A stretch of 56,132 nucleotides of DNA. Origin: Clostridiaceae bacterium (GTDB taxonomy: Bacteria; Bacillota; Clostridia; DSM-8532). Location of the stretch: assembly GCA_012521615.1 (NCBI GenBank), contig JAAYMA010000095.1, forward strand, positions 1 to 56,132, written 5' to 3'. This document shows positions 1 through 56,132 of the stretch, piece by piece; within the stretch, counting starts at the first letter, position 1, and each line of letters starts with the position of its first letter. The position numbers and the translations under genes were made by a program. The notes below the pieces were generated by a model. The model ran no database searches. It saw only the letters and a list, made by a program, of their open reading frames with translations, and had not been told where the DNA came from.

Positions 1-596
1 AGGTCTGCACTTATATCTGCAGTTTTGGTAAAAATACCACCGCCAGCTTTTGCGAAAAGTGCAAGAGAACTGGCACCAAAGCTGAAGCCCAGAACTGCAC
101 TTGCATCTCCGGTCAGGACCAATATCAAAGTTACACCGAGTAAACTTGTTCCCACTACTGCCATACCCATTACCGCACCGCCGCGGAAACCTGTCATAAA
201 TGCGGGTTTGATTCCTTTTTGAGCTGCTTCGGCAGCTTTAACATTGGCGATAGTAGCAATCTGCATTCCTATTTTACCTGCCAGTGCCGACAAAATGGTA
301 CCGACAATATAGGAAGCAGCCATCCAGATATTTTCAGAAACACTTCCAACCCATATAGGTCTTGGGAGGAATACTAAAATTATGATTGCCGCCACTGCTG
401 TAAAACGTGCCAGAATAATATATTCACGTTTTAAAAATGTATTGGCTCCACGTCGAATATATTCGCCGATTTCAGCAATACGGGCATTGGAAGAAGGTTG
501 TGATTTAACCCAGGTGTATAACCAGCCTGCAACACCAAGGGCTAATGCAGAAATAAGGATTGCAATTACTTGAATTGCCTGTGCTGTGATTTGCAT
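1..596 (-). CDS. hppA: Membrane-bound proton/sodium-translocating pyrophosphatase, N-terminal part (runs off left edge)
   Basis: Couples hydrolysis of pyrophosphate to ion pumping across the cytoplasmic membrane. Only about the first 198 residues are in the window; the catalytic loops lie outside. The translated N-terminus has a first membrane helix (residues about 5-27), the soluble stretch containing EIGEYIRRGANTFL followed by KREYIILARF, and further helices rich in Gly/Ala (GFRGGAVMGMAVVGTSLLG), all typical of H+/Na+-PPases. The ATG at 594-596 is preceded by an AAGGGGGT ribosome-binding site (about 604-611), which fixes the start. It is divergent from tcdA. Whether it pumps H+ or Na+, and whether it is K+-dependent, cannot be told from this part. 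Confidence 0.9.
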   Translation of the reverse strand, partial: MQITAQAIQVIAILISALALGVAGWLYTWVKSQPSSNARIAEIGEYIRRGANTFLKREYIILARFTAVAAIIILVFLPRPIWVGSVSENIWMAASYIVGTILSALAGKIGMQIATIANVKAAEAAQKGIKPAFMTGFRGGAVMGMAVVGTSLLGVTLILVLTGDASAVLGFSFGASSLALFAKAGGGIFTKTADISAD

Positions 597-645
597 TCAA
601 AGACCCCCTTGAATTTATAGTAATATTGAAAAAAATTTCCTATAA

Positions 646-674
646 ATTCTACTACTTTTACACTTGACATTCAA
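646..674 (-). promoter_or_regulatory. Probable sigma-A promoter of hppA
   Basis: On the minus strand, TTGAAT (669-674) is followed after exactly 17 bases by TAGAAT (646-651), about 50 bases before the hppA start. The rest of the 302-base gap between hppA and tcdA (597-898) is A+T-rich with no supported ORF; I see no convincing promoter for tcdA in it. Confidence 0.6.
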
Positions 675-898
675 TATTTACTATTAATTACCTATAAAAT
701 ATTATTGCGGAAATTGCTGTAAGTTATTAATAATACACAAATAAATTCGACATTACCGATAATAACTTTCAGTAATTCTTGATGTTGTGGAATATGAATA
801 AATCGAAAAAATAGAATATGTATTTAAATTTGTTGATTTTTTAAAGATAAAGCAACATAATAAAAAGCAATAAAATTAAGTTGTGAACAGGTGAGAAT

Positions 899-1675
899 AT
901 GTTACATGAATTTTCAAGAACTGAACTGTTAATAGGTAAAAAAAGCCTTGAAATATTAAAAAAAAGTAAAGTAGCCATATTCGGCGTAGGCGGAGTTGGT
1001 TCTTTTGTGGCAGAAGGGTTGGTCCGCGCAGGGGTTGGAAATTTTGTTCTGGTAGATGATGATCTGGTATGCACTACAAACATTAACAGACAAATACATG
1101 CAACAAGCAAAACTGTTGGGAAACCCAAGGCAGAGGTAATGAAAGAAAGGATTTTGGAGATAAATCCAAAGGCCAAAGTTGAAGTGCACAAAAAATTTTA
1201 TCTGCCCGAATGTGCAGAAGAGTTAATCAAAGATGATTATGACTATATTGTTGATGCGGTCGATACCGTAACAGCCAAGATAGATCTGGCAGTGCAGGCA
1301 AAAAAACGCAATATCCCGATTATAAGTTCAATGGGAGCCGGAAATAAACTGGATCCAACTCGTTTTGTTGTAACTGACATTTATAAGACAACGGTGGATC
1401 CACTGGCTAAGGTTATGCGAAGTGAACTGCGCCAGCGCAATATTGATTCGCTGAAGGTTGTGTTCTCTACAGAACCGCCAATAAAACCCATAACTTCTGA
1501 AGATGCAAGCTGCATGAAACACTGCATATGTCCGAAGGGAAGCCAAAGAACATGTACAGTCAAACATCAAATTCCCGGCAGTGTTTCATTCGTGCCGTCA
1601 GTAGTTGGTCTTATCATCGCGGGAGAGGTAGTAAAGGATTTGATTGGATATAATAAACATGAAACAAATGGTTAA
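899..1675 (+). CDS. tcdA: tRNA threonylcarbamoyladenosine dehydratase (TcdA/CsdL, E1-like)
   Basis: ATP-dependent enzyme that cyclises t6A37 of ANN-decoding tRNAs to ct6A; cytoplasmic. The 258-residue protein has the E1-like Rossmann start GVGGVG (29-34), an acidic strand LVDDDLV near 51-57, the TNINRQ motif soon after, and the family-typical Cys-rich segment (CMKHCICPKGS...C) in the C-terminal third. E1 relatives such as MoeB/ThiF are alternatives, but the length and the MHEF-like start with 'SRTELLIG' match TcdA. Ribosome-binding site AGGTGAG sits 4 bases before ATG. It lies alone, about 100 bases before the Rrf2 regulator, and may be read with nothing else. Confidence 0.88.
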   Translation: MLHEFSRTELLIGKKSLEILKKSKVAIFGVGGVGSFVAEGLVRAGVGNFVLVDDDLVCTTNINRQIHATSKTVGKPKAEVMKERILEINPKAKVEVHKKFYLPECAEELIKDDYDYIVDAVDTVTAKIDLAVQAKKRNIPIISSMGAGNKLDPTRFVVTDIYKTTVDPLAKVMRSELRQRNIDSLKVVFSTEPPIKPITSEDASCMKHCICPKGSQRTCTVKHQIPGSVSFVPSVVGLIIAGEVVKDLIGYNKHETNG

Positions 1676-1701
1676 TGATTTAAAAACTGTAAATTTTTGT
1701 G

Positions 1702-1763
1702 TTGACAGGGGATTGAGTTTAGATATATAATTCATATAAAACATATAGGGATAATATGAATTA
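1702..1763 (+). promoter_or_regulatory. Promoter and inverted-repeat operator of the Rrf2 regulator gene
   Basis: A full-consensus sigma-A promoter: TTGACA (1702-1707), 18-base spacer, TATAAT (1726-1731). A perfect 10-base inverted repeat, TAATTCATAT (1728-1737) and ATATGAATTA (1754-1763), with a 16-base spacer, overlaps the -10 element and the expected transcription start. That position suits autorepression by the Rrf2 protein encoded 14 bases downstream. The spacer also contains TATAGGGATA (1744-1753), which resembles one half of the palindrome before cysK. Confidence 0.6.
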
Positions 1764-1776
1764 GGATGAGGAGTAT

Positions 1777-2223
1777 ATGAAAATTTCGACAAAAGGACGT
1801 TATGGATTAAGGGCTTTGGTAGATCTGGCTGTGCATTCCAGTGGCGAATGCCTGGCATTGAGCTCCATAGCAGAACGGCAAAATATATCAACAAACTATC
1901 TGGAACAGGTTTTTTCAGCTCTCAGAAAGGCTGGTTTGGTCAAAAGTATTAAAGGGGCACAGGGCGGTTATTATCTTGCCAAGGAACCTTCTGATATCAA
2001 AGTAGGGGATGTTTTAAGAGTTCTGGAAGGAAAACTGTCAATTGCAGAAAATGCAGAAGAGAAGATTATGGATCAAAAGAGTGTACAATACTGCTTAAAA
2101 GTTATGGTTTGGGACAAAATAGAGGAGCGCATTATTGAAACCGTTGACTCGATAACACTTGAAGATCTGGTAAATGAGTATAAACGCCGTAATGGTATGG
2201 AGGCTTTAATGTATTATATTTAA
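1777..2223 (+). CDS. Rrf2-family transcriptional regulator, CymR-like
   Basis: DNA-binding regulator of 148 residues with the Rrf2 start MKISTKGRYGLRALVDLA, a winged helix-turn-helix (about 25-65, with QNISTNYLEQVFSALRKAGLV) and the GAQGGYYL wing. The three Fe-S ligand cysteines of IscR (near 92-104) are not there: the only cysteines are C25 and C106. This points to the CymR branch, repressors of cysteine and methionine metabolism that act with CysK, rather than IscR. C25 matches the position I recall for the redox-active cysteine of Staphylococcus aureus CymR. Neighbours support a sulfur role: metY, mnmA and cysK follow on the same strand. RBS GATGAGGAG just before ATG. Confidence 0.85.
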   Translation: MKISTKGRYGLRALVDLAVHSSGECLALSSIAERQNISTNYLEQVFSALRKAGLVKSIKGAQGGYYLAKEPSDIKVGDVLRVLEGKLSIAENAEEKIMDQKSVQYCLKVMVWDKIEERIIETVDSITLEDLVNEYKRRNGMEALMYYI

Positions 2224-2246
2224 AGGCTTGCATAAATTAAATTTAA

Positions 2247-3554
<1,308 letters not shown>

Positions 3555-3568
3555 ATTTTGGAGGTTAA

Positions 3569-4669
3569 ATGAAGACAAAGAAAAAAGTACTTGTAGGAAT
3601 GAGCGGCGGTGTTGATTCAAGTGTTGCCGCTACTATTTTACTTGATAGAGGATATGATGTATATGGTGCAACATTAAGGCTCTGGGATGCTCCGGATACA
3701 TGTAACCCGCACACCAGAACATGCTGTTCCCTTGAAGATGTGGAGGATGCAAGGGCTACAGCATTTAAACTGGGAATACCATTTTATGTGCTGAATATGA
3801 AGGAGCAGTTCAAAGAGCTGGTGGTCGATTATTTCGTTGATTCATATCTGGAAGGAGAGACACCAAATCCATGTATAGCCTGCAATAAGCATATGAAGTT
3901 CAGCGGAATGCTCATTAAAGCTCTCTCTCTTGAGATGGACTATATTGCAACCGGTCATTATGCCAGAGTGGCTTATGACAGCAAACTGGGCAGATACGTT
4001 CTTAAGAAAGCTGTGGACCTTTCAAAGGATCAGAGTTACGTACTTTATATGCTTAACCAGTACCAGCTTGAACATCTGATACTGCCTTTGGGTGATTATA
4101 AGAAAACAGAGGTAAGAAAAATTGCCGAAGAAAAGGGTTTGGTAAATGCCAGAAAACCTGACAGTCAGGATATTTGTTTTGTGGATACCGGCAATTACGT
4201 GGACTTTATTAAGAAATACCGGAACATCGAAATTCCGGAAGGTACCTATATTGACAAAGAAGGCAATATAATTGGAAAGAACAAAGGTATGATCCACTAT
4301 ACAATTGGCCAGAGAAAAGGGCTGGGAATGAGTTTTCCGGAACGTAAGTATGTCATAGATAAAGACAGCAAAACCAATACGGTAACTTTAGGCTCAAGGC
4401 AGGATGCTTTGGTTTCTAGCCTCATTGCCCGGGAGATGAACTATATTCTATATGAAAGACCAGAGAAAGAGATAAAGGTACACGCAAAAATACGCTATTC
4501 TCAGAAAGAGGTACCTGCAAAGGTTATACCCATGGATGACAGTAAAGCTGAAATTGTTTTTGAAACACCACAGCCTTTTGTGGCTCCCGGTCAGTCAGTA
4601 GTATTGTATCTGGATGACATGGTGGTGGGAGGCGGCATTATAACAAAGACTGAACTGATGAAAAATTAA
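3569..4669 (+). CDS. mnmA: tRNA-uridine 2-sulfurtransferase MnmA
   Basis: Thiolates U34 in tRNA-Lys/Glu/Gln (s2U) using persulfide sulfur and ATP. The 366-residue protein shows the PP-loop SGGVDSS (12-18), the catalytic pair C102 (in NPCIAC) and C203 (in DSQDICFV), the TGHYARV segment, and the YTIGQRKGLG motif of the central domain. The C-terminal beta-barrel is complete. GGAGG precedes the ATG. The sulfur donor desulfurase is not encoded nearby, so it must come from elsewhere in the genome. Confidence 0.95.
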   Translation: MKTKKKVLVGMSGGVDSSVAATILLDRGYDVYGATLRLWDAPDTCNPHTRTCCSLEDVEDARATAFKLGIPFYVLNMKEQFKELVVDYFVDSYLEGETPNPCIACNKHMKFSGMLIKALSLEMDYIATGHYARVAYDSKLGRYVLKKAVDLSKDQSYVLYMLNQYQLEHLILPLGDYKKTEVRKIAEEKGLVNARKPDSQDICFVDTGNYVDFIKKYRNIEIPEGTYIDKEGNIIGKNKGMIHYTIGQRKGLGMSFPERKYVIDKDSKTNTVTLGSRQDALVSSLIAREMNYILYERPEKEIKVHAKIRYSQKEVPAKVIPMDDSKAEIVFETPQPFVAPGQSVVLYLDDMVVGGGIITKTELMKN

Positions 4670-4676
4670 AACCAAG

Positions 4677-4692
4677 TATTCCTATAGGAATA
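4677..4692. promoter_or_regulatory. Perfect 16-bp palindrome, candidate operator before cysK
   Basis: TATTCCTATAGGAATA is its own reverse complement. It lies 8 bases after the mnmA stop and 13 bases upstream of the cysK -35 element. With no loop and no T-run it is unlikely to be a terminator. An ATTCC-GGAAT dyad is the style of site bound by Rrf2/CymR proteins, and the half TATAGGAATA is nearly repeated (TATAGGGATA) in the promoter region of the Rrf2 gene. Confidence 0.5.
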
Positions 4693-4705
4693 TCTGAAAT
4701 TTTTG

Positions 4706-4734
4706 TTGCCACATGAGCCCTGTTGTAATATAAT
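4706..4734 (+). promoter_or_regulatory. Probable sigma-A promoter of cysK
   Basis: TTGCCA (4706-4711), 17-base spacer, TATAAT (4729-4734). It gives a leader of about 40 bases and allows cysK to be transcribed apart from the metY-mnmA unit. Confidence 0.7.
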
Positions 4735-4782
4735 ATTATTAAACCGATAGAAATACTATGTGTTAGATTGTGGAGGTATAAT

Positions 4783-5718
4783 ATGAATATTGCAAAAAAT
4801 TTGACAGATCTTATAGGAAATACACCTTTGCTTGAACTTTCAAATTATACAAAGCAACAGGGTGTTGATGCAAAGATACTTGGTAAACTTGAATATTTCA
4901 ATCCGGCTGGAAGCGTTAAAGACAGAATTGGATACGCCATGATTAAGGACGCAGAGGAAAAAGGTCTTATCAACAAAGATACAGTTATCATTGAACCCAC
5001 CAGCGGCAATACCGGTGTTGCACTGGCTTTCGTTGCGGCAGCCAGAGGCTACAGACTGATTATTACTCTTCCCGATACATTCAGTGTTGAAAGAAGAGCT
5101 CTTATGAAGGCGCTCGGTGCGGAGCTGGTACTTACTCCAGGTGCCGAGGGCATGCCCGGGGCAATTGAAAAGGCCAAGGAACTCGCTGCTGAAATACCTA
5201 ACTCTTTCATACCACAGCAGTTTGAAAATCCCTCCAATCCGGAAATCCACAGAAAGACAACTGCTGAAGAGATATGGAGAGATACAGATGGAAAAGTAGA
5301 TATTTTTGTAGCTGGAATAGGTACCGGAGGTACAATTACTGGTGTAGGTGAAGTATTAAAATCGAGAAATCCTGATGTAAAAATCGTGGCAGTTGAGCCT
5401 GCAGATTCGGCAGTGCTTTCAGGAGGTCAGAAAGGTCCTCATAAAATTCAGGGTATCGGTGCTGGATTTGTACCAAAAGTTCTTAACACAAGCATTTTGG
5501 ATGAAATTATCACTGTGCAGAATGAAGAAGCTTTTGAAACATCCAGAAAGCTTGCCAAAGCCGAAGGTTTGCTTGTTGGTATCTCCAGCGGAGCAACACT
5601 TCATGCTGCAACTGTGCTTGCCAAAAGACCGGAAAACAAAGGCAAAAACATTGTGGTCATCCTTCCTGATACCGGAGAACGCTATCTATCAACAGCGCTT
5701 TTCAATATGGAAGCATAG
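4783..5718 (+). CDS. cysK: Cysteine synthase A (O-acetylserine thiol-lyase)
   Basis: Forms cysteine from O-acetylserine and sulfide. The 311-residue protein has PLP lysine K46 in [10 protein letters not shown], the TSGNTG loop (73-78), GTGGTITG for phosphate binding of PLP and the ISSGAT motif. An upstream in-frame TTG at 4768 would add five residues, but GGAGG at 4772-4776 is correctly spaced only for the ATG at 4783. CysK is also the regulatory partner of CymR in Bacillus and Staphylococcus, which makes the adjacency to a CymR-like gene informative. A strong terminator follows. Confidence 0.93.
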
Positions 5719-5739
5719 GATGAGTGCATAAGGAGCTAT

Positions 5740-5790
5740 AAAGAAGCTGGGCAGCTTGATAATTAATATCAGTCACCCAGCTTCTTTTGA
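5740..5790 (+). terminator. Rho-independent terminator after cysK
   Basis: A 12-bp perfect stem, AAAGAAGCTGGG (5740-5751) with CCCAGCTTCTTT (5776-5787), 24-base loop, ending in TTTT. Confidence 0.8.
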
Positions 5791-5814
5791 ATTTATGCAT
5801 AGAGAGGTAATATA

Positions 5815-6173
5815 ATGAACAGGAAAAAGACTTTATTTTCCTTTGCGTTTTTTATAATTTTGGCTGTGCTATGTGCAAGTATCATGTTAACAAAACAAAA
5901 TATTATTAATAAACAAACTAAATTGGATAAACAAGTTGTGTTGAATGAACAGGCTGAATTAGTAACGGATATTGTTAATTCATCACAAGATTCACCTTTT
6001 AGAAAAATCAAAACTTACCCTAATAGAAGTTCACATGTTGACGCACTCTATATTGATGTTGAAAGGTCAATTGTTTTGAAAAAATTAAGAGTAAAAATAA
6101 ACTTATATGTATTTTTAAAAAATCAGAAAATGAAAAGGATCTGCTTGTTGAATATCTGCAAAGTTTGAAGTAG
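5815..6173 (+). pseudogene. Small membrane-anchored protein gene with a 1-base frameshift
   Basis: Starts with GAGAGGTAA and ATG, then a charged tip and one hydrophobic helix (FSFAFFIILAVLCASIML, about residues 8-25), followed by a polar, Lys/Asn-rich region. Read as it stands it ends at 6168 in an unlikely basic tail. If the run of six A at 6079-6084 had seven, the frame would continue as KIKSKNKLICIF and end ENEKDLLVEYLQSLK at a TAG (6171-6173), a natural helical C-terminus of a 119-residue protein. So this is either a recent one-base deletion or a homopolymer sequencing error. I do not recognise the family. A terminator follows. Confidence 0.5.
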
Positions 6174-6203
6174 TGCTTAATACTATAAAATATGAGGACA
6201 AAT

Positions 6204-6233
6204 AAATCCCCCGAATAAACATCGGGGGATTTT
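6204..6233 (+). terminator. Rho-independent terminator
   Basis: An 11-bp perfect stem, AAATCCCCCGA (6204-6214) with TCGGGGGATTT (6222-6232), and a 7-base loop. It ends the transcript of the small gene before der. Confidence 0.75.
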
Positions 6234-6324
6234 GCATGTTATAAGGTTGTTTGATTTTCTAATAGTAGTGATTAGTCCGGCACAATGTTGTATACTAAAA
6301 TAAAAAGTTCTTTTATAGTATTGT

Positions 6325-6353
6325 TTGATAACTACGACAAAAGCGGGTAAAAT
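6325..6353 (+). promoter_or_regulatory. Probable sigma-A promoter of der-plsY-gpsA
   Basis: TTGATA (6325-6330), 17-base spacer, TAAAAT (6348-6353), about 33 bases before the GTG start of der. Confidence 0.55.
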
Positions 6354-6385
6354 GTTTATATTGAAAACAAGACGGAGGTAAGACT

Positions 6386-7708
6386 GTGTCAAAACCTATA
6401 GTTGCAGTTGTTGGCAGACCCAATGTAGGAAAGTCAACTTTTTTTAATTATCTTATAGGTAAGAGAGTATCGATCATTGAAGATACACCGGGAATTACCC
6501 GGGACAGAATCTATGGTGAAAGTGAATGGCGTGGAAGGAAATTCACTCTTATAGATACTGGCGGTTTAGAGCCATATTCTGATGATTATATCAAAAAGCA
6601 AATGGTTCGCCAGGCTGAGATTGCTATTGAGACGGCAGATGTTATTGTGCTCATGGTTGATGTAAAAACAGGCGTAACTGCCGCAGATCATGATGTGGCA
6701 GTAATGTTGAGAAAGTCTGAAAAGCCTGTTGTGGTAGCAGTTAATAAAGTAGATAATGTAGGGGAAGTCCCCCCTGAAGTTTATGAGTTTTATAATCTGG
6801 GAATGGGGGAAATTTTCCCGATATCGTCCATACATGGTCTTGGTATAGGTGAGCTTTTGGATGCGATATATGAGAATTTTCCTGAAGAGAAAGAAGAGAC
6901 AGATGATGATGACTGGATAAAGGTGGCTGTAATAGGAAAACCCAATGTGGGAAAATCTTCTGTCATAAATAAGATTTTGGGAGAAGAACGTGTTATAGTG
7001 AGCAATATACCCGGAACAACGAGGGATGCAATTGATACTTATTATGAGACCGATGGTAAAAGATATATGTTTATTGATACAGCCGGCATAAGAAGAAAGA
7101 GCCGTATTAAGGAGAATATTGAGAGATATAGCATTATCAGATCCTGGACAGCCGTTGACAGAGCTGATGTATGCATAATAATGATCGATGCCCAGGAAGG
7201 CGTAACTGAACAGGATACCAAAATTGCGGGTTATGCCCATGAACAGGGGAAAGCTTCTATAATAGCCATCAATAAATGGGATTTAGTGGAAAAAGAAACT
7301 GATACAATGGAAGAGTACCGTAAAAAGGTGTATCAGGATTTGGAGTTTATGAATTATGCCCCTGTTGTATTTATCTCGGCTAAAACAGGCAGTCGTATAA
7401 GCCGGCTGCTTGAGCTTATTGATTTTGTGAGTAACCAGGCTGCTTTAAGAATACAGACCGGCGTGTTGAATGATGTGCTCAATGATGCGGTTGCCATGGT
7501 ACAGCCACCTTCTGATAAAGGTAAACGCTTAAAAATATATTACATGACGCAGGTGGGAGTAAGACCTCCAACTTTCAGGCTTTATGTGAATAAGTCAGAC
7601 CTGTTCCATTTTTCATACGAACGGTATCTGAAAAATACATTAAGAAACAATTTCGGATTTGAGGGAACTCCAATTCGTTTTATTCTCAAGGAAAAGGGAG
7701 AAAAATAG
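6386..7708 (+). CDS. der: Ribosome assembly GTPase Der (EngA)
   Basis: Essential GTPase for maturation of the 50S subunit. The 440 residues carry two tandem G domains: GRPNVGKS (about 10-17) with DTGG and NKVD, then GKPNVGKS (near 185) with DTAG and NKWD, and a C-terminal KH-like domain. The start is GTG with GGAGGTAAG upstream. plsY begins directly after the stop, so der, plsY and gpsA form an operon, a common order in Firmicutes. Confidence 0.96.
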   Translation: MSKPIVAVVGRPNVGKSTFFNYLIGKRVSIIEDTPGITRDRIYGESEWRGRKFTLIDTGGLEPYSDDYIKKQMVRQAEIAIETADVIVLMVDVKTGVTAADHDVAVMLRKSEKPVVVAVNKVDNVGEVPPEVYEFYNLGMGEIFPISSIHGLGIGELLDAIYENFPEEKEETDDDDWIKVAVIGKPNVGKSSVINKILGEERVIVSNIPGTTRDAIDTYYETDGKRYMFIDTAGIRRKSRIKENIERYSIIRSWTAVDRADVCIIMIDAQEGVTEQDTKIAGYAHEQGKASIIAINKWDLVEKETDTMEEYRKKVYQDLEFMNYAPVVFISAKTGSRISRLLELIDFVSNQAALRIQTGVLNDVLNDAVAMVQPPSDKGKRLKIYYMTQVGVRPPTFRLYVNKSDLFHFSYERYLKNTLRNNFGFEGTPIRFILKEKGEK

Positions 7709-8326
7709 ATGATAGTGAAGATTGTTTTAGCGGCAATCATCGGATATCTGCTTGGTAGTGTAAATACTTCAATTATAGTTGGAAAGCTGTTTTTCAGAAC
7801 TGATATCAGAAAACATGGAAGTGGAAATGCCGGTGCTACAAACACTTTGAGAACACTGGGCAAAGGGGCTGCTATTGCCGTTGTAGCCGGAGACTTTTTA
7901 AAAGGCGCCCTGGCTTGTATCATAGGGCGTTATCTGGCAGGAGAATTGATGCCGGGTGTTTATGCAGGCGAGTATTTAGGCGGTATGTTTGCAGTTATTG
8001 GACACAACTGGCCTGTATATTTCGGCTTCAAAGGCGGAAAGGGTGTAATGACCTCCTTTGCAATTGTTATGTTCTTTTCGCCAGTTGCAGCGCTTATTTG
8101 CCTTGGAGCCTTCATATTAACTGTTGCATTAACCAGATATGTTTCTTTAGGGTCCATGATAGCATCCGCGCTTTTCCCATTAGTGGTATTTTTATTGGGC
8201 GAACCTCTGTTGATGATTGTTGTGAGTATAATTCTTGCTCTTTTAATTATTATGCGGCACAATTCCAATATCAAGAGACTGCTGGAAGGCAATGAAAAAA
8301 AGATTACTTTCAGGAGAAAACAATAA
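7709..8326 (+). CDS. plsY: Acyl-phosphate:glycerol-3-phosphate acyltransferase PlsY
   Basis: First acylation of glycerol-3-phosphate in phospholipid synthesis, using acyl-phosphate; integral membrane. The 205 residues contain several hydrophobic helices and the family motifs GSGNAGATNTLRTLG, GHNWPVYFGFKGGKGV and a late RHNSNIKRLL. ATG follows the der stop without a gap and GGGAG lies inside the der 3' end, so translation is probably coupled. It consumes the product of gpsA, next in the operon. Confidence 0.95.
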   Translation: MIVKIVLAAIIGYLLGSVNTSIIVGKLFFRTDIRKHGSGNAGATNTLRTLGKGAAIAVVAGDFLKGALACIIGRYLAGELMPGVYAGEYLGGMFAVIGHNWPVYFGFKGGKGVMTSFAIVMFFSPVAALICLGAFILTVALTRYVSLGSMIASALFPLVVFLLGEPLLMIVVSIILALLIIMRHNSNIKRLLEGNEKKITFRRKQ

Positions 8327-8350
8327 AAACGATAAGGAAAGGGAGCTATT

Positions 8351-9358
8351 ATGTCTAAGGTTTCGATTATTGGTGCAGGAAGCTGGGGAGTAAGTCTGGC
8401 AGTGCTTTTATCTTCCAATGGGCATGAAGTCTGTATCTGGTCTTTGTTTCAGGAAGAAATTGATTTACTTATCAAGCACAGAGAACATAAGGACAAACTT
8501 CCTGGAATAAAGATTCCTGATACGGTTCAGTTTACAAGCGATATAGAAGAATGTCTAAAGGATAATGATTATATAGTAGTTGTTGTTCCTTCTCAAACAG
8601 TGAGAGCCACATCAAAACTTCTGGCTCCATATGTCTCTGAAGATGATATTATCGTAATGTGTTCCAAAGGTCTTGAAGAAAAAACAGGTTTAAGATTAAG
8701 TCAGGTGGTTTTAAGTGAAATCCCTGAGGCAAAGATTGTTGCGTTATATGGTCCGAGCCATGCTGAAGAGGTGGCTATGGGAGTACCGACCACTGTAGTG
8801 GCAGCCTCAGAGGATATTGAAGCTGCAATGAAGGTTCAGGATATTTTCATGTCACCTGTTTTCCGGGTCTATACCAGTTCTGATATTGTCGGAGCGGAAA
8901 TAGGTTCATCATTAAAGAATGTCATTGCACTCTGCGCCGGAATAAGTGACGGTTTGGGATACGGGGACAACAGCAAGGCAGCGCTTATAACCCGTGGTAT
9001 TACTGAAATAGCCCGGCTCGGGATTGCAATGGGAGCCAATCCCAAAACCTTCTCCGGTCTGACGGGAATAGGTGATCTGATAGTTACATGTACCAGTAAA
9101 CACAGCCGTAACTGGCAGGCCGGAAATCTTATCGGTCAGGGATACAGTGTTGATGAAGCACTGAAAAAAGTAAGAATGGTTGTGGAAGGTGTTTCTGCAA
9201 CTCGTGCTGCCAAAGAACTTGCTGAAAAATATAATGTGAGCATGCCTATAATTCAGGAAGCCTATAGCATACTTTTTGAGAACAAGGATTGCAGGCAGGC
9301 TGTAAAGGACCTAATGACGAGAAGCCGCAAACACGAAACTGAAGATGTAGGATGGTAG
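8351..9358 (+). CDS. gpsA: NAD(P)+-dependent glycerol-3-phosphate dehydrogenase
   Basis: Reduces dihydroxyacetone phosphate to sn-glycerol-3-phosphate, the substrate of PlsY. 335 residues with the Rossmann motif GAGSWG (7-12), the GPSHAEEV segment, the SSLKNVIA stretch carrying the catalytic lysine, and GLTGIGDLIVTCTSKHSRN. RBS GGAAAGGGAG before ATG. In many spore formers spoIVA follows gpsA; here a non-coding or decayed stretch follows instead. Confidence 0.95.
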   Translation: MSKVSIIGAGSWGVSLAVLLSSNGHEVCIWSLFQEEIDLLIKHREHKDKLPGIKIPDTVQFTSDIEECLKDNDYIVVVVPSQTVRATSKLLAPYVSEDDIIVMCSKGLEEKTGLRLSQVVLSEIPEAKIVALYGPSHAEEVAMGVPTTVVAASEDIEAAMKVQDIFMSPVFRVYTSSDIVGAEIGSSLKNVIALCAGISDGLGYGDNSKAALITRGITEIARLGIAMGANPKTFSGLTGIGDLIVTCTSKHSRNWQAGNLIGQGYSVDEALKKVRMVVEGVSATRAAKELAEKYNVSMPIIQEAYSILFENKDCRQAVKDLMTRSRKHETEDVGW

Positions 9359-9368
9359 CAGATAAAAT

Positions 9369-9483
9369 AAGGTAGAGAGGCATACTGCTGTCAGCCAGGC
9401 CATGGATGGCAGAGCTGCGTAACTCATTTAACGAATGGAAATTCAGAGTGGCAGCAGTATGCTCTGCCGGCAGGCTCTACTTT
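9369..9483 (+). ncRNA. Foldable three-way-junction-like element of unknown kind
   Basis: Nested complementary arms stand out in an A+T-rich gap. Outer helix: AAGGTAGAG (9369-9377) with CTCTACTTT (9475-9483), one G-U. Second helix: GCATACTGCTG (9380-9390) with CAGCAGTATGC (9452-9462), 11 perfect pairs. Inside are CAGC/GCTG (9392-9395, 9414-9417) around GCCA-TGGA-TGGC (9399-9410), and ACTC/GAGT (9422-9425, 9446-9449). A short palindrome CTGCCGGCAG (9464-9473) fills the other branch. I cannot match it to a known riboswitch, 6S, SRP or RNase P RNA. It could also be a decayed mobile repeat. Confidence 0.35.
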
Positions 9484-9865
9484 CCACCGAAAGGCACAGC
9501 TGTTATTGACATTTCCAGATATAACTCTTCAAAATATGTTTTTTCTGAAACTTACTGGTAACCATGAACCAATAAAAGTTATGGGAGTGGATTACATTGA
9601 AATGAAAACCGAAAAGGGTATGATGTGCTCTGCTGATTTGTGATGTCTCAACAGTATCATTGACAAATTATTTGATGAGACAAACAACGATGTTCGTTTT
9701 AAACAGGCATTATTCACCAGGGATAACGAGCACATCATTTTTATAGGAAACAGTGTCAAATATGAGGAAGGAGCCTATGTATACGGTTTGATAGATATTA
9801 ACACAAAAGAGACGACATTGAATGTTGAAAAGAAATTTAGGGATGAAAATCACTTTTTCAATTAA
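9371..9865 (+). pseudogene. Open frame interrupted by one in-frame TGA, probable gene remnant
   Basis: One reading frame is open from 9371 to a TAA at 9863-9865 except for a TGA at 9641-9643. The translation looks like a real protein on both sides of it: VMGVDYIEMKTEKGMM before, and NSIIDKLFDETNNDVRF, YEEGAYVYGLIDI and KKFRDENHFFN after. No start codon with a ribosome-binding site was found, and the first third overlaps the foldable element. Most likely the 3' part of a lost gene; family not recognised. It fills the 623-base gap between gpsA and cbpA. Confidence 0.45.
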
Positions 9866-9902
9866 GTATAAAAGTTTTCAAGAATTAACTTATAAAAGAA
9901 TA

Positions 9903-9958
9903 TTGAACTTTACAACATGAAAAGATATAATATGAGAAGAAGGTCAAAGAAGGTCAAA
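9903..9958 (+). promoter_or_regulatory. Sigma-A promoter with CtsR operator for cbpA-clpB
   Basis: TTGAAC (9903-9908), 17-base spacer, TATAAT (9926-9931). Directly downstream, over the expected transcription start, are two tandem heptads GGTCAAA (9942-9948 and 9952-9958) spaced by GAA, the textbook CtsR heat-shock repressor site. No CIRCE (HrcA) element is seen. Confidence 0.88.
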
Positions 9959-9987
9959 ACAATGCTTATTAGTGAGGAGGTATGCAA

Positions 9988-10917
9988 TTGCAATATCGTG
10001 ACTACTATAAAATTTTAGGTGTAGATAAAGATGCAACACAGGAAGAGATAAAGAAGGCCTATCGCAAGCTCGCCAAGGCATACCATCCTGATGCAAACCC
10101 CGGCGATAAAAAAGCAGAAGAGAAATTCAAGGAAATAAGCGAAGCCTATGAAGTGTTGGGCAATGAGGAAAAAAGAAGACAATATGACCAGCTTGGAAGC
10201 ACATTTAATTTCACCAATGGATTTGATTTCGATCCATCCCAGTTCGGATTTAATAATTTTCGATATGAATTCAGAAGCACAGGCAATACTGGGTTCAGTG
10301 ATTTTTTCAATATGTTTTTCGGTGATGGCGGCATAAATCTTGATGATTTTTTTGGAGGACGTACGGGTTTTTCCCGCAGAGGCACCGGGTCATTTATGCA
10401 AAGAGGTCAGGATAAAGAAGTGGAAATAAAAATATCCTTATTGGACGGATTAAAAGGAAGTGAAAAACTTATAGCTATAGATACACCCCATGGACGTAAA
10501 AAACTGGCAGTCAAGATTCCCAAAGGCATTATGCCGGGAGGGAAAATCAGGCTGAAAGGTCAGGGGGGCAAAGGTATAAACGGTGGACCTGACGGAGATT
10601 TATTGCTGACTGTTCAGTTTAAGGAAGAAGAATATACTTTAAAAGGCTATGATATTGTCCAGAACATTGAGATCACACCATGGCTCGCTGCACTTGGCGG
10701 AGATACAAAAGTAAATATCCCTGATGGAAAGATTATTGTCTCTGTTCCTGGAGGAATAAGAAGCGGCGAAAGCATACGCATCCCGGGCAGAGGTTACCCG
10801 AATAATATTGGCGGCAGGGGAGATTTGTTCTTGAAGGTTTCCATCAATAATCCAAAGACATTAAATAAAAAGCAGCTTGACCTTTATAAAAAACTAAAAG
10901 AGCTGGAAGAACGTTAA
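9988..10917 (+). CDS. cbpA: DnaJ-family co-chaperone, CbpA type
   Basis: J-domain protein that stimulates DnaK. From the TTG start it has 309 residues: J domain (about 3-70) with HPD at 33-35, a Gly/Phe-rich linker with repeated FG/GF, then the two beta-barrel domains of the DnaJ C-terminus. The four CxxCxGxG zinc repeats of DnaJ itself are missing, hence the CbpA type. An ATG at 9982 is in frame but only one base from the AGGAGG (9975-9980); TTG at 9988 has proper 7-base spacing and gives the usual [11 protein letters not shown] start. Controlled by the CtsR box and probably co-transcribed with clpB. Confidence 0.9.
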
Positions 10918-10956
10918 AGCGGTGAAATTTATAAGAAGAGTTGAGAGGTGAAAGCA

Positions 10957-13551
10957 ATGAATCTTGAAAAATTCACTCATAAATCACAGGAAGCAATTGT
11001 CCTTGCCAGGGAGCTTGCTATAAAAATGGACCATCAGCAGGTTGACGGGGAACATCTTGCCCTGGCTCTCATACAGCAGGAGGAAGGTTTGATCCCCCGA
11101 TTGTTATGGATATCAGGGGTTAATCCCGGCGATATAGAGCGGCAGCTGAAAGAAGAACTGGATAAATGGCCGAAAGTCTATGGCAGCGCAGCTGTTGATG
11201 TATACGCTACCCGTCGGTTCAACCAGATACTTTTAGGAGCTGAGGATAAAGCTAAAAAATATCAGGATGAATATGTAAGTGTTGAACATATTTTCATGGT
11301 GCTTATTTCTGAACGCAACACTTTTACATCAAAACTTCTGAAACGTTATGGCATTACAATAGACGCCTTCATAGAAGCAGTGAAAAAATTAAGAGGAAAT
11401 CAGCGGGTAACCAGCCCAAATCCGGAGATGGAGTATCAGGCGCTGGAGAAATACGGGAGGGATCTGGTTGAACTTGCAAGACAGGGAAAGCTTGATCCTG
11501 TAATAGGAAGGGATGCTGAAATCCGGCGCGTTATCAGAATTCTATCTAGAAGAACAAAGAATAATCCGGTATTGATAGGTGAACCGGGCACGGGAAAAAC
11601 TGCAATTGTCGAGGGACTCGCCCAACGAATATTAAAGGGTGATGTGCCTGATGGTTTGAAAAATAAGACTATTTTCGCTTTGGATATAGGTTCACTGATT
11701 GCAGGTGCAAAGTTCAGGGGGGAATTTGAAGAGAGGTTGAAGGCAGTTATTAAAGAGGTTCAGGCATCCGAGGGGGCAATTATTCTTTTTATAGATGAAA
11801 TCCATAATATTGTAGGTGCGGGTAAGGCAGAAGGAGCGATGGATGCAGGAAATATCCTTAAACCTATGCTTGCCCGTGGAGAGCTTCATTGTGTAGGAGC
11901 CACAACTATCGATGAGTACCGGAAATATATTGAAAAGGATGCTGCTTTGGAACGTCGTTTTCAGCCCGTTTTGGTTGAACCTCCGTCTGTTGAGGACACT
12001 ATATCTATTCTACGCGGCTTAAAAGAGCGTTTTGAAATTCATCACGGTGTCCGGATTACCGATGGTGCTATTGTTGCCAGCGCAGTTTTATCAGACAGGT
12101 ATATTTCAGATAGATTTTTACCCGATAAGGCCATAGATCTTATGGATGAAGCGGCGGCCATGCTCAGGACTGAAATTGACAGTATGCCTTCAGAACTGGA
12201 TCAGATAATGCGCAGAATAATGCAGCTTGAAATAGAGCAGCAAGCACTAAAAAAAGAAAAGGACAAGGCTTCGGCTGAGAGGCTCAGTTTGATTGAGCAG
12301 GAACTTGCCCAACTTCAGGATAAAGCAAATGAAATGAAGGCTCAGTGGGAGCTTGAAAAAAAGTATATTAAAAGGGAGAAGGAAATAAAAGAAGAGATAG
12401 AAAATGTCAGGCTCCAGATTGAAGAGGCCGAAAGAAACTATGATCTGGAAACACTGGCAAAGCTTAAACATGGAGTTCTACCTGCCCTTGAATCAGAACT
12501 GGCGGAAGAAAAACAGTTGCAGAAGGATGTTTCAGGAAGGATGTTAAAAGAAGAAGTAACTGAAAATGAGATTACTGAAATTATCTCCAAATGGACAGGT
12601 ATTCCGGTAGCCAAACTTCAGCAGAAAGAAAGGGATAAGCTGCTTAACCTGGAAAGTATCCTGCACAGAAGGGTGATAGGTCAGGATGAAGCTGTAAAGG
12701 CAGTTTCCGACGCGGTATTAAGAGCAAGAGCAGGTCTTAAGGACATTAAGCGGCCTGTGGGTTCATTTATTTTCCTGGGTCCGACCGGTGTCGGTAAAAC
12801 TCAGCTTGCCAGAACTCTTACAGAAACCTTGTTTGATACTGAAGAAAATATGATCAGGATAGACATGAGTGAATACATGGAGAAGCACTCTGTGGCAAAA
12901 CTGATAGGCGCACCTCCCGGGTATGTGGGTTATGAGGAAGGTGGATTTCTCACAGAGGCTGTAAGGAGAAAACCGTACAGTGTTGTTCTCTTCGACGAAA
13001 TAGAGAAGGCACATCCCGATGTTTTCAATCTGCTTCTGCAGATTCTTGATGACGGAAGACTTACCGACAGCAAAGGCAGAACAGTTAATTTCAAAAATAC
13101 TGTTATTATTATGACATCCAATATCGGAAGCCATTACCTGCTTGATATAGACGAGGATGGCAAGTTTAAACCCGGTGTGGAAGAAAAGGTTATGAACGAA
13201 TTGAAATATAGTTTTAAACCCGAATTTTTGAACCGGGTAGATGATATAGTACTTTTTAAGCCTCTAACACGGCGGGAAATAAAAGATATCGTAAAGCTGG
13301 TCCTGAAAGATTTATCTGAAAGATTGGCAGAAAAGAATATAAAACTTGAACTTACTGAAAGGGCTCTGGATTACATTGCAGATGAGGGATGGGATCCGGA
13401 GTATGGAGCAAGACCTATCAAACGTTTCATACAGAAACATATAGAAACCGAATTGGGAAGACTGCTCATTAAGGGAACAATTAATAATGGGGATACAGCT
13501 CTGCTTGATGCCAGTGAAGACGAAATTATTATCAGTAAAAAAACTGGTTGA
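10957..13551 (+). CDS. clpB: ATP-dependent disaggregase ClpB
   Basis: Hsp100 chaperone that pulls proteins out of aggregates with DnaK/DnaJ. The 864 residues show the Clp N-domain ([14 protein letters not shown] on), first AAA+ module with Walker A GEPGTGKT (about 208-216) and [12 protein letters not shown], the long coiled-coil middle domain (roughly 400-525, Lys/Glu-rich), and a second AAA+ module with GPTGVGKT and [13 protein letters not shown]. The middle domain distinguishes ClpB from ClpC/ClpA. The start is ATG at 10957, 6 bases after GAGAGGTG; a GTG three codons upstream lies within that site. The gene follows cbpA by 39 bases. Confidence 0.96.
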
Positions 13552-13621
13552 ATAGATGTATCCGCATTAGTCATGATTGGAACATGGATATGTTACCTGT
13601 TTTCTGGATTTTGAAATGAAA

Positions 13622-13641
13622 AGGAGAGCTTTTGCTCTCCT
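13622..13641. terminator. Bidirectional terminator between clpB and the zinc-ribbon gene
   Basis: AGGAGAGC-TTTT-GCTCTCCT, 8 perfect pairs with a 4-base loop. T-rich bases follow on both strands (better on the minus strand), fitting its place between convergent genes. Confidence 0.65.
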
Positions 13642-13649
13642 GAATTCTT

Positions 13650-13820
13650 TTAGTATCTCTGTTCTCTAAAATTGTTTCTTTGCTGTTTTCGTGCTTTTCT
13701 GCACCCATAACATCTCTTTGGTTCGTTTTCAAATCCCTTTTCTCTGTAGAAAGCCTGTTCTCCTTCTGTAAATATAAATTCGGAGCCACAATCTTTACAA
13801 GTTAAAGTTTTGTCGGACAT
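13650..13820 (-). CDS. Small zinc-ribbon protein (zf-trcl type)
   Basis: A 56-residue basic protein with two CxxC knuckles: CKDC (8-11) and CYGC (37-40), spaced as in the bacterial 'probable zinc-ribbon' family, between them GSEFIFTEGEQAFYREKGF. The C-terminus is Arg/Lys/Gln-rich (RKARKQQRNNFREQRY), suggesting nucleic-acid contact. Such proteins are widespread in Firmicutes and Bacteroidetes but their job is not settled. GGGAGGAAA precedes the ATG. A large stem-loop lies just upstream of that site in the leader. Too short for many gene callers. Confidence 0.85.
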   Translation of the reverse strand: MSDKTLTCKDCGSEFIFTEGEQAFYREKGFENEPKRCYGCRKARKQQRNNFREQRY

Positions 13821-13840
13821 GACTTAATATTTCCTCCCTT

Positions 13841-13888
13841 GGTTTTTGGATAATACATTTTTAATGACTTACCCCTTATCCAAAAACC
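13841..13888 (-). promoter_or_regulatory. 13-bp leader hairpin before the zinc-ribbon gene
   Basis: GGTTTTTGGATAA (13841-13853) and TTATCCAAAAACC (13876-13888) are exact complements around a 22-base loop. In the minus-strand transcript the 3' arm ends 2 bases before the GGGAGGAAA ribosome-binding site, so folding could affect translation or RNA stability. No T-run follows, which argues against a terminator. The rest of the 340-base gap 13821-14160 is A+T-rich, with the cdd promoter at 14020-14048. Confidence 0.55.
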
Positions 13889-14019
13889 GGAGAGGGAAAA
13901 GACACAAAAAAGTATTAATCCATTTGAAATTTTTTACTTGAATTTAGTATATCATGTATACCAAAAATTACAAGGGAGATAAAAAATTTTTTTAAGCTAC
14001 TTTTAGCTATCCTATTGTT

Positions 14020-14048
14020 TTTACAATGACGAATATTTTTGATAAAAT
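14020..14048 (+). promoter_or_regulatory. Probable promoter of cdd-era-recO
   Basis: TTTACA (14020-14025), 17-base spacer, TAAAAT (14043-14048), about 105 bases before the cdd ATG. Confidence 0.5.
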
Positions 14049-14160
14049 TATATGGATAGGACTGTTTTTCGAAGCTAAAAATGTTAAAACTTTATATATA
14101 TTTTATTGGCTGAAACAGCATGCTAAAATATATAAAAGTATTTGATGGAGGCCTTTACAA

Positions 14161-14592
14161 ATGGCAGAAGTTGACAGTACCGGAATAATAAATGGCTCTA
14201 TAACCCCGGATGATTTAATACAAATGGCGCTTAAAGTCAAGAATAATGCTTATGCACCATATTCGGGTTTCAAAGTCGGTGCTGCTTTAATCTGTGATGA
14301 TGGGAGAGTATATACGGGCTGCAATGTGGAGAATTTGTCCTATGGTGCAACTATTTGTGCAGAGAGGACAGCCATTGTAAAAGCTGTCTCTTGTGGCTCC
14401 AGAAAGATTCGTTCTGTTGCTGTTATTAGCGACAGTCAAACTTATACTATCCCCTGTGCAATTTGTCTTCAGGTTATGAGTGAATTTTGTAATCCTGATA
14501 CAAAATTATATCTTGCCAATAAAAATGGCCAATATGTAGAATATACTTTTAAGGAACTTCTTCCTCACTCTTTTAAACTACATAATGAATAA
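14161..14592 (+). CDS. cdd: Cytidine deaminase
   Basis: Hydrolyses cytidine and deoxycytidine to uridine and deoxyuridine in pyrimidine salvage. The 143-residue protein has NAYAPYSGFKVGAAL, the C66-A-E68 motif (zinc ligand and catalytic Glu) and the second zinc pair C99/C102. The second motif is unusual: PCAICLQ where most family members have PCGxCRQ, so a Gly and an Arg are replaced while the metal ligands stay. GGAGG before ATG. It heads the common cdd-era-recO order. Confidence 0.9.
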   Translation: MAEVDSTGIINGSITPDDLIQMALKVKNNAYAPYSGFKVGAALICDDGRVYTGCNVENLSYGATICAERTAIVKAVSCGSRKIRSVAVISDSQTYTIPCAICLQVMSEFCNPDTKLYLANKNGQYVEYTFKELLPHSFKLHNE

Positions 14593-14620
14593 TTTCTTTG
14601 AAAAGGAGTAGAAACAGGAT

Positions 14621-15511
14621 ATGGTATTTAAATCAGGATTTATAACTATAGTAGGCAGGCCGAATGTTGGCAAATCAACATTATTAAACCTTCTGACCGG
14701 GGAAAAGGTAGCGATTATATCAAAAAAGCCCCAGACCACCCGGCATAATATAAGAACTATATTGACCACTGAAAATTATCAAATGATATTTGTAGATACT
14801 CCGGGCATCCATGATCCCAGGAATAAACTGGGTGAGTTTATGATGAAGGAGGCCTATGCCGCCTTTGAAGATGTGGATGTAATTATATTTATTGTAGATG
14901 CCAGGGACAACACAATAGGTCCGAATGATAAAAAAATTATTGAAACCCTGGGTAAGGTGAGCACTCCTGTAATTTTGGTTATTAATAAAATTGATCTGGT
15001 GGACAAAGAAAAATTATTGCCCCTTATAGCAGAATACAGCAAGGCCTATAACTTTGCAGAAGTAGTTCCCATAAGTGCAATAGAAGGAAGAGATAGGGAA
15101 AAAATCCTGTCTCTTATAGAAAAATACCTGCCAGAGGGTGAAAAATACTATCCTGATGATATGCTTACTGATCAGACAGAAAAAGTTCTGGCTCAGGAAC
15201 TGATTAGAGAGAAGCTGTTGCACTTTTTGGAAGAGGAAGTACCCCATGGTATAGGTGTAGAAGTAATCAGATTTAAGGAAGATGAAAAAAGAAATATTAT
15301 CGATATCGATGCCAATATTTACTGTGAAAAAGAGTCCCATAAAGGCATTATTATTGGTAAGGGCGGTTCAATGCTGAAAAAGGTAGGTACTTTTGCAAGG
15401 CAAGACATGGAAAGACTATATGGTACCAAAGTAAACCTGAAACTCTGGGTCAAAGTGAAAGATGACTGGAGAAACAGTGATTTTATGCTCAGAGAACTGG
15501 GGTATAAGTAA
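14621..15511 (+). CDS. era: Ribosome assembly GTPase Era
   Basis: GTPase that binds the 3' end of 16S rRNA and assists 30S maturation. 296 residues: G1 GRPNVGKS (about 11-18), TTR in switch I, DTPG, NKID, then a C-terminal KH domain with the GIIIGKGGSMLKKVGTFAR signature. RBS AAAAGGAG 28-bases downstream of the cdd stop region. recO follows after 15 bases. Confidence 0.96.
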   Translation: MVFKSGFITIVGRPNVGKSTLLNLLTGEKVAIISKKPQTTRHNIRTILTTENYQMIFVDTPGIHDPRNKLGEFMMKEAYAAFEDVDVIIFIVDARDNTIGPNDKKIIETLGKVSTPVILVINKIDLVDKEKLLPLIAEYSKAYNFAEVVPISAIEGRDREKILSLIEKYLPEGEKYYPDDMLTDQTEKVLAQELIREKLLHFLEEEVPHGIGVEVIRFKEDEKRNIIDIDANIYCEKESHKGIIIGKGGSMLKKVGTFARQDMERLYGTKVNLKLWVKVKDDWRNSDFMLRELGYK

Positions 15512-15526
15512 AAAAACGGGTTTGAT

Positions 15527-16294
15527 ATGGCACTGATAAAAACAAAAGGACTTATAATTAAAGAAATAAAATACAATGATACCGATAAAATACTGACATT
15601 ACTTTCTGCGGATTATGGGAAAATATCGGTTTATGCCAAAAATTCAAGAAAAGGCGGCAACCGCTCGTCTTATGGAACACAAATTTTAACTTATGGAGAA
15701 TATGTTCTTTTTCGGGGAAGGGAAAGTTACATTTTAAACAGCTGTGATGTCTTAGCTAATTTTTATGAACTGTCCTCCGATATTGAACTTTTTACTTATG
15801 CGGCTCATTTGATTGATATGGCTGAGGATGCCTGTAATGGCCCTTCCAGTGCTAAAGATGCGGTTAAAGCTTTGCTTTATGGTTTAAATGCTCTGAAAAA
15901 GAAACGCAATCCTAAATTAATATCTTCAGCCCTTGCAATTAAAATAACGCAGATAATGGGCTATCCGCCTCATGTTTCCAGTTGCGCAGTCTGCAATACC
16001 AGGACAATGGAGCAGATACACTTCGGTTTTAAAAAATGCGGTTTTTTATGTGAAAAGTGTTCTTCTTCAGAAAAGGACAGTATATATATAGAAAACGGCT
16101 TAGCAAAGGCCATATTATTTGTTTTGCTCTCAGAAGACAGCGGTATATTTAGCTTTGAACTTTCAGACAGACTTTTGAATAAGTTTTTTAATTTAGCTTT
16201 AAAGTATATAGAAGAGCGGATGGATAGACGTTACAGGAAGCTGGATTTCCTGGAAGAGTTTGATTATAACACTGTATTATCAGATTCGAAATGA
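15527..16294 (+). CDS. recO: DNA repair protein RecO
   Basis: Recombination mediator that loads RecA with RecR in the RecFOR pathway. 255 residues: N-terminal OB fold (KTKGLIIKEIKYNDTDKIL), helical C-terminal domain, and a four-cysteine zinc site (CAVC ... CGFLCEKC, about 148-175). The gene starts at ATG 15 bases after era and its stop overlaps the next reading frame. Confidence 0.93.
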   Translation: MALIKTKGLIIKEIKYNDTDKILTLLSADYGKISVYAKNSRKGGNRSSYGTQILTYGEYVLFRGRESYILNSCDVLANFYELSSDIELFTYAAHLIDMAEDACNGPSSAKDAVKALLYGLNALKKKRNPKLISSALAIKITQIMGYPPHVSSCAVCNTRTMEQIHFGFKKCGFLCEKCSSSEKDSIYIENGLAKAILFVLLSEDSGIFSFELSDRLLNKFFNLALKYIEERMDRRYRKLDFLEEFDYNTVLSDSK

Positions 16295-16314
16295 AATTAT
16301 CAGGGGGTTTTTCG

Positions 16315-17439
16315 GTGGACGTTCATAAACTCAGGCAACTTCTTGCACATGAAGAGAATGAAAAGCTGGATTTTAAAGCTGAGTTACACCTTACAACAGA
16401 AGGGGAAAGAAGGGAACTTGTTAAGGATGTCACTGCCATGGCAAATTCCCGTGGAGGTCGCGGACATATAATTTTTGGTATTGAGGATAAAACCAAGCGT
16501 ATCCTGGGAATTAATCCTGAGCTTTTTCAGGAAGAGCAGATACAGCAGATAATTTACAGTCGTACCGACCCGCCTGTGTCAGTTAAATTGGACTTAATCA
16601 ATATAGAGAATAAGACCGTAGCTGTTCTGACCATCTTCAGAAGCAAGCATACTCCGCATCAGATGATTTCCTCAGGGGCTTTTTATATTCGGCGAGGCTC
16701 CACCACAGATGTTATGCGGAGGGCTGAACTGGCTTCGGCATTGCAGGAAAATGGGCTGATGACTTTTGAAACAGTGGTTGTAAAAGATGCGGTATTGGAT
16801 GACATGGATTTTGAAAGGATCAATACATTCTTTGCCAGTATGAATGTATCTGTTGAACAGCCCCAATACATACTGATGGAGGCATTCGGATTTATAGCAA
16901 GAGAGGGTAACGATGAATATTATCCGACTATTGGAGGTCTTCTGCTTTTTGGGAAAAGACCTCAGGTGTTTTTACCACATTGTTATATAAAAATAACCTA
17001 TGGGGACTGTACAGAGATAGTTTATGGAAACATACTGGAGTTATTGGAAAAATCAATAGAAAAAATAAGCTCAATTATAAACGATAAGGATTATCCGATA
17101 ATGGCTGTTGAGGAAGCTTTGGCGAATGCTCTTGTGCATAGGGATTATCTTGATATATCCCGCGGGATATATGTCCTGATAACAGACAAGACCATTGAAA
17201 TTGTTAATCCCGGTGCATTTACAGGAGGAAGCAAGGTCTATATGCATATGAAAGACTGGGTTCCCCAGAGGCGGAATGCCTGGCTCTACCAAAGGCTAAT
17301 TTCCATTGATGAAAAAAGGCGGTTTATGAGAACCGGTATAGGTATCAGCAGGATTAAAAAAGCTTTGAACAAAATAGGGGATGTTAAATTCATTAATCTT
17401 GGGAGACAGAATAGCTTTAAAGTTGTCCTGCCCAGATAG
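16315..17439 (+). CDS. AlbA_2/Schlafen-type ATP-binding regulator (RecG-like helicase-related family)
   Basis: Member of the COG2865-type family: an N-terminal AlbA_2 domain (LAHEENEKLDFKAEL, then NSRGGRGHIIFGIED and the FYIRRGSTTDVM motif), and a C-terminal GHKL-like ATPase piece with EEALANALVHRDY. Such proteins are usually annotated as transcriptional regulators; the biochemical role is unsettled. The GTG at 16315 has AGGGGGT six bases upstream; an ATG at 16291 overlapping the recO stop has no such site and would add eight residues. Placed at the end of the cdd-era-recO run, so it is likely co-transcribed. Confidence 0.82.
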   Translation: MDVHKLRQLLAHEENEKLDFKAELHLTTEGERRELVKDVTAMANSRGGRGHIIFGIEDKTKRILGINPELFQEEQIQQIIYSRTDPPVSVKLDLINIENKTVAVLTIFRSKHTPHQMISSGAFYIRRGSTTDVMRRAELASALQENGLMTFETVVVKDAVLDDMDFERINTFFASMNVSVEQPQYILMEAFGFIAREGNDEYYPTIGGLLLFGKRPQVFLPHCYIKITYGDCTEIVYGNILELLEKSIEKISSIINDKDYPIMAVEEALANALVHRDYLDISRGIYVLITDKTIEIVNPGAFTGGSKVYMHMKDWVPQRRNAWLYQRLISIDEKRRFMRTGIGISRIKKALNKIGDVKFINLGRQNSFKVVLPR

Positions 17440-17460
17440 GAAATTCAATTCTTTTCAATA

Positions 17461-18798
17461 CTATATCTTCTCAATTAAGCGTTTAATCATAAGCAAGGCT
17501 TCTGTTTTGTTAACAGGGCGCTGAGGAGTAAATCCGGGTATCTGATACAATCCATCTATAAGTCCTGACACATACAGCCTGGCAAATATATCTGTATCTC
17601 TCGCTGTTTCAAATTGGGCTATCTTGTTTGAAGCTTCGTTTAATTCTTTGTCTGTTATGTTTTGCAGTTTTAAATTCCTGTTTAGTTCAGGAAGATTATA
17701 GACACTGATTGAAAAGATCTCGTATGTAAGGATATTGCTCTGTTCGTCTGATAATAACTCCTCTATACTTTCAGGGTCCATTTCAAATGTTTCATTCAGA
17801 ATTTCTGCCCAATTTGACAAGGATACATGACCGGTCGGACTGATATTTTCAGTGTTTAAAATGTACTTGGCTTTTAAAAATTTATCTAATTTTTTCTGGT
17901 CCCTGGATTGTTTTGAGCTGTTTAATCTTCGCTCCCAGGAAGTATATTCCTCAATGATATTTTCCACACAATAAGCTTCGTCAGCTGTCTGGGGGGATAC
18001 TTCATTCTCCTGGGTTTGAGCTTCATCCAGCACAGGAGGTCCAAAGCTGACCAGAATGTGATAAATTGTTGAAATTGCTTCACCTTTGCTTAAAGGATCT
18101 GTCGGACGAAACAGATTCTCATTTTCCATGGTATAATCGGTAAATCCTAAGCAATGGGCTTCGAGTATAGATAACCGGTTTGCTTCATCAGCTTGTTCTA
18201 TATCGCTGATGACATTTGACAATTCAATTTCTTCGTGGATTTCCTGCATTTGCAGGGGATACTTTGTAGACAATAATTTCATCAGTCCGCTAAATGCGTA
18301 TTGTCTTTCAATAATCCCGTCCTCAGCAAAGTCTGAGAGGTATTTGTCTATGAGCTTCATGTCTTTTTCATTGAAACCAAACAACAGATGAACTAATTTT
18401 TCCAAATCTTCCACAATTATGGGTTCGTTGACATTTAGAGCATACAACAAGCTATTTTCTAAAAACTTTTTATTGCTTTCACCAACGAAATGCGGGTTTT
18501 CAGGGTCAAAGTATGGTGTAAGCAGTTTTCCCAACATATTTATTTCTTCGTACAGGGATGAAGCTTCGGGTTCGAATTTTTCAGAGAAGATTTCGATATA
18601 GGAAGAGTGAAGATCTAAAGAATGATTTTCTGTCACTTCTGTAATGCTGTCTGTAATGGTATGTTCATTGGTTACAGTATCGGATTTAACAGTTCCCATG
18701 TTATTTTCCATATAATTTTGTGGGGCGCATGAGGTTTGGAAGGCAAGGAAAAAAATAATACCGATAATGGTAAGTATCCTTTTATATTTTATAAACAT
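17461..18798 (-). CDS. Lipoprotein with SLH-like repeats
   Basis: A 445-residue exported protein. The N-terminus is Lys-rich, followed by a hydrophobic helix and lipobox AFQTSC with the lipidated C24. Two S-layer-homology-like stretches are visible: TDYTMENENLFRPTDPLSKGEAISTIYHIL in the middle (about 220-250) and SGLIDG...FTPQRPVNKTEALLMIKRLI at the C-terminus. The rest is acidic and helical, with no catalytic motif. It is probably anchored outside the membrane, associated with the cell wall. Start supported by GAGGAGGAATAC. Convergent with the AlbA_2 gene, only 21 bases apart. Confidence 0.75.
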   Translation of the reverse strand: MFIKYKRILTIIGIIFFLAFQTSCAPQNYMENNMGTVKSDTVTNEHTITDSITEVTENHSLDLHSSYIEIFSEKFEPEASSLYEEINMLGKLLTPYFDPENPHFVGESNKKFLENSLLYALNVNEPIIVEDLEKLVHLLFGFNEKDMKLIDKYLSDFAEDGIIERQYAFSGLMKLLSTKYPLQMQEIHEEIELSNVISDIEQADEANRLSILEAHCLGFTDYTMENENLFRPTDPLSKGEAISTIYHILVSFGPPVLDEAQTQENEVSPQTADEAYCVENIIEEYTSWERRLNSSKQSRDQKKLDKFLKAKYILNTENISPTGHVSLSNWAEILNETFEMDPESIEELLSDEQSNILTYEIFSISVYNLPELNRNLKLQNITDKELNEASNKIAQFETARDTDIFARLYVSGLIDGLYQIPGFTPQRPVNKTEALLMIKRLIEKI

Positions 18799-19099
18799 AT
18801 GTATTCCTCCTCGTATATCTGCCTTCCATCTTATATATCGGCTTTTTATTTATTTCTTTATTCTAACTGATTTTTCTCAGGTTTTTTAGAATTTTAAAGC
18901 AGGTAAAATTGGATTTGGGCATATATACAAATTAATTATACCTGTAAACTTATTTTTTGTTAAGTATTTTTTGTGAGTGGTAATGGTATATTATATCTAA
19001 GATACAGTTAAAATATCGGATTAAATGAACGGTTGTTTAGGCAGGTAAATTTTTGTTATAATTTTATGCGATTTTCATGTCAGGAGGAAGGTTTCTGAA

Positions 19100-19234
19100 T
19101 TGGTCAAGAGTAATAAAAATTATATAGTACTTATTACTTACGCTGTACTGCTCTATCTCACCGTATCAAATATAGGTCTGATTCGCTATTATCCGACGGA
19201 TGACAAACAACAGGCTCAGAGAAAAAGGGATTAA
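19100..19234 (+). CDS. Possible 44-residue single-helix membrane protein
   Basis: A TTG-started frame preceded by AGGAGG (19082-19087, 12 bases away). The product has a basic tip (VKSNKN), one hydrophobic helix (YIVLITYAVLLYLTV) and a polar tail with QQAQRKRD. No family recognised. The long spacing and TTG start make it uncertain. It is the only candidate gene in the 574-base gap 18799-19372 between the divergent lipoprotein and carboxynorspermidine synthase genes. Confidence 0.4.
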   Translation: MVKSNKNYIVLITYAVLLYLTVSNIGLIRYYPTDDKQQAQRKRD

Positions 19235-19266
19235 TAATATTGATTAATTAATTGTTATCAAATCCC

Positions 19267-19295
19267 TTGAAGGTTAAGGTTCACTTTAGTATAAT
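19267..19295 (+). promoter_or_regulatory. Probable sigma-A promoter of the carboxynorspermidine genes
   Basis: TTGAAG (19267-19272), 17-base spacer, TATAAT (19290-19295), about 78 bases before the ATG at 19373. Confidence 0.65.
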
Positions 19296-19372
19296 TTAAT
19301 AACCTTGAAGATTTTATATAATTTGAATTTCTTTTATGTATTTATCGAATATGATGGAGAAGAGGTGTTTCG

Positions 19373-20572
19373 ATGGGTAAAGCATTGATAATTGGCGCTG
19401 GTGGAGTTGGTAATGTTGTAGCTCACAAATGCGTTCAAAATTCAGAGGTATTTAAGGAAATTTGCATAGCAAGCAGAACCATTGAAAAATGTAATGCGAT
19501 AAAAGAGAAAATAGACGGCGGACCTGTCAAGGTTCATACAGCTCAGGTTGACGCTGATGACACTTCTCAGGTTATCGCGCTGATTGAGAAGTTTAAGCCT
19601 GATATTGTAATTAATGTTGCTTTACCTTATCAGGATTTAAGTATAATGGACGCCTGTCTTGCAACTAAGGTGCATTATCTGGATACAGCCAATTATGAGC
19701 CCCCTGATGTACCGAAGTTTGAATATAAATGGCAATGGGCTTATAAGGAGGACTTCGAAAAGGCCGGCATTACCGCGGTATTAGGAAGCGGTTTTGATCC
19801 CGGTGTTACAGGTGTCTTCTGCGCCTATGCGCAAAAACATCATTTTGATGAAATCCATTATATTGACATTCTGGACTGCAATGCAGGAGATCATGGTTAT
19901 CCATTTGCCACAAACTTCAACCCTGAAATAAATATCAGGGAAATAACAGCTAATGGAAGATATTATGAAGATGGCAAGTGGGTTGAAACCAAACCCCTTG
20001 AATACAAAAGAGTATATAATTTCCCTGAAATAGGGCCAAGGGATATGTATCTGCTTTATCATGAAGAGTTGGAATCCCTTTCAAAAAATATTAAAGGGGT
20101 TAAGAGAATAAGATTTTGGATGACTTTCTCGGAAAAATACCTGACCCATCTTCGCGTCCTTCAGAATGTTGGTATGACATCCATCGAACCCATTGAATTT
20201 GAAGGCAAAATGATTCAGCCTTTACAATTCCTTAAGGCAGTGCTTCCTGACCCTGCTTCGCTGGGACCGAGAACAAAAGGTAAGACCAACATTGGATGTA
20301 TTATTCAGGGCATTAAGGATGGAAAACCCAGAACATACTACGTTTATAATGTTTGTGATCACGAAGAATGCTATAAAGAAGTTGGTTCCCAGGCCGTGTC
20401 CTACACAACCGGAGTGCCGGCAATGATTGGTGCTTCTCTTGTACTGAAGGGGCTTTGGAAAAAGCCCGGTGTGTATAATGTAGAAGAGTTCGATCCCGAT
20501 CCGTTCATGGAAGCACTTAATAAGTTTGGACTGCCCTGGAAAGAAAGTTTTGACCCAGAACTTGTAGATTGA
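19373..20572 (+). CDS. Carboxynorspermidine synthase/dehydrogenase (saccharopine dehydrogenase family)
   Basis: NADPH-dependent enzyme that condenses aspartate semialdehyde with a diamine (putrescine gives carboxyspermidine, diaminopropane gives carboxynorspermidine). 399 residues with a Rossmann start GKALIIGAGGVGNVVAHKC, ASRTIEKC, the DTANYEPP segment and GSGFDPGVTGVF, all typical of the LYS9-like polyamine branch. The fusion partner domains of lysine-pathway enzymes are absent. The decisive context is nspC 13 bases downstream. A true saccharopine or lysine-pathway role is less likely for that reason. Confidence 0.88.
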   Translation: MGKALIIGAGGVGNVVAHKCVQNSEVFKEICIASRTIEKCNAIKEKIDGGPVKVHTAQVDADDTSQVIALIEKFKPDIVINVALPYQDLSIMDACLATKVHYLDTANYEPPDVPKFEYKWQWAYKEDFEKAGITAVLGSGFDPGVTGVFCAYAQKHHFDEIHYIDILDCNAGDHGYPFATNFNPEINIREITANGRYYEDGKWVETKPLEYKRVYNFPEIGPRDMYLLYHEELESLSKNIKGVKRIRFWMTFSEKYLTHLRVLQNVGMTSIEPIEFEGKMIQPLQFLKAVLPDPASLGPRTKGKTNIGCIIQGIKDGKPRTYYVYNVCDHEECYKEVGSQAVSYTTGVPAMIGASLVLKGLWKKPGVYNVEEFDPDPFMEALNKFGLPWKESFDPELVD

Positions 20573-20585
20573 GGTAAGTACAGCG

Positions 20586-21722
20586 ATGAACAAAATGTTT
20601 GAGTCTTGTCCTACACCTTGTTATGTTGTAGATGAGAGATTACTTGAAAATAATCTGAAAATCCTGCATTCTGTCCAGGAGCGGACAGAGTGCAGGATTC
20701 TGCTTGCCTTGAAAGGCTTTTCAATGTTTTCAACTTTTCCTTTAGTGAGCAAATACCTCAAAGGTATTACAGCCAGCTCTTTATTTGAAGCAAGGCTGGG
20801 CTATGAAAAAATGGGAAAAGAGGTCCATATATACTCTCCTGCCTATATAGAGGAGGAATTTGATGAGATCATTAAATATTGTGATCATATAGTATTCAAT
20901 TCCTTTTCCCAGTGGAAAAAATACAGGGACAAAGTAAAAAATGCAGGAAAAGATATAGAGTGCGGAATACGTATTAACCCAGAATATTCAGAAATAGAAG
21001 TTGATATATATAACCCTTGCTTCAAACATTCCAGACTTGGTGTAACATTGGCCAATTTTGAGCCTGATGAGCTTGACGGTATAGACGGTATCCATTTTCA
21101 TACCATGTGCGAGCAGAATTCAGACACCCTTGAAAGAACAATAAAAGTGGTGGATGAGAAATTTGGACAATACATCAAAAATATGAAGTGGATTAACCTT
21201 GGTGGAGGACATCATATCACCCGTGCTGATTATGATGTAGAGACATTAATCCGGTCTATAATGTTCTTTAAGGAAAAATACGGTGTTGATGTCTATCTTG
21301 AGCCGGGTGAAGCAATAGCCTTGAATACAGGTTTCCTTGTCGCAAAAGTCTTGGATATTGTAAATAACGATATGGAAATCGCTATTTTGGACACCTCTGC
21401 CGCCTGCCATATGCCCGATGTTTTAGAAATGCCATACAGACCTGAAATAATCGGCGCAGGCAAACCCGGTGAGAAAAAGTATACCTACAGGCTTGGGGGG
21501 CTTACATGCCTTGCAGGGGATGTAATAGGAGACTACTCTTTTGATGAACCTTTAAAGCCTGGAGACAGACTGGTCTTTTGTGATATGGCTCATTATACAA
21601 TGGTTAAAAATAATATGTTCAATGGCGTAAACCTTCCTTCAATTGCACTTTATAATGAGAAAGACGGTTTGAGAGTAGTAAGGAAGTTCGGATACGAAGA
21701 TTACGTGTCAAGACTGTCATAA
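20586..21722 (+). CDS. nspC: Carboxynorspermidine/carboxyspermidine decarboxylase
   Basis: PLP-dependent fold-type III decarboxylase, the last step to (nor)spermidine in the alternative, SAM-independent route. 378 residues with PTPCYVVDERLLENNL, Schiff-base lysine K43 in ALKGFSMFSTF, HFHTMCEQN, NLGGGHHIT and the PGEAIALNTG glycine-rich phosphate loop; the late DMAHYTMVKNNMFNG segment matches NspC. It follows its pathway partner by 13 bases, with GAGGTAAG before ATG, and is closed by a strong terminator, so the two form a complete operon. Putrescine could come from SpeB at 48815-49669. Confidence 0.93.
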   Translation: MNKMFESCPTPCYVVDERLLENNLKILHSVQERTECRILLALKGFSMFSTFPLVSKYLKGITASSLFEARLGYEKMGKEVHIYSPAYIEEEFDEIIKYCDHIVFNSFSQWKKYRDKVKNAGKDIECGIRINPEYSEIEVDIYNPCFKHSRLGVTLANFEPDELDGIDGIHFHTMCEQNSDTLERTIKVVDEKFGQYIKNMKWINLGGGHHITRADYDVETLIRSIMFFKEKYGVDVYLEPGEAIALNTGFLVAKVLDIVNNDMEIAILDTSAACHMPDVLEMPYRPEIIGAGKPGEKKYTYRLGGLTCLAGDVIGDYSFDEPLKPGDRLVFCDMAHYTMVKNNMFNGVNLPSIALYNEKDGLRVVRKFGYEDYVSRLS

Positions 21723-21766
21723 CAAGACTACCATTATTTCAAAACTAACATACAAACACTATATGC

Positions 21767-21795
21767 AAAAAACCGGATGCTTTATCCGGTTTTTT
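21767..21795 (+). terminator. Rho-independent terminator after nspC
   Basis: AAAAAACCGGAT (21767-21778) pairs exactly with ATCCGGTTTTTT (21784-21795), 5-base loop, T-run within the 3' arm. It is followed by a short pyrimidine run of repeated TTTCC units (about 21803-21825). The rest of the 302-base gap to the CBS gene holds nothing I can name. Confidence 0.85.
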
Positions 21796-22024
21796 GCTGC
21801 ATTTTTCCTTTCCTTTCCTTTCACCTTATTAAAAATTCGTATGTCTTGTTTTATTGGCTTTTGAAATTATACTTTTACAGTTTTTCGGTATCTGTGGAAA
21901 GTATTATTTTTTAATATGCACCAATTAATGTAAATATCTTTTAGTCAATTTTTATCTGATTACTTTAGATATTTTTACAGAAACTAAGGCAGTAATAATG
22001 TGATAGAAGGAGGGGGAAATTGCC

Positions 22025-22462
22025 ATGAAAGTCAGGGACATAATGACAAAAGATGTTGCTCATATTAATCCGGATGCAAAAGTTACTGAAGCGGCACAGC
22101 TGATGCAGAAGCATAATATTGGGTCAGTTCCGGTCTGTGACCAGAGAGGTCTGGTAGGGATTGTAACAGACAGAGATATTGTAGTGCGAAATATTGCCAG
22201 TGGTAAAAGCCCACAGGAAACTCCTGTGAGGGATGTGATGACTGGTCAGGTAAATACTGCGACACCTGATATGGATGTGGATGAAGTAACAAAAATGATG
22301 GCGACACATAAAATCAGGAGAGTACCTGTGGTTGAAAATAATCAGCTGGTGGGAATGGTGTCATTGGGAGATATTGCGGTTGACAACAAGTTCAACTTTG
22401 AGGCATCTGAAGCACTTGCTGAAATATCCAGACCTGCAAAACCCAAACAATTAAATAAATGA
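22025..22462 (+). CDS. CBS-domain pair protein
   Basis: A 145-residue cytosolic protein made of two CBS domains: MKVRDIMTKDVAHINPDAKVTEAAQLMQ (1-28) with GIVTDRDIVVRNIA, and VRDVMTGQVNTATPDMDVDEVTKMM (about 68-92) with GMVSLGDIAVD. Stand-alone CBS pairs bind adenosine nucleotides and act as energy or stress sensors; the Bacillus relative YhcV/YlbB class has no settled role. RBS AGGAGGGGG precedes ATG. Single gene, closed by a terminator. Confidence 0.9.
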   Translation: MKVRDIMTKDVAHINPDAKVTEAAQLMQKHNIGSVPVCDQRGLVGIVTDRDIVVRNIASGKSPQETPVRDVMTGQVNTATPDMDVDEVTKMMATHKIRRVPVVENNQLVGMVSLGDIAVDNKFNFEASEALAEISRPAKPKQLNK

Positions 22463-22467
22463 TCCGG

Positions 22468-22501
22468 AAAGGCTATCTCGGAAAATTATGAGATAGCCTT
22501 T
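22468..22501. terminator. Terminator between the CBS gene and the Pro-rich lipoprotein gene
   Basis: AAAGGCTATCTC (22468-22479) pairs exactly with GAGATAGCCTTT (22490-22501), 10-base loop. It can serve both convergent genes. Confidence 0.75.
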
Positions 22502-22513
22502 CTACTTTAATAA

Positions 22514-22771
22514 TCATTGCCCCGGTGTCGGAGATGTATTAGGTGTCATTAACGGGGGTGATGCTTCAGGAGAAATCACAGGTGGGGATATCATAGGCGA
22601 TGTATCTGGAGAAGGTAACGGTGGTGTTACCACAGGTGTATCACCCGGAGTAGCTGTAGCTGTACCGGTTGGTGTAGGACTAGGTTCATTATCAGGATTA
22701 CAACCTGTTATTAATGTAACTGCCAATAACAAAGATAATAGCAAGGCTGCTATTTTTACTTTTTCTTTCAT
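22514..22771 (-). CDS. Small proline/threonine-rich lipoprotein
   Basis: An 85-residue exported lipoprotein: Lys-rich N-terminus, hydrophobic helix ALLLSLLLAVTLI and lipobox LITGC (C about 24). The mature part is a low-complexity tail of Pro, Thr, Ser with repeated P-x-(V/I/M)-(S/T)-P units and no folded domain. It probably acts as a flexible wall-spanning or glycosylated stalk; function unknown. AGGAGGGTTTAT precedes the ATG at 22769-22771; the frame extends upstream without a site. Divergent from the MerR gene. Confidence 0.7.
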   Translation of the reverse strand: MKEKVKIAALLLSLLLAVTLITGCNPDNEPSPTPTGTATATPGDTPVVTPPLPSPDTSPMISPPVISPEASPPLMTPNTSPTPGQ

Positions 22772-22872
22772 ATAAACCCTCCTAAGTCTGATGAAGATAT
22801 TCAATTGCATTATTTCCAATAAACAAAATTTCACTCAATAAGGCTCAGACTTTATTTACCAATAAATAATTC

Positions 22873-22903
22873 TTGACATTGACGCTGCGTAAAGGTTTAT
22901 TAT
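22873..22903 (+). promoter_or_regulatory. MerR-type promoter/operator of the tipA-like gene
   Basis: TTGACA (22873-22878) and TATTAT (22898-22903) are 19 bases apart, the lengthened spacer that MerR activators correct by untwisting DNA. Between them lies the dyad TTGACG-CTG-CGTAAA (22879-22893), one base short of perfect. The expected start of transcription falls at or beyond the ATG at 22902, which supports the TTG at 22923 as the translation start. Confidence 0.75.
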
Positions 22904-22922
22904 GTTGCCAGGAGGTGAGAAT

Positions 22923-23687
22923 TTGGAGTATACAATAAAAAAACTGGGACAGTTAGCAGGAGTGAGCACAAGAACCTTGAGATATTATGACGAGATAGGG
23001 ATTTTGAAACCTGCCAGGATAAGTTCATCCGGATACAGGATATATGGTCAGAAGGAGATTGATATACTTCAGCAAATTTTGTTCTACAGGGAATTAGGAT
23101 TTAATTTATCAGATATCAGAGAGATTTTGTCTTCACCTGATTTTGATAAGGTCAAAGCGCTGAAAGAGCATAAGAAAAGGCTCATTGAAAAGCGGAGCCA
23201 GATAGACTTACTGATAAAAAATGTAGAGAAATCAATAGCTTATACAGAAGGGAGAATAAAAATGAGTGATAAAGAAAAATTTGAAGGCTTCAAACAAAGA
23301 CTTATTGAGAAAAACGAAGAAAAATACGGAGAAGAGATAAGGGAGAAATATGGTGCTGAGGCTGTTGAAAAGTCCTATGAAAATTTCAGAAACATGTCTA
23401 AAGAGCAGTACGAAGAAATGCAAAACATTGAACAGAGGTTTCGCGAAACTTTATTGGAAGCCTTTAAAACAGGTGATCCAGCTGGTCCTTTGGCACAGAA
23501 AGCGGCAGATTTGCACAAGCAATGGATCACATATGCCTGGGGGGATTATAACAAAGAAGCTCATGCCGGTGTTGCCCAGTTATATGTTGATGTTAAACGT
23601 TTCACTGAATATTATGATAAGGATCAGCCCGGACTTGCCAGTTTTTTAAAAGACGCAATTTTCATATATACAGGCATGCAGAAATAA
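22923..23687 (+). CDS. MerR-family regulator of TipAL type (HTH plus TipAS drug-binding domain)
   Basis: 254 residues from a TTG start 7 bases after AGGAGG (22910-22915). The N-terminal MerR winged helix (TIKKLGQLAGVSTRTLRYYDEIGILKPARISSSGYRIYG) is followed by a dimerisation coiled coil (about 75-112) and a C-terminal TipAS domain (about 125-250, with EKYGEEIREKYG and KQWITYAWGDYNKEAHAGVAQLYV). TipAL proteins bind thiopeptide-like antibiotics and activate their own promoter. An in-frame ATG at 23262 (residue 114) has AAGGGAG 7 bases upstream, so a separate TipAS-like short form may be made, as in Streptomyces lividans. Confidence 0.88.
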   Translation: MEYTIKKLGQLAGVSTRTLRYYDEIGILKPARISSSGYRIYGQKEIDILQQILFYRELGFNLSDIREILSSPDFDKVKALKEHKKRLIEKRSQIDLLIKNVEKSIAYTEGRIKMSDKEKFEGFKQRLIEKNEEKYGEEIREKYGAEAVEKSYENFRNMSKEQYEEMQNIEQRFRETLLEAFKTGDPAGPLAQKAADLHKQWITYAWGDYNKEAHAGVAQLYVDVKRFTEYYDKDQPGLASFLKDAIFIYTGMQK

Positions 23688-23817
23688 TAATTTTCGCAAT
23701 GATGCATAGTATGTGTATGAGACATCTCCAATACACATGTAAACTGTATAATTATTTATATGCAAAAAAATTGCAGCTTATAGTTTAGATGTAGATGTTA
23801 AACAGAATTTAAAGATG

Positions 23818-23855
23818 AAGCTGCCTTAAAATAATCGCAGGTTTCAAGGCAGCTT
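23818..23855. terminator. Bidirectional terminator
   Basis: AAGCTGCCTT (23818-23827) pairs exactly with AAGGCAGCTT (23846-23855). It lies between the convergent TipAL-type and DUF2935 genes. Confidence 0.65.
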
Positions 23856-23863
23856 AGAGTTTA

Positions 23864-24805
23864 TTACTTAATCTTTTTAAAATTTGAATTACAGCGTATG
23901 ACTTCAGGTAAAAGCACTTCAAGTTCGCTGAGGAATTTATCAGCTTCCCGTCTGATATGATCCAGCAGCAGCGGTGTGGAAACTATGCTCAATAATTTAC
24001 AGAGTGTTGCCAGTTCAAAAGCCGCCGCTTTGAAGTCACGGAGTTGTATAGTATTTCTGACAACATCTTCAGTAAAACGGATAACGGTATTAAAATGCTT
24101 TGGCATGGTATCATCCATTGATTCAAGGTCCCGGGCTGTTTCAAGCAGCCGCGAAAAGGTCTTCCTGAATTCTTCGGCCTGCTCTATGAGCTCCCTTTCG
24201 GAAGGATCCAGTAAATGGATTACAAATTCTATATGCTCCTTCATTATCCGAAGCCAGAAAACTTCCTGAACCAGCAGCAATTCCAGAGGATCTTTCGGTA
24301 CAGGTTTGAGAAGAAGTCCCAAAAATCGTTCAGCTTCTCTTCTGATATGGTCCAAAAGCAGAGGGTAATTGCTGCCGGGTGCTTCTTTGCACTGGATTAT
24401 TTGTCTTAGCAGCTCCGCTTTAAACATGATTATGGACTTGACTGCTTTTATTAAATTATTCAGCAGATCTCCCTCTAATTTGTCGGCTTTGTCAAGCCTT
24501 TTTCTAAGATCGCTGAATATGTCAATCAAGGATTGGGCTTCTTCCCTTGCTTTTTTCTGGTCGGCAGGCAGACCAAGTTTTATAAACAGAGCATGTTCCT
24601 GAAATATTCTGGTCCAGAAACGTGCTTCTTCAAGGCGGTTATATTGGCATATACATACCCGGCAATTCGGACTTCCGGATGTAATATCATATTCCTTCAT
24701 CACAACACTGTTATCAATTCTGGACCAGAACTCCTTATACTCCTTATCATACAGTACGTATTCCTCTTTTTCATGTTCGCTGAAGTTGCTTTCATTATCT
24801 TTCAC
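23864..24805 (-). CDS. DUF2935 family protein, ferritin-like metal-binding fold (duplicated)
   Basis: A 313-residue helical cytosolic protein. It is internally duplicated: W-x-RI-x2-EH-x2-F occurs at WTRIFQEHALF and WLRIMKEHIEF, and LLLDHIRREA-x-(R/K)-FL occurs twice. The E-H and H...E pairs are the likely metal ligands of this four-helix-bundle family, whose members bind iron; the physiological role is unknown. The start is GTG at 24803-24805, 7 bases after GGAGG; the frame is open further upstream but lacks a site. The N-terminal extension with CRVCIC (near 45-50) is unusual. Common in spore-forming clostridia. Confidence 0.8.
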   Translation of the reverse strand: MKDNESNFSEHEKEEYVLYDKEYKEFWSRIDNSVVMKEYDITSGSPNCRVCICQYNRLEEARFWTRIFQEHALFIKLGLPADQKKAREEAQSLIDIFSDLRKRLDKADKLEGDLLNNLIKAVKSIIMFKAELLRQIIQCKEAPGSNYPLLLDHIRREAERFLGLLLKPVPKDPLELLLVQEVFWLRIMKEHIEFVIHLLDPSERELIEQAEEFRKTFSRLLETARDLESMDDTMPKHFNTVIRFTEDVVRNTIQLRDFKAAAFELATLCKLLSIVSTPLLLDHIRREADKFLSELEVLLPEVIRCNSNFKKIK

Positions 24806-24876
24806 TGCGAGTCCTCCAATCATTTTCCGACAAATTTTTCCTAATACATAATATACAAACTTGAGTGTCAATGTGA

Positions 24877-25050
24877 CTGGCCTGGCTCTTTAATAGACCA
24901 TTTGGCCCGACAGATGCCTTTCTCGGAGGGACTCAAACTTTTATTTTTGTTGTTTTGTCAATATTCAAGTTTGTTCCGGAAAACCACCTTGAAAATGCAT
25001 ATTCAAAACTCGGTTTAAACTATTTTTTTATCAACAGGAACCTTCTGTAG
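24877..25050 (+). pseudogene. Possible 3' remnant of a membrane protein gene
   Basis: An open stretch without a start codon, translating to a protein-like tail: GGTQTFIFVVLSIFKFV, then ENHLENAYSKLGL and YFFINRNLL before TAG (25048-25050). Its end overlaps the CPBP gene on the other strand. It may be chance, but the composition is more protein-like than the surrounding gap. No family recognised. Confidence 0.2.
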
Positions 25051-25828
25051 TCCTGGAAACCGTGTGGTTTAATCTATATATAAAATACACGATAACTATT
25101 ACTATAATACCGCAAGTAGTAATAACTGGTATTTTATTGTTTGATATAAATTGATTAATTTGATTGCTTTCCCAGAACAGGCTTGTCAGAAATGGAGTTC
25201 CATTTATAGATATATGTGTAATTACTGCGGGCCATATGGAATGGCTCCAAATCACAATGAATCCTATAATAATGCCAAAAGCAAATGCATAGGACATCTG
25301 TAGCAAGTTACCATGGATTAATCCAAATATTAAGGCTTGAATAATTACAGCAAGAGCATGAGGCATTATATTTTTAAGTTCGTTAAAAATCAATCCTCTG
25401 AAAAGAATTTCTTCTATAAAAGGACCTGAGATCACAATTGCAAGTATTATTATAATTGGACTTCCGCCCTCAAAGAGGAGTTGCATTGTTCTTGCATGTT
25501 CAGGGAATTTTTCTTCCAACTTAAAAATTATCATTATTCCCTGAACCAGATATTGAAGAAAAAAGCCCAGAAGAATGAAAAGAGGAATCTGACGAATGTC
25601 AAATTTCCTGAAGTTGCAGGCAGTGGACAATGTTTGTTTTCTTAGATTAACAAAACTCCAATAGACCGGAAAAGCTAAAATTGAGGACAATACAATAGAA
25701 AGGGTCAGATTCTCAAATGCAAAATCTATTCCTATAGCGAATATCATGACCAATAGAACAATAAATTGAAGACCAATGTAAATAGCAGTATACAGTATGG
25801 TAAAAAGAATTGCTTTTATAATTTTCAT
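25031..25828 (-). CDS. CPBP-family intramembrane metalloprotease (CAAX protease/bacteriocin-processing family)
   Basis: A 265-residue multi-pass membrane protein with the ABI/CPBP motifs: EEILFRG (E139, E140, R144) and, later, FGLIHGN and HISIN, whose histidines complete the active site. Roles in the family include peptide processing, bacteriocin self-immunity and stress signalling; no nearby bacteriocin gene is seen, so the substrate is unknown. ATG at 25826-25828 has GGAGG 7 bases upstream. The gene stands alone. Confidence 0.85.
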   Translation of the reverse strand: MKIIKAILFTILYTAIYIGLQFIVLLVMIFAIGIDFAFENLTLSIVLSSILAFPVYWSFVNLRKQTLSTACNFRKFDIRQIPLFILLGFFLQYLVQGIMIIFKLEEKFPEHARTMQLLFEGGSPIIIILAIVISGPFIEEILFRGLIFNELKNIMPHALAVIIQALIFGLIHGNLLQMSYAFAFGIIIGFIVIWSHSIWPAVITHISINGTPFLTSLFWESNQINQFISNNKIPVITTCGIIVIVIVYFIYRLNHTVSRTTEGSC

Positions 25829-25905
25829 TCTATGACCTCCGCTTTTAATCCACATGATGATAGACTACCAGCTGAATTTCATTAAGAACTAACACCTTGA
25901 CCGTT

Positions 25906-25961
25906 GGGGGGGAGGGGGGGTAAGGAAAGCAAAGAATATGGTATTCTTGCACTTTCCTTAC
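25906..25961. repeat. G7-A-G7 tract joined to a long imperfect hairpin
   Basis: A G-run of seven, one A, and seven more G (25906-25920) abuts a hairpin: GTAAGGAAAG (25920-25929) with CTTTCCTTAC (25952-25961), and inside it AAGAATA (25932-25938) with TATTCTT (25942-25948) around TGG. Fifteen bases of G7AG7 are just enough for four GGG runs with 1-base loops, a G-quadruplex geometry. It sits in the 767-base gap 25829-26595 upstream of the CPBP gene; apart from this and a possible gene scrap near 26303-26416, I see nothing else in that gap. Confidence 0.5.
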
Positions 25962-26302
25962 GATTGTTGACTTTTTTAGCAAACCAACAAAAATTGGAGC
26001 AAAGCTATGTTACCATAATTAATATAATCGAGCTCTATTACAGATTTTGATCTTTGATTACAATAAATGTTAATATAATTTCCGTAATTTGTCAATATCC
26101 CATTAACTTTAAGTTTTTTCATCACAAAGACACATTCGTCTTATTCTATCAAAGTATTTATAATGAGTTGGAGCTGTCTATCATAAGGCATAATATGTTG
26201 AAAGTATTCACTATCTATATACACGTCTGTATTTTAATATAGGAAAGAATAAGTAATAGAATTAAAAAAATTATAAAATACATATCCTTAATTTTTTTGC
26301 AT

Positions 26303-26416
26303 AGGACATCCATTACCGCGATACGTGAAATTTCCGGGACTGACAGGCAGGGGACAAATGCATATGGTGTTATTAAAGCTGCAGAAGCTATAGGATCTAT
26401 AGCCAAAGGCGTCTGA
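26303..26416 (+). pseudogene. Possible short gene remnant
   Basis: A stretch with higher G+C than its flanks translates as RTSITAIREISGTDRQGTN, then AYGVIKAAEAIGSIAKGV and TGA (26414-26416). It has no start codon or ribosome-binding site and reads like the C-terminal end of a lost protein. I do not recognise the family. Confidence 0.25.
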
Positions 26417-26595
26417 GGAAATCCCCCTTTTTCTTTTTATAATAAAGATTTATTAACATATAGTTTTCCATTTTTCAGATTTATCATTGAATGATTGAAG
26501 TACGTTTATAATATTGACGTATCAGGTCATATGGTTAATTAGGATAAAATCAGTTATAATTAACTTATTAAAATTTGATTTGAAGGATGAAATTA

Positions 26596-27327
26596 ATGGT
26601 GAATACAACAGCTAAAATAAATACAATATCCAATTGCAAGAAATGTAATCATAAATTGTGTACTCAGAAAGTATCAATATTTTCATCGCTGAATATGGAG
26701 CAGCTTGCAAAGGTCGGGGATCTGATCAATCACCGGCGCTATAAAAAAGGTGAACTGCTTGTTATGGAAGGTGAAAAGACAGAGAGCCTTGTAATTATAA
26801 ATGAAGGTCAGGTCAAGGCCTATAAAACAACCCTGGATGGCAAGGAGCAGATTATTTATATATTTTCTGAAGGGGATTTTTTCGGGGAGCGGAATCTTCT
26901 GCGGGATTATGCCTCGCCATACAATGTGGAAGCCCTTGAAGAGACTCATGTTTGTATTATCCATAAAAGGGACTTTCAGATTTTGATCAAGTCCATACCT
27001 GATATCGCAGTAAAAATTATGGAAGAGTTATGCATGAGATTGGACAGGCTGGAAAATACAATAGAAACTATGGGTTCCCGTACCGTTGAAGCAAGGGTTA
27101 GTTTGGTTCTGCTGGAATTCGCTGATAAGTATGGCAAACCGCATCCCAGGGGAACTCTTATTGAACTTCCTTTAAGCAGGGAAGGCATTGCAAATTATAT
27201 CGGTCTTGCCAGAGAGACTGTCAGCAGAAAAATGAGCATTCTTCAGGAAGAAGGAATTTTAGAGATGATTGGCAACAAAAAAGTGTTGCTGTTAAATAGA
27301 AGTGAGCTTGAAAAAACATTAAAATAA
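26596..27327 (+). CDS. Crp/Fnr-family regulator with N-terminal cysteine cluster
   Basis: 243 residues: a cysteine group C14-x2-C17-x4-C22, a cyclic-nucleotide-like beta-roll (about 25-150, with GELLVMEGEKTESLVIINEGQVKAY and GDFFGERNLL), a long dimer helix, and a winged HTH with SREGIANYIGLARETVSRKMSIL. The recognition motif E-T-V-S-R is that of FNR. A fourth cysteine in the beta-roll (HVCIIHKRDF) could complete a [4Fe-4S] site, making it an O2 or NO sensor; this is inference. The ATG at 26587 lies within the GAAGGATG site, so ATG 26596 is preferred. DUF1858 and DUF438 genes follow. Confidence 0.87.
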   Translation: MVNTTAKINTISNCKKCNHKLCTQKVSIFSSLNMEQLAKVGDLINHRRYKKGELLVMEGEKTESLVIINEGQVKAYKTTLDGKEQIIYIFSEGDFFGERNLLRDYASPYNVEALEETHVCIIHKRDFQILIKSIPDIAVKIMEELCMRLDRLENTIETMGSRTVEARVSLVLLEFADKYGKPHPRGTLIELPLSREGIANYIGLARETVSRKMSILQEEGILEMIGNKKVLLLNRSELEKTLK

Positions 27328-27361
27328 GAGAACGTACATAGTTAAGTCGTTTTACAACCAG

Positions 27362-27389
27362 AAGCTGCCTTATAAGGCGGCTTTTTTTT
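27362..27389 (+). terminator. Rho-independent terminator after the Crp/Fnr gene
   Basis: AAGCTGCC (27362-27369) and GGCGGCTT (27376-27383), extended by the TTATAA centre, one G-U pair, followed by a run of eight T. Confidence 0.82.
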
Positions 27390-27436
27390 ATTTTTATGCG
27401 TGAAATCACAGTTTATGGCTTATTAATAACCTAATA

Positions 27437-27465
27437 TTTAAGTATATAAACCGGATATACTTAAA
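27437..27465. promoter_or_regulatory. 11-bp perfect inverted repeat, candidate regulator site
   Basis: TTTAAGTATAT (27437-27447) and ATATACTTAAA (27455-27465) with a 7-base centre AAACCGG. It lies between the Crp/Fnr terminator and the DUF1858 gene, just upstream of a possible -35 element TTGAAT (27474-27479). The position suits an activator site, for example for the adjacent Crp/Fnr protein, though it does not match the classic FNR box TTGAT-N4-ATCAA. Confidence 0.45.
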
Positions 27466-27583
27466 AAATATTCTTGAATTAGTTTGTTTTCACTATTTTA
27501 AATGGTATGTCTGAATAAAAGCATTTTAGAAAACATGAACTGTTAGAAAAAACTGAAATTTGTATCAGAAAGCAGGTGCTTAT

Positions 27584-27811
27584 ATGGCTAAAGTTTTAGA
27601 TTTGAACAGACCCGTCCGGGATTTGATAAATGAATATCCTGAAGCTGCTGAGATTATGAAGGAACTGGGTTTCGAAAGTATTATCAATCCAAGTATGCTA
27701 AATACTGTCGGACGGTTTATGACAATTAAAAAAGGTTCTGTTATGAAAAAAATTGATTTGGACAAAATAAAAGAAGCTTTTCAATCTAAAGGATTCCAGA
27801 TTAAAGAATGA
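27584..27811 (+). CDS. DUF1858 domain protein
   Basis: A 75-residue single-domain protein: VLDLNRPVRDLINEYPEAAEIMKELGFESI, then INPSMLNTVGRFMTIKKGS and a helical end. DUF1858 is related to the N-terminal domain of the ScdA/Ric iron-centre repair proteins, but the Cys-containing turn of that family is absent here (no cysteine at all). GCAGGTG precedes ATG 27584. It is followed after 67 bases by a DUF438-hemerythrin gene, the other half of what in ScdA is one chain. Function inferred only from domain company. Confidence 0.85.
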   Translation: MAKVLDLNRPVRDLINEYPEAAEIMKELGFESIINPSMLNTVGRFMTIKKGSVMKKIDLDKIKEAFQSKGFQIKE

Positions 27812-27878
27812 AACTGCAGTAACGCATTTTCTTAATGTTTATCACATGTATAAGAATAATCATGAAGAGGTGAATAGT

Positions 27879-29108
27879 ATGAGTGAAATAATCAATAACC
27901 GCGAACATCGGCAAAAAATTCTTAAAGAGCTCATAGAAGAACTACATCGGGGAAAGACAGTTGATGAAGTAAAACCTCGTTTTGAGGAACTGATAAAGGG
28001 CGGAGTTACAACAACTGAAATAACTGAGATGGAAGCTGCCCTTGTTGCAGAGGGAATGCCCGTCGAAGAAATTCAAAAACTTTGTGATGTTCATGCAGCT
28101 GTATTCAAAGGATCTATTCAGGATATTCACAGACCTGTCAGACCTGAGAACATACCCGGTCATCCTGTTCATACATTCGTTCAGGAAAACAGAGCTATAG
28201 AAGAAGTAATGGCTACAATCCAAAACGATCTGGAACAGTTTAAAACTGATGATTCAAAGTCCAATCTCAAAAAATTGATAAAAGGATTCGATAAGCTTTG
28301 GGAGATCGACAAACATTATTTCAGAAAAGAAAATCTGCTCTTCCCGTATCTGGAGAAGTACGGTATTACGACTCCGCCTAAGGTTATGTGGGGAGTAGAT
28401 GATGAAATAAGAGCAGATATCAAACTGGTAATGAATCTTCTCAAAGATTACAGTGGTGATAAGGAAGAACTGATAGAAAAGGCAGAATTTGCTTTGGAAC
28501 GTGTTAAAGAAATGATATATAAGGAAGAGAGTATATTGCTGCCCCTTGCCGTGGATACGCTTTCGGAGGATGAATGGATTGAAATTCAGAAATCAAGTGA
28601 TGAGGCGGGTTATGCATTAATCAAACCTAAAGCAAAATGGAAACCTGTCAGGGTTGATGTGGAAGAAAAGGCCCGTGAAGAAGGCGAAGAACCTTCGAAT
28701 GATGGATATGTTGACTTTGATGCAGGAATAATGACACCGGAGGAAATAAATGCTGTCTTAAACACATTGCCTTTAGACTTGACCTTTGTTGATAAAGATG
28801 GAATTGTCAAATGGTTTTCAATGGGCAGTGAAAGAATATTCGCCAGACCTAAAACAGTTCTGGGGCGTGAAGTTAAAAACTGCCATCCTCCAGCAAGTAT
28901 GCATATAGTTGAGAAAATAATTGAGGATTTGAAATCAGGCAAAAAAGATCATGAAGATTTCTGGATACGTATGGGTGACCGTTATGCATTCATCAGATAT
29001 TTTGCAGTGCGGAATAAAAAAGGCAAGTTCTTAGGTGTTCTTGAAGTTACACAGGATATTAAACCTATACAGGAGATAACAGGGGAAAAAAGACTTATGT
29101 CTGATTAG
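27879..29108 (+). CDS. DUF438-hemerythrin-PAS protein
   Basis: 409 residues with three parts. DUF438 at the N-terminus (about 5-80: KILKELIEELHRGKTVDEV, GGVTTTEITEMEAALVAEGM, LCDVHAAVFKGS). A hemerythrin-like bundle (about 90-240) with HPVHTFVQEN, DKHYFRKENLLFPYLE and MIYKEESILLPLA, where His and Glu are likely di-iron ligands although the last helix has EE where classic HHE domains have His. A C-terminal PAS domain (about 300-400: LPLDLTFVDKDGIVKWFS ... EDFWIRMGDRYAFIRYFAV). A diiron sensor of O2, NO or redox state is the natural reading; no output domain is present. ATG 27879 follows GAAGAGGTG. Confidence 0.87.
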   Translation: MSEIINNREHRQKILKELIEELHRGKTVDEVKPRFEELIKGGVTTTEITEMEAALVAEGMPVEEIQKLCDVHAAVFKGSIQDIHRPVRPENIPGHPVHTFVQENRAIEEVMATIQNDLEQFKTDDSKSNLKKLIKGFDKLWEIDKHYFRKENLLFPYLEKYGITTPPKVMWGVDDEIRADIKLVMNLLKDYSGDKEELIEKAEFALERVKEMIYKEESILLPLAVDTLSEDEWIEIQKSSDEAGYALIKPKAKWKPVRVDVEEKAREEGEEPSNDGYVDFDAGIMTPEEINAVLNTLPLDLTFVDKDGIVKWFSMGSERIFARPKTVLGREVKNCHPPASMHIVEKIIEDLKSGKKDHEDFWIRMGDRYAFIRYFAVRNKKGKFLGVLEVTQDIKPIQEITGEKRLMSD

Positions 29109-29127
29109 CAAGCTGGATTTAGGAAAA

Positions 29128-29152
29128 AGGGCTTCCCTGACCGGGAAGCTCT
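29128..29152 (+). terminator. Terminator after the DUF438 gene
   Basis: AGGGCTTCCC (29128-29137) and GGGAAGCTCT (29143-29152), 10 pairs with one G-U and a 5-base loop. The following T-run is poor. Confidence 0.5.
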
Positions 29153-29162
29153 TAACTCATAT

Positions 29163-29354
29163 TTAATCATCATATACTTTGTACTCTTCTGTTCTTCTGT
29201 CGCGCCTTCCGAAGATCAGGCTTATAACAAAAAGGGCTGCAAATATATAGAAGAGAACTTTTGCTATTCCAAAACTAAGGTTTGCAATCAGACCAAAACC
29301 AAATAATCCGGCAATCAGGGCAAGAATTAAAAATGTTATTGCCCATTTTAACAT
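29163..29354 (-). CDS. DUF1328 family small membrane protein (YtjA-like)
   Basis: 63 residues with two membrane helices: [21 protein letters not shown] and [15 protein letters not shown], and a charged tail [14 protein letters not shown]. The pattern MLxWAxxFLIxAxIAGxFGF is that of DUF1328 proteins, found across bacteria and often stress-induced, function unknown. ATG 29352-29354 is preceded by AGGAGGA; the frame extends upstream without a site. Convergent with the DUF438 gene. Confidence 0.85.
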
Positions 29355-29485
29355 AATTTGTCCTCCTTTTTTCGTTCTCTTTATAGTTTTTATAAAAAAC
29401 AAGTTCTTATTCAAAAGGGGATAAAACACCATTTTAAATAAATGCAAATTACGCAATATTAGGATTGTTTAGAAATTATAATTTG

Positions 29486-29514
29486 TTGCCAAGTATTTTA
29501 ATATAAGTTATAAT
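29486..29514 (+). promoter_or_regulatory. Sigma-A promoter of the transcarboxylase operon
   Basis: TTGCCA (29486-29491), 17-base spacer, TATAAT (29509-29514): the same elements as the cysK promoter. The leader is about 60 bases. Confidence 0.75.
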
Positions 29515-29581
29515 TATTACCAAGTCATAAATCGAATTTATATAAAAAATCCATTTAATGGAACAACACTGAGGTGAAAAA

Positions 29582-31132
29582 ATGGCGACGTTTGACAAGT
29601 TGAATGATTTACGAACCAGAAGAGAAAACCTCAAAAAGGGTGGCGGAGACAAAAGAATTGCTAAGCAGCACGAGACTGGAAAAAAGACAGCCAGAGAAAG
29701 ATTAGCAGCACTTTTGGATGAAGGAAGCTTTGTTGAGGTTGATGCATTTGTCGAAACCCGCAGTATTGATTTCGACATGCAAAAAAAGAAAATTCCAGGT
29801 GATGGCGTAGTTACCGGATATGGTACTATTGATGGCAGACTGGTATTTGTAGCTTCGCAGGATTTTACAGTTATAGGCGGCTCCCTTGGAGAAATGCACG
29901 CCAAAAAAATTACAAAAGTAATGGACATGGCCATGAAGATGGGTGCTCCGTTCATAAGTATCAATGATTCGGGCGGAGCCAGGATAGAAGAGGGGATAGA
30001 TGCACTTAGCGGTTTTGGGGATATTTTTATGAGAAATACCCTCGCTTCAGGTGTAATACCTCAAATTTCCGTAATAATGGGTCCTTGTGCAGGCGGTGCT
30101 GTTTATTCACCGGCAATAACGGATTTCATATTTATGGTTGATAAAACCAGTCATATGTTTATTACTGGACCGTCAGTCATAAAAGCTGTAACCGGAGAAG
30201 AAGTAACTTTTGATGAGCTTGGCGGTGCCATGACACATAATACTATCAGTGGTGTTGCACACTTCGAGTGCTCCGATGAGGACAGCTGTTTTGAACAGGT
30301 TAAAAAGCTTATTTCTTATCTTCCTGATAATAACCTTTCTGATCCCGAAATAATCATTTCAAATGATGATTTCAACAGGTTGGAACCTGATTTGAATACT
30401 ATTATTCCAGATGATGCAAATAAACCTTATGATATGCTTGACGTAATTAAGAAAGTTACCGATGACGGTGATTTCTTTGAGATTCAGGCAGGGTTTGCAA
30501 AAAATATAATTATAGGATTTGGGCGTTTTGGAGGAAAAACTGCAGGAATTATTGCCAACCAGCCTAAAGTCAATGCAGGGGTTCTGGATGTGGACGCATC
30601 TGACAAAGCAGCACGATTTGTAAGATTTTGCGATGCTTTTAATATTCCGCTTGTTACATTTACTGACGTACCGGGATATCTGCCGGGAGTAAATCAGGAG
30701 CACAGTGGAATTATCCGTCATGGGGCAAAATTGTTGTATGCATTTTCTGAAGCTACTGTGCCCAAGGTTAATATCATAGTCAGAAAAGCATATGGCGGCG
30801 CATATATCGCTATGAACAGCAAACATCTCGGCTGTGACATGGTTTTTGCATGGCCTACTGCAGAAATAGCTGTTATGGGACCGGAAGGTGCAGCAAATAT
30901 TATTTTCAGAAAAGAAATTGCTCAGTCAGATAATCCTGCTGAGTTCAGAAAGCAGAAAATTGAAGAGTACAGGGAAAAGCTTGCAAACCCCTATATTGCT
31001 GCTGCCAGAGGTTATGTGGATGATGTCATTGAACCTGCAACAACCCGCCAGAGAATTATAAGTGCGCTGGATATGCTGGCAGGAAAACGCGAAACAAGAC
31101 CATCCAAGAAACATGGTAATATACCTCTCTGA
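29582..31132 (+). CDS. Acyl-CoA carboxyltransferase (12S-like subunit of transcarboxylase; methylmalonyl/propionyl-CoA type)
   Basis: Moves CO2 between biotin and an acyl-CoA. 516 residues with both crotonase-like halves: the first with [21 protein letters not shown] and [18 protein letters not shown] (oxyanion-forming Gly-Ala), the second with [40 protein letters not shown] and [13 protein letters not shown]. Length and sequence type match propionyl-CoA carboxylase beta, methylmalonyl-CoA decarboxylase alpha and the Propionibacterium 12S subunit, which cannot be told apart by eye. It leads an operon with a biotin carrier and a 5S-like pyruvate carboxyltransferase. GAGGTG before ATG. Confidence 0.9.
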
Positions 31133-31180
31133 TGAAAAAATAAAAAATATTTAAAATGATATTACTGGAGGTTTCATATA

Positions 31181-31603
31181 ATGAGAAAATTTATAGTAAA
31201 CGTAAATGGAAACAGTTATGAAGTTGAAGTTGAAGAAGTGGGAGGAGCTACCTCAACACAAGCTCCATCTGTAATACCGGTTGCTGCTCCTGCATCAAAA
31301 CCTGTTGAGGCAGCACCAGCACCTGCAGCTAAGGCAGAACCTGTCAAACCGGCACCTGCTCCGGCACCCGCCGCACAAGGTTCTGAGGGGGCTGTTAAAG
31401 TTACTGCACCCATGCCCGGTACGATATTGGATGTTAAGGTAAGTGTCGGTCAACAAGTTACGAAAGGTACAGTGTTAGCCATTCTTGAAGCTATGAAAAT
31501 GGAGAATGAAATACTTGCACCTCAGGATGCCACAATCGCTACAGTTAATGTAAGCAATGGACAACAGGTTAACACCGGTGATGTTCTTTTTACCTTAAAT
31601 TAA
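31181..31603 (+). CDS. Biotin carboxyl carrier subunit (1.3S-like)
   Basis: 140 residues. An N-terminal piece (MRKFIVNVNGNSYEVEVEEVG), a long flexible Ala/Pro linker (about 25-70), and a biotinyl domain with the AMKMENE motif in which the Lys carries biotin (near residue 108). It carries CO2 between the carboxyltransferase encoded upstream and the pyruvate/oxaloacetate subunit downstream. RBS CTGGAGG. Spacing to both neighbours is short, so one operon. Confidence 0.93.
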   Translation: MRKFIVNVNGNSYEVEVEEVGGATSTQAPSVIPVAAPASKPVEAAPAPAAKAEPVKPAPAPAPAAQGSEGAVKVTAPMPGTILDVKVSVGQQVTKGTVLAILEAMKMENEILAPQDATIATVNVSNGQQVNTGDVLFTLN

Positions 31604-31626
31604 GTTGATAAGGAGGCTTTTGAGCC

Positions 31627-33024
31627 ATGGGAATAAAAATAACTGATACAACATTGAGGGACTCTCATCAATCTCTTATAGCTACCCGTATGAGCACAGA
31701 AGAGATGCTTCCAATTGTTGAGACCATAGATAAGGTTGGATATCATTCATTGGAATGCTGGGGCGGAGCTACTTTTGATGCTTGTATGAGGTTTCTGAAT
31801 GAAGATCCATGGGAAAGATTAAGGAAAATAAGGGATAAAGCAAAAAACACCAAACTGCAGATGCTCTTAAGGGGTCAGAACCTTTTGGGATATAAACATT
31901 ATGCAGACGATGTGGTGGATTATTTTGTACAGAAAGCTGTGGCAAACGGTATAGATATTATTCGTATTTTTGATGCTTTAAACGATCCCCGTAATGTAGA
32001 AAGATCGTTAATGGCATGTAAAAAGGAAGGCGGTCACGCGCAGGCCTGCTTCTCGTATACAATCAGCCCGTTTCACAGTCTGGAGCAGTTCGTAAGGGAT
32101 GCAAAGACCTTTGAAGAAATGGGAGCCGACTCTATTTGTATAAAGGACATGGCAGGACTGCTGACACCATATGAGGCTTATGATCTGGTAAAGGCTCTTA
32201 AAGAAAATATCAAAGTTCCTATTCAGCTTCATACCCACTATACCAGCGGGGTTGCTTCAATGACATACCTTAAGGCAATTGAAGCAGGCGTGGATGTTGT
32301 CGACTGCGCCATATCACCAATGGCAATGGGAACTTCCCAGCCGCCGGTTGAGCCCTTGGTTGCTACTCTTAAAGGTACAAAATATGATACAGGATACGAC
32401 CTTAATTTTCTTAGTGAAATAGCTTCATATTTCAGCAAACTGCGCGAAAAATACCTGAAAAAAGAGCTGTTAAGTACCAAGGTTATGGGTGTTGATATAA
32501 ACACACTTATTTATCAGGTTCCTGGCGGGATGCTTTCTAACCTTGTATCCCAGCTTAAACAGGCAGGTCAGGAAGACAAACTTCTGGATGTTTTGCAGGA
32601 AGTACCAAGAGTAAGGAAGGATTTAGGATATCCGCCACTTGTTACACCCAGCAGCCAGATAGTTGGTACTCAGGCTGTATTGAATGTACTTATGGGTGAA
32701 AGATACAAGATGGTACCAAAAGAGACCAAGGGTCTGGTAAGGGGAGAATACGGTAAGACACCGGCTCCTATTGATGATGATATAGTTAAAAAGATTATTG
32801 GTGACGAGGAACGTATTACCTGCAGACCTGCAGACCTTATTCCAAGTGAACTTCCAAAGATCAGGGAAGAAGCAGCCGAGTATATTGAGCAGGAAGAAGA
32901 TGTGCTGACATATGCAATGTTCCCGCAAGTAGCCAGGAAGTTCTTTGAGTACAGAAGGGCTCAGAAATATAAAATAGATTCTGATATGGTAGATTATGAG
33001 TATAAAATTCATCCATTAGGTTAA
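31627..33024 (+). CDS. oadA: Oxaloacetate/pyruvate carboxyltransferase subunit (OadA/5S-like)
   Basis: Transfers CO2 between oxaloacetate/pyruvate and biotin. 465 residues: a TIM-barrel of the DRE metal-binding group with ITDTTLRDSHQSLIATRMST (catalytic Asp), the FDALNDPRNVERS and SICIKDMAGLLTPYEAYD segments and HTHYTSG metal ligands, then the conserved carboxylase domain. It has no fused biotin domain, unlike Klebsiella OadA; this matches the 5S subunit of Propionibacterium transcarboxylase, with the carrier separate upstream. No OadB sodium-pump gene is nearby. The last codons and stop lie inside an 18-bp inverted repeat. Confidence 0.9.
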   Translation: MGIKITDTTLRDSHQSLIATRMSTEEMLPIVETIDKVGYHSLECWGGATFDACMRFLNEDPWERLRKIRDKAKNTKLQMLLRGQNLLGYKHYADDVVDYFVQKAVANGIDIIRIFDALNDPRNVERSLMACKKEGGHAQACFSYTISPFHSLEQFVRDAKTFEEMGADSICIKDMAGLLTPYEAYDLVKALKENIKVPIQLHTHYTSGVASMTYLKAIEAGVDVVDCAISPMAMGTSQPPVEPLVATLKGTKYDTGYDLNFLSEIASYFSKLREKYLKKELLSTKVMGVDINTLIYQVPGGMLSNLVSQLKQAGQEDKLLDVLQEVPRVRKDLGYPPLVTPSSQIVGTQAVLNVLMGERYKMVPKETKGLVRGEYGKTPAPIDDDIVKKIIGDEERITCRPADLIPSELPKIREEAAEYIEQEEDVLTYAMFPQVARKFFEYRRAQKYKIDSDMVDYEYKIHPLG

Positions 33025-33042
33025 AACCTAATGGATGAATTT
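33005..33042 (+). terminator. 18-bp inverted repeat covering the end of the 5S-like gene
   Basis: Bases 33005-33022 and 33025-33042 are exact complements with only AA between them, so the tip opens to a GGTTAAAACC turn. The repeat contains the last codons (HPLG) and the TAA of the gene. There is only TTTGTAT after it, a poor T-run, so it may protect the mRNA end rather than terminate. Confidence 0.55.
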
Positions 33043-33126
33043 GTATATAGCCATTCCGGTGGTAGAAGATTACTTTCAGTAATATTATATTATCGAACCC
33101 GATTTTTTAGGGATGGAGGGTAATCT

Positions 33127-33957
33127 ATGCTGAGAGAATTTACTTTCAATGGGGGTAGAAATGCCGATATTCAGGGCTACGTAATTGAGCCCGAAGACAA
33201 AGAATCGATTAAGGCTTTGATAGTTCTTATACATGGTCTTGGCGAGCACGCCGGAAGGTATCCTGAATATCTTCAGACTTTTGTTGAGCAAGGCATTTGC
33301 ATATATGCCATGGATCTGAGAGGTCACGGAAAATCCCCGGGAAAAAGAGGTCATACTGCGCCAAGGAATCTTATTCTGGAGGATGTGGATGCTCTTTGCC
33401 AGCATGCCAAAAAAGAATATCCGGATATACCGCTGTTTATTTACGGACACAGTATGGGCGGGAATATCGGTCTATATCATAGACTTCATGGTAAGTTCAG
33501 ACCGAAAGGATATATTATAACCTCGCCTTGGATTAAGCTGTACAATGAAATACCCGGTCATATTGTTGCCTTAATGAAGGTTATATCCAAAATAACTCCC
33601 AAATTATGCATAAAAAGCAATCTTGACAGGGAGGCACTGTCCAGCGACCAAAGCCTGATTGACTGCGATACCGACCCTTTATGTCACGGCTTTATATCGG
33701 TTCAGACCGGTCTGGACTGTTACAATGGTGCCAAAGAGATATTGGCAAAATCCGATGCAGAGAAAGAAGATCTTTTGCTCCTTCATGGTTCTGATGACCG
33801 TATCTGTTCTGTGGAAGGAAGCAGATCTTTTATGAAAAATGCACCCAAATCCTGTACTTACATAGAGTTTGAAGGAAACTATCATGAACTGCATTTCGAT
33901 AAAGACAGGGATAAAGTCGCTCAGGTTGTAAGCAGCTGGATTATGGAGAGGGTATGA
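33127..33957 (+). CDS. Alpha/beta hydrolase, monoacylglycerol-lipase-like
   Basis: 276-residue cytosolic serine hydrolase of the Hydrolase_4 group. Visible: oxyanion-hole HGLGEHAGRY (36-45), DLRGHGKSPGKRG, nucleophile S109 in GHSMGG, acid in LLLHGSDDRICS and His in NYHELHFD. This set is typical of lysophospholipase/monoglyceride lipases. No signal peptide. GGAGGG precedes ATG. Single gene, closed by a strong terminator; substrate unknown. Confidence 0.88.
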   Translation: MLREFTFNGGRNADIQGYVIEPEDKESIKALIVLIHGLGEHAGRYPEYLQTFVEQGICIYAMDLRGHGKSPGKRGHTAPRNLILEDVDALCQHAKKEYPDIPLFIYGHSMGGNIGLYHRLHGKFRPKGYIITSPWIKLYNEIPGHIVALMKVISKITPKLCIKSNLDREALSSDQSLIDCDTDPLCHGFISVQTGLDCYNGAKEILAKSDAEKEDLLLLHGSDDRICSVEGSRSFMKNAPKSCTYIEFEGNYHELHFDKDRDKVAQVVSSWIMERV

Positions 33958-33984
33958 GTATAAAACAGCAAACTCAAAAGATGC

Positions 33985-34027
33985 AAAAAGGGGCATATCA
34001 TAATTTATGAGATGAGCCCCTTTTTTT
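33985..34027 (+). terminator. Rho-independent terminator after the hydrolase gene
   Basis: AAAAAGGGGC (33985-33994) with GCCCCTTTTT (34016-34025), an inner CATAA-TTATG helix, and a run of seven T. Confidence 0.85.
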
Positions 34028-34064
34028 CTGAAGATGAATCCAATCGGAGAAATTTTTATACAGC

Positions 34065-35735
34065 TTAATTATTTTTGTTTTCTTCCATTAACTTAATTAT
34101 TGCAAAGACAACAGCTGCTACAACAAGTATTCCGCCGGCTATCATAAAATGAAGCAAACTTCCATTGTTTTCTGAAATCGGTACTGCATCAATTGTTTCG
34201 ACAGAATCTTCGTTAGGATCACCGGCAGTTTCATCGGAAAGTTCTTCGGCTGTTTCTTCTGCTGTTTCTGTTTTGACAGGTATTTCGGTCTGAAGCAAAA
34301 TATTGTTTTCTTCATCAGTGAGAACAATTTCAAATCCATCAAAATCTTCACCAATATCGGTCTTGGGCAGAGTAAACTCAAACTTGTGTGCAGTTTCAGG
34401 ATTGCTGACAAATGTATCTTTGTATATCTCAAAAGTATCCGTGCTTTTTACATAGAATTGGACATTCAGGTTCTTATTCGGGTGGGTTGTAAAAATTTCA
34501 GAGATAAAATTATAATTATTGGTTATTTCATTATAATCGAAAAATACAGCTGCATTTTTATTTGCACAGGTAACGGCTGAAAGTCCTGAGGTGGGTATGT
34601 AATATTCAGTCCATACTTTCTCTTCATTTGGAGCCATGGCAGTGGCAGTGAAAAATTCTGGAGAATGACCTGCCCAAAGCTCAATATAACCTCTGCTTGA
34701 ATCACCGAATGTTTCCGGGTTTGTATTAAGACTGTCAATTCCCCATGTCCAGAATTTCAAGCCCGGGGTATGATTTTTATTGTCTGCTATTCTTAAAAGT
34801 CCCATCTGGTTTTCATGATTAATTACGCCCCACCAGTTTTCCGAAACACCCGGATATGCATAAGCTATACCCATATCTTCCCAGTTTTTAAAGTATGCCA
34901 GATTATTATACTCAAATACGTGCTTGCTTTTGTTAACCGGTGTGTCAACACTACCCATCCATGGCCACCAGTCATCCTTTAACACTACCTGTTTGATGGG
35001 AACAACCATTTCAGTATCCGGAGGGCAATAAGCATTGCCGGGTTCTGAACCGGGCGCAAAGGTGATACAGGTCCAGTATTCATAATCTACTTCTTCATTT
35101 CGGTTGTTAATGAGTTTTAAATTATAATCAACATAAGATTTGTCCCTGTACACTGTAACTGTTGATACGCAGGTAATGTCACTTCTGCCGTTATTGAATT
35201 TACCAGGTATTCCGTCAACTGGTGCTATGGTGTCTGTAAAACTCATTTCAGCAGATATTTTATCTTCACTTTCTTCGATAATTTTCTCCTCCCAGGGCAA
35301 ACACCAGGCCTTACCATGCTCAGGTTCAGGAAAAGTAGGGAAAATTCCGCCATAGACCATAAGCCAGTCGTAATAAAAGTTCCCTTCCTTTATACCGTAA
35401 GGGGTTCCAATGGGATTTTGATAAAGCATTTCGTGACCTGTAGGCTTATAAATAATGGATAGTATCCGTCCTCCGTATTCTGCCAGCAAGGTTACTTTTA
35501 TATATGCATTTTCTATAACTTTTGTGTTGAAGGTGGTTGTTACAATTTTGTTTTCATCATAATTTACCAGAAGATTGTCTTGATCTGTTTCAAAATAAAA
35601 ATGTTTAAATTCCACTGTAGAATCATAAATTTTAAGATAATCCCCCTCAGCATATACAGTCAATGCACCTGTAAACAGATTCAAAATTATTGACAGTATC
35701 ATTGCAAATACTAATGACAAAGATTTTTTATTCAT
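34065..35735 (-). CDS. Secreted protein with C-terminal membrane anchor, aldose-epimerase-like beta-sandwich
   Basis: 556 residues. Signal peptide (MNKKSLSLVFAMILSIILNLFTGALTVYAEG, cleavage near VYA-EG), a large ectodomain, an acidic Glu/Thr-rich linker (about 495-520), and a C-terminal helix LHFMIAGGILVVAAVVFAII with a Lys/Asn tail: a type I surface protein. The ectodomain (AYIKVTLLAEYGGRILSIIYK, PIGTPYGIK, NYNLKLINNRNEEVDYEYWTCITFAPG) resembles DUF5107-type galactose-mutarotase folds and is rich in Trp/Tyr, suggesting glycan binding or cleavage. That is inference; no catalytic residue is assigned. GGGAGG precedes ATG 35733-35735. Confidence 0.75.
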   Translation of the reverse strand: MNKKSLSLVFAMILSIILNLFTGALTVYAEGDYLKIYDSTVEFKHFYFETDQDNLLVNYDENKIVTTTFNTKVIENAYIKVTLLAEYGGRILSIIYKPTGHEMLYQNPIGTPYGIKEGNFYYDWLMVYGGIFPTFPEPEHGKAWCLPWEEKIIEESEDKISAEMSFTDTIAPVDGIPGKFNNGRSDITCVSTVTVYRDKSYVDYNLKLINNRNEEVDYEYWTCITFAPGSEPGNAYCPPDTEMVVPIKQVVLKDDWWPWMGSVDTPVNKSKHVFEYNNLAYFKNWEDMGIAYAYPGVSENWWGVINHENQMGLLRIADNKNHTPGLKFWTWGIDSLNTNPETFGDSSRGYIELWAGHSPEFFTATAMAPNEEKVWTEYYIPTSGLSAVTCANKNAAVFFDYNEITNNYNFISEIFTTHPNKNLNVQFYVKSTDTFEIYKDTFVSNPETAHKFEFTLPKTDIGEDFDGFEIVLTDEENNILLQTEIPVKTETAEETAEELSDETAGDPNEDSVETIDAVPISENNGSLLHFMIAGGILVVAAVVFAIIKLMEENKNN

Positions 35736-36083
35736 ATTAAGCCTCCCGAAAATTTGATCGATTGTATAGTGACCGGAAATCAGCCGCAGGAGAGAGCGCT
35801 CATGATGCACAAATTTATATTACTAATATCGGACTTTAAGGGCATGTTATATATTTAAGGATAATTAAAGACTGAACTAAAATAAATCTTTATATCTGTT
35901 TAAGTAAAAAAAGTGAATAATTTAATAAAAAAGATACAGTATTGCAGGTCTACTAAATAGAATAAATTAAAAATTAAAGTAAATTGCTGGATTTTGGGTG
36001 TACAATATATGGCAGAATATGATACAATATTTTTCGTTTACAGTTAATTATCAATATTACAGGGTAAGCGAGGGGTTTACATA
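35736..36083. other. 348-base divergent intergenic region before pgi
   Basis: A+T-rich, no supported gene. The reading frame of the minus-strand gene extends to 35810 without a ribosome-binding site. A weak promoter for pgi is possible: TTGGGT (35994-35999), 18 bases, TATGAT (36018-36023). Otherwise I see nothing in it. Confidence 0.5.
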
Positions 36084-37427
36084 ATGGCTAAGTTAGTATT
36101 TGATTATAAAAATGCTCTTGGTTTTGTCAGAGAACATGAGATTGATTATCTTAAAAAGCATGTGGAAGATGCTCATGAGAAACTTCATAACAAGACCGGT
36201 CCGGGAAGTGACTTTTTGGGCTGGGTGGAGCTTCCTAACAATTATGATAAGGAAGAGTTTTCAAGGATTCTTAAAGCAGCCAGAAAAATCAGGGAAGATT
36301 CTGATGTATTAATAGTTATCGGAATTGGCGGTTCTTACCTTGGAGCGAGAGCAGCAATAGAATCGCTTACACATTCTTTTTACAATATGCTTCCTAAAGA
36401 AAAAAGAAATGGCCCTGAAATATATTTCGCCGGACATAATATCAGTTCAACCTATCTGGCAGAACTCCTTGAACTTATAGAAGGAAAAGATATATCAGTC
36501 AATGTTATTTCAAAATCAGGAACTACCACAGAGCCTGCTATTGCCTTCAGAATTTTCAAAGAATATATGGAAAAGAAATACGGTAAAGAAGGCGCGAAAA
36601 ACAGAATTTATGCTACTACCGATGCTTCAAAAGGTGCGCTTAGAACCCTTTCAGAAACTGAGGGATATGAAACCTTTGTAATTCCTGATGATGTGGGGGG
36701 ACGTTTTTCCGTATTGACTGCTGTTGGGCTCCTTCCCATTGCTGTTGCAGGTATAGATATTGCTGAGATGATGAAGGGCGCTCAGGATGCCTATATTGAA
36801 TGCAAAAAGCCATTTGAGGAAAATGACTGTTACAAATATGCCGCAGTTAGAAATATCCTTTACAGAAAAGGAAAGACTATTGAAATAATGGTTAACTATG
36901 AACCGTCACTTTATTATATTAACGAATGGTGGAAACAGCTCTTTGGTGAGAGCGAAGGAAAGGATCAAAAAGGAATTTTCCCTGCAGGAGTGAATTTTTC
37001 AACCGACTTGCATTCAATGGGGCAGTATATTCAGGACGGTATGCGCAATATCTTTGAGACCGTTTTGAACGTGGAAAAGAGTAAGAAGAACATTAAAATA
37101 GATGCAACTCCTGATAACCTTGACAATTTAAATTATTTAGCCGGAAAAGAAATTGATTTTGTAAACAAAATGGCTATGAAAGGCACCATTTTGGCACATA
37201 ATGATGGCGGTGTTCCAAACCTGGTTATCAATATTCCGGAAATGACCCCTTACTGGTTCGGATACATGGTTTATTTCTTTGAAAAAGCATGTGGTATAAG
37301 CGGTCACCTGTTGGGAGTAAACCCCTTTGACCAGCCCGGAGTTGAAGCCTATAAGAAAAATATGTTTGCACTGCTGGGCAAACCCGGCTATGAAAAAGAT
37401 ATGGAGACCCTTAAAAAGCGTCTGTAA
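36084..37427 (+). CDS. pgi: Glucose-6-phosphate isomerase
   Basis: Interconverts glucose-6-phosphate and fructose-6-phosphate in glycolysis. 447 residues, the compact Firmicute size. Motifs: [33 protein letters not shown], the [17 protein letters not shown] signature, [20 protein letters not shown] and [27 protein letters not shown] lies before ATG. secG follows 69 bases later, not obviously co-regulated. Confidence 0.96.
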
Positions 37428-37496
37428 TTATCCTTGCTTAAAGCAGATGTATATGCTAAAATTAAAACGCTGTAGAATTTTTGGGAGGTTTGGACT

Positions 37497-37739
37497 ATGG
37501 ATGCCCTTACAATAATAGTAAATATTCTATATATAATTGTGTGCCTTGCTATAGTAGCTATTGTACTTCTTCAGGCAGGACGTTCGGCAGGCATGAGCGG
37601 AACAATTGCCGGTGGTGCTGAAACCTTTTTCGGAAAGAATAAAGGTCGTGCTTATGATGCAATACTAAGCAAATATACCGGATGGGTTGCATTATTGTTT
37701 GTAGTAATATCGATAGTTCTTGTTTTATTGTTGAAATAA
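37497..37739 (+). CDS. secG: Protein translocase subunit SecG
   Basis: 80 residues with two membrane helices (TIIVNILYIIVCLAIVAIVLLQ and VALLFVVISIVLVLLL) joined by the family-typical cytosolic loop QAGRSAGMSGTIAGGAETFFGKNKGR. Assists SecYE in protein export. GGGAGG lies 8 bases before ATG. Closed by a terminator; an rnr gene often follows secG, but here uvrB does. Confidence 0.94.
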   Translation: MDALTIIVNILYIIVCLAIVAIVLLQAGRSAGMSGTIAGGAETFFGKNKGRAYDAILSKYTGWVALLFVVISIVLVLLLK

Positions 37740-37761
37740 AAATATATTCAGGAAACTTTGG

Positions 37762-37794
37762 GGCTGTACATGCAACCGCGTGTATAGCCTTTTT
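37762..37794 (+). terminator. Rho-independent terminator after secG
   Basis: GGCTGTACATGC (37762-37773) with GCGTGTATAGCC (37778-37789), 12 pairs including two G-U, 4-base loop, then TTTTT. Confidence 0.82.
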
Positions 37795-37820
37795 GTTTTC
37801 CAGACCGTTGGAGGTTGATT

Positions 37821-39803
37821 ATGTCTGAATTCAGGCTTAAATCGGATTTCAAACCTACGGGCGATCAGCCTAAAGCAATAGATGAATTAGTAGAGCTTAT
37901 TAATAATGGAAGCAAGCATCAGACATTGCTGGGTGTAACCGGGTCAGGCAAAACTTATACTATCGCCAATGTTATTGAGAGAGTGCAGAAGCCAACTTTA
38001 GTTATTGCACACAATAAAACTTTGGCAGCCCAATTGTGTAATGAGTTTACTGAGTTTTTCCCTGATAATGCGGTCGAATATTTTGTAAGCTACTATGACT
38101 ATTATCAGCCCGAAGCATATATTCCCACCACAGATACCTATATAGAAAAAGATGCGTCCATTAATGACGAAATTGATAAATTGCGACATTCCGCAACAGC
38201 CTCTCTTCTTGAAAGACGGGATGTAATTATTGTGTCAAGCGTATCCTGTATTTATGGTCTGGGTGATCCGGAGGACTATACAGATCTGATGCTGTCGCTG
38301 CGTCCCGGAATGATAAAGGACAGGGACGAAATCCTAAAGAAACTCGTAGATATCCAGTATACCCGAAACCAGTATGATTTCAAGCGTGGAACCTTCAGGG
38401 TAATGGGGGATGTACTGGATATTTTTCCGCCATCTTCAACAAATATTGCTCTTCGTGTTGAATTTTTCGGAGATGAAATTGACAGGATTTCGGAGATTGA
38501 TGTCCTGACAGGTGAGGTAAAAGGATACAGGTCCCATATAGCGATTTTCCCTGCATCCCACTTTGCCACCAAGAAGGAGAAAATGGAAAAAGCCATTGAG
38601 TCCATTGAGCAGGAACTTGAGGAAAGAATAAAATATTTCAAGGATAACGGCAAACTTCTTGAAGCCCAGAGAATTGAGCAAAGGACCAGGTATGATATTG
38701 AGATGATGAGGGAAATAGGCTTTTGCCAGGGAATTGAAAACTATTCAAGGCATATAAGCGGCCGCGAACCTGGGAGTGCACCTTTTACTTTGATAGACTA
38801 TTTCCCGGAAGATTTTCTCCTGGTCATTGATGAGTCCCATGTTACAATTCCGCAAATAAGGGCCATGTATAACGGGGATCGTTCACGTAAAGAAGCCCTT
38901 GTCGAATATGGCTTCAGGCTGCCTTCAGCCTTTGATAACCGGCCTTTGACTTTCGAAGAATTTAATCAAAGAATTAATCAGATTATATATGTAAGCGCAA
39001 CACCTGCTGATTATGAAAAAAACTTGTCTACCAAGGTGGTTCAGCAGATTGTAAGACCAACTGGTATTATAGATCCGGAAATTGAGGTGCGCCCTGTTAA
39101 AGGTCAGATTGACGATTTGCTTCATGAGATTAATGTGACCACTGAAAAGGGTTACAGAACAATGGTTACCACACTGACCAAAAGAATGGCCGAAGATCTT
39201 ACCAAATATCTTGAGGATTTCGGCGTGAAAGTAAAGTATCTGCATTCAGATATTGACACTCTTGAACGTCTGGAAATCATCCGGGATTTGCGCATGGGTG
39301 AATTTGATGTACTTGTTGGTATAAATCTTCTGAGGGAAGGTCTTGATATACCTGAAGTAGCCCTGGTAGCCATACTTGATGCTGATAAGCAGGGATTTTT
39401 AAGGTCCGAAACATCACTTATCCAGACCATTGGACGTGCTGCAAGAAATGTTGAGGGCAGGGTTATTATGTATGCTGATACTATTACACAAGCCATGCAG
39501 TATGCTATAAATGAAACCAACCGAAGAAGGGGAATACAGACCAGATACAATAAAGAGCATAATATTACCCCGCGTACTGTTCAAAAAGCCGTAAGGGATG
39601 TTATTGAGGCAACCAAGGCAGCAGAGGATACAGAGAAATATAAAGTGCGCAAAAAGGGTAAAGTGGAAATTTTGGATAAAGAGACCATCCAAAGTCTGAT
39701 TGAAAGTCTCACCAAGGAAATGAAGAAAGCAGCCCGCGAATTGGAGTTTGAACAGGCCGCTGTTTTACGTGATAAAATAGCTGAGCTTAAGAAAATGCTT
39801 TAA
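37821..39803 (+). CDS. uvrB: Excinuclease ABC subunit B
   Basis: Damage-verification helicase of nucleotide excision repair. 660 residues: Walker A GVTGSGKT (about 38-45), the beta-hairpin region [16 protein letters not shown] box, motif [11 protein letters not shown], and a C-terminal UVR domain ([25 protein letters not shown]) that binds UvrC. An in-frame TTG at 37815 lies inside the TGGAGGT site; ATG at 37821 is the start. uvrA and uvrC are not in the window, and I see no clear LexA box in the short upstream gap. Confidence 0.96.
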
Positions 39804-39847
39804 AAACAGTAAATTTAACAAATAGATAACTTTTTAAAAAATTTCTT

Positions 39848-39948
39848 GGACCTGATGTCCAGATGGCATAAAATATGACCTGAGCACCTTTTTTGGAAAG
39901 TAATGACGGATTTTGACAGCCTGCGCCAAACTGAGGTGTTCCCAGGTC
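39848..39948 (+). promoter_or_regulatory. Foldable leader element between uvrB and the MFS gene
   Basis: A small hairpin GGAC-CTGAT-GTCC (39848-39860) precedes a stacked stem: GACCTG/CAGGTC (39877-39882, 39943-39948), CACC/GGTG (39885-39888, 39935-39938) and TTTGG/CCAAA (39892-39896, 39926-39930), separated by small internal loops, with a 29-base apical loop. T-rich bases follow (TTATTTTATTATT). It may be the uvrB terminator, a riboswitch-like leader of the transporter gene, or both. No known riboswitch class was recognised. Confidence 0.4.
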
Positions 39949-40002
39949 TTATTTTATTATTGAAAATCAAGAGAACTTCATAGGACATCAGGAGGTTTTT
40001 TA

Positions 40003-41178
40003 ATGTATTCGCTTTTGCTTGCAATTATCTACATAGCTTTTATCAGTCTTGGACTTCCGGATTCGCTGCTGGGCTCGGGATGGCCGGTTATGTATGGGCA
40101 GCTTGGAGTGCCCATATCCTATGCCGGAATAATTACAATGATTATTGCCGGTGGAACCATAGTATCAAGTCTTATGTCGGATAAAATGACCAGAAAGCTC
40201 GGGGCAGGACTGGTAACGGCAATAAGTGTTGCAATGACTGCCGCTGCTCTTTTTGGCTTTTCTGTTTCAAGATCTTTTATCCTTCTTTGTATCTGGGCAA
40301 TTCCTTATGGTCTGGGTGCAGGCGGAGTTGATGCTGCTTTAAACAATTATGTTGCCCTGCACTATGCTTCACGGCATATGAGCTGGCTCCATTGTTTCTG
40401 GGGCGTAGGAGCTGCAATCAGTCCGTACATAATGGGATATTGTCTCACCCGTGGATATGGATGGAGCAGTGGATACCGTTCAGTTTCCATTTTGCAGATT
40501 GTATTGACTGCCATACTTTTTATCAGTCTTCCACTATGGAAGAAGAATGGGAGTAGCAATAAGACCGATGCAGTTTCACTAAGCCTGCGTGCTGCCGTTA
40601 GAATAAAAGGTGTTAAGCTTGTCCTGATTGCTTTTTTCGGTTATTGTGCCCTTGAATCGACAGCAGGTTTGTGGGCGAGCAGTTACCTTGTCGAATACAG
40701 GGGTATTGATTCTGAAACTGCTGCCAGATTTGCGTCATTATTTTTTATAGGAATAACTTTTGGCCGTTTCATATCCGGATTTATTGCTGAAAAATTAGGC
40801 GACAAGGTACTTATCCGGCTCGGTACAGTGGTTATTATTCTGGGTATCCTGATGATTATTATTCCAGCAGGCTTCGATCAACTGGCTTTGGCCGGACTTG
40901 TCGTAATTGGTCTGGGATGCGCTCCTGTATATCCATCCATAATTCATTCGACACCGGCAAATTTTGGAGAAGAAAACTCTCAGGCAATTATTGGAATTCA
41001 AATGGCAAGTGCTTACACTGGTACTACTTTCATGCCGCCGCTCTTCGGTTTCATTGCAGATAATATAAATATTGGGCTGTATCCGGTGTATCTGTTAGTT
41101 TTTGCGATTTTGATGCTTACGATGACAGAATGGTTAAACAAAGTAATTGCAGAAAACTCAGCATTTTATTCTAAATAA
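40003..41178 (+). CDS. MFS transporter (sugar/fucose permease-like)
   Basis: 391 residues with about twelve hydrophobic helices in two halves. After helix 2 the loop SDKMTRKLGAG matches the MFS D-R/K-x-G-R/K signature, and the equivalent in the second half is SGFIAEKLGDK. PYGLGAGGVDAALNNYVALHY and LHCFWGVGAAISP are typical of the FucP/NarK-like sugar-type MFS group. Substrate unknown. CAGGAGG precedes ATG. The leader is a candidate structured RNA. Confidence 0.85.
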   Translation: MYSLLLAIIYIAFISLGLPDSLLGSGWPVMYGQLGVPISYAGIITMIIAGGTIVSSLMSDKMTRKLGAGLVTAISVAMTAAALFGFSVSRSFILLCIWAIPYGLGAGGVDAALNNYVALHYASRHMSWLHCFWGVGAAISPYIMGYCLTRGYGWSSGYRSVSILQIVLTAILFISLPLWKKNGSSNKTDAVSLSLRAAVRIKGVKLVLIAFFGYCALESTAGLWASSYLVEYRGIDSETAARFASLFFIGITFGRFISGFIAEKLGDKVLIRLGTVVIILGILMIIIPAGFDQLALAGLVVIGLGCAPVYPSIIHSTPANFGEENSQAIIGIQMASAYTGTTFMPPLFGFIADNINIGLYPVYLLVFAILMLTMTEWLNKVIAENSAFYSK

Positions 41179-41299
41179 TTTCATATAAATCACAAAAAAT
41201 CGTAAAACCTGATTTTGCACGCTTTTCAACAATCAATTCTGTGTTTTACACAATAAGGATTTTTTATTTAGCATAAGAGCTCCTCATGCAGGTTAACTT

Positions 41300-42613
41300 A
41301 TGAAAGTGACATCTCATGTGGAGCGTGATTTTTTTGTGAAAAAACGTATAAATCCATCATCTATAATATTTTTACTTATACTGGTATTTATAGTTGCGTA
41401 TATTGTAACTATATTTATTCTGCCAAATAATATTACTCTCATTACTGGCGAGGATTACAATTTATCTTTTATTTCGCCATTATTTCTGAAAGCTTCTTCA
41501 GACAGCAAGATTCTGCTGCTTAAAAACAACAGTCAAAAAGCAATGACCGCTTTTGAAAATCCATATAGCCTCAAAGCTATTGATGAAGGCCAAGCTGAAA
41601 TTGATCTGCGCATGTTTGGAATTATTCCTGTTAAAACAGTCCAAGTCAGGTCCATTGTTAATCAGCAGGTATTGGCCAGCGGGAGTCCGATAGGAATCAA
41701 ACTTAAGACTGACGGAATCGTGATTATTAATGTTTCCAGTGTTATTCTTGAAGACGGAAGCAAAGTTTCGCCTGCTGAAAAGGCCGGATTATTGACCGGT
41801 GACATAATACTTAAGGCAAATGGGAAAGATCTGGGCAAGATTGGAGACCTTATTGAAATTGTAGAGAATTCTGAGGGAAAGCCCATTAAACTGGTTTATA
41901 AAAGAAAAAATACCCAATATAGTACGGTTATTACGCCAATAAAATCAGGTGATGATGATAAATACCGTCTGGGTATCTGGGTAAGGGACAGTTCAGCCGG
42001 AATTGGAACTTTAACCTTTGTAGATCCTGTCAATAAAGTATATGGAGCTTTGGGGCACGGTATAAATGATATTGATACTGGTTCCCTGCTTCAGGTAGGC
42101 TCAGGTGAACTTCTTGAATCAAGTATACAGGGGATTAAAAAAGGTATAAAGGGTTCACCGGGTGAATTGGAAGGGGATTTCCTGTCAAGACCGCGGGTAA
42201 TAGGGGATATAAAGCTAAACTGCGATTTCGGCGTTTTTGGAAATTTCAATGATACAACTAATAAAAAATGGGGACGTCCTATGCAGATAGGACCTCACAG
42301 TATGGTACATGAGGGTCCGGCAACAATCCTTGCATGTATTGATGGTAATGAAGTAAAAGAATATAAGATTGAAATACAAAAGATATCCAGGCTGGATCTG
42401 AACAGCACTAAAAATATGGTGATTTGCATAACTGATGAAAGGCTTCTTAAATCAACGGGCGGGATTGTCCAGGGAATGAGTGGAAGCCCTATAATTCAGG
42501 ATGGCAGATTAGTCGGCGCTGTGACACATGTATTTATTAATGATCCAACCCGGGGATATGGAGTTTTTATAGAATCAATGATAAATAAATCCAATTCTCT
42601 GGCAAAAAAATAA
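41300..42613 (+). CDS. spoIVB: SpoIVB peptidase (sporulation sigma-K checkpoint protease)
   Basis: Made in the forespore and secreted into the intermembrane space, where it cleaves SpoIVFA to allow pro-sigma-K processing. 437 residues: one N-terminal helix (SIIFLLILVFIVAYIVTIFIL), a PDZ domain (about 140-210: VSPAEKAGLLTGDIILKANGKDL), and the S55 peptidase domain with ALGHGINDIDTG (catalytic His) and GMSGSP (392-397, nucleophilic Ser). ATG 41300 has only a weak AGG; GTG at 41336 with TGGAGCGTG is an alternative start giving MKKRINPSS. In most spore formers spo0A follows; here it does not. Confidence 0.92.
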   Translation: MKVTSHVERDFFVKKRINPSSIIFLLILVFIVAYIVTIFILPNNITLITGEDYNLSFISPLFLKASSDSKILLLKNNSQKAMTAFENPYSLKAIDEGQAEIDLRMFGIIPVKTVQVRSIVNQQVLASGSPIGIKLKTDGIVIINVSSVILEDGSKVSPAEKAGLLTGDIILKANGKDLGKIGDLIEIVENSEGKPIKLVYKRKNTQYSTVITPIKSGDDDKYRLGIWVRDSSAGIGTLTFVDPVNKVYGALGHGINDIDTGSLLQVGSGELLESSIQGIKKGIKGSPGELEGDFLSRPRVIGDIKLNCDFGVFGNFNDTTNKKWGRPMQIGPHSMVHEGPATILACIDGNEVKEYKIEIQKISRLDLNSTKNMVICITDERLLKSTGGIVQGMSGSPIIQDGRLVGAVTHVFINDPTRGYGVFIESMINKSNSLAKK

Positions 42614-42639
42614 AGACAGAGCCTCCAAACCATTTGACT

Positions 42640-42695
42640 GTTCTTCGGGGGCAGGGGGCAGGACAAGGCAGGACAGGGGTCGGCCCCCTGTCCTG
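42640..42695. repeat. G-rich direct repeats and palindrome after spoIVB (REP-like or terminator)
   Basis: Two tandem GGGGGCA units (about 42646-42660) and two AGGCAGGACA-like units run into a perfect 11-bp inverted repeat, CAGGACAGGGG (42669-42679) and CCCCTGTCCTG (42685-42695), then TTATTCTATTTT. The G+C-rich composition contrasts with the surroundings. It can end spoIVB transcription, but the repeated units are more like an extragenic palindromic element. Confidence 0.5.
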
Positions 42696-42845
42696 TTATT
42701 CTATTTTCATTGCTCACTGATGAGAAATCATTTCTACGGGAAGACAGAATAAGACCAATAAGATTTTTAATAAACTGTAATGTCTGTTATAATATTTTAT
42801 GCTTTTATTAATACAAATTATATTGTACATATTTGGGAGGATAAA

Positions 42846-43259
42846 ATGCGTATTGCTGTTATAGATGGTCAAGGCGGTGGAATAGGAAGGCTGATTGTTG
42901 AAAAATTAAAAGCGAATTTCGGCAGTAAAGTAAGTATTATTGTGTTGGGTACCAACGCACTGGCTACAGCTGCCATGCTCAAAGCCGGCGCAGACGAAGG
43001 TGCGTCTGGTGAGAATGCTATTCTTTACAATGTTCCCAAAGTAGACTTAATTGTAGGAACTATAGGCATAATTGCAGCCAATTCCATGCTGGGCGAGCTT
43101 TCACCTTCAATGGCAAAGGCAATTGCCGAAAGCCCTGCCAAGAAAATATTAATACCTATAAACAGGTGCAATATTCATATAGTGGGGCTCCAGGATGACC
43201 CCTTGCCTCAGAGTATTGATTTATTAGTTGAAGAAGTCAGACGGCATATGATAAATTAA
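42846..43259 (+). CDS. DUF3842 family protein
   Basis: 137 residues, soluble, alpha/beta: RIAVIDGQGGGIGRLIVEKL at the start resembles a nucleotide-binding glycine loop, followed by VLGTNALATAAMLKAGADEGASGENA and KVDLIVGTIGIIAANSMLGELSP. This is a conserved clostridial family with no assigned function. GGGAGG lies before ATG 42846. pgeF follows 48 bases downstream. Confidence 0.85.
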   Translation: MRIAVIDGQGGGIGRLIVEKLKANFGSKVSIIVLGTNALATAAMLKAGADEGASGENAILYNVPKVDLIVGTIGIIAANSMLGELSPSMAKAIAESPAKKILIPINRCNIHIVGLQDDPLPQSIDLLVEEVRRHMIN

Positions 43260-43307
43260 TAATTAGAATATAGGTAAAATTATACCAGTTAATATACAGG
43301 AGGAATC

Positions 43308-44141
43308 GTGGATAAAAATCTGAACGTTCAGCATCTTGCTAATGTAAAAGAAGAAGGCTTACGGTATATTACACTGCCGGCTTTTTCGGAATTTCCAGAG
43401 ATAGTCGCAGGCTTTACAACACGTTTTGGCGGAGTTAGTACGGGAGAGTTTGCAACATTGAATCTTAGTTTTACCAGATCTGACGATAAATCAAATGTTT
43501 TTGAAAATTACAGGCTGTTAAGTGAAGATTTGGGTGTTCCGCTAAATAATATGGTATTATCATACCAGACACATAGCAAAAATGTTATGACAGTCTCGAA
43601 AGAGCATTCCGGGATGGGCCTTGTAACTGACAGGACCTATACCGATACAGATGGATTAATAACAGATGAAACTTCATTAATGTTAGTAACACATTATGCT
43701 GATTGTGTCCCTCTGTATTTTTATGATCCTTTCAAAAAAGTTGCCGGTCTTACCCATTCTGGATGGAAAGGAACATTACAGGATATTGCCGGCGAGACTA
43801 TTAAAAAAATGCGTGATGTGTACGGATGTAATCCGGAGAATATCCGTGCTGCTTTTGGTCCGCATATCAGGAATTGCTGTTTTGAAGTGGATGTTGATGT
43901 TGCTGGAGAGTTTGCAAAAATTGATTATGCAAAAGGGCATATATTCTCCAGAAACGATGGAAAATGGATGATAGACCTTGAAAATATAATTATTGAAAGC
44001 CTTAAAAGGCAAGGTTTAAGAGAGGATAATATTTTCAGGTGCAATATTTGTACCAAATGCCATAAAGAAATATTTTTTTCTCATAGGGGCAGTCGCGGTA
44101 AATCCGGAACGGCCGCAGCTTTTATTATGATTAAAGAATAA
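43308..44141 (+). CDS. pgeF: Peptidoglycan editing factor PgeF (YfiH/laccase-domain family)
   Basis: 277 residues of the DUF152/multicopper polyphenol oxidase-like family. Visible are FTTRFGGVSTG, QTHSKNV, the THYADCVPLYFYD (metal-ligand Cys) and THSGWKGT (His) motifs, and GPHIRNCCFEVD. In E. coli the homologue removes wrongly incorporated L-Ser-containing peptidoglycan precursors; older annotations say laccase. GTG start 43308 with AGGAGG 4 bases upstream. It opens a run of four same-strand genes to comEC. Confidence 0.9.
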   Translation: MDKNLNVQHLANVKEEGLRYITLPAFSEFPEIVAGFTTRFGGVSTGEFATLNLSFTRSDDKSNVFENYRLLSEDLGVPLNNMVLSYQTHSKNVMTVSKEHSGMGLVTDRTYTDTDGLITDETSLMLVTHYADCVPLYFYDPFKKVAGLTHSGWKGTLQDIAGETIKKMRDVYGCNPENIRAAFGPHIRNCCFEVDVDVAGEFAKIDYAKGHIFSRNDGKWMIDLENIIIESLKRQGLREDNIFRCNICTKCHKEIFFSHRGSRGKSGTAAAFIMIKE

Positions 44142-44159
44142 AACAAAGGATAAAACAAT

Positions 44160-45713
44160 ATGAAATCGGTATTGAAATTAATTACAGTGGTTTTAATTGT
44201 TGTTTGTTTCTTATCATTGACAGGATGCAGCAAGCTTTTCGATGCTCTTAACACTGAAGAACTAAATCCTGATGTCGCTGGCGATGACTCCAATATGAAA
44301 ATAAAAAGGGAAGACAGTGGCCCTTCCCACGGTGGTACGCTTAATCTTTTTATGTATAAGTTCAACACTTTAAATCCTTTGACCACAAAGAATAAAACCG
44401 TTCATCACCTGTCTTTATTTATTTTTGATACGCTTTTTTATAAGGACGATGGTGAATTAAAAAATATCCTTGCCAGAAGTTTTTCAGTCAGTCAGGAAAA
44501 TACAGTATATGACGTGCAGATTTATGATAATGTTTATTTTCATGATGGAAAACAGTTAACTGCGGAAGATGTGGTCTTTACAATCAATGCAATCCTGGAT
44601 GCAGGAAGCAGGTCGTTTTATTACAATAATGTCAGTAATATAGTGAGCATCAAGGTAATAGATCGTCTGAGTTTCAGAATTATTCTGGATAAACCTGACG
44701 GAGAATTTACAAATAAGCTTACTTTCCCCATAGTTCCCGGGCATATATTTAATGATTGGCCTGTGGAAGGGCATAGCGAAAACTTTAAACTTGTTGGATC
44801 AGGACCGTTCATATTCGAATCCTGTGAGGACAATCAAATAATTCTTTCCCGTAATGATTCCTGGTGGCTTGTCGATACCGGCATCATTGACCACCCTGTA
44901 TGGATTGATAATATTGTATTTAAAATATATCCCAACGAATTCGATATGATGTCGGCATTCCAAAAAAAAGAAGTTGATATTGCCTGGATTGAGGATGGGG
45001 ATATGAAGGCATACTCCAGAAGGACAGATATCCTCTATAATGAATTTGAAAATAATATAATTGAATTTATGGCTTTTTCTCAAAAAGGTACTAAAAATTC
45101 GCCCATATCCCGGCCTGATTTCAGGAGGGCTTTAATTGAATACTTATGTTGGTACTCAGATTTAAATCCGATTAACAATGGTAATATCAAGCTCAATGCT
45201 ATAAAGTGTTTTAATCCTTATCAGAAAAAGACTGACCGGGTAACTACACTTAATAAATTAGAGGAATATGGATTTACATATGATGAGGAAAAAAATAGTC
45301 TCACTTCCGGAAAGAATACTGCGCAAATTACATTGAAGTTATTGTACAACAGTATAAATGAAAACAGGTATATGCTTGGTGAATGGATAAAAAAGGCTTT
45401 GCTTGAAATTGGCATTCAAGTAGATATTCAGTCAGCTTCCTATGAAGAAGAGCAGCAAGCCGTAGCGACCGGTGATTTCGACATCATACTGTTGGGATGC
45501 CGTATTCCCTTTGCTGCCGATATTTCCGATGTTCCAGATCTTATAAAAGAAAGTCTTAATATGGCCGGGCATGATGATGTTATTCTTCCGCTTTACAGAA
45601 AAAGTGGTGCAGTTTTGTATCATAATTATATCAGGGGTGAGAGAAGGCCTACATGGAACAATATATATAACGGGTGGATTGACTGGTATCTGGTGAAAGA
45701 TGCTTCTGAATAA
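44160..45713 (+). CDS. Peptide/oligopeptide ABC transporter substrate-binding lipoprotein (SBP_bac_5)
   Basis: 517 residues with signal peptide and lipobox LSLTGC (C near 23), then the SBP family 5 fold: GGTLNLFMYKFNTLNPLTT, LTAEDVVFTINAILD, FPIVPGHIF and LVGSGPFIFES. It would capture peptides or another ligand outside the membrane, but no permease or ATPase genes are adjacent, so it is an orphan or acts as a sensor. It starts 18 bases after pgeF. Confidence 0.85.
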   Translation: MKSVLKLITVVLIVVCFLSLTGCSKLFDALNTEELNPDVAGDDSNMKIKREDSGPSHGGTLNLFMYKFNTLNPLTTKNKTVHHLSLFIFDTLFYKDDGELKNILARSFSVSQENTVYDVQIYDNVYFHDGKQLTAEDVVFTINAILDAGSRSFYYNNVSNIVSIKVIDRLSFRIILDKPDGEFTNKLTFPIVPGHIFNDWPVEGHSENFKLVGSGPFIFESCEDNQIILSRNDSWWLVDTGIIDHPVWIDNIVFKIYPNEFDMMSAFQKKEVDIAWIEDGDMKAYSRRTDILYNEFENNIIEFMAFSQKGTKNSPISRPDFRRALIEYLCWYSDLNPINNGNIKLNAIKCFNPYQKKTDRVTTLNKLEEYGFTYDEEKNSLTSGKNTAQITLKLLYNSINENRYMLGEWIKKALLEIGIQVDIQSASYEEEQQAVATGDFDIILLGCRIPFAADISDVPDLIKESLNMAGHDDVILPLYRKSGAVLYHNYIRGERRPTWNNIYNGWIDWYLVKDASE

Positions 45714-45722
45714 GGGGTCAAA

Positions 45723-46220
45723 ATGCATGGTTTGAGTTTCAGGGAGATTACAGAAAAAGAGTTTACCATAATAGAAAAATGGTATGAAATGACAGGTTGT
45801 TTTGGTCATGCGACAGGTTTCAAGAATTTTTCAGAGGTCCAGCACAGGCTTTTAAACCTGTCCGGTAAAACTGCTTTTGTGATATGCTATGAAAGTGATA
45901 CCGTTGGCTTTATATTTGCAGAAATCATTAAGTCAACAGGAACACCTGTACTCTGGATCTATGTATTATTGATTGAGCCTGATTATCAGCGCAAGGGATT
46001 TGGAACCTGGGCGGTAAATAGGCTTATTGATATTACAAAATCAGAATATGATACATTTATCTGTATAGCGCCTGTTTCACAAAAGAATGAAAAGGGGCTT
46101 TGTTTTTGGGAGAGTTTAGGATTTGTTCGTTCCTGCAATCTGGAGAAAAACTTAAAACCTGATAAGCAGGTTGCTGTTTTTATCAGGAATATCAGTTCGG
46201 ATACAGAATCTCATTTTTAA
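45723..46220 (+). CDS. GNAT-family N-acetyltransferase
   Basis: 165 residues with the acetyl-CoA-binding motif A VLLIEPDYQRKGFGTWAVNRLID (about 79-101) and motif B FWESLGFVRS near the end. Substrate unknown. It starts 9 bases after the stop of the solute-binding gene, with AAGGGG overlapping, so they are co-transcribed. Confidence 0.85.
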   Translation: MHGLSFREITEKEFTIIEKWYEMTGCFGHATGFKNFSEVQHRLLNLSGKTAFVICYESDTVGFIFAEIIKSTGTPVLWIYVLLIEPDYQRKGFGTWAVNRLIDITKSEYDTFICIAPVSQKNEKGLCFWESLGFVRSCNLEKNLKPDKQVAVFIRNISSDTESHF

Positions 46221-46292
46221 TTGACTTATATTAAAGCACATTCAGAGTGTTTAGCGGATTATAGAATGCAGAATAAATAACAGGTGTTTTAT

Positions 46293-48653
46293 ATGAAAAG
46301 ACCTTTAGTTATTTCAGCTATAGCCCTTATATGGGGAATTTTACTTTGTGATACAAGTATTTCACATTTATGGGGAATTTTATTTCTGTTTTTGAGTATG
46401 TTAAGTTTCATATTATTATACAGACCAGTGAGAAAAACATATTCAAAATTTGTACTACTGGCTGTTCCATTTCTTTTGACCGGTTATATTCTACATGGTT
46501 TTAACAAAACACATTATCAAAATCTGTTTTTATCGTATGCTGAAAACCAAGTCGTAGTTAAAGGCAGGATAATCGATGAACCTTCTCAGAAAAAGGGAAG
46601 AATAGGTTTTATTTTAAAGCCTTATACCATAGATAATGTTCCTCAAAAGAAAGGTCTGATACAAGTTTCAGTTTATGCCGACCAAAACGCAGCTAATCTT
46701 GAATATGGTTCAATAGTAGAAATTACAGGTCAAATTAAAATACCCCAGGGGAAACGAAACATTGGAGGTTTTGATTATCAGAAGTACCTGGCTTCCAGGG
46801 GAATTTCAGGCATACTTAATACTTCTGAAAAATCCCTTAAAGTTCTGGAGGGTAAAGAAACTTTTTGGCTAAAAAGTGCGGGTTATAAAGTCAGACGTTT
46901 TATTCTGAAAGGACTTGAACAATGCCTGTCTTCGAATGAAGCGTCAGTCCTGGCGGGAATGATTATAGGCTATACCTCTGAAATGCCTGATGAAATGGAG
47001 GAAAGCTTCAGAAAGACAGGTTTAAGTCATATCCTGGTAGTTTCGGGCGCCAACTTGGTTTTTATTATTCTTCCATTGGTATGGCTTTTAAAGAAAATTG
47101 GTTTTAGCCCCAGATGGGCTTCGGTTATAGCTTTTCCTTTCATGATTATATATGTCTTTTCAACGGGCCTGGAAACATCTGTAATAAGGGCTGCTATCAT
47201 GGCGGGAATTATGCTCATAGGCCAAATTTTCTGGAGAAAGAGCGATGTCTACTGTTCTCTGGCTGCATCTGCCATAATAATTCTGCTTATAAACACTTAT
47301 ATGCTTTTTGATATTGGATTTATCCTTTCATTTACTGCAACTCTTTCACTGAGTATTTTTTACGAAAGTGTACTCAAGATATTACCCGAACGTATCCCCG
47401 GAAGCATTCGGGATACTGTTTCAGGAACTTTATCGGCTCAACTGGGTGTAGTACCGATAATAGCATATAATTTTAACACTGTATCAATTATTTCAGTCTT
47501 TTCCAATATACTGGTCGTACCTCTTACAGGTTTTTTGACTGTAATGGGCATTATTATTTCTGTTATCGGAAACTTGTCTCTGTCATTTGGTAAAGTAGCA
47601 GGATGGTTTACAGGGATAATAATCAGAATATTGCTATACTTGACAGAAGGCTTATCAAGCTTGCCCTGGGCGGAAATATGGATTGCGACACCACCTTTAA
47701 TACTGGTTATTATATATTATTTGTTTTTAATATATCTTAAATTTTGTCATCCAAAACTTGACCAGGATATTGCCAGACCTTTGATGGCCGGTATTTTGAT
47801 TTTTGTCGGCTCGGCAATAATTCTGGCAAATACTCCAGATCGCAGTTTGAGAATATATTTTGCGGATGTCGGTCAGGGCGACTGCATTCTGATAAGGACG
47901 CCAAAAGGGAAAAATATAATAATAGATGGTGGCGGAAGTATAAGTGACAGAGAAAGTTCATATACAGGCGAAAAGATTGTGGTGCCGCTCGTTTATGATC
48001 TTAAAATGAATCAGATAGATCTGATGATAGCCACCCATGGTGATGCTGATCATATCAATGGACTGAAAAGTGTACTGGAAAAAGTTCCTGTGAAAAAACT
48101 TGTTGTTGCAGATGCTCCTGATGACGGTGTTGATGAAATTGTGGAACTTGCCGGAAATAAAGGGGCTTTTATCATGAGGGCAAAAGAAGGTGATGTTATT
48201 TTTGATGAGGGGGATTTATCAATAACTGTGGTTTATCCATTGAAAGAAAGCAATAAAATTGCTGGCATAAAAGCCGGCAGCTCCAATGAAATGTCTTTGG
48301 TGACAAGACTGGATTTTGATGAGTTCAGCGCTCTTTTTACAGGGGATATATCAATAGATACGGAGAATTTTATTATTAATGAAGGAATTGTTATTTCATG
48401 TGATCTTTTGAAAGTGGCTCATCATGGCTCAAAATATTCTACCGGTGAAAATTTTCTTGATCATACCAATCCTGCTGTAGCAATAATATCTTGCGGACAG
48501 AACAGATATGGGCACCCCAGTCCTGAAACTCTGGGGAGAATCAGGGGTAAAGGTATAAAAAGTTTTCAGACAGTTGAAAGCGGGGGTATTCTGGTCAGGG
48601 TAAACAAGGGCGGCAGCAAGATGCAGGTTACCACAGTGATTAATGATAATTAG
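46293..48653 (+). CDS. comEC: DNA internalization protein ComEC/Rec2
   Basis: Channel for single-stranded DNA entry in natural transformation. 786 residues: N-terminal helices and the ComEC N-terminal OB-like domain (DUF4131, about 45-190), the Competence membrane domain (about 210-490, with SHILVVSGANLVFII), and a C-terminal metallo-beta-lactamase-like domain (about 525 to the end) with DVGQGDCILI, THGDADHINGLKS, LKVAHHGSKYST and RYGHPSPE. The ATG at 46293 is 6 bases after AGGTG; a GTG at 46284 lies inside that site. comEA is not adjacent. Confidence 0.93.
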   Translation: MKRPLVISAIALIWGILLCDTSISHLWGILFLFLSMLSFILLYRPVRKTYSKFVLLAVPFLLTGYILHGFNKTHYQNLFLSYAENQVVVKGRIIDEPSQKKGRIGFILKPYTIDNVPQKKGLIQVSVYADQNAANLEYGSIVEITGQIKIPQGKRNIGGFDYQKYLASRGISGILNTSEKSLKVLEGKETFWLKSAGYKVRRFILKGLEQCLSSNEASVLAGMIIGYTSEMPDEMEESFRKTGLSHILVVSGANLVFIILPLVWLLKKIGFSPRWASVIAFPFMIIYVFSTGLETSVIRAAIMAGIMLIGQIFWRKSDVYCSLAASAIIILLINTYMLFDIGFILSFTATLSLSIFYESVLKILPERIPGSIRDTVSGTLSAQLGVVPIIAYNFNTVSIISVFSNILVVPLTGFLTVMGIIISVIGNLSLSFGKVAGWFTGIIIRILLYLTEGLSSLPWAEIWIATPPLILVIIYYLFLIYLKFCHPKLDQDIARPLMAGILIFVGSAIILANTPDRSLRIYFADVGQGDCILIRTPKGKNIIIDGGGSISDRESSYTGEKIVVPLVYDLKMNQIDLMIATHGDADHINGLKSVLEKVPVKKLVVADAPDDGVDEIVELAGNKGAFIMRAKEGDVIFDEGDLSITVVYPLKESNKIAGIKAGSSNEMSLVTRLDFDEFSALFTGDISIDTENFIINEGIVISCDLLKVAHHGSKYSTGENFLDHTNPAVAIISCGQNRYGHPSPETLGRIRGKGIKSFQTVESGGILVRVNKGGSKMQVTTVINDN

Positions 48654-48673
48654 CCGGGCTTGTAACAAATTGC

Positions 48674-48785
48674 CATGATGTTCAGATCTTCCTCATTTAT
48701 CAATACAGGAAACTGTTAATACTCAAGTTTGATCTCGCATACAACTTCAACTGCCCCTGCAAAGACTTAAGACCTGAACATCATG
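48674..48785. repeat. 112-base element bounded by 17-base inverted repeats
   Basis: Bases 48674-48690 (CATGATGTTCAGATCTT) and 48769-48785 (AAGACCTGAACATCATG) match in 16 of 17 positions, the odd one being a G-U pair, around a 78-base centre. It lies between convergent comEC and speB. A minimal mobile element, a long terminator hairpin, or a scrap of a gene (its minus strand reads AGAVEVVCEIKLEY then a stop) are all possible. No flanking target duplication is evident. Confidence 0.45.
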
Positions 48786-48814
48786 TTTAAAGGGGAGCAA
48801 CTTTGGTGCGGGTA

Positions 48815-49669
48815 TTATTTTACAGCTATTGCGAGAGCTACTTCTCTAAGTAGTTTACAAGCGGCTGCTGTTGATATCCCGCTTGCATCGTAATTTGGTG
48901 CAAGCTCAACAAGATCTGCTGCCACTATAAATCTCCCACGCAGTTTTATAATAAAGTCAAGCAATTCTTTGAAACTTACTCCTCCATGTTCAGGTGTTCC
49001 TGTGCCGGGGAATACTGACGGATCCAATACATCCATATCAATTGTCAAATATATGGGTTTTCTTCCGATTGCTTCAAGAGCCTTCTCAATTCCATCCAGG
49101 CTGAAAGGAGTTAAAAATGTATGTTCCTGTGCCCATTCAAATTCAAATTTTTCCCCTGAACGGATACCAAATTGCCAGATTTTCCTGTCACCAACTCTTT
49201 CCCATATACGGCGCATTACTGTGGCGTGGGATAATTTTATACCCAGATAATCATCCCTGAGATCAGTATGGGCATCAAGATGTATGATACACAGTTCGGG
49301 ATACTTCTCCAAAACTGCTTCAACCGCTGGAAGTGTGACCAGATGTTCCCCGCCCAGCATTATAGGAATTTTCCCATCGGATACAATATCTCTGGTGAAG
49401 TGTTTTATCATATTTAATACCTGAATGGTATCGCCAAAGGGAAGAGGAAGGTCTCCCGCATCATGTCCTTTTATTTCTGTTAAATCAGCATTCTGATAAG
49501 GACTATATGTCTCTATACCATAGGATTCATTTCTTATTGCACTTGGACCAAAACGGGAACCCGGACGGAAGGATACAGTTCCATCAAAGGGTGCACCGAA
49601 AACTACTATATCTGATTCTTGGTATGAATCTTCAAAACCTAAAATACTTATTTCCGGATTTTGTTTCAT
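48815..49669 (-). CDS. speB: Agmatinase (ureohydrolase family)
   Basis: Hydrolyses agmatine to putrescine and urea with a di-manganese centre. 284 residues; all ligand motifs are present: H109 in GGEHL, D132/H134/D136 in LDAHTDLRD, D211/D213 in IDMDVLDPS, and the PGTGTPE(H)GG substrate loop. A close relative, arginase, is less likely given the PGSRFGPSAIR start and the PGTGTPE loop of agmatinases. It could feed the carboxynorspermidine pathway. AAGGAG lies before the ATG. The 313-base gap to thyA (49670-49982) holds only the thyA promoter that I can see. Confidence 0.9.
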   Translation of the reverse strand: MKQNPEISILGFEDSYQESDIVVFGAPFDGTVSFRPGSRFGPSAIRNESYGIETYSPYQNADLTEIKGHDAGDLPLPFGDTIQVLNMIKHFTRDIVSDGKIPIMLGGEHLVTLPAVEAVLEKYPELCIIHLDAHTDLRDDYLGIKLSHATVMRRIWERVGDRKIWQFGIRSGEKFEFEWAQEHTFLTPFSLDGIEKALEAIGRKPIYLTIDMDVLDPSVFPGTGTPEHGGVSFKELLDFIIKLRGRFIVAADLVELAPNYDASGISTAAACKLLREVALAIAVK

Positions 49670-49901
49670 AGTCTTAACTCCTTGGAATATTAATTACTTG
49701 TTTAACAACTGGTATAAATCAGCCTATATTGTTTAATCCTTTATTTATTACAACATTTAATATATCACAATCATATTCCTGTGCAAATGATTTTACATAA
49801 TAGTAATTGCAAGAATTTTTTATCATTTATAATGCGGCTTACAAGGCAATTCTATGTTTTATTACAGGCGTAACATAAGTTGTGACAGAACCTGTATGCA
49901 G

Positions 49902-49930
49902 TTGTAAATATTATTTGCTTGCGATATATT
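49902..49930 (+). promoter_or_regulatory. Probable promoter of thyA-folA
   Basis: TTGTAA (49902-49907), 17-base spacer, TATATT (49925-49930), about 50 bases before the thyA ATG. Confidence 0.5.
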
Positions 49931-49982
49931 ATTCATAAGCTGTCATGAAGCAATCCACTATATAGTTAAAAGGGGAATAAGG

Positions 49983-50813
49983 ATGAGCAAGGCTGATAAT
50001 ATTTTTATTGAAATGTGCAAAGATATACTTGAAAACGGTTTTTCAGACCAGGGAACTAATGTAAGACCAAGGTGGGAAGATGGTACTCCTGCATATACCA
50101 AAAAGAAGTTTGGTGTTGTCAATCGTTATGATTTATCTGAAGAGTTTCCCATACTTACATTGAGACCTATTAATTTCAAGGCGGCTATTGATGAAATTTT
50201 GTGGATTTGGCAGAAGAAATCCAATAACATCAAGGATCTTAACAGTCGTATCTGGGATTCATGGGCGGACGAGAACGGATCAATCGGAAAAGCTTATGGA
50301 TATCAGTTGGGTATAAAACACAAGTATAAGGAAGGCGAATTTGACCAGGTCGACCGGGTTTTATTTGACCTTAAACATAATCCTTACAGTCGCAGGATTT
50401 TAACCAGTATATACAATCATGCCGATCTGCACGAGATGAATTTATATCCCTGTGCCTGGAGTATGACTTTCAATGTAACAGGTGACAGATTGAACGGTAT
50501 TTTAAACCAGCGTTCTCAGGATGTCTTGGTGGCAAATAACTGGAATGTAATTCAATATTCTATCCTGATTCATATGTTTGCCCAGGTAAGTGGACTGAAA
50601 GCAGGGGAGCTTGTCCATGTTATTGCTGATGCGCATATTTATGACAGGCATGAACCTTTGGTAAGAGAACTTATTGAACGTACACCTCAACCGGCTCCAA
50701 AACTGGTAATCAATCCTGATGTTAAGGATTTTTATGAGTTTAAGGTCTCTGACTTTGAACTTGTAGATTACAATCCGGGTCCGTCGGTCGGGAAAATCCC
50801 GGTAGCCGTTTAA
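49983..50813 (+). CDS. thyA: Thymidylate synthase
   Basis: Methylates dUMP to dTMP with methylenetetrahydrofolate, yielding dihydrofolate. 276 residues: WIWQKKSNNIKDL, DSWADENGSIGKAYG, catalytic C157 in LYPCAWSMTF, NQRSQDV, and HIYDRHEPLVREL near the end. The residue after the catalytic Cys is Ala, where most ThyA proteins have His; as I recall, the Bacillus subtilis ThyA type also departs from His there. RBS AAGGGGAATAAGG. folA follows, the enzyme that recycles its dihydrofolate product. Confidence 0.93.
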   Translation: MSKADNIFIEMCKDILENGFSDQGTNVRPRWEDGTPAYTKKKFGVVNRYDLSEEFPILTLRPINFKAAIDEILWIWQKKSNNIKDLNSRIWDSWADENGSIGKAYGYQLGIKHKYKEGEFDQVDRVLFDLKHNPYSRRILTSIYNHADLHEMNLYPCAWSMTFNVTGDRLNGILNQRSQDVLVANNWNVIQYSILIHMFAQVSGLKAGELVHVIADAHIYDRHEPLVRELIERTPQPAPKLVINPDVKDFYEFKVSDFELVDYNPGPSVGKIPVAV

Positions 50814-50911
50814 TAGAGAAGCATTTTACCAATGAGGTATATTTCTGGTTTTGATGAAATAAAAACTGTTATTATAAAATAAAAGTTTTAGATAAATGGT
50901 ATGGTGAAATT

Positions 50912-51442
50912 ATGAGAAAAGATCTTATACTTATAGCATCAGCAGACAAAAATTGGGGACTTGGTAAAGACAATAAACTTTTGGTGAGAATTCCCGAGGA
51001 TCTTAAACGTTTTGCAGGTTTTACCAAAGGAAACATGATCATAGTGGGAAGAAAGACTCTTGAATCCTTTAAGGATAAAAAACCCTTGCCAGACCGTATC
51101 AATGTCGTATTGACCAGGGACAGAACTTATGAATGTGAAGGTGCTGTAATAGTTCATGATTTAAATGATTTAGAAAAGGCAGTTGAAGGTTATAAGGGCG
51201 ATGTTTATGTATGTGGCGGGCAGAGCATTTATACCTTGCTTTTACCTTTTTGCAGCAAAGCTCTTATAACCAGAATAGATGCTGAATACGATGCTGACAC
51301 AAGGCTTGTAAATCTCGACAGTCATCCTGAATGGGAAAAAGTATCTGAAGAACCCTGGCAGGTCAGCAGCACAGGTGTGCGTTTCAAATATGTTGAGTAT
51401 CAGGTTAAGGAAAACGATGGGAATACCAAAGCTGAAGACTGA
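50912..51442 (+). CDS. folA: Dihydrofolate reductase
   Basis: Reduces dihydrofolate to tetrahydrofolate with NADPH. 176 residues: LIASADKNWGLGKDNKLLVRIPEDLKRF (Met20-loop region and the acidic residue of the active site), IVGRKTLESF, and VYVCGGQSIYTLLLPFC. GGTGAAATT before ATG. The pairing with thyA, about 98 bases upstream, is a common metabolic couple. The C-terminus is slightly long (KENDGNTKAED). Confidence 0.93.
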   Translation: MRKDLILIASADKNWGLGKDNKLLVRIPEDLKRFAGFTKGNMIIVGRKTLESFKDKKPLPDRINVVLTRDRTYECEGAVIVHDLNDLEKAVEGYKGDVYVCGGQSIYTLLLPFCSKALITRIDAEYDADTRLVNLDSHPEWEKVSEEPWQVSSTGVRFKYVEYQVKENDGNTKAED

Positions 51443-51460
51443 GCTTCAACAAGCAGGCAC

Positions 51461-51490
51461 TTGACAAATACGCCTTACATATTCTATTAT
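51461..51490 (+). promoter_or_regulatory. Sigma-A promoter of the T-box-valS unit
   Basis: TTGACA (51461-51466), 18-base spacer, TATTAT (51485-51490). It is placed to start transcription just ahead of the T-box leader. Confidence 0.75.
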
Positions 51491-51520
51491 CAAATAAATA
51501 TGTCGAATATATTTTGCTGT

Positions 51521-51755
51521 GAAGGAGAGGAGTAGGTAAAAGAGCCCTTAAGAGAGAAGATGTCACAGGCTGGAAGCATCTTCAGGAAGCATTTTACCGA
51601 AGGTCGCTCTGGAGCATGTATGGCTGAAAGTTTTTGAAATCAGTAGGTCATACCGGTTAAGAGCCGTTATATTCTTACAAAGTGCCCGTTAAGGGAATTT
51701 TGGTGGTACCGCGGAAGCAAGCTTTCGTCCAATATCTGGATGGAAGCTTTTTTAA
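51521..51755 (+). promoter_or_regulatory. T-box leader, valine specifier (GUC), of valS
   Basis: Stem I: basal AGAG/CTCT (51526-51529, 51607-51610), upper GGTAAAA/TTTTACC (51535-51541, 51592-51598), and a distal GAAGATG/CATCTTC arm. AGTA (51531-51534) opposite GAA (51599-51601) forms the expected loop-E specifier bulge, with specifier GTC at 51603-51605 (Val). The T-box sequence GGTGGTACCGCGG ends near 51713; its TGGT fits an ACCA tail. The terminator is AAGCTTTCGTCC (51719-51730) with GGATGGAAGCTT (51738-51749), then a T-run. Uncharged tRNA-Val should open expression of valS. Confidence 0.93.
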
Positions 51756-51841
51756 TTATTCGAAATGTATTTAGCGGTGCAAAGAATGAATTCGATGTTT
51801 TGGCTTGACTTAATATAAGATTTTGGAAAGGGATGGTAATA

Positions 51842-54484
51842 ATGCGCAGGGAGATTGCCAAAACCTATGATCCTAAACAGGTAGAAGACAGGATTTATAA
51901 AAATTGGATGGAGAAAGATTATTTCCATGCTGTTATAGACCCGGAAAAAGAACCTTTTACAATTGTAATTCCACCACCTAATATTACCGGACAGCTTCAT
52001 ATGGGGCATGCGCTTGATAATACAATGCAGGATATACTGATCCGTTTGAAGCGCATGCAAGGTTATTGTACACTGTGGCTTCCGGGCACTGACCATGCAA
52101 GTATTGCAACAGAAGTCAAAATAGTTGAAAAAATGGCTGAAGAAGGCATTACCAAAGAAGATATAGGCCGTGAAGGTTTTCTGAAACGCGCCTGGGAGTG
52201 GAAAGAGCAATATGGTGGAAGAATTATTGAGCAGCTGAAAAAACTTGGATGTTCTTGTGACTGGAAACGTGAACGTTTCACCATGGACGAAGGACTATCC
52301 AGGGCAGTAATTGAAGTTTTTGTCCGCCTGTATGAAAAAGGTCTTATCTATAGAGGCGAAAAAATAATTAACTGGTGTTCAAAATGCAGGACCACTATAT
52401 CTGATGCAGAAGTAGAATATGATGAGCATGAAGGTTATTTCTGGCATATTCGTTACCCCATTAAAGGTTCTGAAGAATTTATAGAGATTGCAACCACCAG
52501 ACCTGAAACTATGCTGGGCGATACTGCCGTTGCGGTTCATCCGGATGATGAAAGGTATAAACACTTAATCGGCAAAACTGTTATATTGCCGCTTGTAAAC
52601 AGAGAGATACCTGTTGTTGCTGACACTTATGTTGATAAAGAATTCGGTACAGGTGTTGTTAAAATTACCCCTGCCCACGATCCCAATGACTTTGAGGTTG
52701 GTCTGAGGCATGATCTTGAAATAATAAATGTTATGAATGAGGATGCTACCATCAATGAAAATGGTGGAAAATATGCAGGGCTTGACAGGTATGAAGCAAG
52801 AAAACAGATCGTAAAAGATCTTGAAGAACAGGGATATCTTGTGAAAACAGAGCCCCATAAGCATAATGTGGGATCATGTTACCGCTGTTCTACTGTAATA
52901 GAGCCCAGAATATCCTATCAATGGTTTGTTAAAATGAAACCTCTGGCTGAGCCGGCAATTGAAGTAGTCAGGAATGGAACTGTAAAATTCGTACCCGAGA
53001 GGTTTTCCAAGATATATTTCAACTGGATGGAAAATATACAGGACTGGTGCATTTCCAGACAGCTTTGGTGGGGACATCGTATTCCTGCATATTATTGTGA
53101 TGACTGCGGTGAAATGACAGTGGCCAGAACTGCTCCTGATGTATGCCCCAAATGTAAATCCGCAAATATCAGGCAGGATGAAGATGTTCTTGATACCTGG
53201 TTTTCTTCAGCTTTGTGGCCGTTTTCTACTTTGGGCTGGCCTGATATGACTGAAGACCTGGAATATTTTTATCCGACAAATGTTTTGGTTACCGGATATG
53301 ATATTATCTTTTTCTGGGTAGCAAGAATGATTTTCTCTGGCCTTGAGCAAATGGGGAAGGAACCTTTCAGATATGTTCTTATTCATGGGCTGGTACGCGA
53401 CAGTCAGGGCAGAAAGATGTCAAAATCTCTTGGCAATGGTATTGATCCTCTGGATGTCATTGACAAGTACGGGACAGATGCTCTTAGATATGCTCTTACT
53501 ATAGGTACTTCACCCGGAAATGATATGAGGTTTTCAGAGGAAAAACTTGAAGCAAGCCGTAACTTTGCAAACAAGATCTGGAATGCTTTCCGTTTTGTAA
53601 TGATGAATTTTGATGATGATATTGATTTTGCAAATGTTAATGAAGAGAATTATACAGTTGCTGACAAATGGATACTGAGCCGTATTAATACCATTGCAAG
53701 GGAAGTTACCGAGAACCTTGAAAAATTTGAGCTGGGAATTGCATTGCAGAAAATCTATGAGTTTATATGGGAAGAATTCTGTGACTGGTATATTGAGCTG
53801 GTCAAGCCAAGATTATACGATCGTGAGGCTAAAGGCAGACTGGAAGCTCTCTATGTTTTAAATGAAGTTCTTGGTAAAGCAATGAAACTGCTCCATCCGT
53901 TCATGCCGTTTATTACAGAGGAAATATACAGCCATCTGATTACTGACGATGAAAGTATTATGATTTCAAAATGGCCGGAGTATACAGATAACGTATTATA
54001 TCCCGAAGAAGAGAAAATCATGGTATTTATAATGGATGCAGTAAGGGGTATACGCAATATCAGGGCTGAAATGAATGTACCTGTAAACAGAAAAGCCAAA
54101 GCTATTTTTGTGACACAGGATGAATTGCTAAGTAAAGTGGTAAAGGACGAGCAATCGACCTTTGGAAGACTTGCTTCAATTTCGGAGGCACAGGTTCAAA
54201 GCACAAAAGACGGAATACCGGAGGATTCGGTAGCTGTTTTAGTAAATGGTGCTGAGATCTATCTGCCACTTGAGGAACTTATAGACAAAGATAAAGAACT
54301 TGAACGTCTGGAGAAAGAAAAAGCTACACTGATTAAGGAGCTTGAGAGAGTTAACAGGATGCTCAATAATGATAACTTTGTCTCAAAGGCACCTGCTGCT
54401 GTAGTTGAGCAGGAGAAGGAGAAATTAAAGAAGTATACCGAAATGTACGAAAAAGTGTTGGAGCGGATAGCTGCATTAAAATAG
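51842..54484 (+). CDS. valS: Valyl-tRNA synthetase
   Basis: Charges tRNA-Val; class I synthetase, 880 residues. HIGH-type motif HMGHA within [16 protein letters not shown] (about 45-60), CP1 editing domain (about 190-340, with [20 protein letters not shown] and [11 protein letters not shown]), KMSKS in [10 protein letters not shown] (about 525), DALRYAL, anticodon-binding domain, and a C-terminal coiled-coil arm ([20 protein letters not shown]). ATG 51842 has AAAGGGA 8 bases upstream; ATG 51833 lies within that site. Controlled by the T-box leader. Confidence 0.96.
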
Positions 54485-54503
54485 TGTAAAAAATTGTAAG
54501 AGT

Positions 54504-54529
54504 GGCCAGGAATATATTATTTCCTGGCC
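54504..54529 (+). terminator. Rho-independent terminator after valS
   Basis: GGCCAGGAA (54504-54512) pairs exactly with TTCCTGGCC (54521-54529), 8-base loop. The T-run is short (TTCT). Confidence 0.65.
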
Positions 54530-54611
54530 TTCTGAATTGTTTATAAACGGATTTTGAAGAACTTAACAGAAAAGACTGTGTTATTCTCTTTGAAAAAGTG
54601 ATATCCTATTT

Positions 54612-55709
54612 ATGAGTTTTTTATTATTTGGGGGTGGTATTATTAATTTTTCATCCAAAAGGGCAAGGATTTTAAAGGCTTTTTTTTCAACAATATTTGC
54701 GATTTATTTCAGTATTATGTTTTTTCAAAGCTTATCAAAAGGTGTCAATGTTCCCGATAACAGAGAACCATTGTATTCACCTTCACCTGCCCCAACCCAA
54801 AGTAATATCGTCCCCAATGATAAACCGGAAGATAACGGACCAAGTTTTTATCTGACTGATTCGCAGAGGTATTATAAGAATCTTGTTAATAAAGATAGTA
54901 CAAATTTACTGCTCCTGGGCACAGAGCCTTCAGGTTTTAATTTTGATACTATAGTTGTTCTCAGTATAGACGAAGCTGATAAAAAGGTAAAGATTATCAG
55001 TTTTCCAAGGGATATTTATATAGACTACAGTGATAATGTTCTAAATGCATTGAAAAAAGCTAAACCTTCTTATCTGAAAGAAAAGGGTATTAACAGAATT
55101 AATGCTGTACCCTCGATTGGTCAGGCAATAGGTTATCAGAAAAATACAGGACGCTTTGGCAGACCTTATATTGATTTCATTGCCGATGTTATTGAAGAGG
55201 TTTTTGGTATCTATGTGCATGATTTTGCATATGTTAAAACTTCAGGGTTCAGAACAATTGTAGATTATTTTGGAGGGGTAACGGTTTATGTACCTGTCCT
55301 TATGAATTATGAAGATCCCTATCAGGATTTAAAAATTTATATAGAGAAAGGGACGCAGCATCTCAATGGCAGACAGGCAGAGGGCTATGTAAGGTTCAGA
55401 CAGGGCTATGATGAGAATGGCGTATTTAGAAATTATGGAGATATATTCAGAAAACAGAATCAGAACCGTTTTATAAAAGCTTTTATTTCGCAGCATGTTA
55501 CCCTGAAAAATCTCACTAAGCTGGGAGATATTGCGGACATTATAAGTTCGAATGTTATTACAAGTGTGAAGGATTGGAACTCCATTGTCAAATATGGTGC
55601 GCTGGCTGAAAAAGCATTAAAAGACAATTACACCATTGAAGATGTGGAAATTGAGTGTGAAGAGAAAAAAATTAATGGTTCATCCTATGTAATAATAAAA
55701 ACGCGTTAG
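54612..55709 (+). CDS. LytR-CpsA-Psr (LCP) family cell-wall protein
   Basis: 365 residues. One N-terminal membrane helix (ILKAFFSTIFAIYFSIMFFQ), a Pro/Ser/Asn-rich spacer, then the extracellular LCP domain (about 95-290): LLLGTEPSGFNFDTIVVLSIDE, ISFPRDIYIDY with the Arg-Asp pair, and EGYVRFRQGYDENGVFRNYGDIFRKQNQNRFIKAF. LCP proteins transfer teichoic-acid or other glycan chains to peptidoglycan. ATG 54612 has no ribosome-binding site; GGGGGTGG (54630-54637) lies inside the frame, a few bases before in-frame ATT codons, so the true start may be a few codons downstream. Confidence 0.85.
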   Translation: MSFLLFGGGIINFSSKRARILKAFFSTIFAIYFSIMFFQSLSKGVNVPDNREPLYSPSPAPTQSNIVPNDKPEDNGPSFYLTDSQRYYKNLVNKDSTNLLLLGTEPSGFNFDTIVVLSIDEADKKVKIISFPRDIYIDYSDNVLNALKKAKPSYLKEKGINRINAVPSIGQAIGYQKNTGRFGRPYIDFIADVIEEVFGIYVHDFAYVKTSGFRTIVDYFGGVTVYVPVLMNYEDPYQDLKIYIEKGTQHLNGRQAEGYVRFRQGYDENGVFRNYGDIFRKQNQNRFIKAFISQHVTLKNLTKLGDIADIISSNVITSVKDWNSIVKYGALAEKALKDNYTIEDVEIECEEKKINGSSYVIIKTR

Positions 55710-56132
55710 ATTAGAATAACAGAATCTTTATTTAATGAATATTATAGACTTGATTTCTAATTCTATATTTCATCAGATATAAATCTGCAGGTAAGTATTG
55801 AGCAATATAAGCTCAGATAATATAAGTTATAGATAATACTTTATAAGTTATTATTATTTAAAAATTCTTAATTTTATATTTATTATTATTTTATAATTAT
55901 TTTAATCATTTTTATCTTAGCTTATCTTCTTTATATTTTTTAGATATTAAGATATATTAATATATATTTATATTGCATTTTATTAAATTAAATTATTTAT
56001 TATACTTACTTAGGTATTTATATTTTATATATTATATTATATTTATTTATATTTATATATTTATTATAGAATATTTACGCAAATATATTTTATAAATAAA
56101 ATTCTTAAAAGCTAATTTAATAATTAATAATA
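55710..56132. other. Extremely A/T-rich, gene-free right end
   Basis: The last 423 bases are nearly all A and T, with runs of TTTATT, TATATA and TTATTATTA and almost no G or C after about 55850. No ORF, hairpin with a clear loop, or promoter stands out against this background. It may be a true intergenic A/T-rich block or low-quality sequence at an assembly end. Confidence 0.7.

Follow-up and report, generated by a model that had tools for sequence, protein, structure and literature searches.

The window, a 56,132-nucleotide stretch (contig JAAYMA010000095.1, positions 1 to 56,132), belongs to a 2.2-Mb clostridial source genome which is 99.9% complete. Analysis of open reading frames and Pfam domains found the three genes as the earlier note had described them, encoding a Crp/Fnr-family regulator, a DUF1858 protein and a DUF438-hemerythrin-PAS protein, all on the forward strand. 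The FNR-type regulator (26596..27327) has 243 aa counted from the ATG at 26596; the ORF opens at 26587, and the second ATG was preferred for its better-placed Shine-Dalgarno sequence. Matches to cNMP_binding (PF00027, 4.9e-23) and HTH_Crp_2 (PF13545, 4.9e-16) gave the Crp fold. The second gene (27584..27811) encodes a stand-alone DUF1858 protein of 75 aa (PF08984, 2.1e-20) from the Cys-less NPxMLNT(V/A)GR subfamily, and the third (27879..29108) a 409-aa protein in which DUF438 (PF04282, 1.4e-26), hemerythrin (PF01814, 1.8e-17) and PAS_10 (PF13596, 8.4e-30) domains follow one another in that order. A stem-loop 3' of the DUF438 gene (29127..29153, forward strand; -18.2 kcal/mol, z -1.75) coincides with a minus-strand terminator-like site and is possibly a bidirectional terminator. 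Near the locus, outside the conserved neighbourhood, a protein with two DUF2935 repeats and hemerythrin-like H/E motifs is encoded on the reverse strand (23864-24871).

Numbering from the ATG at 26596, the C14-x2-C17-x4-C22 arrangement previously ascribed to the regulator was borne out, and a fourth conserved cysteine, C120, which had been overlooked, was identified. In an alignment with FNR of E. coli, its sequence taken from MG1655, C14, C17, C22 and C120 (C17/C20/C25/C123 of the 246-aa ORF) corresponded to C20, C23, C29 and C122, with the third cysteine offset by one gap position as a result of its x4 rather than x5 spacing. The protein therefore carries the three N-terminal cysteines and the one central cysteine of FNR, and these were kept in 10–11 of 11 sequences. 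At the level of sequence, four cysteines at FNR positions support the proposal of an Fe-S regulator, and the protein would be expected to bind an Fe-S cluster. Its recognition helix reads RETVSR.

With respect to transcription, the regulator gene is followed by an intrinsic terminator (27360..27385, forward strand; an 11-pair stem then a T-run, -15.3 kcal/mol, z -2.7). Some ten bases further on begins a predicted operator, TATGC-GTGAAA-TCACA (27395..27410, forward strand), and a predicted -10 hexamer, TAATAT (27432..27437, forward strand), lies 21 nt after TCACA. From this spacing a transcription start is predicted near 27444, with the operator centred at -41.5. By these signals the regulator gene is transcribed alone; a single three-gene operon was excluded by the terminator and the separate promoter ahead of DUF1858. 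The operator gives an exact pattern match in its own genome and is kept in relatives, where the consensus is (A/G)TG(A/C)-N6-TCACA(G/T), followed 21 nt beyond TCACA by a TANNNT hexamer. Operator and 21-nt spacer were present in 13/13 module-bearing loci and in 0/5 loci where the regulator precedes something else, a count which is not independent, as the pattern was derived from the same intergenic regions. The operator was found whether the next gene encoded DUF1858, a flavodiiron protein or ScdA. The pattern matched none of 3,900 dinucleotide-shuffled sequences, and in the fetched loci the 21-nt spacer gave 34 matches (24 distinct) compared with 0–13 for other spacers between 12 and 33. No good -35 box was found in the module promoters, where candidates matched 1–3 of 6 positions. 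The class II activation layout is established for CRP and FNR, and the -41.5 centre combined with the lack of a good -35 box points to such a layout here. The regulator would activate from this site, and its connection to the two genes behind it gains support from the conserved predicted operator and promoter. In G009 a DUF438 remnant stands behind the regulator and the operator is gone; the remnant (L032, 2232-2354) corresponds to aa 268-314.

Conservation of the neighbourhood across clostridia, which the earlier note had proposed as a check, was observed within the genus and in four lineages outside it. The three genes lay together in 9/9 same-genus genomes where all three were found, two of which had an extra gene between regulator and DUF1858, encoding a flavodiiron protein (G010) or ScdA (G004). 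In a survey of DUF438 relatives (80 named-record loci, 77 of them with more than 500 bp upstream), Cys-less DUF1858 was directly upstream of DUF438 in 21/77 loci. In five more (L123, L128, L129, L132, L138) it opened the DUF438 gene run, and genes for 6-phosphogluconate dehydrogenase, glucose-6-phosphate dehydrogenase (G6PDH) and a cyclase came between. By our estimate, with 1–4 DUF1858 genes per genome and loci which are not independent of one another, well under one adjacency would be expected by chance. Nine loci had an orthologue of the regulator upstream, including four from outside the genus (L105, L124, L149, L161), and genes for a flavodiiron protein, true ScdA and stand-alone hemerythrin recurred in the clusters of relatives. 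Many DUF438 loci had neither regulator nor DUF1858; the link of DUF438 to these genes is thus common and non-universal. In the source genome (C118), G6PDH and cyclase genes also precede trxB and a Cys-type DUF1858 gene, and the gene runs with G6PDH suggest a link to NADPH and thioredoxin. In six loci from thermophilic and digester clostridia (L088, L098, L101, L103, L106, L110), DUF438 is preceded by a conserved protein of 465 aa.

When the operator pattern was searched over 14 genomes of the genus (g1), 27 matches were obtained versus about 5 for the reversed control. A second pattern applied to 61 genomes gave, by our own table count, 40 matches versus 18 for the control inside the genus and 44 versus 40 in the 47 outside genomes. 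A one-mismatch search of the source genome was not enriched (14 versus 19 in the control), and the analysis was for this reason restricted to sites with cross-species conservation. Such sites preceded nifS in six genomes (the source genome among them, where nifU is just behind nifS), a Cys-type (CxGC) DUF1858 gene in at least seven, the source genome's copy having one mismatch, and scdA in the source genome (G000, exact to the core pattern), G010 and G013, as well as inside the cluster in G004. In G010 and G026 the operator was also found ahead of an ATP-cone ribonucleotide reductase, and in G007 and G008 ahead of a 4Fe-4S ferredoxin. Since the 13/13 count was drawn from the source regions of the pattern, the matches at scdA, nifS and DUF1858 provide independent support, and with nifSU, scdA and DUF1858 as targets the predicted regulon would be one of Fe-S assembly, repair and O2/NO defence. 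The locus had earlier been read as one which senses and answers O2 or NO damage. Its setting among such functions, and its regulatory link to them, are supported by the predicted regulon and by the neighbouring genes, while the response itself is deduced from the regulon. In the source genome scdA (L251, G000:C18, 451-3429) is followed by genes for a small heavy-metal-type protein with CxxC and for a P-type ATPase of 622 aa, and ATPases similar to the latter occur near DUF438 in L133, L137 and L142.

Three Crp-family genes were found in the source genome, with recognition helices RETVSR (the window protein), REVVSR (C103, L195) and RPSMSR (C132, L194). Under the R180/E181 rule of Rodionov et al., which links recognition-helix residues to the half-site (PMC1274295), the RETVSR and REVVSR proteins are both expected at a TGTGA-type half-site and the RPSMSR protein at an HcpR2-type site. 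The operator could accordingly belong to the C103 protein, which carries the equivalents of R180, E181 and R185, the adjacency of the FNR-type gene being then historical. We regard this as improbable, given that the site adjoins orthologues of the FNR-type gene in the four outside lineages and that the genome-wide excess of operator matches is limited to the genus holding that gene. Adjacency in several lineages favours the window FNR-type protein as the binder.

The 75-aa protein scored above the gathering cut-off for DUF1858 (73 bits against 32.2) and matched structure 2fi0 (E=2.4e-14); among 28 sequences no cysteine was conserved. The suggested kinship of DUF1858 with the N-terminal domain of ScdA held for the Cys-type paralogue of the same genome, which matches ScdA_N (E=4e-4), while for the window copy it was weak, the protein matching only DUF1858 in Pfam and the solved ScdA chains at E=0.31. 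The predicted model of the DUF438 protein (pLDDT 78.8) matched 3cax (Z 22.9) and the FBXL5 hemerythrin (Z 12.8), and in this model the hemerythrin part has a hemerythrin-like fold. The DUF438 domain itself had a pLDDT of about 50–70, too low to place H23, C69, H72 and H84 in space. These four residues, H95, H146 and the CHPP motif of the PAS domain were invariant or nearly so in relatives. In PAS_10 the motif reads NCHPPAS (28878-28894; C335-H336), its C, H, P and P being invariant across the relatives compared; it is possibly a ligand or metal site.

The earlier note had taken DUF1858 and the DUF438-hemerythrin protein to be a split iron-centre repair module, that is, a ScdA/RIC di-iron repair protein divided between two chains. 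Such a reading draws on the domain resemblance to ScdA, the predicted sharing of a regulon by ScdA and the DUF1858-DUF438 pair, and the adjacency of the two genes in 21/77 loci. Known ScdA/YtfE proteins join ScdA_N, with its DFCCGG motif, and hemerythrin in one chain, and the six di-iron ligands of YtfE are H84, H129, E133, H160, H204 and E208 (PMC9268430). Here the chains are separate, with neither a ScdA_N match nor a Cys pair, and the DUF438 hemerythrin domain falls short of the six ligands. Profile alignment with ScdA and YtfE placed K150 at E133 and M212 at H204, both invariant in 63 relatives, and D175 (or I177 in another alignment) at H160; H129 (H146) and E208 (E216) were retained, and H84 probably corresponds, by position only, to H95. 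Judged from these alignments, the domain lacks at least two, and probably three, of the six ligands in all 63 relatives. Given these losses the DUF438 protein would not be expected to form a canonical di-iron site; it may have a metal site of another kind. Moreover, the source genome has an intact one-chain ScdA that carries DFCCGG and the full set of six YtfE ligands, and in L091 and L149 ScdA stands beside DUF1858-DUF438 in one cluster. With intact ScdA in the genome, the ligand losses and a DUF1858 devoid of conserved cysteines, the split-ScdA candidate was rejected, and we consider it very improbable indeed.

As a whole, the observations are best explained, with somewhat better than even probability, by an FNR-type activator of a regulon for Fe-S assembly, repair and O2/NO defence which includes DUF1858-DUF438. 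The regulator would carry an Fe-S cluster on C14, C17, C22 and C120, bind (A/G)TG(A/C)-N6-TCACA(G/T), which lies at -41.5 in the promoter that follows, and recruit RNA polymerase in class II fashion, so that DUF1858 and the DUF438-hemerythrin-PAS protein are expressed. In trans, it would activate intact ScdA, the NifS-NifU pair and the Cys-type DUF1858 protein. Expression would most likely rise when the cluster is damaged or lacking (through O2, NO, or iron or cluster demand). The DUF438 protein would serve as a cytosolic PAS-containing adaptor or sensor acting with DUF1858 in this response, rather than as a di-iron enzyme or a split ScdA; this sensor-adaptor role is proposed from its PAS domain and context.

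The activating form of the regulator is the point on which readings diverge, as target content favours the damaged form and homology the holo form. E. coli FNR activates from -41.5 sites and is active with its cluster intact. Were the window protein a classical anaerobic FNR, as its cysteine set, overall homology and strict class II geometry would fit, the intact [4Fe-4S] form would activate and the regulon would be on as long as cells grow anoxically and iron and sulfur suffice; O2 or NO would destroy the cluster and lower expression, the genes then serving routine Fe-S maintenance and not a damage response. This has a minority share of the probability in our judgement, as it would shut off repair and flavodiiron genes exactly when they are needed, and an anoxia switch is of little gain to a strict anaerobe. 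The activator of a repair and defence regulon set out above remains our preferred reading. In its most specific form the FNR-type regulator would be a switch for Fe-S homeostasis, standing in for IscR/NsrR and activating nifSU, scdA and DUF1858 upon damage to its own cluster, and DUF1858-DUF438-PAS would be a new sensor-adaptor for Fe-S stress, one of a non-di-iron type; we put this forward only tentatively. A regulator that did fire when its cluster is lost would be a homologue of FNR working by the reverse of the E. coli logic, and would explain how Fe-S supply is adjusted to O2 or NO in some strict anaerobes. Regulator, operator and target set are named and testable, and DUF438 and Cys-less DUF1858, both widespread families without a name, gain a regulatory setting beside Fe-S assembly and repair.

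In the open PMC literature no papers were found on FNR-type regulators with Clostridia and NO, on FNR with Fe-S biogenesis and C. thermocellum, or on DUF438 with hemerythrin. Solved relatives exist for the hemerythrin-PAS part (PF0695, 3cax), the PAS domain (SMU_1151c, 2qkp) and DUF1858 (2fi0), and their entry titles assign no function. DrpB of Thermus (DUF1858-DUF2249) is encoded by a gene which depends on DnrT, a master regulator of nitrogen-oxide metabolism (PMC6282519); it differs in that DUF1858 is fused to DUF2249, in affecting nitrate respiration and in having no DUF438. ScdA/YtfE (RIC) shares a hemerythrin-type bundle and predicted membership of the same regulon, whereas the present proteins are separate chains with a Cys-less DUF1858, a broken ligand set and an added PAS domain. 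HcpR and HcpR2 of clostridia and Desulfovibrio are likewise Crp/Fnr-family regulators of nitrosative-stress genes in anaerobes, and the Desulfovibrio HcpR motif, TGTGA-N6-TCACA, resembles the present operator (PMC1274295). Clostridial HcpR2 differs, being defined by a GTAAC-N4-GTTAC motif, Pro/Ser/Gln at position 181 and hcp as core target; HcpR2 identity was excluded for the window regulator by its RETVSR helix, which has Glu at position 181, and by the TCACA type of its site, hcp was absent among the operator matches inspected, and the RPSMSR paralogue (L194) looks closer to HcpR2. E. coli FNR (and NCBIfam FnrL/Fnr) has in common with the regulator the Crp fold, three N-terminal and one central cysteine, and the E..SR recognition residues. 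In contrast to FNR, with its x5 spacing and VETISR helix, the window protein has C-x2-C-x4-C and RETVSR, the latter pointing to a TCACA half-site; its host is a strict anaerobe, and its predicted regulon is one of Fe-S assembly, repair and NO/O2 defence.
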